A stretch of DNA of 64,000 bases from contig NZ_JABWMH010000002.1 of the NCBI RefSeq assembly GCF_013371215.1, positions 620,001 to 684,000 on the forward strand, given 5' to 3'. The notes below the pieces were generated by a model. The model had not been told where the DNA came from. It worked only from the letters and a program-made list of their open reading frames with translations, and did not search any database. This stretch comes from Parasphingorhabdus flavimaris. Lineage in GTDB: Bacteria; Pseudomonadota; Alphaproteobacteria; Sphingomonadales; Sphingomonadaceae. The position numbers and the translations under genes were made by a program. Shown in pieces: positions 1 through 64,000 of this stretch (positions are counted from its first letter, which is position 1; the number at the start of each line of letters is the position of its first letter).

Positions 1-84
1 TAATTCCATCTCCTGCTCGCGCGCATCGACGATGACAAAATCATTGCCCAACCCGTGCATTTTGTGAAACCGTCCGGTCATCAT
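1..84 (-). CDS. dapF: Diaminopimelate epimerase, N-terminal fragment
   Basis: Only the first 28 codons are present; the gene runs off the left edge. The reverse strand reads MMTGRFHKMHGLGNDF and continues VIVDAR, the conserved amino terminus of DapF, which interconverts LL- and meso-diaminopimelate for lysine and peptidoglycan synthesis in the cytoplasm. Two adjacent ATG codons (84 and 81) are possible starts. In sphingomonads dapF commonly lies divergent to ffh, which fits here, except that a GGDEF-EAL gene sits between them. The catalytic cysteines lie in the missing part, so activity cannot be judged. Confidence 0.85.
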   Translation of the reverse strand, partial: MMTGRFHKMHGLGNDFVIVDAREQEMEL

Positions 85-154
85 GACAGGCGATTTAGGG
101 ATGCAGTTCACCAGTGTCCAGTGTTTCGGCTCGACACGACGGTCGGCAACGGGT

Positions 155-1858
155 CTAGCCGGCTTTTTGCTGACGATCCTCGACGCTGATCGGAGCAGGT
201 GCTTCGGTTTGCGGAACCGTGATGACGTCGACCTGCTTGGCCGGCAGCAGATTGCGCTCGGCCAGTACCGCGCGGGTCTGCTCGATCGAGAGCGGTCGTC
301 CGTAATACCAGCCCTGGCCCTTGGCACAGCCGATGGTCCGCAATTCGCTCTCGGTTTCCTTGTCCTCGATACCTTCTGCGGTGATCGCCATTCCCAGGCT
401 TTCGCCGAGGCCGGTGATCGCCTTGACGATCGCCTTGCTTTCCGGGTTCAGCAGGATCGAGGTCACGAAACTGCGGTCGATCTTGATCCGGTCGAAGGGC
501 AGGGCGCGCAAGTGGGCGAGCGAGCTGTAGCCGGTGCCAAAGTCGTCGAGAGCGATCTTGATGCCCTGGTTCTTCAGGCTGCCGATGATCGACTGGGCGA
601 GGCTCAGATTTTCGAACAATGAACTCTCGGTGATCTCGATCTCGAGGCGATTTGGCGGAAATCCGGTTTCGACCAGCAACTTGACGATTTTCTGGGCGAG
701 CCACGGATCGAGTAACTGGATCGGGGAAATATTCACCGAAATAGTCAGGCTCGGGTCCCAATGTCTGGCATTTTCAAAGGACTGGCGCAGGACGCTCAGC
801 GACAGGTCGCCGATCATCCCCGTCTCTTCGGCAATCGGGATGAATATTTCGGGAGATATCAGTCCCTGCGTCCGGGATTCCCAGCGGCAGAGCATCTCGA
901 AGCCGGTCAGTTTGCCGGTCGCGAGATCTATCTGCTGTTCGTAATAGGGTACAAATTCGCCCTTGGGGATGCCGGCGCGCATTTCTGTCTCGAGCGAATT
1001 GCGGGTCTGCAGTTCCTTTTCCATGATCTCGTCAAACCAGCAATGACGGTTACGTCCCTGCTTTTTTGCGCTGTACATGGCAATATCCGCGTGACGCATC
1101 AATGCTTCGACATCGGCTGTTTCGGGTTCGTAGCGCGACATTCCGATCGACGTGGTGACAACCAGATGTGTGCCATTCTCGAGGATTGGCGCGGCAATGG
1201 AATCGATCAGATCGTCGGCAATTCTCTCGACCATCTCCGGCTGTTCGGGGTCAAACACAAAGGCGCAGGCAAATTCGTCGCCACCAAGGCGCGCGAGCAG
1301 ATTCTTTGCCGGCAACAGGCCTGCGATCCGGGTTGCGACCTGTTTGAGCACAACGTCACCGGCGCTATGTCCGTGGACATCATTGATATTCTTGAAATTG
1401 TCGAGATCGAGCATCAGGAAAGCGACGCTCTTGTGTTTCCGCTGCGCCTCGTCGGTCAGGTCCGAAGTTTTTTCCCCGATCGTCCGGCGATTGAGCAGTC
1501 CCGTCAGCGGATCGGTAATCGCGAGCGAATGCGCGCGTTGTTCCGCGGCGGCTCGTTCGTCGACTTCGTTGGAAAGATCCTTGTAGCGGCGCCAACCGAA
1601 CAGGATCAGAGCGATATTCAGCAGAAAGGCCGAAACCAGTATATCATCTCCGGCACCGGCTTCGCCGGAGAGAGACGAGATGGCATCGGGTAATACCGTG
1701 CCGCCTGTTCCGATAAACATCAAAATGGCCATAATGACCACGCCGCCAGTTACTACATCGCGTCCCGCAGACGCTCTATAACCGTTTTTCGCTAATTCGA
1801 CACACTGTGAGGCTTCTGGTCTAGCCATAATAAGTCTTTCGCTGTTTCCCGAAATCAT
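155..1858 (-). CDS. Membrane GGDEF-EAL protein (c-di-GMP turnover)
   Basis: A 567-residue protein with two predicted membrane segments near residues 38-58 and 73-89, a short coiled linker, a GGDEF domain (about 110-275) and an EAL domain (about 290-540). The GGDEF signature is intact (RLGGDEF, 190-196), but no RxxD inhibitory site precedes it. The EAL signature reads GFEMLCRW, that is EML rather than EAL, while DDFGTGYSSL and the EGIE loop are intact, so phosphodiesterase activity is likely kept. Family knowledge says such proteins make and/or degrade cyclic di-GMP at the inner membrane; which activity dominates cannot be read from sequence. An alternative start is ATG at 1828. The gene lies between dapF and ffh and is unrelated to either. 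Confidence 0.9.
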   Translation of the reverse strand: MISGNSERLIMARPEASQCVELAKNGYRASAGRDVVTGGVVIMAILMFIGTGGTVLPDAISSLSGEAGAGDDILVSAFLLNIALILFGWRRYKDLSNEVDERAAAEQRAHSLAITDPLTGLLNRRTIGEKTSDLTDEAQRKHKSVAFLMLDLDNFKNINDVHGHSAGDVVLKQVATRIAGLLPAKNLLARLGGDEFACAFVFDPEQPEMVERIADDLIDSIAAPILENGTHLVVTTSIGMSRYEPETADVEALMRHADIAMYSAKKQGRNRHCWFDEIMEKELQTRNSLETEMRAGIPKGEFVPYYEQQIDLATGKLTGFEMLCRWESRTQGLISPEIFIPIAEETGMIGDLSLSVLRQSFENARHWDPSLTISVNISPIQLLDPWLAQKIVKLLVETGFPPNRLEIEITESSLFENLSLAQSIIGSLKNQGIKIALDDFGTGYSSLAHLRALPFDRIKIDRSFVTSILLNPESKAIVKAITGLGESLGMAITAEGIEDKETESELRTIGCAKGQGWYYGRPLSIEQTRAVLAERNLLPAKQVDVITVPQTEAPAPISVEDRQQKAG

Positions 1859-1894
1859 TTAGCCAAAAAATCTCAATTTCCAGTTAATAACATA

Positions 1895-1942
1895 TTAGTG
1901 CAGGCCAAATCGGGGCTTGCGATCTTCCGTAAACTGCACTAA
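1895..1942. repeat. Inverted repeat in the ffh upstream region
   Basis: The arms TTAGTGCAG (1895-1903) and CTGCACTAA (1934-1942) are perfect reverse complements separated by 30 bases, in the 226-base gap between the divergent GGDEF-EAL gene and ffh. A second short hairpin, GCCGG/CCGGC, lies at about 2047-2059 just ahead of the ffh ribosome site. It could be an operator or part of a leader; there is no further evidence. Confidence 0.3.
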
Positions 1943-2084
1943 CAGGCCGCCAATAGAGGCAATATTCGATTGCTGTTTCAGTTTAGAGTTTGAAAAACTC
2001 ACACGTCGGTCAGCGAGGTTTCGCCCACCGGCGCTTTTTGCGTTGGCCGGAAAGCCGGCTGTTTGATGAGGGAAAGGCGGTTAT

Positions 2085-3548
2085 ATGTTTGATAAATTGA
2101 GCGACCGCCTTGGCGGAGTTTTCGACAAGCTGCGCGGCCGTGGCGCGCTGAGAGAAGATGATGTTCGCGGCGCGATGCGCGAAGTGCGGATTGCACTGCT
2201 CGAAGCCGATGTCGCACTGCCCGTCGTCAAGGATTTCGTCGCAAAGGTCACCGAGAAGGCCGTAGGCCAGTCGGTTCTGAAATCGGTCACGCCCGGCCAG
2301 CAAGTGGTCAAGATCGTCAACGACGGTCTCGCCGAGATGCTCGGTTCGGAAGTCAGCGGGCTGGAACTGTCGGTCGCGCCTCCTGCCATCATCATGATGG
2401 TCGGTCTGCAAGGCTCGGGTAAAACGACCACCACGGCGAAAATCGCCAAACGGCTGAAAGACAAAGAGAACAAGAAGGTCATGATGGCCTCGCTCGACGT
2501 CAATCGTCCGGCGGCTCAGGAACAACTGGCGGTACTGGGCGAGCAGATCAATGCTGCGACCTTGCCGATTGTCGCCGGGCAGCAGCCGGTAGAGATCGCG
2601 AAGCGTGCGCTGCAGGCGGCCAAATTGCAAGGTTTTGACGTTCTGTTGCTGGACACTGCCGGTCGACTGCACGTCGATCAGCAACTGATGGACGAGATGA
2701 AGGCGGTCGCCGATATCTCGCAACCCCAGGAAACTCTTCTGGTGGTCGATGCCTTGACCGGCCAGGATGCCGTCAACGTCGCGCAAAACTTCTCCGAACA
2801 GGTAAATCTCACCGGTGTCGTTCTCACCCGCATGGACGGCGATGCGCGCGGTGGTGCTGCTCTCTCGATGCGGGCGGTCACCGGCAAGCCGATCAAGTTC
2901 GTGGGTGTCGGCGAGAAAATCGACGCGCTGGAAGAATTCCACCCCGAACGGGTTGCGGGTCGGATCCTTGGCATGGGCGACGTCGTCAGCCTGGTCGAAA
3001 AAGCGGCTCAGGTCGTCGACAAGGAAGAATCCGAAGCGCTCGCCGAGAAGATGCTCAAGGGCCAGTTCGATCTCAATGATCTGCGGTCCCAGCTCAACCA
3101 GATGACCAAAATGGGCGGCCTCGGAGCGCTTGCCTCGATGATGCCTGGCATGAAAAAGGCCAAGGCAGCGATGGCTGGCGGAGCGATGGACGATAAAGTG
3201 CTGCTGCGCATGGATGCGATGATTGGCTCGATGACCAAGGAAGAACGGGCAAGGCCCGGTCTGCTCAACGCCAAGCGTAAGCGGCGGGTTGCTATCGGCT
3301 CCGGCACCACGGTGCAGGACGTCAACAAGCTGCTCAAGATGCATCAGGAAATGGCCAAGGCGATGAAACGCATCAAGAAGATGGGCGGAATCAAGGGGCT
3401 GATGTCGATGTTCGGTGGCGGCGGCGGAGCCGCTGGTGCCGGCATGGGCGGTCAGGACGGCGGCATGGCCGGCATGCCCGGGCTGTCCGACATGTCTCCG
3501 GGCGGACTTCCACCCGATCTGGCAAATTTATTGAATAAGAAGAAATAA
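2085..3548 (+). CDS. ffh: Signal recognition particle protein Ffh
   Basis: A 487-residue SRP54 GTPase that binds SRP RNA and signal peptides and delivers nascent membrane proteins to FtsY. The N domain covers about 1-95. The G domain has the P-loop GLQGSGKT (107-114), DTAGR, and [10 protein letters not shown], followed by a methionine-rich M domain from about residue 300. The last 55 residues are an unusual Gly/Met/Ala-rich tail. The start is the ATG at 2085, after GAGGGAAAGG. It is the first gene of a run with rpsP, rimM, trmD and rplS, a common alphaproteobacterial arrangement. Confidence 0.98.
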
Positions 3549-3592
3549 CCGTAACAATTTTGAATTTAGTATTTTTAGAAAGGTCTATTACA

Positions 3593-4075
3593 ATGGCAGT
3601 AGCAATGAGAATGTCCCGGGGCGGATCCAAGAAACGTCCTTATTATAAAATCGTGATCGCTGACGTCCGCGCACCACGCGACGGCAAGTTCATCGAACGT
3701 ATCGGCAGCTATAACCCGCTGCTCGCAAAAGACGATGAAAAGCGCGTTGTTCTGGATACCGAGCGTGCGAAACACTGGCTCGAAAATGGCGCGCAGCCTT
3801 CGGACCGCGTTGCCCGTTTCCTCGATGCAGCCGGCCTGTTGAAGCGCGAAGCGCGTAACAACCCGAACAAGGGCAAGCCAGGCGAAAAAGCAACCGAACG
3901 TCTGGAAGAGAAAGCTGAAAAAGCGGCTGCTGCTGAAGAAGCAGCCAAGGAAGCCGCTGCGGCTCCTGCAGAAGAAGCACCGGCAGAGGAAGCGCCAGCT
4001 GCTGAAGAAGCACCCGCTACTGAAGAAGCTGCACCAGCGGAAGAAGCTCCTGCTGAAGAAAAGTCCGAGGGTTAA
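3593..4075 (+). CDS. rpsP: 30S ribosomal protein S16 with long acidic/alanine-rich tail
   Basis: Residues 1-85 or so are a normal S16 ([14 protein letters not shown], then [14 protein letters not shown]-like text), a small-subunit assembly protein. I start at ATG 3593, preceded by AGAAAGG at 3577-3583; an upstream in-frame codon would add eleven residues unlike S16. The protein is 160 residues, about twice the usual S16 length. The extra carboxyl half is a low-complexity run of Ala, Glu and Pro (EEAPA-type repeats), acidic and probably disordered. It is followed three bases later by rimM. Confidence 0.95.
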
Positions 4076-4078
4076 TCC

Positions 4079-4567
4079 TTGGACCAGATTGATCCGGACA
4101 AACCTGTCCCCCTTGCCGTCATCATTGGCGCGCACGGGGTGACGGGGGAAGTCCGGCTCAAGCTGTTTTGTGACAGCCTTGACAGTCTCAAGGCGCACAA
4201 GACGTTTAACGGCGGCGCATTGACGCTGAAATCCGTCAAGCCCCACAAGATGGGCGCGATTGCACGGATCGCCGAAATCACCGACCGCAACGGCGCCGAA
4301 GCCGCACGCGGCACCGAACTTGCCGTCCCGCGCTCCGCGCTGCCGGATCTCGACGAGGACGAATTTTACCATATCGACATCATCGGCCTGCGTTGTGTCT
4401 CCGACGCGGGCGAGGAACTGGGCAAGATCTTTGCCATCTACGAATTTGGGGCCGGTGACGTGATCGAGATAGAACGCGCAAACGGCAAGAAATTCATGGT
4501 TCCCGTGATCGCGATCGACATGAGTGGCGATCCGGCAATCGTCGAAGCGGAGTTTGTCGAGCCATGA
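4079..4567 (+). CDS. rimM: Ribosome maturation factor RimM
   Basis: A 162-residue protein with the RimM amino-terminal beta-barrel (VIIGAHGVTGEVRLK) and a carboxyl PRC-barrel domain (EFYHIDIIGL, then GAGDVIEIE). RimM assists 30S head assembly around S19. No ATG is available before the conserved IIGAHG block, so translation probably starts at TTG 4079, with GAGGG at the end of rpsP as ribosome site. The stop overlaps the next ATG as ATGA, indicating coupling to the small membrane protein downstream. Confidence 0.95.
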   Translation: MDQIDPDKPVPLAVIIGAHGVTGEVRLKLFCDSLDSLKAHKTFNGGALTLKSVKPHKMGAIARIAEITDRNGAEAARGTELAVPRSALPDLDEDEFYHIDIIGLRCVSDAGEELGKIFAIYEFGAGDVIEIERANGKKFMVPVIAIDMSGDPAIVEAEFVEP

Positions 4568-4854
4568 TCGGCCCAATATTCTATATCCTCCTGATCTTCG
4601 CGCTGGTCGCGGCGCCGGCCTATGCGGGCTGGAAACTCAGCCGCAATCAGGGACAATCGATCCGGATGGCGGGAGCGATCGTTGCCGGGCAGCTGATCCT
4701 GTCTCCCGCGGTAGCCTATATCTCCTTTTCCCAGGGAGAAGGCGCCAGCGGAAATCCGGTACAAACATCGCTGATATATGCGGCGATGGCGCTGGTGATC
4801 TCGATCATGACATTTGCGGTTCTCGAGATTAAAAACACACACAAGAACAAATGA
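4564..4854 (+). CDS. Small three-span membrane protein, unknown function
   Basis: A 96-residue hydrophobic protein with three likely membrane segments (about 2-22, 34-55 and 69-89) and a short charged tail. Its ATG overlaps the rimM stop (ATGA) and it ends 19 bases before trmD, so it is co-translated within the ribosome operon. I do not recognise the family. In most bacteria nothing lies between rimM and trmD, so its place here may be lineage-specific. Codon usage looks like that of its neighbours. Confidence 0.75.
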
Positions 4855-4873
4855 TGGGTGGGACCTCGGATCA

Positions 4874-5716
4874 ATGACCTTCACCGCCCAGATCATCACC
4901 CTTTATCCGGACATGTTCCCCGGACCGCTCGGGACATCGCTGGCGGGCAGGGCGCTTTCGGAGGAAAAATGGTCGCTCGAGACCATAAACCCGCGTGATT
5001 TTGCCACCGACAAGCATCGCAGCGTCGATGACACGCCGGCGGGCGGCGGCGCCGGCATGGTGCTCCGGGCGGATATCATGGCGGCGGCGGTGGATTTTGC
5101 GAGTGAACGGATGGATCAGCTTCTCCCCTCCCGCTTGCGGGAGGGGCCGGGGGTGGGGCCGAGTGCACCTCAACCAATCCCACCCCAAACCCCTCCCGCA
5201 GGCGGGAGGGGCTTAAAAGCCCCAATCCTCGCCATGACCCCGCGCGGAAAGCCGCTCACCCAGGCACGTATCCGCGAAATCGCCGCCGGTCCCGGCGTCA
5301 CGATCATCTGCGGCCGTTTCGAGGGATTTGACGAGCGCCTGTTCGATGCCCGCGACATCGAGCAAGTTTCGATCGGCGACTATATCCTGTCCGGCGGAGA
5401 AATGGGTGCTCTGGTGCTTTTAGACGCTTGCATTCGGCTGCTTCCCGGGGTAATGGGCGCGTCTTCTAGCGGAGATGACGAGAGTTTCGAGAACGTTATT
5501 CTGGAATATCCGCAATATACCCGACCTCAAATATGGGAAGGGCGCATAATCCCTGAAGTCTTGCGATCGGGGGATCATGCGAAAATAGCTGCTTGGCGGA
5601 AACAAAGGGCAGAGGAAGATACACGGCTAAGGCGGCCGGATTTATGGGAGCGTCACAGGGACGCTCCGGATCAGTCGCCCTCTGGTGCGCAGGAAAAAGA
5701 TAAAGATAAGGAATAG
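4874..5716 (+). CDS. trmD: tRNA (guanine-37-N1)-methyltransferase TrmD, with repeat-derived insertion
   Basis: TrmD makes m1G37 in tRNAs, preventing +1 frameshifting, and uses SAM bound in a trefoil knot. The start ([17 protein letters not shown]) and the knot region ([20 protein letters not shown]) are typical. The protein is 280 residues against a usual 240-255. The extra length is a stretch of about 31-33 residues (about 84-115), rich in Pro, Gly and Arg, encoded exactly by a palindromic repeat at 5125-5211. It sits between [13 protein letters not shown] and [13 protein letters not shown], a surface connection in the family. The reading frame is kept through the repeat, so the gene is probably functional. 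Confidence 0.96.
5125..5223. repeat. Palindromic repeat inserted in frame within trmD
   Basis: Two identical hairpins with 10-base arms (CCCCTCCCGC / GCGGGAGGGG) lie at 5125-5146 and 5190-5211. Between them the segments GGGGTGGG and CCCACCCC can pair with each other, so the whole 87-base unit is itself an inverted repeat. A further palindrome GGGGCTT..AAGCCCC follows at 5208-5223. From memory, similar CTCCCGC-TTGCGGGAG elements are common between genes in sphingomonads and other alphaproteobacteria, but here the unit is translated. Confidence 0.85.
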
Positions 5717-5719
5717 GTC

Positions 5720-6112
5720 ATGAACCTGATTCAAACATTGGAAAAAGAAGCAGTAGACGCGTTTATCGCTTCGAAGGAAATCCCCGAATTCCGTGCTGGT
5801 GATACAGTGCGCGTCGGTGTCCGCGTCGTCGAAGGCGAGCGCGTTCGTACCCAGAATTACGAAGGTGTGTGCATTGCACGGACCAGCCGCGGCATGGGCT
5901 CCAACTTCACTGTACGCAAAATGTCGTTCGGCGAAGGCGTCGAGCGTGTGTTCCCGCTTTACTCCCCGAACATTGAAAGCATTACTGTGGTTCGCCGCGG
6001 TATCGTGCGTCGTGCGAAGCTTTACTATCTTCGTGGTCTCACCGGTAAGCGCGCACGTATTGCGGAACGCCGTTTGAACCAGCCTACGAAGGGCACCGAA
6101 GCAAAAAAATAA
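5720..6112 (+). CDS. rplS: 50S ribosomal protein L19
   Basis: A 130-residue L19, located at the 30S-50S interface. It carries the family text [34 protein letters not shown] and AKLYYLRG. It starts three bases after the trmD stop and is the last gene of the ffh-rplS run. A strong intrinsic terminator follows at 6134-6172. Confidence 0.98.
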
Positions 6113-6133
6113 ATTTCGCTTCATAATAGTTTC

Positions 6134-6172
6134 AAACAGCCGGTTCTCCCCACCAGGAAAACCGGCTGTTTT
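6134..6172 (+). terminator. Intrinsic terminator after rplS
   Basis: The arms AAACAGCCGGTT (6134-6145) and AACCGGCTGTTT (6160-6171) are perfect complements with a 14-base loop and end in TTTT. It separates the ribosomal operon from asd. Confidence 0.85.
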
Positions 6173-6196
6173 AATATCAGGCACAGGAAAAGTTTC

Positions 6197-7222
6197 ATGG
6201 GTTACAAGATTGTAGTTGTCGGTGCCACGGGCAATGTCGGGCGTGAAATGCTCAACGTTCTGGTCGAGCGCGAATTTCCCTATGACGAGATTGCCGCCGT
6301 GGCGTCGTCTCGCTCGCAGGGCAACGAAATTGAAATCGGCGATACCGGCAAGATGCTCAAGGTCCGTAACATCGAGAATTTCGATTTTGCTGGCTGGGAC
6401 ATGGCTTTGTTCGCTGCCGGTTCGTCGGCCACCAAGGAATATGCGCCCAAGGCAGCGGCCGCCGGCTGCGTGGTGATCGACAACAGCTCGCTCTATCGCA
6501 TGGATCCCGACGTTCCTTTGATCGTGCCCGAAGTGAACCCCGAGGCGATCAGCGGCTATACCAAGCGCAATATCATCGCCAACCCCAATTGCTCGACCGC
6601 GCAGATGGTTGTCGCGCTCAAGCCGCTCCATGATGCGGCGACGATCAAGCGCGTGGTTGTCTCGACCTACCAGTCGGTCTCCGGCGCTGGCAAGGGCGGC
6701 ATGGACGAACTGTTTGAACAGTCGCGCGCCATCTTCGTCGGCGATCCAAAGGAAAACCAGGTCTTTACCAAGCAGATCGCGTTCAACGTGATTCCGCACA
6801 TCGACGTGTTCCTCGACGACGGCTCGACCAAGGAAGAGTGGAAAATGGTCGTCGAGACCAAGAAAATCCTCGATTCAAAGATCAAGGTCACCGCGACCTG
6901 CGTTCGCGTTCCGGTATTTGTCGGCCACAGCGAATCGATCAATATCGAGTTTGAAAAAGAGCTGTCCGCCTCCGACGCGCAGAAAATCCTCCGCGACGCG
7001 CCCGGTATCATGCTGGTCGATAAGCGCGAGGACGAAGGCTATGTCACGCCGGTCGAATGTGTCGGTGACGGAGCCACTTTCATCAGCCGCGTCCGCGAAG
7101 ACCCGACGGTGGAAAATGGCCTCAACATCTGGTGCGTCAGCGACAACCTGCGCAAGGGTGCGGCGCTCAACGCCGTCCAGATTGCCGAACTGCTGGGACG
7201 CAAGCATCTCAAGAAAGGCTAG
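6197..7222 (+). CDS. asd: Aspartate-semialdehyde dehydrogenase
   Basis: A 341-residue NADP-dependent enzyme converting aspartyl phosphate to aspartate semialdehyde, the branch point to lysine/DAP, threonine and methionine. The dinucleotide motif GATGNVG is at 9-15 and the catalytic cysteine is Cys132 in NPNCSTAQ. It is monocistronic between the rplS terminator and a convergent gene: its TAG overlaps the reverse-strand TAG of the efflux transporter by three bases. Its product is also the substrate for the carboxynorspermidine dehydrogenase encoded at 33224-34441. Confidence 0.98.
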   Translation: MGYKIVVVGATGNVGREMLNVLVEREFPYDEIAAVASSRSQGNEIEIGDTGKMLKVRNIENFDFAGWDMALFAAGSSATKEYAPKAAAAGCVVIDNSSLYRMDPDVPLIVPEVNPEAISGYTKRNIIANPNCSTAQMVVALKPLHDAATIKRVVVSTYQSVSGAGKGGMDELFEQSRAIFVGDPKENQVFTKQIAFNVIPHIDVFLDDGSTKEEWKMVVETKKILDSKIKVTATCVRVPVFVGHSESINIEFEKELSASDAQKILRDAPGIMLVDKREDEGYVTPVECVGDGATFISRVREDPTVENGLNIWCVSDNLRKGAALNAVQIAELLGRKHLKKG

Positions 7223-8769
7223 TGCGCGCTGCCTGCGGCTTGCGCTGAATCCACATTGCTCCGCTGGGGTTTCTTCATCAGGAACACCAGCGGAATACAG
7301 AGAGCGGTGACGATGGCCATCAGCCAGAAGTCACCCAGATAGGCGATCATCAGCGCCTGCCGGTTGACCTCGCCGTCAATCGTCATCATCGCCTGTTCGC
7401 CATATTGTCCCAGCCGGCTGATGCTCGTCGCGCTCAGCGGCGACAGCCTGGCTTCGGTGACATTGGCCGCGAGATCGGCATGGCTGGTCTGCCAGTTACG
7501 ACCCAGCAGACCGACAAATATCGCAATGCCGACCGATGCGCCGATCGTGCGTGACAGATTGAGGAGGCTGGCCCCGTCGGTCCGAAGGGCAGACGAGAGC
7601 GTCGAAAATGCGAGTATGTTCATGGTGACGAACAGAGCACCCATCCCGAGCCCCTGGACCACGCCGCTGGTGATGATCGGCCAGCGATCCATCTCAAGGC
7701 TCCATCCGGTCATCATCCACGCGGAATAGGAAGCGAGCGCCATGCCGGTTGCGACGATGAACCGGGCATCGACAATCGTTGCCAGCCGGCTGCCGATCGC
7801 CATGCCGACAAATACCCCGATCCCGCGCGGGGCGAGCAATATGCCCGCATCAATTGGCGTATAATGGTACATGTTCTGCAGCATCGGCGGCAACAGGGCC
7901 ATGGTCGAGAACATCGAGACACCTGCCACGACCATCAGCAGCATCGCCGTGACCAGATTTCGGTTCTTGAACAAGTCTCTCGACAGGAAGGTGTTTTTCG
8001 CGGTCGCCATATGAATGCCGAACATCCATAATGCGGCCGCCGCTATTCCGAATTCGATGATGATCTCCCAGCTTTCAAACCAGTCCTCGGCGTTGCCGCG
8101 ATCAAGCATGAGCTGGAAGGATGTGATGAAGGCGGCGAACAGGGCATATCCCAGCAGATCGAACTTGCGGCGGGAAATCGGTCGGGAGGGCAATAATGTC
8201 CAGAGCATCACGAAGGCGATGATACCGAGCGGAACATTGATCAGAAAAATCCATTCCCAGCTGAAATTCTCGGTCAGATAACCGCCGATAACCGGCCCGG
8301 TAATCGGAGCAATCATGACCCCCATTCCCCAGATTGCCATCGCTCTGGGATGGTTTTTCGGGGGATTGATGTCGAGCATAACCGTCTGCGACAAAGGCAT
8401 GATGAATGCCCCGGACAAGCCCTGGATCACCCGGTAAAATACCAGCATTTCCAGGCTCGATGCGGTGGCGCATAATAGCGATGACGCGGTGAAACCTGCA
8501 ACTGACAACAGGAACAGGTTGCGCGAACCGATACGGTCGGCGACCCATCCGGTGATTGGAATGGCTATGGCGGTTGCCAGGATATAGCTGGTCAACACCC
8601 ACGTAACGGTGTCCAGCGTCGCTCCGAGACCCGACTGCATGTGGGGCAGGGCGACATTGGCGATGGTCGAATCCAGTATCTGCATGATATTGGCAAGCAT
8701 CACGGCGATGGTGAGCAGCATCCGGTTGTTGACCGGTAATGCTGCCTGGTCAGGATTGGCGGGAATCAC
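7219..8769 (-). CDS. DHA2-family (EmrB/QacA-like) MFS drug transporter
   Basis: A 516-residue protein with about 14 hydrophobic segments and the DHA2 signature LDSTIANVALP in the first helix, typical of EmrB proton-driven multidrug exporters of the inner membrane. Translation begins at GTG 8769, which overlaps the TGA of the upstream HlyD gene as GTGA, so the two are coupled. Together they should form an EmrAB-like pump. No outer-membrane TolC-type gene is nearby, so a partner must be encoded elsewhere. The substrate cannot be predicted. Confidence 0.93.
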   Translation of the reverse strand: MIPANPDQAALPVNNRMLLTIAVMLANIMQILDSTIANVALPHMQSGLGATLDTVTWVLTSYILATAIAIPITGWVADRIGSRNLFLLSVAGFTASSLLCATASSLEMLVFYRVIQGLSGAFIMPLSQTVMLDINPPKNHPRAMAIWGMGVMIAPITGPVIGGYLTENFSWEWIFLINVPLGIIAFVMLWTLLPSRPISRRKFDLLGYALFAAFITSFQLMLDRGNAEDWFESWEIIIEFGIAAAALWMFGIHMATAKNTFLSRDLFKNRNLVTAMLLMVVAGVSMFSTMALLPPMLQNMYHYTPIDAGILLAPRGIGVFVGMAIGSRLATIVDARFIVATGMALASYSAWMMTGWSLEMDRWPIITSGVVQGLGMGALFVTMNILAFSTLSSALRTDGASLLNLSRTIGASVGIAIFVGLLGRNWQTSHADLAANVTEARLSPLSATSISRLGQYGEQAMMTIDGEVNRQALMIAYLGDFWLMAIVTALCIPLVFLMKKPQRSNVDSAQAAGSAH

Positions 8770-9851
8770 TCGCTGCCATTGCGAAGATCAACGGTCACTT
8801 CTGCCGAAATCCCGGCGATCAGCTGCCGTGGGGACTTGTCCAGTATCTTGATCCGTACCGGCACCCGCTGGGTGACCTTGACCCAGTTGCCATTGGCGTT
8901 CTGGGCCGGCAAGACCGAGAATTCCGATCCCGTGCCCGCGCCAATGCTGTCGACCCGGCCGTTGAGCTCAATTTCGGGATAGGCATCAAAGGTGATCCTG
9001 GCTTTCTGCCCGACCTTCATTCTGGCGAGATCGGTTTCCTTGAAATTCGCTTCTATCCAGCTGCTCGCGTCGTTGACGATCGAAACCATCGGCAAGCCGG
9101 AGACCATCATCTGTCCGATCTGCAAGCGCGTCGACTGGGCGATGCGCCCCGCGACCGGCGCCACAACCCGCGTGCGATCGAGGTTGAGCCGGGCCTGTTC
9201 GCGCGCGACCTTGGCATCGGCGACGGCAGGATTTTCTCCGGATGATGCTGATCCGCTCGACAGGCGAGATTTCGCCGCGAGAACATCGGCCTGAGCGGAT
9301 TTGAGCCTGGCCCGGGCGAGATCGACTTCGTGCTGGGCAGCATCGAGCCGCGCCCGCGTGGTGAAGCCCTTGTCCATCAACGCTGCCTGACGCTGGTAGT
9401 TGGACTGGGCAAAGGCGATATCCTGACGGGCGACTTCAATGTCTACGCCGCTGACCTGAAAGTCGGTCTGCAGATTCTGGACTTCAACCTGAGCCGCTGC
9501 GATACGGGCGTTGCTCTGGGCCAGTTCCAGTTCAAAGGGAACCGGATCGATCACGAACAGCAAATCGCCCTCTGCGACCTGCTGGTTTTCGCTGACCCCG
9601 ACTTCGATGATCTTTCCTCCGATTTCCGGGGACACCGATACGATATCCTGCTGGACATAGGCATTGTCCGTCGACGCATAGCGGTCGCTGGTTATCCAGT
9701 AAAATATTCCGAAAGCTGCAAGCGCCAGAGGAACCGACAGCATCAGGATCCAGCGCCCGATGCGGCGTCCGAGCGAACGCCCGGGCGTGCGGGAGGCGGG
9801 CGGCTTCTCCTCCTCTTCGATATCCATCGCAGGATCTGGGTTATCAGCCAT
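8766..9851 (-). CDS. HlyD/EmrA-type membrane fusion protein
   Basis: A 361-residue periplasmic adaptor. It has a charged cytoplasmic amino end, one membrane anchor (about 30-50), a biotinyl-lipoyl-like barrel beginning TDNAYVQQDIVSVSP, a coiled-coil hairpin (about 105-195) and a second barrel half (VVAPVAGRIAQSTRLQIGQ). I take ATG 9851 as start (MADNPDPAM); longer versions extend into the regulator gene with unlike sequence. It overlaps the marR-type gene by eight bases and the transporter gene by four, forming one regulator-adaptor-pump operon. Confidence 0.93.
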   Translation of the reverse strand: MADNPDPAMDIEEEEKPPASRTPGRSLGRRIGRWILMLSVPLALAAFGIFYWITSDRYASTDNAYVQQDIVSVSPEIGGKIIEVGVSENQQVAEGDLLFVIDPVPFELELAQSNARIAAAQVEVQNLQTDFQVSGVDIEVARQDIAFAQSNYQRQAALMDKGFTTRARLDAAQHEVDLARARLKSAQADVLAAKSRLSSGSASSGENPAVADAKVAREQARLNLDRTRVVAPVAGRIAQSTRLQIGQMMVSGLPMVSIVNDASSWIEANFKETDLARMKVGQKARITFDAYPEIELNGRVDSIGAGTGSEFSVLPAQNANGNWVKVTQRVPVRIKILDKSPRQLIAGISAEVTVDLRNGSE

Positions 9852-10302
9852 GGGCGCTTCGCTTGCGATCAGCGTCCGCTTCGTCGATCGACTGGAGATT
9901 GCTGCGGAACAGCTCCAGCAGGGCCAGCAACCGCTCACGATCTTTGCCGGGCATGTCGGCCAGCGCTTCCTGCAACAATTGTTCGCCAATCGGTTCCAGC
10001 TGATCGCTTAGTGCAACCCCCTTGGTCGTCAGAAACAGTTGCCATGCCCGGCGATCCTCGGGATCCCGCCTGCGCTCGATCAGTTGAGCATCCTGCAGGC
10101 GGTCAACCATCCGGCACAATGTCATCGCGTCCAGTTCCAGCCTGTCCGCCAGCGCGCTCTGGTTGGTCCCTTCATGGCGTCTGAGCCAGGTCAGAACCCG
10201 CCATTGTGCGCGGGTCACACCGATGGCTCTGGCCCGTTTGTCAAATGTACGGCGGATCAATCGAGAGATGTCGCCGATCACGAATCCGATATTGTCGATC
10301 AT
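9844..10302 (-). CDS. MarR-family transcriptional regulator
   Basis: A 152-residue winged-helix regulator. The recognition helix region reads NQSALADRLELDAMTLCRMVDRL, shown here in the order found at about 48-70, followed by the wing with DPEDRRAW, the MarR hallmark. It is the first gene of the efflux operon, so it most likely represses itself and the pump until a drug or phenolic ligand binds. An AT-rich imperfect palindrome with an overlapping TATAAT lies just upstream (10311-10334). Its ligand is not known. Confidence 0.93.
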   Translation of the reverse strand: MIDNIGFVIGDISRLIRRTFDKRARAIGVTRAQWRVLTWLRRHEGTNQSALADRLELDAMTLCRMVDRLQDAQLIERRRDPEDRRAWQLFLTTKGVALSDQLEPIGEQLLQEALADMPGKDRERLLALLELFRSNLQSIDEADADRKRSAHG

Positions 10303-10310
10303 AAGATCAA

Positions 10311-10334
10311 TTTAATAACATAGTTTATTATATG
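10311..10334 (-). promoter_or_regulatory. Putative promoter/MarR operator
   Basis: On the minus strand TATAAT lies at 10332-10327, about 25 bases before the regulator start. It overlaps the imperfect palindrome AATAAC..GTTTATT (10314-10329), the AT-rich dyad expected of a MarR box. The surroundings are GC-rich, so the AT-rich island stands out. Confidence 0.5.
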
Positions 10335-10346
10335 CAATCACTAGAT

Positions 10347-10417
10347 TCTCATGGGCCGCCTGACCGGGTGCCATGAGATGTCCACAAAAAAGCCGGCGCG
10401 TTGCGGCGCCGGCTTTA
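10347..10417. terminator. Orphan hairpin pair, second one terminator-like (minus orientation)
   Basis: The hairpin TCTCATGG/CCATGAGA spans 10347-10378. A strong GC hairpin with 11-base arms (AAAGCCGGCGC/GCGCCGGCTTT) spans 10389-10416. Six A residues at 10386-10391 give a U6 tract only for minus-strand transcription. No annotated gene ends here, since both flanking genes point away. It may insulate the regulator from antisense transcription or end an unannotated small RNA. Confidence 0.5.
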
Positions 10418-10459
10418 GGGGCTTGCCTTTACGATCAACCCCGGTGCAATATCCCCGAC

Positions 10460-11107
10460 ATGACATTACATGCAGACGTATATTGGTCGTTCCGCTCTCC
10501 CTATAGCTATCTGGCGACGCGGCGTTATGTCGCGCTGACCGAGCAATATGATCTGGAGATCAACCAGCGCTTCGTTTACCCGCTGGCGATCCGCGAACCG
10601 GACTTTTTCGAGAAGAACCACCCCAATTGGCTGGGCTATGTGTTCAGGGATATATTCCGGGTGGCGCAGCACATGGGCATCCCGATGGCACCGCCCAATC
10701 CCGATCCGATCGTCCAGGACATCGCAACCCGCAAGATCGCCGATGAGCAGCCCTATATTTTCGAACTGACCCGCATGGGGCAGGCGGCCTCGCGGCGCGG
10801 CAAGGGTCTGGCATTTGCCAACGAGGTCTCGCAGTTGATCTGGGGTGGCACTGCTGGCTGGAACGAGGGCGACCATCTGGAAAAAGCCGCCGGGCGCGCC
10901 GGACTGGATCTGGCCGAATTGCGCGCTGAAGCCTCGACCCAGTCGAAAGAACTGGACGCCGAAATCGCGGAAAACCAGAAGGCTCTTGAAGCCGCTGGTC
11001 ACTGGGGCGTGCCGACTCTCGTATTTGAAGGAGAACCCTTCTTCGGGCAGGATCGGATTGATCTCGCGGTCTGGCGGATGGAGCAAAAAGGCCTTGCGCC
11101 ACGCTAG
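10460..11107 (+). CDS. DsbA-family 2-hydroxychromene-2-carboxylate isomerase-like protein
   Basis: A 215-residue thioredoxin-fold protein. The amino terminus WSFRSPYSYLA matches the family, with the serine replacing the DsbA CXXC motif, and the carboxyl end HWGVPTLVFEGEPFFGQDRID is diagnostic of HCCA isomerase/kappa-GST-like proteins. Known members isomerise 2-hydroxychromene-2-carboxylate with glutathione in naphthalene degradation, but no other aromatic-degradation gene is near, so the substrate here is open. The start ATG 10460 is chosen because the family begins directly before the first beta strand. Confidence 0.88.
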   Translation: MTLHADVYWSFRSPYSYLATRRYVALTEQYDLEINQRFVYPLAIREPDFFEKNHPNWLGYVFRDIFRVAQHMGIPMAPPNPDPIVQDIATRKIADEQPYIFELTRMGQAASRRGKGLAFANEVSQLIWGGTAGWNEGDHLEKAAGRAGLDLAELRAEASTQSKELDAEIAENQKALEAAGHWGVPTLVFEGEPFFGQDRIDLAVWRMEQKGLAPR

Positions 11108-11277
11108 TTTTTGGAGCTTTCCTACAACGATCTGAAGCGCTAAACTGCAGCCTGCCCCGCCTTCATCATTGTCGGGAATCATCGTTTTCGGATCACGCAT
11201 TTGGGTGCCGGCAGTTGTTTCAGAATTTCGCGCCTTGGCCCCAACTTTGACAAACTTTGGATAATGAGAACCGATTG

Positions 11278-12030
11278 ATGACCGCAAAAAAATGGGATTT
11301 TTCTTCCTTCGACGGAGTGTCGCTCAAAATCCACGAAATGGGCGAGGGGCGTCCGGTGATTCTGCTCCACGGCCTGTTTTCCAATGCTGATACCAACTGG
11401 ATCAAATTCGGTCATGCCGGGGCGCTGGCCAATGCCGGGTTCCGGGTGATCATGCCCGACTTGCGCGCCCACGGCGAGAGCGAAGCGCCGCATGATCCCG
11501 CGTCTTATCCCGATGATGTGCTGGTGCAAGACGCGCTGGCGCTGATCGCGCATCTGCAATTGACCGATTATGATCTGGGTGGCTTCTCGCTCGGTGCGCG
11601 GACGACGGCCCGCCTGCTGGTCACTGGCGCCACACCGACCAAGGCGATACTCGCCGGCATGGGGCTGCAGGGTCTCGCGGGATGGGAACGGCGACAGAAA
11701 TTTTTCCAGGAAGCGATCAGGATCAGGGATACCGCAAAGCGCGGCGATCCGCACTGGATGGCTATCCAGTTCATGAAAAGCCAGAAAATCGATCCTGCGT
11801 CGGCAAGTTTGTTGCTCGCGACTTTTTCCGATATGGATCCAGCCGAGGCGGCAAGCATAGAAACCGAAACATTGGTTCTGTGCGGCAGTGAAGATCGCGA
11901 CAACGGCGATCCGGAGGAACTGGCGGCGATTTTGCTCAATGGCCATCATGTCGCGATCCCCGGAACCCATATGAGCAGTGTGACCAAAGCGGAAATGAGC
12001 CAGGAAATGGTGCGCTTTCTGGTCGGATAG
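11278..12030 (+). CDS. Alpha/beta hydrolase
   Basis: A 250-residue serine hydrolase fold. The oxyanion segment HGLFSN is at 31-36, the nucleophile elbow GFSLG places Ser104, an acid lies in CGSEDRDNGDP near 207, and the base His in PGTHMSS lies near 233, so the triad is complete. ATG 11278 is preferred; an in-frame TTG seven codons upstream is possible. It is followed nine bases later by a membrane protein, so the two probably form an operon. The substrate cannot be inferred. Confidence 0.88.
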   Translation: MTAKKWDFSSFDGVSLKIHEMGEGRPVILLHGLFSNADTNWIKFGHAGALANAGFRVIMPDLRAHGESEAPHDPASYPDDVLVQDALALIAHLQLTDYDLGGFSLGARTTARLLVTGATPTKAILAGMGLQGLAGWERRQKFFQEAIRIRDTAKRGDPHWMAIQFMKSQKIDPASASLLLATFSDMDPAEAASIETETLVLCGSEDRDNGDPEELAAILLNGHHVAIPGTHMSSVTKAEMSQEMVRFLVG

Positions 12031-12038
12031 GAGGAACG

Positions 12039-12566
12039 ATGCCGAAACTGTATAGCTGGCGCAATTTCTGGATATTCTGGGGCGGCGGGATGGCGCTCTT
12101 CATATATCTGATAATTTCGGGCGGGGCGCTGGAAACCGTTGTCGCTCCCAGCGGAATCCTCGACCATCAGAGCGCAGCGACGGCGGACAGGGTCAACGCT
12201 ATCCAGCAAAGCTGGGCCGACGCCGGCGTGCTGGAACTCGCGCGCTGGGGCATGATCGCCGACCTTGTCTTCATCACCCTCTATATGTCGGGCGGCATTA
12301 TCGGCGGGCGATTGATCTGGCAGCGGGCCAACTCGCCTACGCTCAAGAAAGTCGGTCTGCTGTGCGTGCTCGCCTATTTCCTCTTCGGCCTGACCGATTA
12401 TATCGAAACCATCTGCCAGCTGGTGCAACTGGTCAACGAAATGGGCAGCGACATTCTCGCCGGGACGGCGGCGCTCGCCAAACCGGTCAAGACCATCAGC
12501 TGGATTGTCGGCACCTTCGCCATGATCGTCGCGCTAATCTGGCGATGGCGCGAAACACGGGCTTGA
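12039..12566 (+). CDS. Four-span membrane protein, unknown function
   Basis: A 175-residue protein with likely membrane helices near residues 8-28, 72-92, 106-124 and 150-168 and a roughly 45-residue loop between the first two. GGAACG lies just before the ATG at 12039. I do not recognise the family. It follows the alpha/beta hydrolase closely and precedes the M2 peptidase by about 57 bases. Confidence 0.8.
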   Translation: MPKLYSWRNFWIFWGGGMALFIYLIISGGALETVVAPSGILDHQSAATADRVNAIQQSWADAGVLELARWGMIADLVFITLYMSGGIIGGRLIWQRANSPTLKKVGLLCVLAYFLFGLTDYIETICQLVQLVNEMGSDILAGTAALAKPVKTISWIVGTFAMIVALIWRWRETRA

Positions 12567-12623
12567 CCGGCAGTCAATAAAGTTTCAATTCCAACCAAAA
12601 TCAAAACTGTTGAGGATCCAAAT

Positions 12624-14462
12624 ATGAAAACCGCCGCTTCGATCGTCGCAATCGCCACCATGGCACTGTCCACACCGGCCCTCGCCAAGCATCACGAAAA
12701 TGATGCGATGGAAGAAAGCGCGCCGCCAACCGCCGCTGATGCAAAGCAATTTGTCGACGATACCGAAAAACAGCTGTTCGACTTCTCGATCGACGCCGGA
12801 CGGATCTACTGGATCAATTCGAACTTCATCACCGATGACACGGATGCTCTCGCGGCAAAGGTCGGCGCAGAGGGAACGACGATGTCGGTGAACGCTGCAA
12901 TCGAAGCGGCGAAGTTCAATGATGTCGAAGGACTGGATGCGGTGACGCGTCGCAAACTGGACAAATTGCGCGGCGGGATCGTGCTGCCTGCACCGACGAC
13001 GGAAGGCGCCGCAACCGAATTGAACGAGATAGCGACCAAGCTGAACTCCGCTTACGGCAAAGGGAAGGGCACGCTCAACGGCGAGGAAATCAACGGTTCC
13101 GATATCGAGGCCGCAATGGGCACCAACCGCAACCCCGAAGAACTGTCGGAGATGTGGGCAAGCTGGCACACGAACGTCGGCGCGCCGATGAAGGACGACT
13201 ATGCCCGCATGGTCGAAATTGCCAACGAAGGCGCAAAGGAACTTGGTTTCGCGGATGTCGGTGCGATGTGGCGCTCCGGTTACGACATGCCGGCCGACGA
13301 TTTTGCCAAGCTCACCGACAAGCTGTGGGCTCAGGTCAAGCCGCTTTACGATCAGCTGCACTGCTACACCCGTGACAAGCTCAACGAGAAATATGGCGAT
13401 TCCGTGCAGCCGGAAACCGGACCGATCCGCGCCGATCTGCTCGGCAATATGTGGGCCCAGGAATGGGGCAATATCTACGAGATCGTCGCACCGGAAGGGG
13501 CCGGCGATATCGGCTTTGATACCACCGAGCTGCTGACCTCCAAAGGTTATGACGCGATGAAGATGGTCAAGGCTGGCGAGGGCTTCTTCTCCTCGCTTGG
13601 TTTCGAACCGCTGCCGGAAACTTTTTACGAGCGCTCGCTGTTCACCAAGCCGGCGGACCGCGAAGTGGTCTGCCACGCCAGCGCATGGGATATCGATAAC
13701 AAGGACGATATCCGGATCAAGATGTGCATCAAGGTCAATGGCGACGATTTTACCACCATCCACCACGAGCTTGGCCACAACTATTACCAGCGCGCCTATA
13801 ACAAGCAGAGCTATCTCCATCTCGATGGTGCCAATGATGGATTCCATGAAGCCATCGGCGATGCGGTCGCCCTGTCGATCACGCCGGAATATCTGGTCCA
13901 GGTCGGATTGCTCGACAAGAGCAAGGTCCCGAGCGCCGACAAGGATATCGGTCTGTTGCTGCGCCAGGCGATGGACAAGGTGGCCTTCCTGCCATTCGGC
14001 CTGCTGGTCGACAAATGGCGCTGGCAGGTTTTCTCGGGCGATATCCAGCCGGAAAATTACACCGAAGCCTGGCATGGTCTGAAACTGGAATATCAGGGCA
14101 TCACCCCGCCGGTTGACCGGCCCGCCGATGCCTTCGATCCGGGCGCCAAATATCATATCCCGGGCAACACACCCTATTCGCGCTATTTCCTCGCCCGGAT
14201 ATTGCAGTTTCAATTCTACAAGGCGGCCTGCGATGCTGCCGGCTGGAAGGGCCCGCTGCATCGCTGCTCCTTCTACGGCAACGAGAAGGTCGGCGCGAAG
14301 CTGAACGCAATGCTGGAAATGGGCGCATCTAAGCCTTGGCCCGACGCGCTCGAAGCCTTCACCGGAACCCGCGAAATGGACGGCAAGGCGATGATCAGCT
14401 ATTTCGCGCCGCTGATGACCTGGCTGAAGGAAGAGAACAAAGGCAAGTCCTGCGGCTGGTAG
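12624..14462 (+). CDS. M2-family peptidyl-dipeptidase (ACE-like zinc metallopeptidase)
   Basis: A 612-residue secreted or periplasmic peptidase. It has a Sec signal peptide (positive start, hydrophobic core, cleavage after PALA near residue 22). The zinc site is HELGH at 381-385, with Glu409 in HEAIGD as third ligand, the pattern of peptidase family M2 (angiotensin-converting-enzyme homologues), which removes carboxyl-terminal dipeptides. The length is usual for a bacterial single-domain M2 enzyme. It is transcribed after the small membrane protein and ends at a terminator hairpin. Confidence 0.94.
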   Translation: MKTAASIVAIATMALSTPALAKHHENDAMEESAPPTAADAKQFVDDTEKQLFDFSIDAGRIYWINSNFITDDTDALAAKVGAEGTTMSVNAAIEAAKFNDVEGLDAVTRRKLDKLRGGIVLPAPTTEGAATELNEIATKLNSAYGKGKGTLNGEEINGSDIEAAMGTNRNPEELSEMWASWHTNVGAPMKDDYARMVEIANEGAKELGFADVGAMWRSGYDMPADDFAKLTDKLWAQVKPLYDQLHCYTRDKLNEKYGDSVQPETGPIRADLLGNMWAQEWGNIYEIVAPEGAGDIGFDTTELLTSKGYDAMKMVKAGEGFFSSLGFEPLPETFYERSLFTKPADREVVCHASAWDIDNKDDIRIKMCIKVNGDDFTTIHHELGHNYYQRAYNKQSYLHLDGANDGFHEAIGDAVALSITPEYLVQVGLLDKSKVPSADKDIGLLLRQAMDKVAFLPFGLLVDKWRWQVFSGDIQPENYTEAWHGLKLEYQGITPPVDRPADAFDPGAKYHIPGNTPYSRYFLARILQFQFYKAACDAAGWKGPLHRCSFYGNEKVGAKLNAMLEMGASKPWPDALEAFTGTREMDGKAMISYFAPLMTWLKEENKGKSCGW

Positions 14463-14471
14463 GCATGAAAA

Positions 14472-14503
14472 AGCCGGCGGGAACCTGAGTTTCCGCCGGC
14501 CTT
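14472..14503. terminator. Bidirectional terminator between M2 peptidase and peroxiredoxin
   Basis: The arms GCCGGCGGGAA (14473-14483) and TTTCCGCCGGC (14490-14500) pair with one G-T. A-rich sequence lies upstream and T-containing sequence downstream, between two convergent genes. Confidence 0.75.
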
Positions 14504-14525
14504 CTATTTCATTCGACAGTTTCGC

Positions 14526-15002
14526 TCAAAGCTGGTCGAGCATATATTCGGCCGCGCTGACCTTGAAATCACCGGGCGCTTCGACGTTCAGTTCCTCGAC
14601 CACGCCGTCATTGACGATCATCGAGAAACGCTGGCCGCGCTGGCCGAGACCAAAGCCGGAACCGTCCATGGTCAGGCCAACCGCCTTGGCGAAATCGCCA
14701 TTGCCGTCTGCCAGCATGGTGACATCTTCCGAACCGGCTGCATCATTCCAGGCGCCCATGACGAAAGCGTCATTGACCGCGGTGCAGGCAATCTCGTCGA
14801 CGCCCTTGGCTTTCAGGTCTGCCGCTTTTTCGACATAGCCGGGCAGATGTTTGGCGGAGCAGGTCGGTGTGAACGCACCGGGAACCGAGAATAGTGCCAC
14901 TTTCTTGCCAGCGAAATATTCATTGGAACTGATCTGTTGCGGACCATCTGCGGTTGCCTTGACCAGATTGACTTCGGGAATTTTGTCGCCTTTGTTGATC
15001 AT
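14526..15002 (-). CDS. Peroxiredoxin (Prx5/AhpE-like, redoxin family)
   Basis: A 158-residue thiol peroxidase. The peroxidatic cysteine is in PGAFTPTCS (Cys48) and the text GAWNDAAG and FGLGQRGQRFSM is that of the Prx5 subgroup, which reduces hydrogen and alkyl peroxides using glutathione or thioredoxin/glutaredoxin. Two ATG codons (15005, 15002) follow AAGGAG. The second has the better spacing. It is convergent with the M2 peptidase and divergent from the AlgH-family gene. Confidence 0.93.
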   Translation of the reverse strand: MINKGDKIPEVNLVKATADGPQQISSNEYFAGKKVALFSVPGAFTPTCSAKHLPGYVEKAADLKAKGVDEIACTAVNDAFVMGAWNDAAGSEDVTMLADGNGDFAKAVGLTMDGSGFGLGQRGQRFSMIVNDGVVEELNVEAPGDFKVSAAEYMLDQL

Positions 15003-15152
15003 CATATGCTCCTTGCCTTGGTTGGAATTTTGATATTGTCTCGAGCGTTGAACGTGGTGGCAACGGCGCGAAATTGCAAGCAACATGGTCAAACAAATTG
15101 CCCATGAATTTTGCCATGGGCAGTTGATCATTGCATTGCTATGCTGGTGGCA

Positions 15153-15713
15153 ATGAATGATCCCGTATTTTTCTCCGGACAGTTTCTCCTCGCCACGCCG
15201 GGGATGGCAGACCCCCGCTTTGCGCGGTCGGTGGTGGCGATATGTTCGCATGATGAGGACGGGGCCCTGGGAATCAATATCGGCGAAACCGTCGAAGGGA
15301 TCAGTTTCCACGATATCCTGCGGCAGTTTGACATCGATCCGGCCGACGCGCCCGACTGCGAAGTCTTCCTCGGCGGCCCGATGGAAACCCAGCGCGGGTT
15401 CATCCTGCACAGCCTCGATATCAACATGTCGGATACGCTCCAGGTCGGCAATCGGTGGGGCTTGAGCAGCTCGGTCGACATGCTCGGTGCGATTGCCAAG
15501 GGCCGTGGTCCCGACCAATGGACAATCGCGCTCGGCTATTCCGGGTGGGGAGAAGGCCAGCTGGAAAGCGAATTGACCCAGAATGGCTGGTCCATTGCCG
15601 AAGGGTCGCCCGATTGGCTTTACGAGAACCGGTCGCGGGACAAATGGCTGATGGCCTGGCAGTCGCTGGGGATCGATCCGGCGAAGCTGTCCACCGGATT
15701 TGGCAGCGCCTGA
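15153..15713 (+). CDS. UPF0301/AlgH-family protein (YqgE)
   Basis: A 186-residue protein with FFSGQFLLATPGMADPRF at the start and LGGPMETQRGFILHS in the middle, diagnostic of the widely conserved AlgH/YqgE family. Its biochemical role is not established; it was first linked to alginate regulation in Pseudomonas. ATG 15153 with GGTGG just before it fits the family start; ATG 15141 is an alternative. It lies between peroxiredoxin and ahcY. Confidence 0.92.
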   Translation: MNDPVFFSGQFLLATPGMADPRFARSVVAICSHDEDGALGINIGETVEGISFHDILRQFDIDPADAPDCEVFLGGPMETQRGFILHSLDINMSDTLQVGNRWGLSSSVDMLGAIAKGRGPDQWTIALGYSGWGEGQLESELTQNGWSIAEGSPDWLYENRSRDKWLMAWQSLGIDPAKLSTGFGSA

Positions 15714-15758
15714 GCCATCGATAGTTACGGTCGGGAGGGCCGCAGCCTCACAAAATAT

Positions 15759-15784
15759 CAAATATAAAGACATCTTTATATTTG
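15759..15784. promoter_or_regulatory. Perfect 12-base-arm palindrome upstream of ahcY (SahR-like operator)
   Basis: CAAATATAAAGA (15759-15770) and TCTTTATATTTG (15773-15784) are exact complements around a CA spacer, about 87 bases before the ahcY start and in otherwise GC-rich DNA. Methionine-cycle genes in proteobacteria are controlled by the ArsR-family, SAH-sensing SahR, whose sites as I recall have an ATAAAGA..TCTTTAT core. The assignment is inference; no sahR gene is in the window. Confidence 0.65.
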
Positions 15785-15820
15785 CTTCCAAAGCCACAAG
15801 CCGCTATTGAAAAGCCATGT

Positions 15821-15856
15821 TGCCGCACCGGATTGCCCGTGCGGCATTTCGTTTTT
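15821..15856 (+). promoter_or_regulatory. Terminator-like hairpin in the ahcY leader
   Basis: TGCCGCAC (15821-15828) pairs with GTGCGGCA (15839-15846), with further inner pairs GG/CC around an ATTG loop, followed by TTTCGTTTTT. It ends about 15 bases before the GTG start and just ahead of AAGGAG. Either the AlgH transcript ends here or it acts as an attenuator of ahcY. Confidence 0.55.
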
Positions 15857-15870
15857 CAAGGAGACAAGAC

Positions 15871-17271
15871 GTGGCCACCGCAACCCAGGATTATGTAATC
15901 AAGGATATTTCCCTCGCCGACTTCGGTCGCAAGGAGATTGAAATCGCCGAAACCGAAATGCCTGGCCTGATGGCCTTGCGTGACGAATTTGGCGCGGACA
16001 AGCCTCTGAAGGGCGCCCGCATCACCGGTTCGCTGCACATGACCATCCAGACGGCCGTGTTGATTGAAACCCTGCTCGACCTCGGCGCCGAAGTGCGCTG
16101 GGCTTCATGCAACATCTTCTCGACCCAGGACCATGCCGCAGCCGCTATCGCAGCCGGTGGAACGCCCGTCTTCGCGATCAAGGGCGAAACGCTCGAAGAA
16201 TATTGGGCCTATGTCGAGCGCATCTTCGACTGGGGCACGGACGAAACCTGCAACCTGATCCTCGACGATGGCGGCGATGCTACCATGTTCGCGCTCTGGG
16301 GCGCGCGGGTTGAAGCCGGTGAAGAATTGTTCAAACCCGAAAATGAAGAAGAAGAAGTCTTCGTCGCGACCCTGACCCGCTTTTTGGCTGAACGTCCCGG
16401 CTATCTGACCAAGACGGTTGCGGCCATCAAGGGCGTTTCGGAAGAAACCACCACCGGTGTTCACCGTCTCTATGAACTCGCCAAAATCGGCAAGCTTCCT
16501 TTCCCGGCGATCAACGTCAACGACAGCGTGACCAAGTCCAAGTTCGACAATCTTTACGGCTGCAAAGAGTCGCTGGTCGACGCGATCCGTCGCGCCACCG
16601 ACGTCATGCTGGCCGGCAAGGTCGCAGCGGTCGCTGGTTTTGGCGATGTCGGCAAGGGTTCGGCCCAATCGCTCCGCAACGGCGGCGCGCGCGTGCTGGT
16701 AACCGAAATCGATCCGATCTGCGCGCTGCAGGCGGCGATGGAAGGTTTTGAAGTCGTGACCATGGACGAAGCCACGAAACGGGCTGATATTTTCGTGACC
16801 ACGACCGGCAACAAGGACGTCATCACCGTCGATCACATGCGGGCCATGAAGGACCGTGCGATCGTTTGTAACATCGGCCACTTTGACAGCGAGATTCAGA
16901 TCAGCGGTCTGAAGAACATGCAATGGACCGAAATCAAGCCTCAGGTCGATGAAGTCAAATTCCCTGATGGCAAGAAACTGATCATTCTGGCGCAAGGCCG
17001 TCTGGTCAATCTTGGCTGCGCCACCGGCCACCCGAGCTTTGTCATGTCGGCAAGCTTCACCAACCAGGTGCTGGCCCAGATCGAATTGTGGCTGCGTCCG
17101 GAACAATATGAAAATGACGTCTATGTTCTGCCGAAGCATCTCGACGAGAAGGTCGCCGAACTGCATCTCGCGAAACTCGGCGTGAAACTGGACAAGCTGA
17201 GCCAGGAACAGGCCGACTATATCGGTGTGCCGACCGAAGGTCCGTTCAAGCCGGACCATTATCGCTACTAG
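15871..17271 (+). CDS. ahcY: Adenosylhomocysteinase (S-adenosylhomocysteine hydrolase)
   Basis: A 466-residue NAD-dependent enzyme splitting SAH to adenosine and homocysteine, relieving product inhibition of methyltransferases. It contains [17 protein letters not shown]-type text, [15 protein letters not shown], the NAD site [11 protein letters not shown], and the carboxyl-terminal KPDHYRY. GTG 15871 is chosen as start because AAGGAG lies seven bases ahead; the upstream ATG would add a hairpin-encoded peptide. The leader holds a palindrome and a terminator-like hairpin. A bidirectional terminator follows. Confidence 0.98.
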
Positions 17272-17291
17272 GCGAGAGAATCTTGCGAAAT

Positions 17292-17329
17292 AAAAAGCCG
17301 GGCAGTGTCAGTACACTGCCCGGCTTTTT
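17292..17329. terminator. Bidirectional intrinsic terminator between ahcY and slt
   Basis: A perfect 17-base stem (17292-17308 with 17313-17329) with a CAGT loop. Five A residues start the left arm and five T residues end the right arm, so it works for both convergent genes. Confidence 0.9.
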
Positions 17330-17355
17330 CATGTCTGAAATCTGGGTTTCAGAAA

Positions 17356-19098
17356 TCAGCGGGAAGTGAACTGCGTCTTGCGTCCGTCCGGATTGCCCGG
17401 AAATTGCGGCCAGTGATTTTGCGATAGCGCCCGGGCGCTGACCGACTGGATACCGGCCTGTTTCTCGTACATCCAGTAGTTGCGCAGGATGATCGAGACA
17501 TAGCCGCGCGTTTCGACATAGGGGATGCTCTCCATGAACAGCAGCGGGTCATCATTGTCGACCACTTCGCTGTTCCAGCGCTGCACCGCACCCGGTCCGG
17601 CATTATAGGCCGCCGCAATCTTTGGCAACTTGCCACCGGTGATCGACGATTTTCCGAGATATTCGAGATAGGACTGGCCATATTCGAGATTGGTCGAGGG
17701 CTTGTAGAGATCTGCTTCGCTGAAATGCAGGCCGTTGGCCCGCGCAATATCGCCAGCGGTGCCCGGGCGTACCTGCATCAGGCCGATCGCGTTGGCGGGG
17801 CTCACCACCTGGCTGCGGAATGCAGATTCCTGCAGTGTGTGCGCGTAGATAAGCGCCGGATCGACCCGCCAGCCGCCATCCGGCCGCCATTTCGGGGCCG
17901 GAAAGCGTGACTGGACATCGGGCTTCATTCCGCGCGGTGCATTATGGGCCAGCCAGAGCTGGGTACGTGGCAAATTCAGTTCCCGCGCCAGCTTGATCAG
18001 GGCGGGGTGATCCTCGTCTGGACCGATCGTCGCCTGATGCCGCAATGTTTCGTCGGCCAGCCGTTCTTCGCCGATTTCAACCAGGGCGATCGCGGCCCGG
18101 ACATTCTCGTGACGCTCGAGCGCCCGCCAGTCCGATTTCTCGAAACTTTCCATGGCGTCCGATTTCGCAGGTTCCATGCCGAGCGTCTGGGCGGCCAGCA
18201 TGCCGTACAAACTGTCATCAATCCGGGCAGCAGCCTGCAATTTGCCTTGTACTTTTTCAGGCTGACCGCATTTAAGATCGGAACGGGCGCTCCAGTATAG
18301 ACCGGATGCCTTGAGATCGGCGTTGGCGGCGGAGCGTCCTACTTTTTCAAAGGCACTGCTCGCGGTCCGGCAGTCATTCAGGCGCCAGGCGGCCAATCCG
18401 GCTACCCAGTCGGCGTGACCAACCCATTCGCCGGCACCATTTTGGGCCCGCTGCGCCATTCGCAATGCGGAGCTATTGTCATTCTCGATATAATAAGACC
18501 AGGCAACCCGCTGCTCCAGCTCGGTCCGCCCCTCGGACGACATATTCTGCGCGCTGGCGCTGAGCAGCGACTCCGCGCCTTGCGGATTGTCATTCTTGAT
18601 AAAATCGATGATCTGGCCGCGAACGCCATTGGCGGCGCTGTCCGAATTCACGTCATTCGGTTTGGACCGAATGGGCGACCCGGGCACCCAGGAGAGATTG
18701 CGCCGCTGCGGCAGGCTGGGCAGCAATTGCGCGCCACGCTTCTCCGCGAGGCGGCCAAGCTGCGCGGCCTGCGGTATCTGCGGCGCTTCGTTGACCAGGG
18801 TCAGCAACGGACCCAGTTCCGCCCGGGGGCTGTTTGCCGCGAGGAAATATTCTGCTTGTGCGATTGATCTGAGCGGGCCGAATGGCGCGCTGTCCATCAG
18901 ATTCTTGGCACTGTCCCACTGATTGGCGCTCATGGCCGAGAAAAGTGCGCGATAATGGTCGGACTGCTGCCGCTTCAACTGTGAAGGGATATCCTTGGCG
19001 ATCGAAGCGCTGTTGTAGAGCACGGCGCCATCGTCCGCGATGGCAGGAGTCGCGATCAGGGTGAGAAGGGATGCAGTCAGTGTGAGCTTCAGTTTCAC
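17356..19098 (-). CDS. slt: Soluble lytic murein transglycosylase
   Basis: A 580-residue periplasmic enzyme that cleaves peptidoglycan glycan strands to 1,6-anhydro products. A signal peptide (VKLKLTLTASLLTLIATPAIA) is followed by a long alpha-helical superhelix of about 380 residues and a carboxyl-terminal SLT domain. The catalytic Glu is about residue 424 in LQESAF, followed by AIGLMQVRPGTA and AAYNAGPG. The start is GTG 19098, which overlaps the TGA of the upstream UDG-like gene as GTGA. This also gives a well-formed signal peptide directly at the amino end. Confidence 0.95.
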   Translation of the reverse strand: MKLKLTLTASLLTLIATPAIADDGAVLYNSASIAKDIPSQLKRQQSDHYRALFSAMSANQWDSAKNLMDSAPFGPLRSIAQAEYFLAANSPRAELGPLLTLVNEAPQIPQAAQLGRLAEKRGAQLLPSLPQRRNLSWVPGSPIRSKPNDVNSDSAANGVRGQIIDFIKNDNPQGAESLLSASAQNMSSEGRTELEQRVAWSYYIENDNSSALRMAQRAQNGAGEWVGHADWVAGLAAWRLNDCRTASSAFEKVGRSAANADLKASGLYWSARSDLKCGQPEKVQGKLQAAARIDDSLYGMLAAQTLGMEPAKSDAMESFEKSDWRALERHENVRAAIALVEIGEERLADETLRHQATIGPDEDHPALIKLARELNLPRTQLWLAHNAPRGMKPDVQSRFPAPKWRPDGGWRVDPALIYAHTLQESAFRSQVVSPANAIGLMQVRPGTAGDIARANGLHFSEADLYKPSTNLEYGQSYLEYLGKSSITGGKLPKIAAAYNAGPGAVQRWNSEVVDNDDPLLFMESIPYVETRGYVSIILRNYWMYEKQAGIQSVSARALSQNHWPQFPGNPDGRKTQFTSR

Positions 19099-19871
19099 GG
19101 GGCAGAAATCCTTGTCAGCATTTGCAAATCCTTCCACGCTTCGGCCTTGAACAACGGTCGCTCGATCAAAATCCGAGGATGAAAGGTTACGATCGCCTCT
19201 GTTTTGCAGGAGCCATGGTTAATAAACTGTTTATTTTTCCGCGCTGACATCAGGTCCTCACCGAATATTATCTTCGCCGCGAGGTCACCGAAGCAGATTA
19301 CGCGCTTGGGTCTGACAAGCCCGATATGATGGAAAATCCTGGTTTTAAGGGTGGTCCAGTGCTGCTCGTCGATCCTGCCATCAAAGGGAACCGACTGGGA
19401 TATGGTGGCCGAATAGGATTTTTGCGAATCGCACCCGATTGCAGCCAACATCCGGTCGAGAAGCTTCTGATTGTCCGAATTGAACAAATTCACTTCCCCG
19501 TGGTGATTTTTTTCCGGAAGCGCGGAAATCGTCATAATCTCGGGTTCGAGATCGCCTCTGGGCGCTACTCTCTGCTTCGACCATTTCGCCTCGATCAAGT
19601 CATTGGCATTTGCCAGCCAATCGATAAAATCGGCATATTCCGCTGGCAACGGTTCGCTGGGAACCGGAACGAGAAGCTCTTCGGGCTCGGGTTTCGTAAC
19701 GGAAGCAGGGGCAAGGCTGGCCGCCGGTTGCGGCGCGATTTCGGGGGCCAGAAGCGTGGTCGGTTGATCGGTGTAATCCAGTTCGACACCGGCGAGTGCC
19801 CACCAGTTTTGCAAACTGTGAATCATCGACTCAGTGGACGGATTTGACGTTGGTGGGTTGATTAAATTCAT
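19095..19871 (-). CDS. Uracil-DNA glycosylase-superfamily protein, divergent
   Basis: A 258-residue protein. The amino third is low-complexity and Pro/Glu-rich. The rest resembles family-4 UDGs: LLDRMLAAIG, then VICFGDLAAKIIFG and a final FHPRILIERPLFKAEAWKDLQML block. The usual GEAPG active-site loop is replaced by SALPEKNHH, and the four iron-sulfur cysteines of family 4 are absent, so DNA-glycosylase activity is doubtful. It is coupled to slt by a GTGA overlap and divergent from ETF-QO. ATG 19826 is an alternative start. Confidence 0.75.
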   Translation of the reverse strand: MNLINPPTSNPSTESMIHSLQNWWALAGVELDYTDQPTTLLAPEIAPQPAASLAPASVTKPEPEELLVPVPSEPLPAEYADFIDWLANANDLIEAKWSKQRVAPRGDLEPEIMTISALPEKNHHGEVNLFNSDNQKLLDRMLAAIGCDSQKSYSATISQSVPFDGRIDEQHWTTLKTRIFHHIGLVRPKRVICFGDLAAKIIFGEDLMSARKNKQFINHGSCKTEAIVTFHPRILIERPLFKAEAWKDLQMLTRISAP

Positions 19872-19999
19872 TTATGCATAGAGTCATGAGTTGACGAATA
19901 GGTCAATTGGCGGGAAAGCAGGTTTCTGCCCAGCGGGTTGCGGTTTACGACAGACCGAATGTAGATGAGAATAAAAGCAAGAACGGTAGGAAAAGCGAC

Positions 20000-21655
20000 A
20001 TGAGTGAACGAGAGTCAATGCCTTATGACCTGGTGATAGTCGGGGGTGGCCCCGCCGGTCTCAGTGCAGCCATAAGATTCAAGCAACTGGCGGATGAGGC
20101 AGGCAAGGACCTCTCGGTTTGCATATTGGAAAAAGGCTCCGAAATCGGTGCGCATATCCTTTCCGGAGCGGTTGTTGATCCCAAGGCTCTCGACGAATTG
20201 CTCCCCTCATGGCGCGACGAGGATTGTCCGCTGGCGAAGACTCCGGTGACCGAGAATCATCACTGGATTCTGACCAAGAAAAAGAAATTCGCGATGCCTC
20301 ATTTCATGACGCCGTCGTTCATGCACAACAAGGGCACCTATACCGGATCGCTCGGCAATCTCTGTCGCTGGCTTGGCGAGCGGGCCGAGAATATGGGAAT
20401 CGAGATATTTCCCGGATTCGCCGCTGCAGAAATTCTCTATAATGACGACGGATCGGTCAAAGGTGTTGCCACCGGCGACATGGGCGTTGCCCGCGACGGC
20501 AGTCACAAGCCGGACTATCAGCCGGGTCTCGAGCTGCACGCCAAATATACCTTCTTTGCAGAGGGCGCCCACGGGCATCTGACCAAGATGCTGAAAAAAC
20601 AGTTCGCGCTTACCGCAGACAGCCAACCCCAGATCTATGGGCTCGGCGTCAAGGAATTGTGGGACATCGATCCGGCCAAGCACAAGGCCGGTCGCGTCAT
20701 CCACTCGCAGGGCTGGCCGCTCAGCGAAGGCGCCAATGGCGGCGGGTTCCTCTATCATCAGGCGGACAATCAGGTCGCGCTCGGCTTCGTCACCTGGCTG
20801 AACTACGAAAATCCCTATCTCTCGCCGTTCGAAGAAATGCAGCGCTGGAAGCAGCATCCCGAAATCCGCAAGATCCTGGAAGGCGGCAAGCGTGTATCCT
20901 ACGGCGCGCGGGCGATCAACGATGGCGGTTTCCAGGCTGTACCCAAACTCTATTTTCCCGGCGGCGCGCTGATCGGCTGTTCTGCCGGTTTCGTCAATGT
21001 CCCGCGGATCAAGGGCACGCATACGGCCATGAAGACCGGTATGATGGCCGCAGAATCGGCTTATGAAGCGATCGTGGCAGACCGCACCAGCGACGAGCTG
21101 ACCGCTTATGGCACGGCTTACGAGAATAGCTGGGTCCGCGAGGAATTGCGCGTGGTTCGCAACGTGCTGCCGGCGGTCGAGAAATATGGCGATTTCCTCG
21201 GAACGATCATTTCCGGGATCAATATGTGGGCCGAGCATCTGAAGATCAAAATGCCGTTCACGATGAAGTTGCACCCCGACTGGTCGCGCCTGAAGCGGGC
21301 GGAACATTGTGTGAAGATCGAATATCCCAAGCCCGATGGCGTGATCAGTTTCGATCGCCTGTCCTCGGTATTCCTGTCGAACACCAACCATGAAGAAGAC
21401 CAGCCGGTCCATCTGCAGCTGAAGGATCCCTCGATCCCGGTCGATGTGAACCTGCCGGTTTTTGCGGGACCATCGGCACGCTATTGCCCGGCGGGCGTCT
21501 ATGAATTTATTGAAGACGAGGCGGGCCAGCCGAAGTTCCAGATCAACGCTCAAAATTGCGTTCACTGCAAGACCTGTGATATCAAGGACCCGGCCCAGAA
21601 TATCAACTGGGTCGTTCCGGAAGGTGGCGGAGGTCCCAATTACCCCAATATGTAA
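20000..21655 (+). CDS. Electron transfer flavoprotein-ubiquinone oxidoreductase
   Basis: A 551-residue inner-membrane-associated enzyme passing electrons from ETF (fed by acyl-CoA dehydrogenases) to ubiquinone. The FAD site is VIVGGGPAGLSAA near the amino end. The 4Fe-4S ligands are Cys496, Cys520, Cys523 and Cys526 (CPAGVYEF; CVHCKTCDIKDP), and the protein ends WVVPEGGGGPNYPNM as in the family. ATG 20000 follows GTAGGAAAAGC. It fits with the propionyl-CoA and enoyl-CoA genes later in the window as part of fatty-acid and amino-acid oxidation. It overlaps the next gene if that starts at GTG 21624. Confidence 0.96.
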   Translation: MSERESMPYDLVIVGGGPAGLSAAIRFKQLADEAGKDLSVCILEKGSEIGAHILSGAVVDPKALDELLPSWRDEDCPLAKTPVTENHHWILTKKKKFAMPHFMTPSFMHNKGTYTGSLGNLCRWLGERAENMGIEIFPGFAAAEILYNDDGSVKGVATGDMGVARDGSHKPDYQPGLELHAKYTFFAEGAHGHLTKMLKKQFALTADSQPQIYGLGVKELWDIDPAKHKAGRVIHSQGWPLSEGANGGGFLYHQADNQVALGFVTWLNYENPYLSPFEEMQRWKQHPEIRKILEGGKRVSYGARAINDGGFQAVPKLYFPGGALIGCSAGFVNVPRIKGTHTAMKTGMMAAESAYEAIVADRTSDELTAYGTAYENSWVREELRVVRNVLPAVEKYGDFLGTIISGINMWAEHLKIKMPFTMKLHPDWSRLKRAEHCVKIEYPKPDGVISFDRLSSVFLSNTNHEEDQPVHLQLKDPSIPVDVNLPVFAGPSARYCPAGVYEFIEDEAGQPKFQINAQNCVHCKTCDIKDPAQNINWVVPEGGGGPNYPNM

Positions 21656-23312
21656 GCTTAGCTTTTTTGCGCTAGTAACTGCCGGGTTGGTCATTTCTCC
21701 GGCAGCGGCCAGTCGTGGAGACAGCGCGTCGGCGCTCAACCGCTTTGTCGAAGCGCGGCTGGCTGAATCGTCGAACGAGCTGCAGGCTGCTTCCTCGGTT
21801 TATGCCGAGAGTCTGAAAGAGCAGCCTGACAACGCGCTTCTGGCGGGGAAGGCCTATGTCAGCGCGATCAGGGCAGGGGATTTTGATCTCGCGGTAAAAG
21901 CCGTCCGGACACTGCAGTTGCGCAGCAAGATGGATCCGGAAATGCCGCTGGTCATACTTGCAGACGCGTTTGCGGCGCGCGACTGGAAAACGGTCGAGCT
22001 CGCGATGGTCGAACTGGAAGCCCTCAAGAATTTCTCGTTCCTGCAGCCGTTTCTGGAGGCCTGGATCGCTACCGCAAAGGGGCAGGGCGACGCTGCCACG
22101 CTGTCCTCGAAACAGGATAATCCGACCGCCCAATATTATCTCGAAGAACAGATGGTCCTGAACAGGCTGGCGAACCGGCGTGAAAGCGAAGCGGTCGGCT
22201 TGCTGGTCAGCCTGGTTCAACGCGACGAAGCGCGGATGGCGCCGATCCGGATGATCGCTGCCCGGCATTTCTGGGCGATCAATGATCCGGCAACGGCGAA
22301 GGAAATCCTGCGGTCGCGATCATCGGGACCCGAACAGAAGCTGCTGCGGCAGATCGAGGCGGGACAGCGGAAGGGCATCGCCCAGAAGGTCAATGCATCG
22401 CTTGGTCTCGCTTTTCTATTCCAGAGATTGTCCAACGATCTGGCGGCGCAGCAGGCCCGGTTCCCGTCACAGGTCATGGCGCAGGTTGGCGCGCGGGTGG
22501 CCGGCAAATCGGACTATGCCTTTCTGACCCTCGGGCGCAGCTACGCCGCTGCAGAGAATCACGAACTGGCGGTCACCGAATTTTCCAAAGTCGGAGAGCA
22601 AAGCCCCTATCATCTGGTCGCGCTTAGCTCCGCAACTTCCAGCCTGGTCACCAGCAAGCAATATGATCAGGCCATCGCCCGGGCCGATATTGCGTTGAAG
22701 GCCAATCCAGACGCGCCCGAATTGCATATATTGAAGGGCCAGACCCTCCAGGTGAAGGGCGACAATGCCGCGGCGGCGGCTTCGTTTGAATCCGCCATAA
22801 AACTCGGCGAGCAGCTCGAGCGCCCGGCGATGCTCATGGCGAGCTACTGGCTTGCGCTGGGCGGCGCGCAGGAACAGGCCGGGATTTGGCCGGAGGGTCT
22901 CAAGGCCCTGGAAAAAGCCAATCAACTGCTGCCCAACTCGCCGACGATCCTGAATTATCTCGGCTATGCGCAGCTCGAACGCCGCGAAAACCAGCAAGCG
23001 GCGATCGCGGCGATCAAGCAGGCGCATGAATTGCGTTCGGATTCTCCGGCGATCACCGATTCCCTGGGATGGGCCTATTTCATCACCGGAGAGCATGACC
23101 GGGCCGTTACCTATCTGGAAAGCGCCCTCGAAGGCGAGCCGCAGGACCCCACGATCAATGAACATCTTGGTGATGCCTATTGGACGGTTGGCCGGCTCTA
23201 CGAGGCCCGCTATGCTTGGAAATCGGCGAAACTATTCGCCGAAGGAGAGGATTTGCAGCGCCTTTCCAGCAAGATCGATCTGGGCTTGCGTCCCGGGCTA
23301 TCGTCGCCCTGA
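21624..23312 (+). CDS. Exported tetratricopeptide-repeat protein
   Basis: About 562 residues: a predicted Sec signal peptide (LSFFALVTAGLVISPAAA) followed by an all-helical body with TPR motifs, clearest at the carboxyl end (NYLGYAQLERRENQQAAI; DSLGWAYFITGEHDRAV; EHLGDAYWTVGRLYEA). It is probably a periplasmic or lipid-free scaffold protein; no enzymatic domain is seen. There is no good ATG. GTG 21624 gives a complete signal peptide and overlaps the ETF-QO end by 32 bases, but the start is uncertain. Its stop overlaps an in-frame ATG of ispE. Confidence 0.85.
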   Translation: MAEVPITPICKLSFFALVTAGLVISPAAASRGDSASALNRFVEARLAESSNELQAASSVYAESLKEQPDNALLAGKAYVSAIRAGDFDLAVKAVRTLQLRSKMDPEMPLVILADAFAARDWKTVELAMVELEALKNFSFLQPFLEAWIATAKGQGDAATLSSKQDNPTAQYYLEEQMVLNRLANRRESEAVGLLVSLVQRDEARMAPIRMIAARHFWAINDPATAKEILRSRSSGPEQKLLRQIEAGQRKGIAQKVNASLGLAFLFQRLSNDLAAQQARFPSQVMAQVGARVAGKSDYAFLTLGRSYAAAENHELAVTEFSKVGEQSPYHLVALSSATSSLVTSKQYDQAIARADIALKANPDAPELHILKGQTLQVKGDNAAAAASFESAIKLGEQLERPAMLMASYWLALGGAQEQAGIWPEGLKALEKANQLLPNSPTILNYLGYAQLERRENQQAAIAAIKQAHELRSDSPAITDSLGWAYFITGEHDRAVTYLESALEGEPQDPTINEHLGDAYWTVGRLYEARYAWKSAKLFAEGEDLQRLSSKIDLGLRPGLSSP

Positions 23313-23332
23313 TGCCCGATTTAACATTGGGC

Positions 23333-24166
23333 ATGACGAATGAAGAGACAGCCTATGCAAAGATAAACCTGGCGCTCCATGTTCGCGAGCGGCGGCCCGA
23401 CGGCTATCATCGAATCGAAACCATTTTCGCATTTCTTGATCAGGGCGATGTGATTTCTGTGGAACCGGCCGACCAGCTGACGCTGGAAATCAGCGGGCCC
23501 TTTGCGAAAGGGCTGAGCAGCACGGACAATCTGGTGCTGCAAGCGGCCCGGCGCCTCGCGGAACTGTCAGGAGTGGCGCAGGGCGCCAGACTCCATCTCG
23601 ACAAACGCTTGCCGGTCGCCTCGGGCATTGGCGGTGGTTCGGCCGATGCCGCCGCAACCTTGCGTCTGCTCAATCGCTTCTGGGGCCTCGACCATTCCCT
23701 TGCTGCGCTGGCGGATATTGCCAAGCCGCTGGGCGCCGACGTTCCGGCCTGCGTCTACAGCCGGACATGCCGTGGCACGGGCATCGGACAGGACCTGGCG
23801 ATCATCGCCGAGAACGAATTGCAAGGCTATGCCGCGCTGCTGATCAATCCGCTTGTGGCGGTTTCGACCGGCGACATTTTTGCCGCATGGGACGGCATCG
23901 ACCGCGGCCCGCTCGGCGAGGGGACGGTGATGGCGGTGGCCAGAAGCGGTCGCAACGATCTTCAGAAGCCCGCGGTTGCGCTGGTCCCGATATTGACGGA
24001 TATGTTGCAAATGCTCGACGGGAGTGAACCGATAATGGCGCAAATGTCCGGTTCCGGTGCTACCTGTTTCGCTCTTTACGACACGCTGGCCGCCGCCGCC
24101 GAAGCCGAGCGCCACTGCCGGCAGGCAACGGACAATATCTGGACGATGAAGGGAGAATTTCGATGA
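23333..24166 (+). CDS. ispE: 4-diphosphocytidyl-2-C-methyl-D-erythritol kinase
   Basis: A 277-residue GHMP kinase of the MEP isoprenoid pathway. The substrate lysine is in ETAYAKINLALHV (Lys10), the ATP loop is GIGGGSADAAATL (98-110), and the third motif is QMSGSGATCFALY near the carboxyl end. ATG 23333 places the conserved AYAKINL close to the amino end as usual; ATG 23312, overlapping the TPR stop, is an alternative. Its TGA overlaps the next ATG (ATGA). Confidence 0.96.
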   Translation: MTNEETAYAKINLALHVRERRPDGYHRIETIFAFLDQGDVISVEPADQLTLEISGPFAKGLSSTDNLVLQAARRLAELSGVAQGARLHLDKRLPVASGIGGGSADAAATLRLLNRFWGLDHSLAALADIAKPLGADVPACVYSRTCRGTGIGQDLAIIAENELQGYAALLINPLVAVSTGDIFAAWDGIDRGPLGEGTVMAVARSGRNDLQKPAVALVPILTDMLQMLDGSEPIMAQMSGSGATCFALYDTLAAAAEAERHCRQATDNIWTMKGEFR

Positions 24167-24891
24167 CCAAGGCTTTTGAAATATCCGGCGTTCCTTCCGA
24201 GGGTGGTGTTCTGATCGTGGTCGATCATGCGTCCAATCATGTTCCGGACGAGATTGATCTCGGCCTGTCGCCACAATTTGCGGACGATCATATCGCCTAT
24301 GATCCCGGCACGGCGCCGATCGCCCGCCTGATGTCGCAAACTGCCGGCTATCTCGCCATATTGGGAACCGCCTCGCGATTGGTGGTGGATCTCAACCGCT
24401 ACCCGGACGAACCCGCCGTCATCCAGCAGCGCAGCGACGGCGTCGAAATACCGGGTAACCACCTCTCCGCCGAGGAGAGAATGGCGAGAATAGATCGCTA
24501 TTTCACGCCCTATCACGACCGGGTTCGCTCGCTGGTTCACGATCTGAAACCATCGCTGGTGCTCTCGCTCCACAGTTTCTCGCCAACCCTCCGTTCCGAT
24601 CTCCAGCTCAAGCGCCCATGGGACGTCGGCATCATGTATAATGAATATGAGACGGCATCGCGCTTTGCGATCCAGTTTCTCGAGGAAGAATCAGTGCTCA
24701 ACGTCGGCGATCAGCGGCCCTATTCCGGCAAAGAGCTCAACGCGACCATGAATCGCAACTGCGAGGCGGTGGGCCAGCCCTATTTCGGTCTCGAAATCCG
24801 GCAGGATCTGATCATGGATGAAGCGGGGCAGCGTCGTTTCGCCGACATTTTATTGCGTACTTGCGATAAAATAAGAACGGCTCTTGCTTAA
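24163..24891 (+). CDS. N-formylglutamate amidohydrolase family protein
   Basis: A 242-residue zinc-hydrolase-like protein with VVDHASNHVP near the amino end, DLNRYPDEP and LSLHSFSP, typical of the HutG-like/N-formylglutamate amidohydrolase family. True HutG enzymes release glutamate in histidine breakdown; no other hut gene is present, so another amide substrate is possible. The ATG overlaps the ispE stop. Confidence 0.88.
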   Translation: MTKAFEISGVPSEGGVLIVVDHASNHVPDEIDLGLSPQFADDHIAYDPGTAPIARLMSQTAGYLAILGTASRLVVDLNRYPDEPAVIQQRSDGVEIPGNHLSAEERMARIDRYFTPYHDRVRSLVHDLKPSLVLSLHSFSPTLRSDLQLKRPWDVGIMYNEYETASRFAIQFLEEESVLNVGDQRPYSGKELNATMNRNCEAVGQPYFGLEIRQDLIMDEAGQRRFADILLRTCDKIRTALA

Positions 24892-24942
24892 ACGCCGGAG
24901 TTTTGGAAGGACGATCCGGAAATTACAACAATGGAACCGTTA

Positions 24943-26664
24943 ATGAGCGATAGATTCGACAAGTCCCGTTTGCCCAGCCGCCACGTCAGCGTCGGCCCGG
25001 AGCGCGCACCGCAGCGCAGCTATTATTATGCGATGGGCATGACCGAAGAGGATATTGCAAAACCGTTCGTCGGGATCGCCTCGGCGGGCAATGACAGCGC
25101 CCCTTGCAACACCTTGCTCGACGGCCAGGCCGATGTTGCACGCGAAGGCGTGATAGAAGCCGGCGGCACCCCGCGGCGGTTCAATACCATCACCGTCACC
25201 GACGGCATCGCCATGGGTCACCAGGGCATGAAAGCCTCGCTGGTTTCCCGCGAGGTCATCGCCGACAGCGTCGAACTCAGCGTTCGTGGCCACTGCTATG
25301 ATGCGGTCATCGGCTATGCCGGCTGTGACAAGAGCCTACCCGGTATGATGATGGCGATGCTGCGGCTCAATGTGCCGTCGATATTTGTCTATGGCGGTTC
25401 CATTCTTCCAGGACGCTTCCACGACAAGGACGTAACCGTCGTCGATGTGTTCGAGGCGGTCGGTCAGCATAGCGCCGGCAATTGCCCGTTGCAGGAACTG
25501 ATCGAACTCGAGAAAGTCGCTTGCCCGGGCCACGGTGCCTGCGGTGGCCAGTTTACAGCCAACACCATGGCCTGTGTCGCCGAAGCGATCGGCCTGTCCT
25601 TGCCGAACAGCAACATGGCGCCAGCACCCTATGAAACCCGCGACGATATGGCGCGGGCAGCGGGTCGCCAGATCATGAACCTGATCGAGCTCAATCTACG
25701 CCCCCGCGACATCTGCACCAGAGACGCGTTCATCAACGCAGCGCGCGTCGTCGCCGCCACCGGCGGATCAACCAACGCCGCCTTGCACCTGCCGGCAATG
25801 GCCAGCGAAGCGGGTATCGATTTCGACCTGTTCGATGTCGCGGAAATCTTCAAGACCACACCCTATCTGGCCGACCTGAAACCGGGCGGCAAATATGTCG
25901 CCAAGGACATGCACGATGCCGGCGGTGTCTACATGCTGATGAAGACGATGATGGATAACGGCCTGATAAACGGAGATTGCATCACCGTCACCGGCAAGAC
26001 GCTCGGCGAGAATATCGAGGAAATCGTCTGGAACCCCGACCAGAAGGTCATTTACGACGTCCAGCACGCGATCACCGCAACCGGTGGCGTTGTCGGGCTG
26101 CGCGGCTCGCTGGCACCAGAGGGTGCGATCGTCAAGGTCGCCGGCATGGCCCGTCTGCAGTTCCGCGGACCGGCACAGGTCTTCGAATGCGAGGAACATG
26201 CCTTTGAAGCCGTCGAAAAACGCGAGATCAAGGAAGGCGCGGTTGTTGTCATCCGCAACGAAGGGCCAAAAGGCGGTCCCGGCATGCGGGAAATGCTGGC
26301 CACCACCGCTGCGCTATACGGGCAGGGCATGGGCGAGAAGGTCGCGCTGATCACCGACGGCCGTTTCTCGGGCGCTACCCGCGGTTTCTGCATCGGCCAT
26401 GTCGGTCCGGAAGCCGCAGCCGGCGGGCCTATCGGCCTGATCGAAGAAGGCGACATGATCAATATCGACGCCGAAGCGGGGATAATCGATCTGGAAGTCG
26501 AAGAAGCCGTGCTGGCCGAGCGCCGGACCAGATTCGTCCAGCGCGAAACCGATTATGGTTCGGGTGCCTTGTGGCGCTATGCCCAGAATGTCGGGCCGGC
26601 CTATCAGGGCGCGGTAACCCATCCGGGAGCGAAAGCGGAAAAGCATGTCTATGCGGATATCTAG
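24943..26664 (+). CDS. ilvD: Dihydroxy-acid dehydratase
   Basis: A 573-residue iron-sulfur enzyme for the third common step of valine, leucine and isoleucine synthesis. Cluster ligands are visible as Cys55 (SAPCNT), Cys128 (YAGCDKS) and Cys200 (GHGACGGQ). The motif [14 protein letters not shown] is near the carboxyl end. ATG 24943 ([10 protein letters not shown]) has GGA at proper spacing; ATG 24931 is an alternative. The ilvD tail overlaps the start of the lipoprotein gene by 20 bases. Confidence 0.97.
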
Positions 26665-27100
26665 TGTCGTTGCCCTGATATTGCTGCTGGCCGCTTGTGA
26701 TAACAAGCCGGACAATAGCGTGCTTGCGGAAGCAGAGCAGCGCGCCGGCAATCAGGCGGGCAATGACGGCAAGATCGAATGCGCAATCGACGGTGACAGC
26801 AATTTTACCCGCGGCTGCTTTACAGAACGGCTGAGCGGTGAGGGCGGCGTGACGCTGATCATCCGCCATCCCGACGGCGGGTTTCGCCGGTTCAACGTTC
26901 TGACCGACGGCCACGGGCTGGAAGCGGCCGATGGTTTTGACAAGGCGAAGATATCGATCGTCGAGGACGGCAAGATACTGGTCGTCGTCGGTCCTGACAA
27001 ATATCTTCTGCCTGCGCAAATCAAGGCCGGATCCGGTTCCGAAACATCAGCGGAAACGATGCCGGCTGCCGATGAACAACCGGCACAAGCCGGTAACTAG
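26645..27100 (+). CDS. Small putative lipoprotein
   Basis: A 151-residue protein with a type II signal sequence: a short positive start, hydrophobic [10 protein letters not shown] and lipobox LAAC (Cys18), so it is probably lipid-anchored. The mature part is polar, with two further cysteines (ECAIDG; RGCFTE) and a carboxyl low-complexity Ala/Glu/Pro tail. The function is unknown. It overlaps ilvD by 20 bases and is followed by nnr after eight bases, so it is in the same operon. Confidence 0.82.
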
Positions 27101-27108
27101 AGGCCTCT

Positions 27109-28512
27109 TTGCTCAACCACGGGAACATCTTGACCGCCGCAGAAATGCAGAAGGCGGAACAAGTGCTGATCGACGGCGGGACATCGGTTGACGAATTGAT
27201 GCGCCGGGCCGGGCAGGGTGCCGCTCAAATGATCTGGCGGATTTCTGCCGATCAGCCGACCTTGGTGCTTTGCGGCCCGGGCAATAATGGCGGCGACGGC
27301 TATGTGATCGCGCAATGGCTGCTCGAAAAAGGCGTCGACGTCTGCGTCGCGGCGCCGCTCGAACCAAAGACCGATGCGGCCCGGCATGCAAAATCGCTCT
27401 GGCGCGGACCAACCCTGTCGCTGGCCGCTGCCCAGACCGCCGCCCAGTTTGTCGATTGCCTGTTCGGCACCGGACTGACCCGCGCTGTCGGCGATGATTG
27501 GTTTGACCATTTCATGCGCCTGTTCACAGGGGCAAGGCGACGGGTCGCCATCGATCTGCCCAGCGGAGTCGAGTCCGATCACGGAACGCTGCTGAACGAG
27601 ATCCAGCCTTTCGATATCACCATTGCGCTGGGCGCTTTCAAACCGTCCCACTTTCTCGAACCGGCGCGTAGCATGATGGGTGATCTGGTCGGTATAGACA
27701 TCGGCATCGAGGCCAGCAGCCAGCTTGCAATATTGCCCAAACCCCGGCTGTCCGGACCAGGCCCGCACGATCATAAATATAGCCGCGGTCTGGTGGCCGT
27801 GGTCGCCGGCGCGATGCCCGGCGCGGCGCAGCTTGCCGCGTTGGCGGCGCAGAAATCCGGTGCCGGCTATGTCAAAATCTTCGCGCCTTCGGGCTTTCCG
27901 GCCCCGCATTCCAGCATCGTCGTCGAGACCGTCGCGGATGTCGACGAGTTGAAACAGAAGCTTGCTGACGACCGCATTTCTGCTCTTGTTGTCGGTCCCG
28001 GTCTGGGGCGCGATGATCATGCAAATGCATTGCTGGACGCGGCATTGACGACAGAGGCACCGCTTCTGATCGATGCCGATGCGCTGATGATCGCGGGATC
28101 GGGGTTTTGCGAACTGGTGGCAGGACGGATGGCGGAAACGGTTGTCACTCCGCATGCAGGGGAATTTGCCCGTCTGACTTCCGACAGCCTGGCGGACAAG
28201 ATCGATGACAGCCGTAAGCTGGCCGCCCAATCGGGGTGCCATATATTGCTGAAAGGCTCCGATAGCGTAATAGCCAGTCCCGACGGCGCGGCGTCGATAT
28301 CGGCGCTATCCTGTCCGTGGCTGTCCACTGCGGGTACAGGCGATATATTGGCCGGCATCATCGCAAGTCGCTTGGCAAGCGGAGCGAGTGGCTATAGGGC
28401 GGCGTGCGAGGGCCAATGGCTGCACAGCAGGGCGGCACGTCTGGCTGGCCCCGCTTTCACGCCGGAAATGCTGATCGACCAGCTCCCCGCCACGCTGCAG
28501 GAATGTTTATGA
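27109..28512 (+). CDS. nnr: Bifunctional NAD(P)H-hydrate epimerase / ADP-dependent dehydratase
   Basis: A 467-residue metabolite-repair enzyme that restores damaged NADHX/NADPHX. The amino half is the YjeF_N epimerase (LTAAEMQKAEQ, then CGPGNNGGDGYV). The carboxyl half is a ribokinase-like dehydratase (TPHAGEFARL, STAGTGDILAGIIASRL). TTG 27109 is chosen because GAGG ends five to six bases upstream; TTG 27130 is an alternative. Its stop overlaps the next ATG as ATGA. Confidence 0.93.
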   Translation: MLNHGNILTAAEMQKAEQVLIDGGTSVDELMRRAGQGAAQMIWRISADQPTLVLCGPGNNGGDGYVIAQWLLEKGVDVCVAAPLEPKTDAARHAKSLWRGPTLSLAAAQTAAQFVDCLFGTGLTRAVGDDWFDHFMRLFTGARRRVAIDLPSGVESDHGTLLNEIQPFDITIALGAFKPSHFLEPARSMMGDLVGIDIGIEASSQLAILPKPRLSGPGPHDHKYSRGLVAVVAGAMPGAAQLAALAAQKSGAGYVKIFAPSGFPAPHSSIVVETVADVDELKQKLADDRISALVVGPGLGRDDHANALLDAALTTEAPLLIDADALMIAGSGFCELVAGRMAETVVTPHAGEFARLTSDSLADKIDDSRKLAAQSGCHILLKGSDSVIASPDGAASISALSCPWLSTAGTGDILAGIIASRLASGASGYRAACEGQWLHSRAARLAGPAFTPEMLIDQLPATLQECL

Positions 28513-29717
28513 CCGAGACTGCCGATCCCGACCTGATCATTCGCGTCGCCGCGAAGGGCGACGGCGTGACCGCCGATGGCCGTCACGTTGCCTTTTCCGC
28601 GCCACTCGACCGGTTGAATGATGAAGGCGGCCTGATCAAGGGGCCGCATCATGTCGATCCTCCGTGCCAGCATTTCCAGTCCTGCGGCGGCTGCAGCCTG
28701 CAGCAGCTCGATACAGAGAGCTATACCCAGTTCCTCACCGACCGCGTGGCCTATGCGCTCGAAGGGCAGGGCCTGCTCGCAGAACTGATGCATCCGCCCC
28801 GGATTTCGCAACCTAAAACCCGCATCCGCGCCAGCCTGCGCGCGGCAAAACTGGGTGATCAGTTCAAGCTCGGCTTCAGCGGTGCCGGCAGCCACCGGAT
28901 CGTCGATCTCAAGCAATGCGAGATCATGGTTCCCGAGATGTTCGATCTGCTCGCGCCATTGCGGAAATTTCTGAAAAACGCTTCCCGCCGCAAACATGAC
29001 ATGAATATCGAAATGACGCTGGTCGATCAGGGTATCGACCTGCTGATCAGCAATTACGAGCCCGAGGGGCTGGAACAGCGCGAAGCCCTGTCGGATTTTG
29101 CCAAGGCCAACGGGCTGGCAAGGCTGTCGGTTGATGGCGGCTATGGTCCCGAGACCCAGTGGGAACCGGAGCCGGTCACGGTCACACTCAGCGGGACGGC
29201 AGTGAATTTTCCCCACAGCGGTTTCCTCCAGCCGACACATGACGGGCAGAAGGTTCTGATCGCAGCGATGCTTGAGGCCGTAGGCGATGCAAAGCTCGTC
29301 GCCGACCTGTTTGCCGGCTTGGGCACGTTCACCTTTGCGCTGAGCGCGGACAAGAAAGTCTATGCTGCGGAAGGCGCACGCGACGCGATCGGATCGCTCA
29401 AACTCGCGGCCAATCACTCCAGCCGACAGATATTCTGCGAACATCGCGATCTGTTCCGCCGCCCGCTCAGCGTCGAGGAGCTGAACCGTTTTGACGCGGT
29501 CATTCTCGACCCGCCGCGCGCCGGTGCGCGAGAACAGATATTGCAGCTGGCCCAATCAAACGTCCCGAAAATCTGCTATATCAGCTGCAATCCTGCGAGC
29601 TTTGCCCGGGATGCAAAGCAACTCTGCGAAGCCGGTTACAAGCTCGAACAGGTCTGGCCGGTTGGCCAGTTTCTGTGGTCGACCCACGTTGAGATCGTTT
29701 CCAGCTTCACCCGCTAG
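28509..29717 (+). CDS. RlmD/TrmA-family 23S rRNA (uracil-C5) methyltransferase
   Basis: A 402-residue class I SAM-dependent m5U methyltransferase. It has a cysteine cluster for iron-sulfur binding (CQHFQSCGGCSLQQL, near 50-65), the SAM motif VADLFAGLGTFTFAL, the motif VILDPPRAGA, and the catalytic cysteine in ISCNPASFARD. By family and length it most likely modifies U1939 or U747 of 23S rRNA; which one cannot be decided. It is the last gene of the run from ETF-QO and converges with the MAPEG pair. Confidence 0.9.
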   Translation: MTETADPDLIIRVAAKGDGVTADGRHVAFSAPLDRLNDEGGLIKGPHHVDPPCQHFQSCGGCSLQQLDTESYTQFLTDRVAYALEGQGLLAELMHPPRISQPKTRIRASLRAAKLGDQFKLGFSGAGSHRIVDLKQCEIMVPEMFDLLAPLRKFLKNASRRKHDMNIEMTLVDQGIDLLISNYEPEGLEQREALSDFAKANGLARLSVDGGYGPETQWEPEPVTVTLSGTAVNFPHSGFLQPTHDGQKVLIAAMLEAVGDAKLVADLFAGLGTFTFALSADKKVYAAEGARDAIGSLKLAANHSSRQIFCEHRDLFRRPLSVEELNRFDAVILDPPRAGAREQILQLAQSNVPKICYISCNPASFARDAKQLCEAGYKLEQVWPVGQFLWSTHVEIVSSFTR

Positions 29718-29738
29718 TCGCGAACCTTGCTCTGCGGG

Positions 29739-30170
29739 CTAATGGAACACCGCGATAGCGGCATGGATTCCCATGGCGATCAGGCACAGGCTGGAGAGGG
29801 CGAAGGCCAGAAATCGGAAGAGCACGCGATTGCTCGTCACCTGGATCAGGCTGTGCACCACGCGCAATCCTACATAGGCCCAGGCGAGCGTTACATTCAG
29901 TCCGTTTCCGACACCCGACAGGATCAAAACGACACAAATTGCATAGAAAAGAGTCGGTTCGGCCAATAAATGGTTATAATTATGCGCCTTCCACTGGACC
30001 GCAGGCGGCAGCAATTCATCAAGGTCACCGCCCTTGGTTCCCACCAGATTTGCCGAATCTATCTTGGCCTTGTTCATCGCCGGGATGCGGGTGACATACA
30101 TCCAGAGCCACATCAGCATGGTCCACAGGATGAGAGCAACCATCGGCTGCAATAGCGGGCTATTTTCCAT
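29739..30170 (-). CDS. MAPEG-family membrane protein (copy 1)
   Basis: A 143-residue protein with four hydrophobic helices and the MAPEG feature HNYNHLLAEPTLFYA after the first loop (KAHNY..EPTLFYA). Eukaryotic relatives are microsomal glutathione transferases; the bacterial function is mostly unknown. It lies 30 bases downstream of a second copy of equal length, so the pair arose by tandem duplication and is co-transcribed. Confidence 0.88.
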   Translation of the reverse strand: MENSPLLQPMVALILWTMLMWLWMYVTRIPAMNKAKIDSANLVGTKGGDLDELLPPAVQWKAHNYNHLLAEPTLFYAICVVLILSGVGNGLNVTLAWAYVGLRVVHSLIQVTSNRVLFRFLAFALSSLCLIAMGIHAAIAVFH

Positions 30171-30200
30171 CGTTTTTTCTCCGGTTGTCTGTTTGCGATT

Positions 30201-30632
30201 CTAGAAAAGCGTGGCCCACAGCGCGTTGATCGCCATGATCAGCAGGCATATCGTCGAAGCCACGAACAGCAGAAAGCGGACATTGACCAGATTGACCGTC
30301 GCCTGCCAGATGCTGTGAATGATCCTGATGACCACATAGGCCCAAGCGAGATAGAGATTGAGCCCGTGACCGGCACCGGTGATCGCGAGAATGACAGCCG
30401 TCGCGTAAAACAGCGTCGGCTGCTCCATCAAATGGGTGTAATTGTGTGACTTCCAGTTGACCTTGTCGGGGATTACCCCTTCGAGATCGCTGCCCCGCCC
30501 GCCCGGTGCGGCCTTGGATAGATCCGCTCCTGACTTTGCCATGGCAGGGAATCGTGTGCCGGCCATCCACAACAACATGATCAGCGACCATAGAACAAGC
30601 ACCGCAGCGGGCGCGAGAATAGCGATATCCAT
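30201..30632 (-). CDS. MAPEG-family membrane protein (copy 2)
   Basis: A 143-residue protein with four helices and KSHNYTHLMEQPTLFYA, aligning end to end with copy 1 but clearly diverged. GGGAGGAAAAC precedes the ATG, a strong ribosome site, so it is the first gene of the pair. Upstream is an imperfect palindrome AATTG..CAATT at 30670-30690, which could be an operator. The pair follows the polyamine operon in the same direction. Confidence 0.88.
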   Translation of the reverse strand: MDIAILAPAAVLVLWSLIMLLWMAGTRFPAMAKSGADLSKAAPGGRGSDLEGVIPDKVNWKSHNYTHLMEQPTLFYATAVILAITGAGHGLNLYLAWAYVVIRIIHSIWQATVNLVNVRFLLFVASTICLLIMAINALWATLF

Positions 30633-30707
30633 AATTGTTTTCCTCCCGAAATCGGAAAGAAACTGCTTTAATTGTAACCGATTGTCAATTGCAACCTAGT
30701 TGGGAGG

Positions 30708-31907
30708 TCAGGCGCTCGGAAAAGACACAACATTGTCGCGATCGGAACGGTCCAGATTATCGCCGACATAGAGGCTGGCCATCGGTTCGTCGGTGACATC
30801 ATGCTCTTCGCTGCTGCCATAGCCGTTGAACTTGGTCCGCATCGCCGACCCATAGGCGCCGATCATGCCGATCTCGATATAATCTCCGGCCCTGATGTCG
30901 TCGGGCAGGACAAAGGGACCCGCCATGAAATCCATGTCGTCGCAGGTCGGACCATAGAAGCTGAACCCGGTGGTTGTGCCGTTTTCAGCATCCGCACCGA
31001 CCTGGCGAACCGGAAAGCGCCATCCGATATGGGCTGCGTCAAACAAGGTGCCATAGGCTCCGTCGTTGATAAACAGCTCGTTGCCGCGGCGTCGTTCGAC
31101 CTTGACCACCAGCGAACTATATTCGGCCGACAGCGCCCGGCCCGGCTCGCACCAGAGTTCGGCGGAATAGCTGATCGGCAGATCCTCGAACGTACGGTCG
31201 ATTGCGGTGAAATAATGGTTGAGCGAAACCGGCTCGAGATCAGGATAGATCGACGGAAACCCACCTCCGACATTGACGATGTCGACCGTGACCGACGCGC
31301 CGACAATGGCGGTACGCACCCGTTCCAGGGCGTGGACATAGGCGAGCGGCGTCATCGCCTGGCTGCCGACGTGGAAGCAGATGCCGAGGCAGTCTGCCCG
31401 CTGCCGCGCCCGCTGCAGCAATTCAGCCGACTCATCGACATCGACGCCGAATTTTGAAGCGAGGCTGATTTCCGCGAATTCAGAGGCGACCCGAATCCGG
31501 ACGCACAGCGTAAGGTCTTCCGCCAGTTCGGTTCCCAGTTCGATCTTCTCAAGCTCTTCGAGACTGTCGAGCGAGAAAATCCGAACGCCATGCTCGCGAT
31601 AGGCCTCGCGTACCGAAGCCAATTGCTTGACCGGATTCATGTAGCAGAGCGTCGCGTCGGGCAGGGTCGCGCGGACGATGCGCACTTCGTCGATCGAAGC
31701 CACGTCGAAATGGGTCACGCCTTCTTCCCACAGCAATTGCAGCAAGGCAGGCGATGGATTGGCCTTGACCGCGTAGAGTGCCTTGCCGGGAAACTGATCG
31801 ACAAAATAACGCGCGGCACGACGCGCTGCGTGCGGACGATTCAACAAAACTGGAATGTCTGGGCTTAGAGCCTTCGTCAGCTCCTCAGCATCAAGATAAT
31901 GGTGCAA
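30708..31907 (-). CDS. Ornithine decarboxylase (fold III, PLP-dependent)
   Basis: A 399-residue alanine-racemase-fold decarboxylase. The PLP lysine is Lys48 in YAVKANP. HVGSQ, VNVGGGFPS and EPGR are present, and Cys322 in GPTCDDMD is the catalytic cysteine of ODC/DABA-type enzymes. It should make putrescine from ornithine. The start is TTG 31907; no ATG is near and AAGGGGG lies nine bases ahead. It is the last gene of the polyamine operon and is preceded by a structured 141-base leader with its own ORF, whose TGA is one base before the TTG. This suggests leader-controlled translation. Confidence 0.93.
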   Translation of the reverse strand: MHHYLDAEELTKALSPDIPVLLNRPHAARRAARYFVDQFPGKALYAVKANPSPALLQLLWEEGVTHFDVASIDEVRIVRATLPDATLCYMNPVKQLASVREAYREHGVRIFSLDSLEELEKIELGTELAEDLTLCVRIRVASEFAEISLASKFGVDVDESAELLQRARQRADCLGICFHVGSQAMTPLAYVHALERVRTAIVGASVTVDIVNVGGGFPSIYPDLEPVSLNHYFTAIDRTFEDLPISYSAELWCEPGRALSAEYSSLVVKVERRRGNELFINDGAYGTLFDAAHIGWRFPVRQVGADAENGTTTGFSFYGPTCDDMDFMAGPFVLPDDIRAGDYIEIGMIGAYGSAMRTKFNGYGSSEEHDVTDEPMASLYVGDNLDRSDRDNVVSFPSA

Positions 31908-31908
31908 C

Positions 31909-32049
31909 TCAAGGGACCCCCTTATAGGCTAAGATCGATTGAGCTGCCTTGCGGATACGCAAGCGGCCATGGGGCAGCAAGGCGCGGCTATATGGCCACT
32001 TGATCGCCCTGTAAAGACCGAAGTCCTTACAGAAGCTGAACAAAGACAT
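31909..32049 (-). CDS. 46-codon ORF between nspC and ornithine decarboxylase (putative leader peptide)
   Basis: ATG 32049 lies three bases after the nspC stop, and the TGA (31911-31909) is one base before the ODC TTG, so the ORF fills the gap exactly. The peptide starts MSLFSFCKDFGLYRAIKWPY and ends RKAAQSILAYKGVP; it is basic, with no known domain. The ODC ribosome site AAGGGGG lies within its last codons, so a ribosome finishing or stalling here would control ODC. There is no strong ribosome site for the ORF itself. It could be a leader peptide, or an accident of a structured RNA. Confidence 0.45.
   Translation of the reverse strand: MSLFSFCKDFGLYRAIKWPYSRALLPHGRLRIRKAAQSILAYKGVP
31912..32040 (-). 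ncRNA. Structured cis-regulatory leader of ornithine decarboxylase (speF-type candidate)
   Basis: On the minus strand the region folds readily. A 10-base stem closes a UUCG tetraloop (32009-32032). CTTGCG-TATC-CGCAAG lies at 31948-31963. GGCAGC/GCTGCC (31973-31978 with 31943-31948) and GGCCAT/ATGGCC (31965-31970 with 31992-31997) interleave, so they are alternatives or a pseudoknot. A conserved alphaproteobacterial 5' element before ODC genes, the speF motif (Rfam), is known from comparative work; the match is by position and character, not by a covariance search. Confidence 0.55.
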
Positions 32050-32052
32050 TTT

Positions 32053-33222
32053 TTAGCTGAGCCGATCCCTGAATTCGGTCCAGTCGAAGGATTTGACGCA
32101 GCGCAGCGTATCGCTTTCACTGTTCCAGAGCCAGATCGATGGCAGTGGAACGCCGTTGAACGTGTTGGTCTTGACCATCGAATAATGCGCCTGATCAAGA
32201 AATGCGATACGCTGTCCGATATAGGGTTCATCGGGCAGGATATAGTCGCCGATAATATCCCCGGCGAGGCAACTGGGACCCCCGAGTCGGATCGCGGTGC
32301 CTTCGGGACGCTCTCCGAGCATCGCTGGACGATAGGGAGCCTCGATTACGTCGGGCATATGGCAGGTTGCCGATATATCGGTGATCCCGACCGGCATGCC
32401 ATTGTCGAAGACGTCCAGTATCTCGCCGACCAAGATGCCCGCATCCAGCGCCACGGCCTCACCGGGTTCCAGATAGATTTCGCATCCCGACCGCGCTTTC
32501 AGGTTCTTCAGGAAGTCCACCAGCGCCTCGCGATCATAATCCTCGCGCGTTATATGATGCCCGCCACCCAGATTGATCCATTTGAGCGAGTCGAAATGGG
32601 GCGCGATGACTGGCTCCACTTTTTCCCAGGTTTGCTGCAGGGCATCGAAACCCTGTTCGCACAGATTGTGGAAATGGATACCGGACAGATGCTGAAAATG
32701 ATCGGGCGCCAGCTGGCTGATCGGAAAGCCCAGCCGGCTGTGCGGCTGGCTCGGATCATATTTCTCTGTCTCGCCCAGCGCGATCTCCGGATTAATTCTT
32801 AAACCAATTTCAGAAATATCGATCGTAATATCTTGAGTAAAATCACTTTTCCAACGCTCGACCTGCTGTGGATTGTTAAAGGTAATATGTTCGGAAATCT
32901 CGGCCAATTCGGCCAAATCCGCAGCCTTGTATGCCGGAGAATAAGTGCTGATCGGCCCGTTATAGCACTCCTTCGCCAACCGCGCCTCCCACAGACCGGA
33001 AGCGCAATAGCCATCGAGATATTCGTCAATCAGCGGGGCGAGGGACCACATCGAAAAGGCCTTTAGGGCCAGCAGGACCCTGGCACCGGAACGCGCTTTG
33101 ATATCAGCCAGAATCTCCAGATTCCGGCGCACCGCTACTTCGTCGACAACGAAGGCAGGCGAGGGAATGCGGTTCAGATCGAAATGCGCAAAAGCGCCGG
33201 GATCGCCAGCCTTGGTCTCCAT
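32053..33222 (-). CDS. nspC: Carboxynorspermidine/carboxyspermidine decarboxylase
   Basis: A 389-residue fold-III PLP decarboxylase that removes CO2 from carboxy(nor)spermidine to give the triamine. The PLP lysine is Lys54 in LALKAFSMW (the KAFSMW variant is typical of NspC rather than ODC or DAP decarboxylase). NLGGGHHI, EPGEAVALDAG and GGPSCLAGD are present. Its ATG is one base after the stop of the upstream dehydrogenase gene. With that gene and ODC downstream it forms a complete polyamine operon. Confidence 0.95.
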   Translation of the reverse strand: METKAGDPGAFAHFDLNRIPSPAFVVDEVAVRRNLEILADIKARSGARVLLALKAFSMWSLAPLIDEYLDGYCASGLWEARLAKECYNGPISTYSPAYKAADLAELAEISEHITFNNPQQVERWKSDFTQDITIDISEIGLRINPEIALGETEKYDPSQPHSRLGFPISQLAPDHFQHLSGIHFHNLCEQGFDALQQTWEKVEPVIAPHFDSLKWINLGGGHHITREDYDREALVDFLKNLKARSGCEIYLEPGEAVALDAGILVGEILDVFDNGMPVGITDISATCHMPDVIEAPYRPAMLGERPEGTAIRLGGPSCLAGDIIGDYILPDEPYIGQRIAFLDQAHYSMVKTNTFNGVPLPSIWLWNSESDTLRCVKSFDWTEFRDRLS

Positions 33223-33223
33223 A

Positions 33224-34441
33224 TCAAAAGGGCAAAGGTCCTTCCAATTCTTCCAGTGTCCATGGCAAGCCGTGCTCGTTCAGCATTGCCATGAACGGGT
33301 CCGGATCAAACTCTTCCATGTTGAAAACGCCTTGGCCGCGCCACTCACCCGATACCATCATCGCTGCGCCAATCATCGCCGGAACGCCGGTGGTATAGCT
33401 GACGCCCTGATTTCCGGTTTCCTCGAAAGCCGCTTCATGGCTGCAGATATTCTTGACGTAGAGCGTCTTCTGAACGCCGTCTTTCACGCCGGTCGCGATC
33501 ACGCCGATATTGGTATTGCCCTTGGTCGTTTCGCCCAGGCTCGCCGGTTCGGGCAATACGGCTTTCAGAAACTGCAGTGGAATGATCTCGCGCCCCTCGT
33601 ACATCACCGGGTCAATCCGCGTCATCCCGACATTCTGCAGCACTTCGAGATGGGTCAGATAGGCGTCGCCAAAGGTCATCCAGAAGCGAATCCGCTGGAT
33701 CTCCGGCAAGTGGGTTTTCAGCGATTCGATTTCTTCGTGATACATCTGGTACATGTTCTTCGGGCCGACCGCTTCAAAGTCGAATGTCTGCTTGTGGGTC
33801 AGCGGCGGACCTTCGACCCATTCGCCATTTTCCCAGTGCCGTGAGTTGGCGGTGACTTCCCGGATATTGATCTCGGGATTGAAATTGGTCGCGAAATGCT
33901 GGCCGTGATCGCCGCCGTTGCAGTCGAGAATATCGAGCGTGTCGATCCGGTCGAAATGATGTTTCTTCAGCCAGCAGGTGAACACGCTGGTGACGCCAGG
34001 GTCAAAGCCGGAGCCGAGCAGCGCCATGATCCCGGCATCCTTGAACCGGTCCTGATAATCCCACTGCCACTTATACTCGAACTTGGCCTCGTCGCGCGGT
34101 TCGTAATTGGCGGTGTCGAGATAATCGGTGCCGGTCGCCAGGCACGCATCCATGATCGGCAGGTCCTGATAGGGGAGCGCCAGATTGACCACCAGAACCG
34201 GCTTTTCCCGCTCTATCAGCGCGGTCAGCGCCGGCACGTCGTCGGCGTCGATCTGCGCGGTGGAAATGGCCACGCCCGTGCGCTGCCTGACCGACTCGGC
34301 GATCGCGTCGCATTTTGACAAGGTCCGGCTGGCCAATATAATCTCCGAAAAGGGCCCGCTACCCGCCGCGATCAGTTGTGCCATCTTGTGCACCGCAACT
34401 GAACTGACGCCGCCTGCGCCGATCACCAAAATTTTGCCCAT
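33224..34441 (-). CDS. Carboxynorspermidine dehydrogenase (saccharopine-dehydrogenase fold)
   Basis: A 405-residue NADPH enzyme that reductively couples aspartate semialdehyde to putrescine or diaminopropane, giving carboxyspermidine or carboxynorspermidine. Rossmann motif VIGAGGVSSVAVHK is at the amino end, with TGTDYLDTANYE, LLGSGFDPGVTSVF and CNGGDHGQHF characteristic of the CANSDH group. ATG 34441 follows GAGTGGA; a GTG three codons upstream is less likely. It is the first gene of the polyamine operon, divergent from threonine dehydratase with a 53-base gap. Confidence 0.93.
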   Translation of the reverse strand: MGKILVIGAGGVSSVAVHKMAQLIAAGSGPFSEIILASRTLSKCDAIAESVRQRTGVAISTAQIDADDVPALTALIEREKPVLVVNLALPYQDLPIMDACLATGTDYLDTANYEPRDEAKFEYKWQWDYQDRFKDAGIMALLGSGFDPGVTSVFTCWLKKHHFDRIDTLDILDCNGGDHGQHFATNFNPEINIREVTANSRHWENGEWVEGPPLTHKQTFDFEAVGPKNMYQMYHEEIESLKTHLPEIQRIRFWMTFGDAYLTHLEVLQNVGMTRIDPVMYEGREIIPLQFLKAVLPEPASLGETTKGNTNIGVIATGVKDGVQKTLYVKNICSHEAAFEETGNQGVSYTTGVPAMIGAAMMVSGEWRGQGVFNMEEFDPDPFMAMLNEHGLPWTLEELEGPLPF

Positions 34442-34494
34442 GAATTCCACTCTAAATGCTGGAGAAATAAGAAACCCGCATATAGGAAGAGACC

Positions 34495-35478
34495 ATGACA
34501 GAGCAATACCTGATGAGCCCGGACCGGCAACCTTCTCTGGCGGGGGTCGAGAGAGCGGCAGAAAAAATTGCTGCTATTCTGCCCGCTACGCCGCTGTTGC
34601 CACTGGACGTCGACGGTAAAACCATCTGGTGCAAGGCCGAATGTCTGCAGCCTATAGGTGCATTCAAAATCCGCGGGGGCTGGCACCGTCTGACCGATCT
34701 GACCGATGAACAAAGATCAAGGGGTGTGGTCGCATTCTCGAGCGGCAATCATGCGCAAGGCGTTGCCTGGGCCGCGCGCAAGCTGGGCGTGCACGCGACC
34801 ATCATCATGCCTGAGGACGCTCCTCAGGCCAAACTGGAGAATACCAGCGCATTGGGTGCCGACATCATCACCTATGACCGGATGAGCGGTTCGCGCGAAA
34901 AGCTTGCGGCTGATTTTGCGGAAAAGACCGGAGCGGTTGTGGTCCCCAGCTTTGACGATCCCTGGATCGTCGAAGGACAGGGCAGTTGCGGCCTGGAAAT
35001 ACGCGAGCAGATGCTGGCACAGGTCGGGTCCGTTCCCGACCAGATCATCGTCTGCTGCGGCGGCGGTGGACTGGCCAGCGGGACCGCTCTCGCCAATCCC
35101 GATGCACGCATGATCGTGGTCGAACCGGAAGGCTGGGACGATATGAAAAGGTCGCTCGAACTCGGCACCATTGTGCCGGTCGACAAGAACCCCCCTGCAA
35201 CCGAATGCGACGCGTTGCAGACGATGCAAGTCGCACAGATTACGTTTGATATATTACGAGATCGCAATGCCCTGGGGCTTTCGGTTTCCCGTGACGCGGT
35301 GCATCACGCGATGCGCGTCGCGTTCGAGAAATTGCATCTGGTTGTCGAACCGGGCGGTGCGGTTGCGCTGGCGGCGATATTGGCGGGCAAGGTGGCGCTG
35401 ACGGATCGCACCGCGATCACGCTATCCGGCGGCAATGTCGATCGTCAGCTGTTTGCGAATATTATCGCCGAAAATTAG
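34495..35478 (+). CDS. Threonine/serine dehydratase (PLP-dependent)
   Basis: A 327-residue fold-II PLP enzyme. The PLP lysine is Lys58 in [21 protein letters not shown] binds the substrate, and CGGGGLASG binds the phosphate. It lacks the carboxyl regulatory ACT domains of biosynthetic IlvA, so it is a short catabolic-type threonine dehydratase or a serine racemase-like enzyme. ATG 34495 follows GGAAGAGACC. Its TAG overlaps the reverse-strand TAA of hemA. Confidence 0.9.
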
Positions 35479-36695
35479 GCGGCGATGGCCAGTTCCAGAT
35501 CCATCCGGCCCCAGATTTCGACTAGCGCATGCGCCAGATCCTTCATCATCGCTTCGGTATGCGCCGGACCGGGTGTGAACCGCAGCCGTTCGGTGCCGCG
35601 TGGCACTGTCGGATAGTTGATCGGCTGCACATAGACGCCATATTCAGCTAGCAATATATCGCTGATTTTCTTGGCCTTGATCGGATCACCCACCAGAAGC
35701 GGCACAATATGGGTCGATGAATCCATCAACGGCAGGCCGGATTCGAGAAACAAATCCTTGAGCCGCTGCGCCGAGGCCTGCTGGCCATCGCGCTCTGCGC
35801 TGGATTGCTTGAGGTGGCGGATACTGGCCAATGCGCCAGCGACCAATACCGGTGACAGGCTGGTCGTGAAAATGAAGCCGGGTGCATAAGAGCGGATCAC
35901 GTCGACGATTTTCTGGTCGGCCGTAATATAGCCGCCCATGACGCCGACGGCCTTGGCCAGCGTGCCCTCGATAACAGTGATACGCTCGGCGGCCTTGTCG
36001 CGTTCGGAAATCCCGCCGCCGCGCTTGCCGTACATGCCAACAGCGTGGACTTCGTCGCAGTAGGTAAGGGCATTATATTTGTCGGCCAGATCGCAGATTG
36101 CGTGCAACGGAGCGACATCGCCGTCCATCGAATAGATGCTTTCAAAGGCGATCAGTTTGGGAACTTCGGGATCTTCGGCGGCCAGCAATTCTTCGAGATG
36201 CTCAAGGTCATTGTGCCGGAAAACCCGCTTTTCGCAGCCGCTGTTCTTGATTCCCGCAATCATCGAGGCATGGTTCAGTTCGTCGGAAAAAATGATGCAT
36301 CCCGGCAGGATTTTGGTGAGCGTGGAAAGGGTTGCCTCGTTAGACACATAGCCGGAGGTGAACAGCAGAGCACCGGATTTGCTGTGCCAGTCGGCCAATT
36401 CCCGCTCGAGCTGGATGTGATAATGGGTATTGCCGCCGATATTGCGAGTGCCGCCGGAACCGGCGCCAACATCGTGCAACGCTTCTTCCATAGCGGCGAT
36501 GACGTCGGGATGTTGGCCCATTGCGAGATAATCATTCGAGCACCATACGGTAACCGGTTGCGGTCCATTATGATGCGCGAAGCAGCGGGCATTCGGGAAC
36601 GAACCCTTGTTCCGCAATATGTCGATGAAAACCCGATAGCGTCCTTCGGCATGCAGCCGGTCGATCGCTTGCGAAAAAATTTTATCGTAGTCCAC
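35475..36695 (-). CDS. hemA: 5-aminolevulinate synthase
   Basis: A 406-residue PLP enzyme condensing glycine and succinyl-CoA to 5-aminolevulinate, the alphaproteobacterial (Shemin) entry to heme. The start [23 protein letters not shown] is typical. [13 protein letters not shown]-type text is present ([14 protein letters not shown]). The PLP lysine is Lys248 in [12 protein letters not shown]. The succinyl-CoA link with the methylmalonyl-CoA pathway in this window is biochemical, not operonic. It is downstream of murI, 118 bases away, in the same direction. Confidence 0.97.
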
Positions 36696-36812
36696 TGTTT
36701 ACAAAATCCTGCTTCAAATCTGTTCTTGCGGTCGTCGTGAGAAGGCCCTTAGCCGCCTTTGCCCAGAATTTCCAGCGCAAACCATTCGCAATAAGAGTTG
36801 TTCGCCATAGGC

Positions 36813-37637
36813 TTAGAGCGTTTCGAACTCTGTTATTCCATATTCGGCGATCGCCGATCGATAGGGTTCGATATCGACAATATCTCCGGTGGTGACAAAA
36901 ATGCCGTCCCGCTTCTTGCTCGGCCAGGTTTTTTCGCTGGTCAGATGGGCGATCCGCCGCGCGATGCCTTGCGCGCCGTCGATAAACTCGATCGGCCGTT
37001 GCGCGGCCGAAGACAATTCATTGCGCAACAGCGGAAAATGGGTGCAGGCCAGAATGATAGTGTCGATTTGCTCGCCCTCCGCCTGATCTATCAATCCTGC
37101 CATCGCCGCTTCGATAATCCGCTGATCCGGTGTTTCGCCGCGCAATTTTGCTTCTGCGGCATAGACGAGATCGGGCGCGGCATGACGCAGCAATATCTTG
37201 TCCGAGGCAAAATCGGCGGCAAGCCTGTCGACATAGGGCTGCCGGATGGTTGCGCGGGTTCCAAGCAAGCCGATCACTCCGGTTTTGGTCATCATGCTGG
37301 CCGGCTTTACCGCCGGCACCGTCCCGACCACCGGGATATTCAAAGCCGACCGCACATGATCGAGGGCGATGGTCGACGCGGTATTGCAGGCGATGGTTAC
37401 CAATATCGGCTTGTAACGCTCCACCAGCCGACCGAGCAGAGCGGGAACCCGGGCCGCCAATTCCGCTTCGGACTTCATCCCGTAAGGCAGTCCTGCATAA
37501 TCTGCAGCATAGACGATCGGCGCATGCGGCAGAAGATCTATAGTTTCGCGCAAAACCGAAAGCCCGCCGATGCCGGAGTCGAAAAACAGCAGGGGCGGGC
37601 ATTCAGCATGAGATGGTTTGATCATGCTTTTGCCCAT
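36813..37637 (-). CDS. murI: Glutamate racemase
   Basis: About 274 residues. It supplies D-glutamate for peptidoglycan. The substrate loop is FFDSGIGGLSVL, and the two catalytic cysteines are in IACNTAST and LACTHFPLL. Start choices are ATG 37637 or ATG 37625. The latter is nearer to the conserved DSGIGG block; neither has a strong ribosome site. It is divergent from plsY. Confidence 0.95.
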   Translation of the reverse strand: MGKSMIKPSHAECPPLLFFDSGIGGLSVLRETIDLLPHAPIVYAADYAGLPYGMKSEAELAARVPALLGRLVERYKPILVTIACNTASTIALDHVRSALNIPVVGTVPAVKPASMMTKTGVIGLLGTRATIRQPYVDRLAADFASDKILLRHAAPDLVYAAEAKLRGETPDQRIIEAAMAGLIDQAEGEQIDTIILACTHFPLLRNELSSAAQRPIEFIDGAQGIARRIAHLTSEKTWPSKKRDGIFVTTGDIVDIEPYRSAIAEYGITEFETL

Positions 37638-37770
37638 AGCCAATATTGCGTGGCAACGGCAACCGCTTCGGTTCGTCTGACAAGCGTTTGGCCTTAACCG
37701 TTTTTTACCATCTATTACTTGCCGAAAATCAACAGTGAATATAGCGCGAACCCGACAAGGGGTAATTACA

Positions 37771-38373
37771 GTGCAGTCTATGTGGATAGAACCATTATTG
37801 GCGTTATTGTTCGGCTATCTGCTGGGGTCGATTCCGTTTGGCCTGTTGCTCATCCGCGCGACGGGTGGCGGTGATTTGCGCAAGACCGGGTCCGGCAATA
37901 TCGGCGCCACCAACGTATTGCGCTCCGGCAACAAGGGTCTTGCCGCCCTTACCCTGCTACTCGATATCGGCAAGGGATATGCGGCGGTCTTTCTCGCTCT
38001 GCAGGTCTCCGACGGATTGGGCGTCTTGGCCGGACTGGGAGCCTTTCTTGGCCATCTTTACCCCATATGGCTCCGGTTCAATGGGGGTAAAGGCGTCGCA
38101 ACACTGCTGGGCGTTGTCGCTGCCCTGATTCCCACCGCAGGGTTGATATTTGCGGTCACCTGGCTTGGTTCGCTCGCCCTTTGGCGCTACTCTTCCGTTG
38201 GAGGCATGCTTGCGGCGATATCTGTGCCGATAGCGGCTTTCCTGTTGGGAGAATATGCCATGATGCCCATGTTTATCGGCCTGGCGCTGCTGGTCCTGTG
38301 GAAGCATCGCTCCAATATCGAGCGGTTGATCGCCGGCGAGGAACCGAAAGTCGGAGCATCCAAAAAGGTCTGA
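37771..38373 (+). CDS. plsY: Glycerol-3-phosphate acyltransferase PlsY
   Basis: A 200-residue inner-membrane enzyme that acylates glycerol-3-phosphate from acyl-phosphate, the first step of phospholipid synthesis. It has several hydrophobic helices and the conserved loops GSIPFGLLL, KTGSGNIGATNVLR and FNGGKGVAT. GTG 37771 is preferred over ATG 37780 because AAGGGG lies eight bases before it. It is followed five bases later by dprA. Confidence 0.96.
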   Translation: MQSMWIEPLLALLFGYLLGSIPFGLLLIRATGGGDLRKTGSGNIGATNVLRSGNKGLAALTLLLDIGKGYAAVFLALQVSDGLGVLAGLGAFLGHLYPIWLRFNGGKGVATLLGVVAALIPTAGLIFAVTWLGSLALWRYSSVGGMLAAISVPIAAFLLGEYAMMPMFIGLALLVLWKHRSNIERLIAGEEPKVGASKKV

Positions 38374-38378
38374 GATGA

Positions 38379-39497
38379 ATGGGGAAAAGCCAGGAAGCGT
38401 TTGACCGGCTTCGGCTTATCCGGTCCGAGAATATCGGACCCGTTACCTATCAACAAATGATCAGAAGATTTGGCTCTGCCGCGCACGCGTTGGAGGCCAT
38501 ACCCGATATGGCGAAACGGGGTGGCGGGCGGATGCCACGCATTGCCGACCGAAAGCAGATCGACGCAGAGGTTGCCGCGGTTCACAAACTTGGCGCCCGA
38601 TTTCTCTTTCTCGATGATCCCGGCTACCCGCCCTTGCTGGCAGAGCTGAGCAATCCGCCACCGGCCCTGGTCTGGCAAGGTCGAATGGAGCTGCTTGAGC
38701 AGCCGATAGTCGCAATCGTCGGCGCGCGAAATGCATCGGCGGCGGCCTGCCGGTTCGCTCGGGATCTGGCCAACAGCTTGGTCGAAGCCGGTGTCTCGAT
38801 CGTTTCGGGGCTGGCGAAAGGCATCGATACGGCTGCTCACCAGGGTTCGCTGGGGAAAGCCACAATCGCGGTGATTGCGGGCGGGCCGGATGTTTTCTAT
38901 CCGCCTGAGAATGAACAGCTCCAGCGCGAGATCGCCAAGAGCGGTCTGTTGCTGGCGGAACAGCCTCCTGGAACAGAACCCCGCGCCAGACATTTTCCCT
39001 ATCGCAACCGCATCATTGCCGGCTTGGCAAGGGGAACCGTAGTCATTGAAGCAGCGCCGCGTTCGGGTTCGCTTATAACGGCAAGGCTGGCAGCCGAAGC
39101 CGGTCGGCAAGTCATGGCCATTCCGGGTTCGCCGCTCGACCCGCGTTCAAGGGGGTGCAACATGCTGATCCGCGACGGGGCGACGCTGGTTCAGTCTGCC
39201 GATGATATCCTCGAGCTGGTCCGGCATTTTGATGATAGGGCGGAATCGGCGGCGAAGAACACAGGAGAGGGAGCCAGTTGTAAAATCTCGATTGTGGAGG
39301 AGGCATCTGATTTGGAGGTGAGTGATCTCGATCGCGCGCCACTCCTGAACTTGCTCAGCACCACACCGGTCACTGTCGACGAATTGGTCCGGCAATCCGG
39401 CCTGTCCCCCGCCTCCGTGCAGTTTGCGCTGCTTGAACTGGAGCTGGCCGGGCGGCTCGACCGCCATGCAGGCGCTCGGGTAAGCTGGTCAGAATGA
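38379..39497 (+). CDS. dprA: DNA processing protein DprA (Smf)
   Basis: A 372-residue protein that loads RecA on incoming single-stranded DNA in natural transformation. The Rossmann-like domain has IVGARNASAAACRFA, SGLAKGIDTAAHQG and YRNRIIAGLA, and EAAPRSGSLITARLA follows. A winged-helix domain (TTPVTVDELVRQSGLS) is at the carboxyl end. ATG 38379 follows AAAAAGG at the plsY end. It lies between plsY and topA, a common alphaproteobacterial order. Confidence 0.97.
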   Translation: MGKSQEAFDRLRLIRSENIGPVTYQQMIRRFGSAAHALEAIPDMAKRGGGRMPRIADRKQIDAEVAAVHKLGARFLFLDDPGYPPLLAELSNPPPALVWQGRMELLEQPIVAIVGARNASAAACRFARDLANSLVEAGVSIVSGLAKGIDTAAHQGSLGKATIAVIAGGPDVFYPPENEQLQREIAKSGLLLAEQPPGTEPRARHFPYRNRIIAGLARGTVVIEAAPRSGSLITARLAAEAGRQVMAIPGSPLDPRSRGCNMLIRDGATLVQSADDILELVRHFDDRAESAAKNTGEGASCKISIVEEASDLEVSDLDRAPLLNLLSTTPVTVDELVRQSGLSPASVQFALLELELAGRLDRHAGARVSWSE

Positions 39498-39620
39498 CCG
39501 CTGCGTCACCGGCCAAATTTTCACCGCCATTGACAAAAAACTTCAATCAGGGCCTTGACCTAGCGGCAATCCCTGTCACAGCCTCGCGCGTATACGTGAG
39601 AACAAAGAAAATCGGAACAT

Positions 39621-42227
39621 ATGCAGCTAGTTATTGTCGAGTCACCCGCCAAAGCCAAAACCATCGAAAAATATCTGGGATCGGATTTCAAGGTATTGGC
39701 GTCCTATGGCCACATTCGCGATCTCCCTCCCAAGGATGGTTCGGTCGATCCGGACGATGGCTTCTCCATGACCTGGCAAAACTATCCCGACAAGGCCAAA
39801 CAGCTCAAAGAAATTACTGCTGAATCGAAAAAAGCCACGCGACTGATCCTCGCGACCGACCCTGACCGCGAAGGGGAAGCGATCAGCTGGCATGTTCAGG
39901 AAGTACTCCGGATCAAGAAGGCGCTTCCGGACAAGGTCGACCGGGTGACTTTCAACGCGATTACCAAGGCCGCGGTGACCGAGGCCATGACCCGTCCACG
40001 GGCTCTCGATGAGGATCTGATCGACGCCTATCGTGCCCGCCGTGCACTCGACTATCTTGTCGGATTCACCTTGTCACCGGTCTTGTGGCGCAAGCTGCCG
40101 GGCGCGAAATCCGCGGGCCGCGTCCAGTCCGTGTCGCTCCGGCTGATCGTCGAACGGGAACGCGAAATCGAGATATTCAAACCTCAGGAATTTTGGTCTG
40201 TCACGGCACAAATGGAGCAGGGCGGCCAAGCCTTTGAAGCCCGGCTGACCATCCATGACGGCAAGAAACTCGGCAAGATGGATCTGGCCAACGAAGATCA
40301 GGCCATGCTCGCCAAAGCCGCGGTTGAAAATGGTCTGTTCACGATTGAAACGATCGAAACGAAACCGCTCACCCGCAATCCGCCGCCGCCGTTTACGACG
40401 TCCACCCTGCAGCAGGAAGCAGCCCGCAAACTCGGCTATTCGGCCAGTCACACCATGCGGATCGCCCAGCAGCTTTATGAAGATGGCGCGATTACCTATA
40501 TGCGTACCGATGGTGTGCAGATGGACGGCAGTGCTATTTCGGAAGCGCGCAAGGCGATCTCGGATCGCTATGACGCCAGCTATGTTCCGGACAGCCCGCG
40601 AATCTACAAGTCAAAGGCCAAAAATGCTCAGGAAGCGCATGAAGCGATCCGTCCGACCAGCTTCACCAAGAAAACCGTCGGCAGCGGCGACCACGCAAAA
40701 CTCTATGACCTGATCCTGAAGCGGGCCATGGCCAGCCAGATGGCGTCCGCCCGGCTCGAGCGGACCACCGTAGAGATGCTCGACGGCACCGGGAAAACCG
40801 GCCTGAGAGCGAACGGTCAGGTCGTGAAATTCCCTGGATTTCTGGCGCTTTATGAAGAAGGCCGGGACGACGACAAGGACGAAGATGGCGGTTTGCTTCC
40901 AGCGATGTCGAAGGGCGACAGTCCCGCGAAGAAATCCGTCGACGCGTCCCAGCATTTTACCCAGCCTCCGCCGCGCTACAGCGAAGCCAGCCTGGTCAAG
41001 AAAATGGAAGAACTGGGCATCGGTCGGCCATCAACCTACGCGTCGATCATCAAGACGCTGAAAGACCGCGCCTATGTCAGGATCGAGAAGAACCGGTTCT
41101 TCGCCGAGGAGAGCGGGCGGCTGTTGACCGGATTTCTCGAGCGATTTTTCGATCGCTATGTAGCCTATGATTATACGTCCGCGCTCGAAGATGAACTGGA
41201 TGAAGTCAGCGGCGGCCGTGCGCAATGGCAGGCCATTCTCGAAGCCTTCTGGCATGATTTCAAGCCGAAGACCGTGGAGATAATGGAGAAGTTGCCGTCG
41301 GAAGTGACGGCCGAGCTGGACACGTTCCTCGGCGATTATCTTTTCCCCGAAAAGGAAGACGGCAGCGATCCCCGTTTGTGCCCCCGCTGTAACGAGGGCA
41401 AGCTGGCCCTGCGTGGCGGCCGCTTTGGCGCCTTTGTTGCCTGTTCCAATTATCCCGAATGCAAGTTCACCCGGCGTTTCGCGCAGGGCGGCGGTGCCAA
41501 TGCCGACGAGGACGAAGGACCGCAGGAACTGGGTGTCGATCCCGACAGCGATGAAAAGATCACCAAAAAGGTGGGCCGTTTCGGACCCTATGTCGAAAAA
41601 GGCGAGGGCAAGGAAGCCAAGCGCTCGTCTATTCCCAAGGATATTCCAGCAGAAGATTTCGGCCTTGAATGGGCCGTCAAGCTACTGTCACTGCCCCGCG
41701 AAGTAGGAATCCATCCGGAGACCAGCGAGCCGGTGACTGCACAAATCGGCCGTTACGGTCCCTATCTGCGCCACGATGGCAAATCGGCGCGGCTCGAGAA
41801 TACGGTAGAAGTATTTGAAATTGGCATGAACGCAGCCGTTGCCAAACTGGCGGATGCTGCGAAGAACGGCGGCGGTCGAGGACGCGGCAAGATGGAGCCG
41901 CTCAAGATCATGGGCAAGCATCCGCGCACAGAGGAAGAGATCAAGCTGATGGACGGCCGCTTTGGTCCCTATGTGACCGACGGCACGACCAACGCGTCCT
42001 TGCCCAAAACGGTCGACAAGGATCAGCTTACTTTGGAAGAGGCGGCTCAACTGATCGATGATCGCGCTGCCAAGGGGCCCGCGAAGAAGCGCGCGAAGAA
42101 AGCCGCTCCCAAGAAAAAGGCGGCTCCGAAGAAGAAGCCGGCGGCCAAGAAGCCAGTTGCGAAAAAGCCCGCAGCAAAAAAGAAGCCTGCGGCCAAGAAG
42201 GCTCCTGCAAAGGCTGAAAAGGAATAG
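39621..42227 (+). CDS. topA: DNA topoisomerase I
   Basis: An 868-residue type IA topoisomerase relaxing negative supercoils. The Toprim domain begins LVIVESPAKAKTIEKYLG, with DPDREGEAI. The catalytic tyrosine is Tyr293 in ITYMRTDG. After the core there is one C4 zinc ribbon (CPRC..CSNYPEC) and three degenerate GRFGPYV-type units, GRFGPYVEKG, GRYGPYLRHDG and GRFGPYVTDG. The last 50 or so residues are a Lys/Ala/Pro tail of KKPAAKK type, probably for DNA binding. ATG 39621 follows a 123-base gap with no clear terminator. Confidence 0.97.
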   Translation: MQLVIVESPAKAKTIEKYLGSDFKVLASYGHIRDLPPKDGSVDPDDGFSMTWQNYPDKAKQLKEITAESKKATRLILATDPDREGEAISWHVQEVLRIKKALPDKVDRVTFNAITKAAVTEAMTRPRALDEDLIDAYRARRALDYLVGFTLSPVLWRKLPGAKSAGRVQSVSLRLIVEREREIEIFKPQEFWSVTAQMEQGGQAFEARLTIHDGKKLGKMDLANEDQAMLAKAAVENGLFTIETIETKPLTRNPPPPFTTSTLQQEAARKLGYSASHTMRIAQQLYEDGAITYMRTDGVQMDGSAISEARKAISDRYDASYVPDSPRIYKSKAKNAQEAHEAIRPTSFTKKTVGSGDHAKLYDLILKRAMASQMASARLERTTVEMLDGTGKTGLRANGQVVKFPGFLALYEEGRDDDKDEDGGLLPAMSKGDSPAKKSVDASQHFTQPPPRYSEASLVKKMEELGIGRPSTYASIIKTLKDRAYVRIEKNRFFAEESGRLLTGFLERFFDRYVAYDYTSALEDELDEVSGGRAQWQAILEAFWHDFKPKTVEIMEKLPSEVTAELDTFLGDYLFPEKEDGSDPRLCPRCNEGKLALRGGRFGAFVACSNYPECKFTRRFAQGGGANADEDEGPQELGVDPDSDEKITKKVGRFGPYVEKGEGKEAKRSSIPKDIPAEDFGLEWAVKLLSLPREVGIHPETSEPVTAQIGRYGPYLRHDGKSARLENTVEVFEIGMNAAVAKLADAAKNGGGRGRGKMEPLKIMGKHPRTEEEIKLMDGRFGPYVTDGTTNASLPKTVDKDQLTLEEAAQLIDDRAAKGPAKKRAKKAAPKKKAAPKKKPAAKKPVAKKPAAKKKPAAKKAPAKAEKE

Positions 42228-42238
42228 GTTTGAATATG

Positions 42239-42263
42239 GGCCAGGCTCGTTCAGGGCCTGGCC
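42239..42263 (+). terminator. Possible terminator hairpin after topA
   Basis: GGCCAGGC (42239-42246) pairs with GCCTGGCC (42256-42263) around a nine-base loop. It follows the topA stop by 12 bases but lacks a clear T tract, so termination efficiency is uncertain. Confidence 0.4.
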
Positions 42264-42318
42264 AGTCCTCTGCTATGCGGGGACAATATTCGACTGACGG
42301 ATTGCAGTCGATCCGTGA

Positions 42319-43830
42319 CTAGGCCGCGATCTCCAGGCGGTTCCGGCCGCCGTTTTTGGCTGCGTAAAGCGCATTGTCCGCCAGCAGCAACATTTCCTTC
42401 AGGTCGCGGCATCCGGAATTTTGTGCGAGTCCAGCGCTAATGGTTACGCCGATACCCGGGTCGGACGAGCGAGCGTTCATTATGGCGAGGCGTAATTTCT
42501 CGACCTGCGCTTCTGCTTCGGCGATGGAGATATCCGGCATCACGACTAGAAATTCTTCGCCGCCCATGCGTCCGATCAGCTGGTTTTTACCGATATTGCG
42601 CTTTGCCACTTTGCCAATCATCCGCAGGATGTCGTCGCCTGCGGCATGGCCGAACCGATCGTTGACCGATTTGAATTTATCGACGTCGAAAATCGCAATC
42701 GAGAGCAGCCGATTTCGGGGTCGGGCCAGTTCGAAGGCCTTTTCACTCTCTTCCAATATGTGTCGTCTCGAGGAAAGCCCGGTCAGCTCGTCCAGAGCGA
42801 GCAGGCGCGCTTTCTGCAGCTTTGCCGTCACCGCTTTTTGCCGATCCTTTTCCGCCATGATCCGAAGCAGCTTTTCGGTCTCGATTATCTTCTCTACCTT
42901 GCGCTGACCGTCCGCCAACAGCGACGCTACCGGCAGTGCCAGCATGAGTTGGCTGGCGATATAGGCCTGCAACACGAATATTTTGGTGATGTGACTGGCA
43001 TCGAGCCCCGCGATGGGACCGAACCCGGCGATGGTCAGAAATTCAGCCACAATGGCAACGATCAACGTCGACATCATACCGCCAAGCGGTCCAAAGCGGA
43101 ATACCGCGATGAACACGGGAATCGCTGTAAGAAACAGTAGCGGAACGACGGTCTGGACAAGGGCCATTGCCGACACGGCAAACACCAGCAGGAGTACGCC
43201 TGCGAATTCGATATGCCTGTTCTTCGGCCATGTATATCGTTCGATTCCCGTCAGCGTCGCGTGCAGAATGTTGAAGCAGGGCAGGAAAATCAGCAGGCCG
43301 AGCAGATCTGATCCAAACCAGGATATCCAGTTGTTACCCAGTTCGCCGGTGCTGCCGAGAGAGGCGGTGGTTGCCGAGACCGAGCTGACAAACACCGAAA
43401 TTGCAACAAATTTGACCAGCTGTGTCGGATTGTAAAGACCCGTTTTCGGCAAACCCAGCTTCGAGATGATATGATATGCCAATACCGCTTCCAGCACGTT
43501 TGAAGCCGAAAAGACAATCGATGTCTGTAGCGGAAATCCTGCCTGCAAATTGACCGCGGTGCTCGCCAGCAAAACACTCGTACAATAAAACAGATGTTCC
43601 TTCCGGGGGAATATCATCATCATGAAAACAAGGCTGGCGTTGGCAGACCACAGGGCCGCAAAACCGCCGGTATAATTGGACGCTGCGATCACAATCAGCG
43701 AGTTGACGCAGAACACCGCCGCGACGAAAGCCGCGCGTACGATGATAGGCCGAATACCGGTTAAATCTGAAGACTGATGCTGCAAGTTCATTCCCAAAGC
43801 CGAACGCAATTCGTTCCTGCTGCAGGCCAT
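42319..43830 (-). CDS. MASE1-type membrane diguanylate cyclase (GGDEF)
   Basis: A 503-residue protein with about eight hydrophobic helices (about 28-310) resembling the MASE1 sensory module (WSANASLVFMMMIF; GSDLLGLLIFLP; GPLGGMMSTL). A coiled linker follows, then a GGDEF domain (about 335-500). The active site is GGEEF at 423-427, so it should make cyclic di-GMP; no RxxD inhibitory site is seen at the usual place. ATG 43791 is an alternative start. It is the second c-di-GMP enzyme in the window. It lies downstream of era, with a 133-base gap. Confidence 0.9.
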   Translation of the reverse strand: MACSRNELRSALGMNLQHQSSDLTGIRPIIVRAAFVAAVFCVNSLIVIAASNYTGGFAALWSANASLVFMMMIFPRKEHLFYCTSVLLASTAVNLQAGFPLQTSIVFSASNVLEAVLAYHIISKLGLPKTGLYNPTQLVKFVAISVFVSSVSATTASLGSTGELGNNWISWFGSDLLGLLIFLPCFNILHATLTGIERYTWPKNRHIEFAGVLLLVFAVSAMALVQTVVPLLFLTAIPVFIAVFRFGPLGGMMSTLIVAIVAEFLTIAGFGPIAGLDASHITKIFVLQAYIASQLMLALPVASLLADGQRKVEKIIETEKLLRIMAEKDRQKAVTAKLQKARLLALDELTGLSSRRHILEESEKAFELARPRNRLLSIAIFDVDKFKSVNDRFGHAAGDDILRMIGKVAKRNIGKNQLIGRMGGEEFLVVMPDISIAEAEAQVEKLRLAIMNARSSDPGIGVTISAGLAQNSGCRDLKEMLLLADNALYAAKNGGRNRLEIAA

Positions 43831-43963
43831 CGTCGCAATAGGCTAATTTATCCCTAATATTGCAATTGTTTACAAATGTCGTCGCAACGCACGATCCAGA
43901 CGATAGCGCTGCATCGCAGTCAGGGACGGGTGCTGTCTCTGTTCGGCGCTAGCGAAGTCGGGC

Positions 43964-44857
43964 CTATTTGACCCAGTCCAGCCCCATATCCTGATAGAGG
44001 CTTCTGTCCTCATCCCAGTTCGCGCTGACTTTGACGTGGAGATAGAGATGGACCGGTTTGCCCAATATCCCGGACAATTCCGCTCGGGCCTTGGCCCCGA
44101 TTTCCTTGATCTGGTGACCACCCTTGCCAAGGATGATCGCTTTCTGGCTGGCCTTTTCGACGAGGATTTGCTGGTGCACCTCGAGCGATCCGTCGGGCCG
44201 TTCCTTATATTGCTCCATCGCGATCGCGGTCGCATAAGGCAGTTCCGCGTGCAGTTGCCGGAAAACCTGTTCGCGGGTGATCTCTGCGGCCAATATGCGC
44301 TCGCTGGCATCGGACACCTGGTCCGCGGGGAAATGCCAGGGGCCTTCCGGCATTGCATTGACCAGATAGGATCTGAGTTCCTCCAAACCGTCACCGGTCT
44401 TGGCGCTGACAAAGAAGGTCTCGTCGAAATCAGCCAGTTCGTGCAGCTTGACGACATGGCCGAGCATCTTGTCTTTGGCAGCAATATCGACCTTGTTCAT
44501 GACCAGGATCGTCTTTTCCGATCGGTGCTTGATCCGTTCGACAATCGAGGTCACCTTGGTGCCGAGACCGGCCCGTGCATCGACCAGCATGACGATAATA
44601 TCGGCATCTTCGGCGCCTTCCCAGGCGGCAGAAACCATGGCGCGGTCAAGTCGGCGGTGCGGTTCGAATATGCCGGGCGTGTCAACCAGCAGAAGCTGGG
44701 TATCTTCCTCGAGAGCGATGCCCAACAGCCGCGTCCGCGTGGTTTGCGGTTTGGAACTGGTGATTGCCACCTTCTGCCCGACCAGCGCATTGATCAGGGT
44801 CGATTTGCCGGCATTGGGCGCACCAATCAAAGCTACGACGCCGCATTTTTGTGTCAT
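43964..44857 (-). CDS. era: GTPase Era
   Basis: A 297-residue essential GTPase for 16S rRNA 3'-end maturation and 30S assembly. G1 is GAPNAGKST (12-20), G3 DTPG, G4 NKVD; the carboxyl KH domain contains ILGKGGHQIKEIG. The ATG overlaps the rnc stop as ATGA, so translation is coupled. It is the last gene of lepB-rnc-era. Confidence 0.97.
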   Translation of the reverse strand: MTQKCGVVALIGAPNAGKSTLINALVGQKVAITSSKPQTTRTRLLGIALEEDTQLLLVDTPGIFEPHRRLDRAMVSAAWEGAEDADIIVMLVDARAGLGTKVTSIVERIKHRSEKTILVMNKVDIAAKDKMLGHVVKLHELADFDETFFVSAKTGDGLEELRSYLVNAMPEGPWHFPADQVSDASERILAAEITREQVFRQLHAELPYATAIAMEQYKERPDGSLEVHQQILVEKASQKAIILGKGGHQIKEIGAKARAELSGILGKPVHLYLHVKVSANWDEDRSLYQDMGLDWVK

Positions 44858-45522
44858 GTGAATTTTTCCAGAAATTTCTTTGCAGCCGCGGTTTCGGCGG
44901 CCTGAATAGCAGAAGCGGTGGCCGTGACCTCGCCGATATTGCGAACGCTCAGTTTGATGGTGAATTTCAGATCGTGATGCGGACCGCTTTTGTCGATCAG
45001 TTCATATTCCGGAACCTTGCGATTGTTGGCGGCTGCCCACTCCTGCAGAGCGGATTTCGGATGCCTGACGTCAGCGACGGTTGCAGAGACCCGGCCACCC
45101 CAATGGCGGAGGATGAAACTGCGAGCGGCCTCCATGCCGTGATCGAGATAGACCGCCCCGATCAGCGATTCCATGACGTCGCCCAGAACCTTTATGCTTT
45201 GCCGCGCACCGTCGTCCCGCGCCTGCTTGCCGAGCAGGATATGATCGCCCACGCCGATGTGCTTGGCGACGGCGCCGCATACCGGGCCGGAAACGAGGCC
45301 ATTGAGGCGCTGCGACAATTGCCCTTCCGGTTCGTCGGGGAACTGGTGGTAGAGATGATCGGCGATGACCAGGCCTAGTATCCGGTCTCCAAGAAATTCC
45401 AGCCGCTGATAGTCCATCTGCCCGTGGCTGCCATGAGTTGCGGCTCGGACATAAAGCTCAGGTGAAACCGGCGGTTCGTTGGTGATCTCGGCTATCCATT
45501 CGAGAAAGTCGGGGCGGTTCAA
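44854..45522 (-). CDS. rnc: Ribonuclease III
   Basis: A 222-residue dsRNA endonuclease processing rRNA precursors. The signature RLEFLGDRILGLVIADHL has the catalytic acidic residues, GDVMESLIGAVYLD is the second metal site, and a carboxyl dsRNA-binding domain follows from about residue 150. The start is TTG 45522, overlapping the lepB TGA (TTGA), with GGAG seven bases ahead. The longer ATG version would run deep into lepB and is less likely. Confidence 0.96.
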   Translation of the reverse strand: MNRPDFLEWIAEITNEPPVSPELYVRAATHGSHGQMDYQRLEFLGDRILGLVIADHLYHQFPDEPEGQLSQRLNGLVSGPVCGAVAKHIGVGDHILLGKQARDDGARQSIKVLGDVMESLIGAVYLDHGMEAARSFILRHWGGRVSATVADVRHPKSALQEWAAANNRKVPEYELIDKSGPHHDLKFTIKLSVRNIGEVTATASAIQAAETAAAKKFLEKFT

Positions 45523-46322
45523 AATGTTTCTCCGATCCGTTCCCAGCGCGCTGCCGTGATCCAGGTCCACGGCTTGATCCATTCTGCCGTACCATCGGTC
45601 GAGAAAATCGAGACCAGAGCCCGACCGACAAGATTTTCTTGCGGTACCATGCCGATTGCATGGCCGTCTACAGCGGGAAAGCGGCTGTCGGCACTGCGGT
45701 CGCGGTTGTCACCCATCAGGAACATATGACCATCCGGTACCACAAATGCCTCGGTTGTGTCGCCTTCCGAATCTTCGTAAATGTCCAAAATCCGATAGGA
45801 TATCCCGTTGGGCAAGGTTTCCTGAAATTGCGGATAGCGGCAGATCGTCGAGCCGCTATCGCCCGGTGACTCAAATTCGTCGCGGTAACACGGGCTGTTT
45901 GGGGTAACAGGATGTTCGAAATCCTCGATCTGCGTACGCTTGACCTCGGTTCCGTTGATCGAGACCACGCCCTTGGTGACCTGAACGATATCGCCGGAGA
46001 GCGCGATTACGCGTTTGATATAGTCATCGCGCGCGTTTGGTGGAGCCTTGAACACCACAACGTCGCCGGGTTTAGGCGGATTGGGTAAAATCCGGCCAGG
46101 GAACAGGGATATGTCGAACGGCAGGCTGTAGTTGGAAAAGCCATAAGGCCATTTCGCCACCAGCAGATAATCGCCGACGACAAGCCGAGGCTGCATCGAT
46201 TCCGAGGGAATGTTGAACGGCGAGATGATGAAACTGCGCAAGATCAGGATGAACAATGCAAGTTTTACAAGGAACGCGACAAAGTCCCGCGTTTCGGATC
46301 GTTCTGCTTTATCTCGCGCCAT
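45519..46322 (-). CDS. lepB: Signal peptidase I
   Basis: A 267-residue inner-membrane protease removing Sec signal peptides. One amino-terminal anchor (about 14-33) is followed by NIPSESMQP with the nucleophile Ser42 and DDYIKRVIALSGD with the general base Lys103. The later box GDNRDRSADSR is present. AAAGGGG precedes the ATG. It is the first gene of lepB-rnc-era and divergent from pgi. Confidence 0.96.
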   Translation of the reverse strand: MARDKAERSETRDFVAFLVKLALFILILRSFIISPFNIPSESMQPRLVVGDYLLVAKWPYGFSNYSLPFDISLFPGRILPNPPKPGDVVVFKAPPNARDDYIKRVIALSGDIVQVTKGVVSINGTEVKRTQIEDFEHPVTPNSPCYRDEFESPGDSGSTICRYPQFQETLPNGISYRILDIYEDSEGDTTEAFVVPDGHMFLMGDNRDRSADSRFPAVDGHAIGMVPQENLVGRALVSIFSTDGTAEWIKPWTWITAARWERIGETF

Positions 46323-46474
46323 GGCGCCCCTTTGCCGACATTGGCGGCGGCGTCAAGAATTCTTGCATTTGCCCGCTCGGCGCGATTTTCACCTTGAGAC
46401 AGGTCCACTCGACCGATAGGGCAGAGGGACTTGAACGGTGAACCCAATTCATACCCCAGAGATCGGATGTTTCC

Positions 46475-47980
46475 ATGACTTCAGACCAGTGGCAGACCAT
46501 CAAGGCGCTACCCCAGACACCGCTCGTCAGCCTGTTCGACGAAGATCCCGACCGGGTCGCCAATTTCGGATTGGAGCAGGCCGGGATCTACTTTGATTTT
46601 TCAAAAACCCATCTCGATGCAACCGCTGTCCAGGCTTTCGATAAACTGGCCGACGAACTGGACCTCGCGGGTAGAGTGAATGCCTTGCTGAGCGGCGAAC
46701 CTATCAATGTAAGCGAGGGAAGGGCGGCGGAACATAGCGCCGAGCGCGGAACCGGAAACCCGGCGAGCGTCGACAATGCCGCCATGCTGCACCAGCGCAT
46801 GAAAAGTCTGATCGAAGTAATCGAAACCGGTGTGTTGGGCGATTTTACGCAGATCATCCATCTCGGCATCGGAGGATCGGCACTCGGTCCCAAAATGCTG
46901 CACCAGGCGCTCAAGCTCGGTGATGAAAAATATGAACTTGCGGTCGTCTCCAATATCGATGGAGCGGCCCTAGAACCGGTGCTGGAGCGCTTCACTGCCG
47001 CCAAGACTCTGCTGGTCGTCGCGTCGAAGACATTCACCACCGCGGAGACACTGCTCAACGCGCATGCGGTGCTGGACTGGATGCGCGAAGACGGCGTCGC
47101 TGATCCGTTGGGACAGGTCGTGGCTCTGACGGCCGCGCCCGAACAGGCAGTGGAATGGGGCGTCGATGAAACGCGCATATTGCCGTTTTCCGAGACAGTC
47201 GGCGGCCGCTATTCGCTCTGGTCCTCGATCAGCTTCAGTCTGGCGCTAGCTCTCGGATATGAAGCCTTCGAGGATTTGCTGGCCGGTGCAGCCACGATGG
47301 ACCAGCATTTTCGGGATACTCCCTGGGCGAAGAATATTCCGGCTCTCGCCGCCTTCGCCGATCAATATTATGCACAGGTTCGCGGATGCGAAACCCGGGC
47401 GGTTTTTGCCTATGACGAGCGCCTGGGCCTGCTGCCCGACTATCTTCAGCAGCTTGAAATGGAGAGCAACGGCAAATCCGTGACACTGGATGGCGAACCA
47501 TTGGCACTGCAGTCGAGCCCGATCGTCTGGGGCGGCATCGGCACCGATGCGCAACATGCCGTCTTTCAGCTGCTCCACCAGGGCAGCCATCTGGTGCCTG
47601 TCGAGTTCCTGGCGGTGGTCGAGCCGGGGCACTCGTTGGGCCCTGCTCACCATCACGGCCTGCTACTCAACTGCTTCGCGCAGGGGGCGGCGTTGATGGC
47701 GGGTAAAAAATCCGATGACAGTCATCGAAATTATCCAGGTGACAGGCCATCGGTCACCATCTTACTGGAAGACTTGGAAGCACGTTCACTGGGTGCGCTG
47801 CTGGCATTTTACGAGCATCGCACTTTTGTGAACGCGGTTTTGCTGAATATCAATCCGTTCGATCAATTTGGCGTGGAGCTCGGAAAGCAGATGGCCAACG
47901 CACTGGCCGCTGACGATGGTAACCGATTGGACGCTTCGACCGAAGAACTGAAAAAGCGGGCCTTCGGACCCGGGCAATAA
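46475..47980 (+). CDS. pgi: Glucose-6-phosphate isomerase
   Basis: A 501-residue enzyme interconverting glucose-6-phosphate and fructose-6-phosphate. Conserved text: LGIGGSALGPKM, VASKTFTTAETL, GGRYSLWSSI and the late NPFDQFGVELGKQMA. It is a little shorter than the E. coli enzyme but complete. ATG 46475 is about 150 bases from the divergent lepB. gor follows after ten bases and is probably co-transcribed. Confidence 0.97.
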   Translation: MTSDQWQTIKALPQTPLVSLFDEDPDRVANFGLEQAGIYFDFSKTHLDATAVQAFDKLADELDLAGRVNALLSGEPINVSEGRAAEHSAERGTGNPASVDNAAMLHQRMKSLIEVIETGVLGDFTQIIHLGIGGSALGPKMLHQALKLGDEKYELAVVSNIDGAALEPVLERFTAAKTLLVVASKTFTTAETLLNAHAVLDWMREDGVADPLGQVVALTAAPEQAVEWGVDETRILPFSETVGGRYSLWSSISFSLALALGYEAFEDLLAGAATMDQHFRDTPWAKNIPALAAFADQYYAQVRGCETRAVFAYDERLGLLPDYLQQLEMESNGKSVTLDGEPLALQSSPIVWGGIGTDAQHAVFQLLHQGSHLVPVEFLAVVEPGHSLGPAHHHGLLLNCFAQGAALMAGKKSDDSHRNYPGDRPSVTILLEDLEARSLGALLAFYEHRTFVNAVLLNINPFDQFGVELGKQMANALAADDGNRLDASTEELKKRAFGPGQ

Positions 47981-47990
47981 GGAAAATTAC

Positions 47991-49340
47991 ATGGCTGAAT
48001 ATGATTATGACCTGTTCGTTATCGGAGCAGGTTCCGGAGGAACGCGAGCTGCGCGGGTTTCCGCGTCTTATGGTGCGAAAGTAGCAGTAGCCGAAGAATA
48101 TCGGGTTGGTGGAACCTGTGTCATCCGCGGCTGTGTGCCAAAGAAACTGCTGGTTTACGGCTCCCATTTTTCCGAAGAACTGGAAGATGGCAAGAATTTT
48201 GGCTGGACCTGGGAAAATGCAAGGTTCGATTGGCCGACCCTGCGCGATCATATTCTCAAGGACGTTGACAGGCTGAACAACGCCTATACCGAAACGTTGA
48301 AAAACCACGATGTCGAGGTCATCCTCGAACGCGCCGAACTCACCGGACCGCATGAAATCAAGCTGGGTGATGGCAGGACGGTTACTGCAAAATATATATT
48401 GATCGCCGTGGGTGCATGGCCCGCTGTCGCCGAATTTCCGGGCAGTGAACATATGTCTACGTCGAACGAGATGTTTCATCTCGAGAAGCTGCCCGAGACA
48501 GTCATCATTTCCGGTGGTGGCTATATTGCGAATGAATTTGCAGGTATTTTCAATGGCTTGGGCAGTGAAGTCACGGTTGTCAATCGCTCGGACATCATAT
48601 TGCGCGGCTATGACGAGAGCGTCCGCGATCGGTTGATACAGATCTCGCTCGCCAAAGGTATCAGTTACAAATTCAACTGCCACTTCGACAAGATCGAAAA
48701 GCGTGAGGATGGCGCTCTCGACGTTTACATGGACGGGCACGATGAGCCGGTCCGCGCCGATGTGGTGCTTGCTGCTACCGGACGTCGACCGAAGATCGAG
48801 GGACTGGGTCTGGAAAATGCGGGGGTCAGGATCAACGATAGCGACGCGATCATCGTCGATGAATATAGCCAGACCAACGTCGACAATATTTATGCCGTGG
48901 GCGACGTCACCGACCGCGTCCAATTGACTCCGATCGCGATCCGCGAGGGGCAGGCCTTTGCCGACACCGTGTTCGGCGACAATCCGCGCACCGTCGATTA
49001 TGACAATATTCCCTCGGCGGTATTCTCTCAGCCGCCGATTGCTTCGGTCGGTCTGACCGAAGGCGAAGCACGCGAGAAATATGGCAATATCAAGGTTTAT
49101 TCCTCTGATTTCAGGGCGATGCGCAATGTGTTCGCCGACCGGACCGAGCGCAGCCTTTACAAGATGATCGTGGAGCATCCGACCGAGAAAATTCTCGGAC
49201 TGCACATGATCGGTCCCGACGCACCGGAAATCTTGCAGGCCGCCGCGATCGCGGTGAAAGCCGGACTGACGAAGCAGGCCTTTGACGATACCGTGGCCCT
49301 GCACCCCAGCATGGCGGAGGAACTTGTCCTGTTCAAATAG
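47991..49340 (+). CDS. gor: Glutathione-disulfide reductase
   Basis: A 449-residue FAD/NADPH enzyme keeping glutathione reduced. FAD motif [13 protein letters not shown]; redox pair Cys43 and Cys48 in GGTCVIRGCVPKK, which is the CVIRGC form seen in glutathione reductases of alphaproteobacteria and plants; NADPH site SGGGYIANEFAG; carboxyl active-site text VALHPSMAEE with the proton-relay histidine. Co-transcription with pgi would link it to sugar-phosphate metabolism. Confidence 0.96.
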   Translation: MAEYDYDLFVIGAGSGGTRAARVSASYGAKVAVAEEYRVGGTCVIRGCVPKKLLVYGSHFSEELEDGKNFGWTWENARFDWPTLRDHILKDVDRLNNAYTETLKNHDVEVILERAELTGPHEIKLGDGRTVTAKYILIAVGAWPAVAEFPGSEHMSTSNEMFHLEKLPETVIISGGGYIANEFAGIFNGLGSEVTVVNRSDIILRGYDESVRDRLIQISLAKGISYKFNCHFDKIEKREDGALDVYMDGHDEPVRADVVLAATGRRPKIEGLGLENAGVRINDSDAIIVDEYSQTNVDNIYAVGDVTDRVQLTPIAIREGQAFADTVFGDNPRTVDYDNIPSAVFSQPPIASVGLTEGEAREKYGNIKVYSSDFRAMRNVFADRTERSLYKMIVEHPTEKILGLHMIGPDAPEILQAAAIAVKAGLTKQAFDDTVALHPSMAEELVLFK

Positions 49341-49375
49341 GGTGACGCTACGGCCTCTTGGACTATAGAAAAGGT

Positions 49376-49391
49376 TTAATCGCGCGATTAA
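49376..49391. promoter_or_regulatory. Perfect 16-base palindrome before the propionyl-CoA operon
   Basis: TTAATCGCGCGATTAA is its own reverse complement and lies 78 bases ahead of pccB, in the 128-base gap after gor. TTGAC sequences (about 49398 and 49424) downstream may be -35 elements. It is a plausible operator for the operon; the binding protein is unknown. Confidence 0.45.
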
Positions 49392-49468
49392 TTACTATTG
49401 ACGATTGCCTAACCGGCTGTGCATTGACTAGGGCATATTGCATCTAGTGATTCACAGCCGGGGGTTTA

Positions 49469-50995
49469 ATGTCAGACATTATCGCACAATTGGAAGCCAA
49501 GCGTGCCGAAGCCATGCTTGGCGGCGGGCAGAAGCGAATCGATAGCCAGCATGCCAAGGGCAAGCTGACCGCGCGCGAGCGGATCGAAATCCTGCTCGAC
49601 GAAGATTCGTTCGAAGAGATCGACATGTATGTCGAACATAATTGCGTCGATTTCGGCATGGAAAAAACCAGGATCGCCGGCGACGGCGTGGTTACCGGCT
49701 CGGGCACGATCAACGGCCGGCTGGTCTTCGTGTTCAGCCAGGACTTCACGGTGTTCGGCGGCTCGCTTTCCGAACGCCATGCCGAGAAGATCTGCAAGGT
49801 GCTCGACAATGCGATGAAAGTCGGCGCGCCGGTTATCGGCATCAACGACAGCGGTGGCGCGCGTATTCAGGAAGGCGTGGCATCGCTCGGCGGCTATGCC
49901 GACGTGTTCCAGAAAAATGTGCTCGCCAGTGGCGTGATCCCGCAGCTTAGCCTGATCATGGGGCCTTGCGCGGGCGGCGCGGTCTATTCCCCGGCAATGA
50001 CCGATTTCATCTTCATGGTGAAGGACAGCAGCTACATGTTCGTCACCGGGCCCGATGTGGTCAAGACCGTGACCAACGAGATCGTGACGCAGGAAGAACT
50101 GGGCGGAGCGGTCACGCACACCACCAAGACCAGCGTCGCCGATGTCGCTTATGAAAATGATATCGAGGCATTGCTCGCGGCGCGCGACTTCATCGACTTC
50201 ATGCCGCTTTCCAACCGCGAGGAAGTCCCCGAACGGCCGACCGCCGATCCGTGGGACCGGCTCGAGGACAGCCTCGATACGCTGATCCCGGACAATGCCA
50301 ACCAGCCTTATGACATGCACGAAGTCATCCGCAAGATGGTCGACGAGGGCGATTTCTTTGAAGTCCAGCCGTCCCATGCCGGCAATATCATCTGCGGCTT
50401 TGGCCGGATGGAAGGCGCCACCGTCGGTGTCGTCGCCAATCAGCCCATGGTGCTCGCGGGTTGCCTCGACATCAATGCATCCAAGAAGGCAGCGCGCTTT
50501 GTCCGCTATTGCGACGCGTTCAACATTCCGATCGTGACATTGGTCGACGTTCCAGGCTTTCTGCCCGGCACCTCACAAGAGCATAACGGCATCATCAAAC
50601 ATGGCGCGAAGCTTCTCTTTGCCTATGCCGAGGCGACCGTGCCGAAGATCACGATCATCACCCGCAAGGCTTATGGCGGCGCTTATGACGTGATGGCGTC
50701 CAAGCATCTGCGCGGCGATCTAAATTATGCCTGGCCCACCGCCGAAATCGCTGTGATGGGTGCAAAAGGAGCGGTCGAAATCATCTTCCGCGGCAAGACG
50801 CCGGATGAGATTGCCGAGCGTACCGCGGAATATGAAGCGCGCTTTGCCAACCCGTTCATTGCGGCGCAAAAGGGCTTTATTGACGAAGTGATCATGCCCC
50901 ATTCAACGCGGCGCCGGGTGGCTCTGGGGTTACGGAAGCTGCGCAACAAGCAGCTCGAGAACCCGTGGAAGAAGCATGACAATATTCCGTTGTAG
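49469..50995 (+). CDS. pccB: Propionyl-CoA carboxylase beta subunit (carboxyltransferase)
   Basis: A 508-residue biotin-dependent carboxyltransferase transferring CO2 from PccA-biotin to propionyl-CoA. It contains [57 protein letters not shown] and [12 protein letters not shown], all standard. It is the first gene of a run leading through mce, scpA, bioB and pccA, so the assignment as propionyl-CoA rather than acetyl-CoA carboxylase is well supported by context. ATG 49469 follows GGGGGTTTA. Confidence 0.95.
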
Positions 50996-51005
50996 GGGTT
51001 AATTT

Positions 51006-51950
51006 ATGCCAACAGGACTAGTAGCCCTCCTCGACGACGTCGCAGCCATTGCGAAGGTCGCTGCCGCTTCGGTTGATGATATCGGTGCCGCCGCCGCGCG
51101 GGCCGGGACCAAATCGGCTGGCGTGGTGATCGACGATGCTGCGGTTACGCCGACCTATGTGACCGGCTTCGATCCGTCGCGCGAATTGCCGATGATCTGG
51201 AAAATTACCAAGGGGTCGTTCAAGAACAAGCTGGTCTTTTTGCTACCGGCAGCGGTGCTTTTGGGTCAATTTGCGCCCTTTTTGATACCGATCATCCTCA
51301 TTTTCGGCGGTTTGTTCCTCTGTTATGAAGCCGCCGAGAAGGTTCTGGAAATTTTCCATGTCGACGAGTCCACCAAACATGACCAGCCCGCGATCATCGA
51401 AGGGCCGGGGCGGGAGCAGGAGATGGTCTCGGGCGCGATCCGGACTGACCTGATCCTGTCGGGCGAGATCATGGCGATCGCCTTGTCCGAGCTGACCGAC
51501 CAGGTCTGGTGGGAGCAGGCGATCATATTGGCGATCATCGGCATCGTGATTACCGTTGCCGTCTATGGCTCGGTCGCGCTGATCGTGAAGATGGACGATA
51601 TCGGTCTGCATATCGCTCAGAATAATGAAGGAGCGTTGCGTTCCTTTGGCTGTGGCCTGGTTCGGCTGATGCCGAAACTGCTCGCGGCCCTATCGATCAT
51701 CGGGACGCTGGCCATGGCCTGGGTCGGCGGCGGGTTGCTGGTCCACAATGTCGCGGCTCTGGGATGGCACGGCCCGGAACATCTGATCGATTGGCTCTCG
51801 CATCCGCTGCTTGGCCTGTTCCCGGCTTCGGCCGAGCTGATGGTCGGCGGTATCGCCTTTGCGCTACTGTCGGGGATACTCGGCGTGCTCGTTGGCGCCG
51901 GAATAGCGCCGCTGGTGCACAAGATCATTCCGCATGGAGAAGGACATTAG
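51006..51950 (+). CDS. DUF808 family inner-membrane protein
   Basis: A 314-residue protein starting MPTGLVALLDDVAAIAKVAA, the DUF808 (YedI-like) signature. The amino part is soluble and includes a DDIGAAAARAGTKSAGVVIDD segment; at least five membrane helices follow. The function of the family is unknown. It sits between pccB and mce with ten bases before it and no gap after it (TAG then ATG), so it is an operon member, but a role in propionate metabolism is not shown. Confidence 0.88.
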   Translation: MPTGLVALLDDVAAIAKVAAASVDDIGAAAARAGTKSAGVVIDDAAVTPTYVTGFDPSRELPMIWKITKGSFKNKLVFLLPAAVLLGQFAPFLIPIILIFGGLFLCYEAAEKVLEIFHVDESTKHDQPAIIEGPGREQEMVSGAIRTDLILSGEIMAIALSELTDQVWWEQAIILAIIGIVITVAVYGSVALIVKMDDIGLHIAQNNEGALRSFGCGLVRLMPKLLAALSIIGTLAMAWVGGGLLVHNVAALGWHGPEHLIDWLSHPLLGLFPASAELMVGGIAFALLSGILGVLVGAGIAPLVHKIIPHGEGH

Positions 51951-52385
51951 ATGAAACTGGGAAGAATGAACCATATCGGCGTCGCAACGCCCGATCTTGA
52001 TGCCTCGATCGCTTTCTATCGCGATGTCATGGGCGCCACCGATATCACCGAACCGTTCGTGCTGGATTCGCAGAAAGTGCGCGTCTGTTTCGTCAACACA
52101 CCGGGCGAGGGCGGCACCGCCGGCACGCAGGTCGAATTGCTGCAGCCGACACAAGCGGACAGCGCGGTCGGCAAATGGCTGGAGAAAAACCCGCTCGGCG
52201 GCCAGCATCATATCTGTTTTGAAGTGCCCGATATCCACGCCGCCAAGGCCGAATTCGAAGCGATGGGCAAGCGCGTCCTCGGCGAACCGCGGATCGGCGC
52301 GCACGGTACGTTGATCTTTTTTGTGCATCCCAAGGATATGGGCGGAATGCTGACCGAAATTATGGAAACACCAAAAGGGCACTAA
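51951..52385 (+). CDS. mce: Methylmalonyl-CoA epimerase
   Basis: A 144-residue vicinal-oxygen-chelate protein converting (2S)- to (2R)-methylmalonyl-CoA. Metal ligands are recognisable in MNHIGVA, GGQHHICFEV and LTEIME. It is the link between PccAB and the mutase. The ATG directly follows the DUF808 TAG. Confidence 0.95.
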   Translation: MKLGRMNHIGVATPDLDASIAFYRDVMGATDITEPFVLDSQKVRVCFVNTPGEGGTAGTQVELLQPTQADSAVGKWLEKNPLGGQHHICFEVPDIHAAKAEFEAMGKRVLGEPRIGAHGTLIFFVHPKDMGGMLTEIMETPKGH

Positions 52386-52392
52386 ACAAATA

Positions 52393-52454
52393 TTCGTCAT
52401 CCTGAACTTGTTTCAGGACCCCGCGAGATCCTGAAACAAGTTCAGGATGACGAA
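52393..52454. repeat. Palindromic repeat, copy 1 (perfect 26-base inverted repeat)
   Basis: Arms 52393-52418 and 52429-52454 are exact reverse complements around a ten-base loop. Each arm itself contains a smaller palindrome, TCCTGAA..TTTCAGGA. It lies between mce and the enoyl-CoA hydratase gene. A related copy is at 57058-57152. Confidence 0.9.
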
Positions 52455-52473
52455 CCATTCAAAAGGACCAAAT

Positions 52474-53259
52474 ATGGAATTCGAAACAATCAAGCTGGAT
52501 ATTGCGGACAATATCGCCACCATCACGCTGAACCGGCCCGAGCGTCTGAACGCCATGGCGCCACAAATGGCGGACGAGATCGGCGACGCGCTGGACCAGC
52601 TGGACGGTGCGCGCTGCGTGCTGATCTCGGGCGAAGGCAGAGCCTTTTGCTCGGGAGCCGATCTTGCCGCGCGCGGGGCTGGCGCGTCCATCTCCGGCGG
52701 GCAGGGCGCCCACCGTGCGCTGAGCCGGTCCTATAATCCGCTGATGATGAAACTGGCCCGACTGGAAGTTCCGGTAATCACCGCGGTCAACGGTCCCGCA
52801 GCCGGTGTCGGTTGCAGCCTTGCTCTGGCCAGCGATTTTGCCGTCGCGGGCAAATCAGCTTATTTCCTTCAGGCGTTCGTAAACATTGGTCTTGTGCCGG
52901 ACGGCGGTGCATCATGGATGCTGGCACGGCTCATCGGTAAGGCGCGGGCGACGGAAATGATGATGCTGGGAGAGAAAATCTCCGGAGAGAAAGCTGCCGA
53001 CTGGGGGCTGATCTACAAATGTGTCGAGGATGACATGTTGATCGAGGAAGCCCGCTCGCTGGCGGGGCGCCTGGCAAATGGGCCGACGGTTTCGCTGGGA
53101 CTGATGCGGCAGGGACTGGCTGCAGCGCTGGAATCGGACTATGCTTCCGCCTTGCGGACAGAAGCGGAAAACCAGCTAATTGCCGGTGACAGCGCTGATG
53201 CGAGGGAAGGCGGAATATCCTTCCTCCAGAAACGCAAGGCGGAGTTCAAGGGCGAGTGA
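52474..53259 (+). CDS. Enoyl-CoA hydratase/isomerase family protein
   Basis: A 261-residue crotonase-fold enzyme. Oxyanion-hole segments AFCSGADL and NGPAAGVGCSLALASD are present, with the second catalytic position in GLVPDGGASW, resembling PaaG-type enzymes, so isomerase or hydratase are both possible. ATG 52474 follows AAAGGACC; an upstream in-frame ATG lies inside the palindromic repeat and is rejected. The stop overlaps the next start (GTGA). Confidence 0.92.
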   Translation: MEFETIKLDIADNIATITLNRPERLNAMAPQMADEIGDALDQLDGARCVLISGEGRAFCSGADLAARGAGASISGGQGAHRALSRSYNPLMMKLARLEVPVITAVNGPAAGVGCSLALASDFAVAGKSAYFLQAFVNIGLVPDGGASWMLARLIGKARATEMMMLGEKISGEKAADWGLIYKCVEDDMLIEEARSLAGRLANGPTVSLGLMRQGLAAALESDYASALRTEAENQLIAGDSADAREGGISFLQKRKAEFKGE

Positions 53260-53870
53260 TTTTCTACGATAGCGCCAATCCTGCTCCAAATCCCCGTCGG
53301 GTGCGCATATTTGCCGCCGAGAAGGGTATAGCCCTGCCAACCGAAAATATTTCGATCATGGCGGGCGAGCAGAAATCACCGGAATTTCTGAAGATCAATT
53401 CGCGCGGCCAGACGCCGGCATTGAAGCTGGACGACGGAACGGTGATCAGCGAAAGCGTGGCTATCTGTCGCTATCTCGAAGCGGTGCATCCCGAGAAGCC
53501 GATGTTCGGGGAAAAGCCGGAAGAAATCGGCGCGATCGAAATGTGGTTACGCCGGGCCGAAATGCTGGTGATGGAGCCGGTCGGCAAGCTCTGGGTACAT
53601 GCCCATCCCTATACCGCGAAAATGCCGATCAAGCGTTATCCGGAATATGGCGAAAGCAATCGTGCGCGGGCGGTCGAGGGATTTTCGATGTGCAATGAGG
53701 CATTGGCCGACCGGGACTATCTGGCAGGATCACGGTTTAGCGCCGCCGATATCATCCTGTTCTGCACAATAGAATTTGCCCAATTTGTGGGGATAGATAT
53801 TCCCCAGGAACATAAGCATTTGCTAGACTGGCATGCCCGCGTTTCCGCGCGGCCAAGCGCCAAGGCTTGA
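53256..53870 (+). CDS. Glutathione S-transferase family protein
   Basis: A 204-residue protein with a thioredoxin-like amino domain ([45 protein letters not shown]) and an all-helical carboxyl domain ([16 protein letters not shown]). Translation starts at GTG 53256, overlapping the enoyl-CoA hydratase TGA. Presence in an acyl-CoA operon may mean handling of reactive intermediates such as acrylyl-CoA; this is a guess. Confidence 0.9.
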
Positions 53871-53881
53871 AAGACGAAGAT

Positions 53882-56026
53882 ATGACAAAGAAAACTCTCG
53901 ACGACTGGAGGGCCCTGGCCGACAAAGAGGTCAAGGGCCGCGACCTGACCTGGGAAACGCCCGAAGGCATCGCCGTGAAACCGCTATATACTGCGGAAGA
54001 CACCAGCGGGAAAGGCATTGACCCCGGACTGCCCGGCTTCGGGCCCTTCACCCGCGGCGTCAAGGCCAGCATGTATGCGGGCCGTCCATGGACGATCCGG
54101 CAATATGCCGGATTTTCGACGGCGGAGGAATCCAACGCCTTCTATCGTCGCAATCTGGCGGCGGGTCAGAAGGGGCTGTCGGTCGCCTTCGATCTCGCCA
54201 CCCATCGCGGCTATGACAGCGACCATCCGCGCGTTGTCGGCGATGTCGGCAAGGCCGGCGTGGCGATCGACAGTGTCGAGGATATGAAAATCCTGTTCGA
54301 CCAGATTCCGCTCGACGAGATGTCGGTGTCGATGACGATGAACGGAGCGGTGATCCCGTGCCTCGCTTTCTATATCATTGCGGCGGAAGAGCAGGGCGTC
54401 TCGCAGGAGAAGCTCTCCGGCACCATCCAGAATGATATTCTCAAAGAGTTCATGGTCCGCAATACGTATATCTATCCGCCGGCACCAAGCATGCGGATCA
54501 TTTCCGACATCATCGGCTATACGTCCGAGCATATGCCGAAGTTCAACAGCATCTCGATCAGCGGCTATCATATGCATGAGGCTGGAGCGACGGCGGTGCA
54601 GGAGCTGGCCTTCACCATCGCCGACGGCCGCGAATATGCCAAGCAGGCGATGGCGACGGGTCTCGATATCGACGCGTTTGCCGGCCGTCTGAGCTTCTTC
54701 TTCGGCATCGGCATGAATTTCTTCATGGAGGTCGCAAAGCTTCGCGCGGCCCGGACCCTGTGGCACCGGGTGATGACCGATCTCGGCGCTCAGTCGGAAC
54801 GGTCGAAAATGCTGCGCACCCATTGCCAGACTTCGGGCGTGTCGCTGACCGAGCAGGATCCCTACAACAACGTGATCCGCACCACGATCGAGGCAATGGC
54901 CGCGACTTTGGGCGGAACCCAGTCGCTGCACACCAACGCGCTCGACGAAGCCATCGCGCTGCCGACCGATTTCTCGGCGCGGATTGCGCGCAACACGCAG
55001 ATCGTGTTGCAGGAAGAAGCCGGCATTACCAAGGTCGTCGATCCACTCGGCGGCAGCTATTATGTCGAGGCGCTGACCGATGAACTGGTCGAGAAAGCCT
55101 GGGAGATTATCGAGAAAGTCGACGCCGAAGGCGGCATGGCCAAGGCGGTTGCCGATGGCTGGCCCAAGGCGATGATCGAGGAGGCCGCTGCCGGTCGCCA
55201 GGCCGCTGTTGACAAGGGCGATGCCGTTATTGTCGGGGTCAATAAATATCGGCTGCCCGAAGAAGATCCGATGGAAACGCTCGACATCGACAATGCCAAG
55301 GTCCGGCAGGGCCAGATTGCGCGGCTCGAGAAGATGCGGGCTGACCGCGATGAAGCTGCCTGTCAGGCGGCGCTCAAGGCGCTGACCGATGGCGCCAAGG
55401 GCGGCGGCAATGTGCTGGCGCTGGCGGTTGATGCCGCACGGCAACGCGCGTCGCTGGGCGAGATTTCGGATGCGATGGAAGCGGTCTTTGGCCGTTATGA
55501 AACGCAGCCAACGCCGGTCAAAGGCATTTATGGCAAAGCCTATGAAGGCGATGCCCGCTACGCGATGGTCATCGAGGGCGTGGATGCGGTTTCGCAGCGG
55601 CTTGGCCGCAAGCCGAAAATCCTCGTCGCGAAAATGGGGCAGGACGGTCATGACCGTGGTGCCAATGTCGTGTCGAGCGCCTTCACCGATATGGGCTTTG
55701 ACGTGATTTCCGGGCCGCTGTTCCAGACACCCGGCGAAACCCGCGATCTTGCCTTGTCCGAGAATGTCGACGCGGTGGGCGCGTCCAGCCTTGCCGCAGG
55801 CCACAAGACACTGATCCCGGAACTGATCAACCTGCTGAAAGAAGCTGGGCGGAGCGATATCAAGATTTTTGCCGGCGGTGTGATCCCGGCGAAGGACTAT
55901 GAATTTTTGCGCAAATCCGGCGTTGTCGGAATCTATGGACCGGGCAGCAATATTGTGGAATGTGCCGCGGACATATTGAGATTGCTGGGCCATAATATGC
56001 CCCCCGAAGAGGAAATTGCCGAATGA
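53882..56026 (+). CDS. scpA: Methylmalonyl-CoA mutase (single-subunit, B12-dependent)
   Basis: A 714-residue enzyme rearranging (2R)-methylmalonyl-CoA to succinyl-CoA. The TIM-barrel carries [15 protein letters not shown] and [20 protein letters not shown]. The carboxyl B12 domain has GQDGHDRGA with the cobalt-ligand His590, then [11 protein letters not shown] and [11 protein letters not shown] 53882 is chosen; a TTG overlapping the GST stop is also in frame. The stop overlaps the bioB ATG as ATGA. No MeaB/ArgK chaperone gene is in the window. Confidence 0.97.
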
Positions 56027-57048
56027 GTGACGTGATAGAGATGGAAGAAACCGGCGTGCGCAACGACTGGACCCGCGAGGAAATCGCCGCGCTGTTCGAT
56101 CTGCCGTTCGACGATCTGGTTTTTCAGGCCGCGACCGTGCACCGCGTCAATCACAAGGCGGGCGAGGTGCAGCTTTCGACGCTGCTGTCGATCAAGACCG
56201 GCGGCTGCCCCGAGGATTGCGGCTATTGCAACCAGTCCGCCGGCGCAAAATCCGGCCTGAAGGCAGAGAAATTGCTCGACGTCCGCACCGTGCTGCAATC
56301 GGCGGCGCAGGCGAAAGACCGCGGTTCCTCGCGCTTCTGCATGGGTGCCGCATGGCGCAATCCCAAGAACCGCGACATGCCGGCGATCATCGAGATGATC
56401 AAGGGCGTGCGGCAGATGGGCATGGAAACCTGCATGACTCTGGGCATGCTGACCAAGGAACAGTCGGAAATGCTGTCCGAAGCGGGCCTCGATTATTATA
56501 ATCACAACATCGATACCTCGCCCGAACATTATGAGAAGGTGATAACCACACGCACCTTCGGCGACCGGCTCGAGACGCTGGAAAATGTCCGCAACAGCGG
56601 TATCAACGTCTGTTCCGGCGGCATCGTCGGCATGGGCGAGACCCGCGAAGACCGCGTCGGCTTTGTCCACGCGCTGGCAACCTTGCAGAAACATCCGGAA
56701 AGCGTGCCGGTCAACGCGCTGGTTCCTGTCAAAGGCACCGTGCTCGGCGATATGCTCGCCGATACACCGCTGGCGAAGATCGACGATATCGAATTTGTCC
56801 GCACGATTGCGGTGGCACGGATCACCATGCCTGCATCTATGGTGCGCCTGTCCGCTGGCCGCGAAAGCATGAGCGAAAGCACACAGGCTTTGTGTTTCCT
56901 AGCCGGTGCCAACAGCATCTTCACCGGCGACAAATTGCTGACCACCGGCAATGCGGGTGATGATGCGGACGAGACATTGTTCGCAAAACTGGGGCTGGTT
57001 CCGATGCAAGCCGAGCAGCGGGATTGTGCGCTGGAGGCGGCTGAGTGA
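56023..57048 (+). CDS. bioB: Biotin synthase
   Basis: A 341-residue radical-SAM enzyme inserting sulfur into dethiobiotin. The SAM cluster cysteines are Cys62, Cys66 and Cys69 ([12 protein letters not shown]); [13 protein letters not shown] and GGIVGMGE are typical. It starts within the scpA stop (ATGA) and precedes pccA. No other biotin-synthesis gene is near, so bioB seems recruited here to match biotin supply to the biotin enzyme PccA. Confidence 0.96.
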
Positions 57049-57057
57049 TCTTACATT

Positions 57058-57152
57058 TTCGTCATGCTGAACTTGTTTCAGCATCCACCTCTCAACAATC
57101 ACCGTCTGTGCTTTTCGCACGATGGACCCTGAACCAAGTTCAGGGTGACGAA
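57058..57152. repeat. Palindromic repeat, copy 2 (covarying form)
   Basis: Arms 57058-57086 and 57124-57152 are imperfect inverted repeats of the same family as 52393-52454, separated by 37 bases. Each arm keeps its own hairpin despite substitutions (ATGCTGAA..TTCAGCAT on the left, CCCTGAAC..GTTCAGGG on the right), so the pairing is preserved. It lies between bioB and pccA and ends 17 bases before the pccA start. Confidence 0.85.
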
Positions 57153-57168
57153 CTGCTGGAGTCATGTT

Positions 57169-59139
<1,971 letters not shown>

Positions 59140-59166
59140 GGACGAACGCCTTGGGGAGGGTAAAAT

Positions 59167-60804
59167 ATGGCCAGTGAAGTAGCAGCGGCAGGACAGCGCG
59201 AACCGACGCAAAAGGAAATTCGTCTGGTCATCGCGGCATCCTCCGCCGGCACCATTTTCGAATGGTATGACTTCTTCATCTACGGCACCCTGTTCTACAT
59301 CATCGGGCCGACCTTCTTCCCCAGCGGCAATCCGACGCTGGAAATCCTGATGGTCTGGGCGACCTTTGCCATCGGCTTCGGCTTCCGTCCGGTCGGCGCC
59401 ATCCTCTTCGGCTTTCTCGGCGACAAGCTGGGGCGCAAATATACGTTTCTCGTGACGGTCACCCTGATGGGCATAGCCACCGCAGGCGTCGGTCTGATCC
59501 CGAGCGCCGAGACAATCGGACTGGCGGCCCCGCTGATCGTAATCTTCCTGCGGATATTGCAGGGTCTGGCGCTGGGCGGTGAATATGGCGGCGCGGCAAT
59601 CTATGTCGCGGAACACGCGCCAACCGAGAAGCGCGGCTATTATACCAGCTATATCCAGGCCAGCGTCGCCGGCGGCTTCGTCCTGTCGATCGGCGTAATA
59701 TTGGCCTGCCGATTCCTGATTCCCGAGCAGGCGTTCAACGACTGGGGCTGGCGGGTACCGTTTCTTCTCTCGATCCTCCTCCTCGTGATATCGCTGTGGA
59801 TGCGGCTGAAGCTCAACGAAAGCCCGGTCTTCCAGGCGATGAAAGCGGCGGGCGAAACCGCGGGCAATCCGTTCGTAGAAAGCTTCACCTATCCCGGAAA
59901 CAAGAAGCGCATCTTTGTCGCCCTGTTCGGCATCACCGGCGTGCTTACGACCATCTGGTACACTGCCTTTTTCTCCGGCATGTCCTTTCTGCGTGGGCCG
60001 ATGAACATGGAGGCGCGCACCGTCGACATAATCCTGTTTCTCTCCGGTCTGATCGCCATGTCCTTCTATCTCGTCGTCGGCAAATGGTCCGACAGGGTTG
60101 GACGCAAAAAGCCAATTATTGTGGGCGCCCTGCTGTCACTGTTGCTGCTCTTTCCAGCGTTCTGGGGACTGGGCCATTTTGCCAATCCCGGCCTGACCGA
60201 AGCGGCCGAGGCCAACCCTGTCCGGGTCGAAGGCAGCGCCTGCAGCACCGATCCCTTTGCCGAGCTGTTCAGCCGGGAGCAGAGCGATTGCGGCAAGATA
60301 CTGGAAACCCTGACATCAGCGGGCGTGTCCTACACGCTGGTCGATGCCAGCGATCTGAAATTGAGCGCGGGCAGCAATCCGATTGTTATTGACCCAAGCT
60401 GGCTGGAAGATGGCGCCGCCCGTAGCAGCGGCATCCGCGATGCGCTTAGCGCATATGGCTATGATTTTGCCAAGCAGCAGCCGGGTATGATCAGCATATT
60501 GGGTATTGTGGCCATCCTGCTGGTGCTGGGAGCGCTGAGCGCCTTGACCTACGGATCGGTCGCCGCCCTGCTGTCGGAAATGTTTCCGGCCAAAATCCGC
60601 TACAGTTCAATGTCGATCCCCTATCATATCGGAGCGGGCTATCTCGGCGGGTTCCTGCCGCTGATTGCCGGATATATTGTAGCGCGGTCGGGTGATATCT
60701 ATGCTGGCCTCTGGTACACCTGGGTCGTTGTCGCATTTGGGGTGGTCGTGGCATGGTGGGGAATTCCCAATGATCCCGAAGCGGCACTCGACGAAACGCA
60801 ATGA
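59167..60804 (+). CDS. MHS-type MFS transporter with large extracytoplasmic insertion
   Basis: A 545-residue proton symporter of the metabolite:H+ symporter family (FEWYDFFIYG in helix 1, GDKLGRKYTF loop, LQGLALGGEYGGAA). Relatives carry dicarboxylates, shikimate, betaine or alpha-ketoglutarate. The usual length is about 430-450. Here about 100 polar residues (about 345-440) with two cysteines (CSTDPF..SDC) are inserted between late helices, probably in the periplasm. It is 27 bases after pccA, so it may import a precursor such as propionate or methylmalonate. Confidence 0.9.
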   Translation: MASEVAAAGQREPTQKEIRLVIAASSAGTIFEWYDFFIYGTLFYIIGPTFFPSGNPTLEILMVWATFAIGFGFRPVGAILFGFLGDKLGRKYTFLVTVTLMGIATAGVGLIPSAETIGLAAPLIVIFLRILQGLALGGEYGGAAIYVAEHAPTEKRGYYTSYIQASVAGGFVLSIGVILACRFLIPEQAFNDWGWRVPFLLSILLLVISLWMRLKLNESPVFQAMKAAGETAGNPFVESFTYPGNKKRIFVALFGITGVLTTIWYTAFFSGMSFLRGPMNMEARTVDIILFLSGLIAMSFYLVVGKWSDRVGRKKPIIVGALLSLLLLFPAFWGLGHFANPGLTEAAEANPVRVEGSACSTDPFAELFSREQSDCGKILETLTSAGVSYTLVDASDLKLSAGSNPIVIDPSWLEDGAARSSGIRDALSAYGYDFAKQQPGMISILGIVAILLVLGALSALTYGSVAALLSEMFPAKIRYSSMSIPYHIGAGYLGGFLPLIAGYIVARSGDIYAGLWYTWVVVAFGVVVAWWGIPNDPEAALDETQ

Positions 60805-60823
60805 AGGCCGTATCGGCCAGTCG

Positions 60824-61879
60824 ATGAGTGATGAAGTACCCATCATACCGCCGACGGCGAAGATAAGGCTCGATTCCGATGCGCTGGTGGCCAACTGGCG
60901 TGCGCTGGACAAGATGTCTGGAAAAGCGAAGGCGGGGGCAGCCGTCAAGGCCAACGCATATGGTCTGGGTGTCCGCGACGTTGTGCAAAAGCTGATGGCC
61001 GCCGGATGCACGGATTTCTTCGTCGCCAACTGGCAGGAGGCTCGGGAGATCGAATATCTGACAGCTGGCAAAGCGTCGGTGTCCGTGCTCAATGGCGTCC
61101 GTCAGGCCGATCTGCCTTTCGCACTGCAGTCCCCGGCAAAGCCGGTGATAAACAGTCTCGAGCAACTTGCGCGCTGGCGGCCGACGGGCAAGGCCTGTGA
61201 CATCATGATCAACAGCGGCATGAACCGTCTCGGGATCAATCCCGAAAATCTTGAAGCGGATCATTTTGTCGGGATGGCGATCGATATCGCGATGAGCCAT
61301 CTGGCATCGGCTGATGAAGACGGGCCGCAAAATGCAGCGCAACTCGATCAGTACAGGGCCGCGCTCGAAATTCTCCCGGCCAAGCGGAACAGCCTCGCCA
61401 ATAGCGCCGGCATCGCGCTGGGCAGTGATTATCATTTTGACCTTACCCGTCCCGGCCTGTCGCTTTACGGCGGCGTCCAGCGTCCGGAACTCGAAGCGGT
61501 CATCGAGCAAGTGGCTATGCCGCAAGCCGAGATCATCCAGGTTCGCTCGCTTCGTGCGGGCGACAAGCTCGGCTATAACGCGCAATATATTGCAGAGGAA
61601 TCGCACGATGTCGGCATATTGGCGATGGGCTATGCCGACGGATATTTGCGAGGATTTTCAAATAGCGGCATGTTCGCGGATGGCGGCATCGTGCTGCCCG
61701 TGCTGGGCCGGGTCTCGATGGACCTGATCGCAATCGATCTTACAGAAGCGCCCCAACTCAAAGAAGGCGACTGGGTCGATTGCGAATATGATCTCGGGAT
61801 CGCGTCATCGCAATCCGGCTTGTCGCAATATGAACTGATTACCGGCCTCGGCAATCGGTTGGCACGCCAGTGGACATAG
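60824..61879 (+). CDS. alr: Alanine racemase
   Basis: A 351-residue PLP enzyme making D-alanine for peptidoglycan. The PLP lysine is Lys42 in AVKANAYGLG. The catalytic tyrosine region is GDKLGYNAQY, and GRVSMDLIAIDLT is conserved. ATG 60824 follows the transporter stop by 19 bases; longer in-frame starts lie within the transporter gene and are unlike the family. Confidence 0.95.
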   Translation: MSDEVPIIPPTAKIRLDSDALVANWRALDKMSGKAKAGAAVKANAYGLGVRDVVQKLMAAGCTDFFVANWQEAREIEYLTAGKASVSVLNGVRQADLPFALQSPAKPVINSLEQLARWRPTGKACDIMINSGMNRLGINPENLEADHFVGMAIDIAMSHLASADEDGPQNAAQLDQYRAALEILPAKRNSLANSAGIALGSDYHFDLTRPGLSLYGGVQRPELEAVIEQVAMPQAEIIQVRSLRAGDKLGYNAQYIAEESHDVGILAMGYADGYLRGFSNSGMFADGGIVLPVLGRVSMDLIAIDLTEAPQLKEGDWVDCEYDLGIASSQSGLSQYELITGLGNRLARQWT

Positions 61880-61907
61880 CCTTGTTGAACAACCGCGACC
61901 AACGCAG

Positions 61908-61994
61908 TTGCACAAAATGAATATGTTGCACAAAAACCCCGTATAACAACAGAAGTTGCGGCATTGCACAAATAGGTTTAGTGCTGGTGCAACA
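61908..61994. promoter_or_regulatory. TTGCACAAA repeat array upstream of phaR
   Basis: Three direct copies of TTGCACAAA start at 61908, 61926 and 61964, and an inverted TGTTGCAC lies at 61994-61987. All are within 150 bases of the phaR start. PhaR proteins bind TGC/GCA-rich sites and repress their own gene, so this is a likely autoregulatory operator cluster. Confidence 0.55.
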
Positions 61995-62058
61995 TCCAAT
62001 TAAAGGACGGTTAGAAATCCCGACAACCTTCAGTATTTCTAACCCCTCGGGAGCTTAT

Positions 62059-62676
62059 ATGACCAAGTCGAAGAAAAAAACTCAGGACGGCCCGATAGTC
62101 ATAAAAAAATACGCTAATCGCCGTCTCTATAACACCCAGACATCCAATTATATCACGCTTGATTTTCTCGCCGAGATGACCCGCAACGATGAAGATTTTG
62201 TCGTTGTCGACGCAAAGACCGGCGATGACATCACCCATAATGTTCTGACCCAGATCATCGTCGACGAGGAAAGCAGCGGCAAGCAAATGCTGCCGGTCAA
62301 TTTTCTGCGCCAGCTGATTTCCATGTATGGCAACAGCATGCAGTCGCTGATGCCATCCTATCTCGAAGCGTCGATGGACAATTTTCGCAAGAACCAGAAG
62401 CAGTTTCAGGAAGCTGTCGAAGGGGCTCTGAACAAGAACCCGCTCGGACAGATGGCGGTCAAGAACCAGAAGCAGTTTCAGGAAGCTGTCGAAAATGCCC
62501 TGAAGGCCAGCCCGCTCGCCGGCGTGTTCGAAAAGGCATTGAGCCTCGGCCAGAACAACCAGGATTCGTCCGACGACGAGCAACAAGCAGAATTGTCGGA
62601 AAAAGACATCGAAATTGTCGAATTGAAAAAGCAATTGGCGGATATCCAGTCCAAGATTGACAAGCTCGACGTCTGA
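62059..62676 (+). CDS. phaR: Polyhydroxyalkanoate synthesis repressor PhaR
   Basis: A 205-residue regulator. The amino PHB_acc_N DNA-binding domain reads IKKYANRRLYNTQTSNYITLD (shown with its neighbours at about 15-35). A PHB-accumulation domain (TQIIVDEESSGKQMLPVNFLRQLI) and a helical tail follow. It binds PHA granules and DNA, releasing repression of phasin genes when polymer accumulates. No pha synthesis gene is in the window. ATG 62059 is chosen as it directly precedes the basic amino end. The middle contains a duplicated 24-residue unit. Confidence 0.94.
   Translation: MTKSKKKTQDGPIVIKKYANRRLYNTQTSNYITLDFLAEMTRNDEDFVVVDAKTGDDITHNVLTQIIVDEESSGKQMLPVNFLRQLISMYGNSMQSLMPSYLEASMDNFRKNQKQFQEAVEGALNKNPLGQMAVKNQKQFQEAVENALKASPLAGVFEKALSLGQNNQDSSDDEQQAELSEKDIEIVELKKQLADIQSKIDKLDV
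62389..62493 (+). repeat. Direct repeat inside phaR
   Basis: A 33-base segment at 62389-62421 recurs identically at 62461-62493 (period 72 bases, 24 codons). It encodes KNQKQFQEAVE twice, followed by diverged residues. Identity at the nucleotide level suggests a recent in-frame duplication. Confidence 0.85.
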
Positions 62677-62709
62677 TAACCGGAAACCAATAATCCGCAG
62701 GAACCACTA

Positions 62710-64000
62710 GTGAAGAAAAATGCTCTTTCCATCACCCGCGCTGACGATTTCGCGGGATGGTACCAACAAGTAATTGCCGAAGCCGACATGGCCGAGGAAT
62801 CCGGCGTGCGCGGCAGCATGATCATGCGGCCCTGGGGCTATGGCATCTGGGAACGGGTGCAATATCTGATGGACCAGCGGATCAAGGCGTCGGGACATGA
62901 AAACTGCTATTTTCCCTTGTTCATTCCGCTCAGCTATTTTTCGAAAGAGGCCGAGCATGTTGACGGATTTGCCAAGGAAATGGCGGTTGTCACGCATCAC
63001 CGGCTGATCAAGGGCGAAGACGGCGGACTGGTCGTCGATCCGGAAGCCAAGCTGGAAGAACCGCTTGTTGTTCGTCCTACATCGGAAACGGTGATCGGCA
63101 CCGCTTTTGCGCGCTGGGTGCAGAGCTGGCGCGACCTACCGGTGATGATCAACCAGTGGGCGAATGTGGTGCGCTGGGAAATGCGCACAAGAATGTTTCT
63201 GCGGACCACCGAATTTCTCTGGCAGGAAGGCCATACCGCTCACGCCACCAAGGCCGAGGCGATGGAAGAGACGCTGAGCGCGCTGGAAATGTACCGCGCC
63301 TTTTCCGAAGAGGTGCTGGCGATGCCGGTCATCGCCGGAGAGAAGCCGGAAAATGAACGTTTTCCCGGCGCCGATGCGACTTACTCGATTGAAGCGATGA
63401 TGCAGGACGGCAAGGCTTTGCAGGCCGGCACCAGCCACTTCCTCGGCCAGACCTTCAGCAAGGCGCAGAATATCCGCTATCAGGACAAGGACGGCGAGTT
63501 CCAGTTTGCCTATACAACCAGCTGGGGCACATCGACGCGGATGATCGGCGGCGTCATCATGACCCATGGCGATGACGACGGCATGCGCGTGCCGCCGCTG
63601 ATTGCGCCTTATCAGGTGGTGATCGTGCCGATGCTGCGCGACAAGCCGGAAGATGAAGAAGTGCTGGATTATTGCAAGGCGCTGGCCAAAGACATTGCCA
63701 AGCTCCGTGCCTTTGACGAGCCGGTTCGGGTGAAGGTCGACGTCACGGGGGCCAAGACCCAGACCAAGCGCTGGTCGTGGATCAAGAAGGGCGCGCCGGT
63801 CATATTGGAAATCGGACCGCGCGACATGGCCGACAACAAGGTCGCGATGATCCGCAGGGATGCGCTTTATCAGGACAGCGGGAAGCTCGACACGAAATTC
63901 CTGGCCAAGGCTGAATTCATTCCCGAAATCCCGGCGCTATTGTCCGACATCCAGACCAACTTGCACTCAGAAGCCAGAGAGCGGATGGATGGCAACGTCA
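62710..64000 (+). CDS. proS: Prolyl-tRNA synthetase (archaeal/eukaryotic type), partial
   Basis: It starts at GTG 62710 (VKKNALSITRADDFAGWY), with AGGAA six bases ahead, and is open to the right edge (430 codons visible). Class II motifs are present: RPTSETVIG, the motif 2 region WEMRTRMFLRTTEFLWQEGH, and TSHFLGQTFSKAQ. Motif 3 has the form STRMIGGVIMTHGD. There is no bacterial editing (INS) insertion between motifs 2 and 3, and the anticodon-binding domain follows directly, as in the archaeal/eukaryotic (ProS3) class. It charges tRNA-Pro in the cytoplasm. Confidence 0.94.
   Translation, partial: MKKNALSITRADDFAGWYQQVIAEADMAEESGVRGSMIMRPWGYGIWERVQYLMDQRIKASGHENCYFPLFIPLSYFSKEAEHVDGFAKEMAVVTHHRLIKGEDGGLVVDPEAKLEEPLVVRPTSETVIGTAFARWVQSWRDLPVMINQWANVVRWEMRTRMFLRTTEFLWQEGHTAHATKAEAMEETLSALEMYRAFSEEVLAMPVIAGEKPENERFPGADATYSIEAMMQDGKALQAGTSHFLGQTFSKAQNIRYQDKDGEFQFAYTTSWGTSTRMIGGVIMTHGDDDGMRVPPLIAPYQVVIVPMLRDKPEDEEVLDYCKALAKDIAKLRAFDEPVRVKVDVTGAKTQTKRWSWIKKGAPVILEIGPRDMADNKVAMIRRDALYQDSGKLDTKFLAKAEFIPEIPALLSDIQTNLHSEARERMDGNV

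Follow-up and report, generated by a model that had tools for sequence, protein, structure and literature searches.

The window analysed here, 64,000 nucleotides from Parasphingorhabdus flavimaris, carries on its minus strand a carboxynorspermidine synthase-like gene, nspC, a gap, an ornithine/lysine-type decarboxylase gene (ODC) and two MAPEG genes, in that order (Table 1). The closest relatives of the ODC with a solved structure are lysine/ornithine decarboxylases, and against the NCBIfam lysA model it scores 139.8, far under the cut-off of 297.9. nspC is located 5' of ODC in all 29 loci of the window's genus. The 156-nt gap stretch folds more stably than its shuffles (z -3.62; 1 of 200 shuffles equal). 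A perfect TTGACA-16-TATAAT at 34315-34342 (+) lies 5' of a gene for a PALP-family enzyme (34495-35478), which is divergent from the polyamine genes. Directly 5' of the MAPEG gene at 30201-30632 lies a block like TTGCAATTGACAATCGGTTACA (30655-30705 (-)), of which the 15 genus loci with a minus-strand ODC hold varied copies and which may be a promoter or operator.

Table 1. Features of the polyamine locus and of the leader before ODC (window positions).
Feature	Position	Strand	Basis or remark
Carboxynorspermidine synthase-like gene	33224-34450	-	First of the polyamine genes; NCBIfam score below cut-off
nspC (carboxynorspermidine decarboxylase-like)	32053-33222	-	TIGR01047 378.3 bits, below cut-off 409.05
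46-codon ORF of the earlier note	31909-32049	-	Judged accidental; no Pfam match
Promoter-like pair: -35 TTTACA (32015-32010), 17-nt spacer, -10 TATAGC (31992-31987)	31987-32015	-	Comparison of 176 elements
odc1 RNA element as matched by model R1	31904-31978	-	58.9 bits
CUGCC, 5' strand of conserved helix (published pseudoknot strand)	31973-31977	-	29/29 genus loci
CUUGCG, left arm of local hairpin at the site of the P1 left arm of other genera	31958-31963	-	Genus loop comparison
CCGCAA, conserved, directly 5' of the GGCAG strand; also pairs with CUUGCG here	31949-31954	-	29/29 genus loci
GGCAG, 3' strand of conserved helix; GCAG common to P3	31944-31948	-	Genus comparison, folds
P3 left arm GCAGCUCAA	31939-31947	-	CUCAAU after GGCAG, 28/29 genus loci
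Shine-Dalgarno sequence (SD) AGGGGG, paired within P3 in the predicted fold	31917-31922	-	Mean unpaired probability 0.03 (window, 30 C)
P3 right arm UUGAGUUGC, made up of the uORF start, AG, the ODC start and a C	31904-31912	-	P3 duplex -13.5 kcal/mol (window)
uORF, 11 codons, MSCTIILMLRS, stop TGA	31877-31912	-	Overlaps ODC start
ODC (ornithine/lysine-type decarboxylase), UUG start	30708-31907	-	PF02784, PF00278

The gap contains a promoter-like pair, the counterparts of which are widespread. A TTTACA/CTTG-type hexamer located 16-18 nt from TA[TAG]NNN, 5' of CUGCC, was found in 165 of 176 elements against a shuffle mean of 1.85 of 176, with an expression picked after viewing the sequences and tuned by eye. 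In every one of the 25 commonest hexamer combinations the spacer is 17 nt. L226 and one other element, in which no helix strand was found, were left out of this count (an over-long loop is given for them in the energy count). The pair at 32015-31987 is not in the list of a general promoter scan of the window. Promoters of Zymomonas (Z. mobilis) are described as TTGNNN-17-TANNNN, with a 17-bp spacer and a 6-bp discriminator most prevalent (PMC7566282); judged by analogy, a transcription start would be expected two or three bases 5' of CUGCC, near 31980. As the promoter-like pair lies just 5' of the element, ODC is probably transcribed on its own transcript, while read-through from nspC into ODC may also occur. 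An earlier note on this DNA had proposed that ODC could be set separately from the carboxyspermidine genes, and the promoter-like sequences make this probable. Its description of the leader as lying within the operon and not at the 5' end fits partly, since the element stands directly 3' of a promoter-like sequence of its own.

Membership and spread of the odc1 motif

The odc1 motif (uORF-25-1) was described by Brewer et al. 2021 (PMC8632094) from 272 alphaproteobacterial members. According to that description it has a stem P1 with the ribosome-binding site (RBS) in its right shoulder, a pseudoknot that involves the 5' end, a pair of UUG starts with two nucleotides between them and a uORF of 11 amino acids, and is associated with ODC and pfam01124 genes downstream; the element of Sphingomonas echinoides was tested by reporter fusions in E. 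coli. The gap in the window shares most of these traits. The two starts are found as TTG AG TTG at 31912-31905, preceded by an SD, an 11-codon uORF runs from the first of them, CUGCC can pair into the loop with GGCAG in 29 of 29 genus loci, and an ODC-like gene followed by pfam01124 (MAPEG) genes lies downstream. However, 23 of the 24 distinct genus elements, the window's included, lack the P1 stem that carries the RBS in its shoulder, and L028 alone has it; instead, a stem over both starts competes with the conserved helix. Because the P1 trait is missing, the genus form is classed as a variant of odc1 rather than a plain member, and CUGCC/GGCAG without P1 would be an ordinary helix rather than a pseudoknot.

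A covariance model (R1) was built from 45 odc1-like elements, which were assigned to the motif by the description of Brewer et al. (PMC8632094) rather than from the published alignment; none of the loci used is known to belong to the genus of the window. R1 matches the gap with an E value of 5e-15, the second match in the window being one of 11.3 bits (E 0.1) within nspC. In the whole genome there is one significant match (E 2.6e-13; runner-up E 2.8). Collectively, the sequence traits and the model place the gap almost certainly among the regulatory leaders of the odc1 motif, in a variant form. Among 190 class genomes, R1 matched 12 at E<=0.1; three of these belong to the family, and the nine outside it scored 17.2-24.9 bits. 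When one locus each of seven of these nine was compared with ODC and nspC no match was better than E 1.0, and the outside-family matches were read as chance, although L252 reaches 24.9 bits.

Among 32 genomes of the window's genus, the ODC search yielded 29 close ODC loci, one genome giving no match and two a distant homologue only. One conserved block precedes ODC in all 29 loci, running CTTTACAG -> CTGCCCCA..GG -> CCGCAAGGCAG -> GGGG[GT]TCCC-TTG..TTGC. The pattern CTGCCCCA-N6-60-CCGCAAGGCAG occurs in 95 of 119 family genomes and its reversed control in 0 of 119. Of the 24 family genomes without the pattern, 23 have an ODC at E<=1e-60, and in 22 of these a varied, sometimes degenerate element before ODC was recognised by eye, so that odc1 precedes ODC in nearly all sampled genomes of this large family. 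A stricter pattern was found in 5 of 385 genomes of the class, exactly the five of the window's family. One pattern scan of loci returned at least 120 loci, with 80 of 120 among the matches listed. Of 150 loci with the first pattern, drawn from two genome collections in which some genomes are present twice, 142 have ODC directly downstream (counted by script); five of the other eight are too short to tell and three lie in unrelated bacteria without ODC. In L228, the remaining one of the 23, the SD and start pair are kept, the CUGCC/GGCAG helix is not recognisable and the uORF is longer, which possibly represents a decayed element.

Four typical odc1 members (L074, L061, L104, L211) gave no match to Rfam at the gathering score, and beyond Brewer et al. 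2021 (PMC8632094), the one paper of the literature searched that has the term 'odc1 motif', no follow-up was found among the literature matches listed or in a word search of the 2024 sequel (PMC11109978). The motif is an orphan control element, poorly understood and unrecognised by the Rfam copy searched, which stands ahead of a central polyamine gene.

The earlier note had read the gap differently, as a speF-type leader with a 46-codon leader peptide and a UUCG-capped stem. The downstream gene family is indeed the same as that of the speF leader RF00518, an alphaproteobacterial ODC leader as described by Corbino et al. 2005 (PMC1273637), and the ORF fits the gap exactly, with AAA between the nspC stop and the ATG and a G between the TGA and the ODC TTG. 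The 10-base UUCG-capped inverted repeat is likewise present (32032-32009), and the ODC ribosome site does fall within the final codons of the ORF. However, the covariance-model check returned no RF00518 at the gathering score in the window, none at E<=10 in 31600-32300 and none at E<=1 in the organism's own genome, the last search using stricter filters than that of the window; RF00518 scores above its cut-off in 3 of 96 class genomes, the window's own not among them. Against Rfam as a whole, 31600-32300 gave at E<=10 only two eukaryotic families, both far under their cut-offs, and the whole window gave a single borderline match at the gathering score, far from the gap. This match is to the ffh sRNA (RF01793; 2004-2039 (+), 35.3 bits against a cut-off of 35).

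Conservation also argues against the speF-type reading. Read back from the ODC start, the 46-codon frame has an ATG at the corresponding place in only 4 of 29 congeneric loci (L001, which is the window, L002, L008 and L012). The frame is open over the whole gap in 7 of 29 and interrupted after 3 codons in 15, and in one of these 15 (L028) even the final stop is absent. By the expression used, only 4 of the 29 loci have the whole UUCG repeat (the loop of L002 being UUGG), the right arm of which overlaps the conserved -35 hexamer. Both the ORF as a real leader peptide and the stem as a functional element were rejected as not conserved, and a speF-type leader has practically no chance of being correct. 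What survives of the leader-peptide idea is a structured cis-regulatory leader with competing pairings and a small upstream ORF; the real uORF has 11 codons rather than 46 and overlaps the ODC start. The speF leaders of other alphaproteobacteria at L031-L033 lie directly 3' of an ar45 sRNA match (RF02347) in 3 of 3 loci.

The 11-codon uORF and its stop

The uORF starts 5 nt before the ODC UUG, and its stop (31879-31877) begins 28 nt into ODC, where it takes up the last two bases of codon 10 and the first base of codon 11. Its length is 11 codons in 175 of 178 distinct elements, the exceptions being L076 (10), L090 (9) and one element cut by a contig end. Thirteen loci (L023, L099, L127, L148, L158, L180, L215, L221, L222, L223, L228, L229 and L233) were missed by the uORF expression and excluded from the stop-codon, stem-energy and promoter counts; an 11-codon uORF is present in 11 of them, that of L228 being longer and that of L158 ending too early. 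Outside the genus, ODC Val10 is GTA in 87 of 87 cases, although GTA makes up 3.8% of the Val codons of these genes; for Leu10 a codon ending in TA is used in 55 of 65 against a background of 1.8%. All three stop codons occur, and 1 of 153 elements outside the genus is without a stop at that place. Within the genus, the stop at codon 12 is kept in 24 of 24 distinct elements (TGA 20, TAA 3, TAG 1). One of the 178 elements was too short for the stop-codon count and was left out. The rare-codon argument rests on the other genera because codon 10 in the window's genus is mostly CTG, the commonest Leu codon. Since the letters of the stop vary while its function is constant, selection appears to act on the uORF rather than on the RNA letters, and these comparisons support selection on uORF length.

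The start codons themselves are more flexible. Both are AUG together in L086, L127 and L233, and in L227 they differ (GUG and UUG), so that start identity is not always matched. An AUG inside CCCCAUGGG was considered as a leader start and rejected, the site not being conserved (AAGG or AGGG in many elements). Similarly, no common slippery site for a frameshift from uORF to ODC was seen by eye.

What the uORF does can be explained in more than one way. It could be a decoy or a stalling peptide that competes with ODC and whose peptide or codons sense ornithine or polyamine. The overlapping starts impose a choice between the two frames, and most of 60 uORF peptides listed open with LSCT or LNCT. 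Ornithine-sensing arrest is known from gammaproteobacterial speF leaders and offers a precedent. In enterobacteria, the SpeFL/speF leader places a uORF and alternative folds before ODC, the uORF preceding the gene; the window is alike in having a uORF and alternative folds but differs in that its uORF overlaps the ODC start. However, residues 5-11 vary widely among the peptides listed and no common arrest motif was seen in them by eye, leaving a sensing or decoy role distinctly unlikely.

Termination followed by a backward slip and reinitiation, as in the MS2 lysis gene, is another possibility. The first UUG would be the loading site; having translated the 11 codons, ribosomes would terminate 28 nt into ODC and then return to its UUG, and the fold would set how many of them load. 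The fixed uORF length and the stop maintained by rare ODC codons outside the genus, whichever of the three stop codons is used, agree with this account, as does the report that uORF fusions in E. coli gave about three times the expression of the ODC fusion (PMC8632094). Against it, the rule is broken by L090, L076 and L228, and a published ODC-frame fusion that ends before the stop was still expressed. According to the published description (PMC8632094), the S. echinoides uORF starts at nt 75, the ODC fusion extends to codon 8 of ODC (nt 103), and in the uORF fusion nt 103 is followed by a single added G. With 11 codons the uORF would have its stop at nt 108-110, implying that neither fusion, as described, carries the natural stop. 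The role of uORF termination thus lies beyond the published reporters as described, the constructs ending before the conserved stop, and a termination-reinitiation design, if true, would be undetectable by them. On balance, reinitiation as the driver of ODC expression is judged unlikely.

Probable replacement of P1 by P3 in the genus

The core helix is shared by the whole motif. Across 45 diverse members, 99.6% of cells form CUGCC/GGCAG plus one flanking pair, and two of its pairs have changed on both sides; examples of such double changes, outside the window's genus, are CAGCC/GGCUG (4 distinct elements) and UCGCC/GGCGA (1). For three P1 pairs the figure is 99.3%, and no double-sided change was seen in them; the remaining P1 pairs were excluded from the count because the alignment shifts there. 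The whole-structure values were reached by 0 to 2 of 500 shuffles. Sliding the partners by +3 columns gave an equal covariation score (0.062), yet only 56.8% of cells then pair. In the other genera P1 (GGGACUUCC with GGAGGUCCC) would hide the SD, and its loop would contain the GGCAG to which CUGCC pairs. The P1 duplex has a mean of -19.5 kcal/mol in 154 distinct elements of these genera against -6.8 for shuffled loops, the weakest being -10.2 (L227). In four of their leaders that were folded, the SD was closed (unpaired probability 0.00) and the UUG codons had unpaired probabilities of 0.13 to 0.71.

In the window's genus the balance is different. The P1 duplex averages -8.8 kcal/mol in the 24 distinct elements (shuffled -8.0), or -8.4 without L028, and lies within 2.4 kcal/mol of the shuffled-loop mean in 23 of them. 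Local hairpins stand in place of the P1 arm, formed by CUUGCG or CUUGUG with CGCAAG or, in L013, by a 10-bp stem. The stem P3 spans both UUG starts with 9 bp and has four bases in common with the CUGCC/GGCAG helix. Its duplex averages -13.4 kcal/mol in the genus (shuffled -6.4) versus -6.8 elsewhere (shuffled -5.6). Although the genus loci have 11 kinds of linker and 12 of loop, 28 of the 29 retain the CUCAAU of its left arm. GCAGCUCAA together with UCCCUUGAGUUG was found in 9 of 10 genomes of the genus, whereas none of 387 from other genera has it. It should be noted that P3 is almost without covariation, the arms being identical in 28 of 29 genus loci and the right arm fixed anyway by the start codons.

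Predicted folds, computed without pseudoknots or ligands, favour P3. At 30 C the P3 fold of the window leader reaches -38.5 kcal/mol versus -32.3 with the conserved helix forced, and the unpaired probabilities of the uORF UUG (0.02) and the ODC UUG (0.00) are as low as that of the SD. Eight genus leaders were folded, and in all of them except L028 the P3 fold is better than the forced conserved helix by 3.0 to 11.3 kcal/mol; in these seven the SD is unpaired with a probability of 0.03 to 0.29. Together, the energies and sequence comparisons suggest that P1 has very probably been replaced by P3 in this genus. The rewiring is apparently new and, as far as sampled, the rewired form is restricted to the genus. 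The mutually exclusive pairings of the earlier note are borne out in kind, GCAG (31947-31944) being able to pair with CUGC (31977-31974) or with UUGC at the ODC start (31907-31904); the 46-codon ORF and the UUCG repeat are not the conserved parts.

The best explanation as a whole, with a probability of roughly 0.7, is a genus-specific form of odc1 in which the leader governs start choice through competition between P3 and the conserved helix. The promoter 5' of the element would yield a separate ODC transcript with the CUGCC strand, judging by its position, at the 5' end. The leader would then decide between two overlapping UUG codons, the first opening the 11-codon uORF and the second ODC. 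In this genus GCAGCUCAA would pair with UUGAGUUGC, closing both start codons and burying the SD in a paired state. The helix and P3 each require GCAG, so that formation of CUGCC-GGCAG must open the start region. The conserved helix could then be the ON state for ODC, triggered by a signal such as the polyamine level or the state of the ribosome. In S. echinoides, Brewer et al. (PMC8632094) mutated strictly conserved bases just 5' of the pseudoknot bases; all three mutations abolished ODC-frame expression and two barely changed the uORF frame. The ON reading agrees with this loss, and the assignment of the helix as ON here, including switch direction and signal, falls a little short of even odds.

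A metabolite riboswitch would be one way for such a signal to act, with polyamine, ornithine or another ligand held in a pocket made of CCCCA and CCGCAA. The loops are about as conserved as the helices, the helix has changed on both sides in some lineages, the SD lies within the fold, and a riboswitch is among the possibilities raised by Brewer et al. (PMC8632094). However, their text, in the part available, names no ligand, and the partner could instead be a protein or the ribosome; a ligand-binding pocket is therefore a tentative proposal, credible but rather less than probable. The spermidine riboswitch, a variant of the SAM aptamer (PMC10853860), shares the polyamine theme, whereas by its abstract the aptamer is different, and neither 'ornithine decarboxylase' nor 'Sphingo' was found in the text available. 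Comparing the P1 and P3 forms can reveal the ON state without knowledge of the ligand.

Returning to the competition between P3 and the conserved helix, the helix and the RBS-hiding stem coexist in other genera and exclude each other here. A bolder combination would be that the wiring of the RNA switch has been inverted in this one genus, with sensor core and uORF retained, so that an unchanged signal acts in reverse or at a different step, and that the uORF stop 28 nt into ODC also returns ribosomes to the ODC UUG; this combination is improbable.

To what was described for odc1, the present analysis adds a promoter-like start, a strong test of selection on uORF length, compensatory changes in the core helix, and a natural rewired form with L028 as a possible intermediate between the P1 and P3 forms. 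L028 is the sole genus exception, retaining GGGGGCUUCC and a P1 of -18.7 kcal/mol. It belongs to the tenth of the genus genomes mentioned above, and its P3 arms are GCAGCGUUU and UUGCGUUGC. Beside P1 it thus has a weaker, 7-bp P3, in which a U-A pair has been replaced by G-C through changes in both strands. The predicted best fold of L028 contains P1 (-34.3 kcal/mol), and forcing P3 gives -28.9, a cost of 5.4 kcal/mol. In an ODC tree of 28 genus rows (L023 left out), L028 branches within the genus, its sister group being a set of 13 rows (98/84). As it keeps P1 yet branches within the genus, P1 was lost twice or regained, or the tree is wrong there, and the placement or history of L028 is uncertain. 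The loop UGGCCGCUUGCGAAU is present in both halves of the tree.
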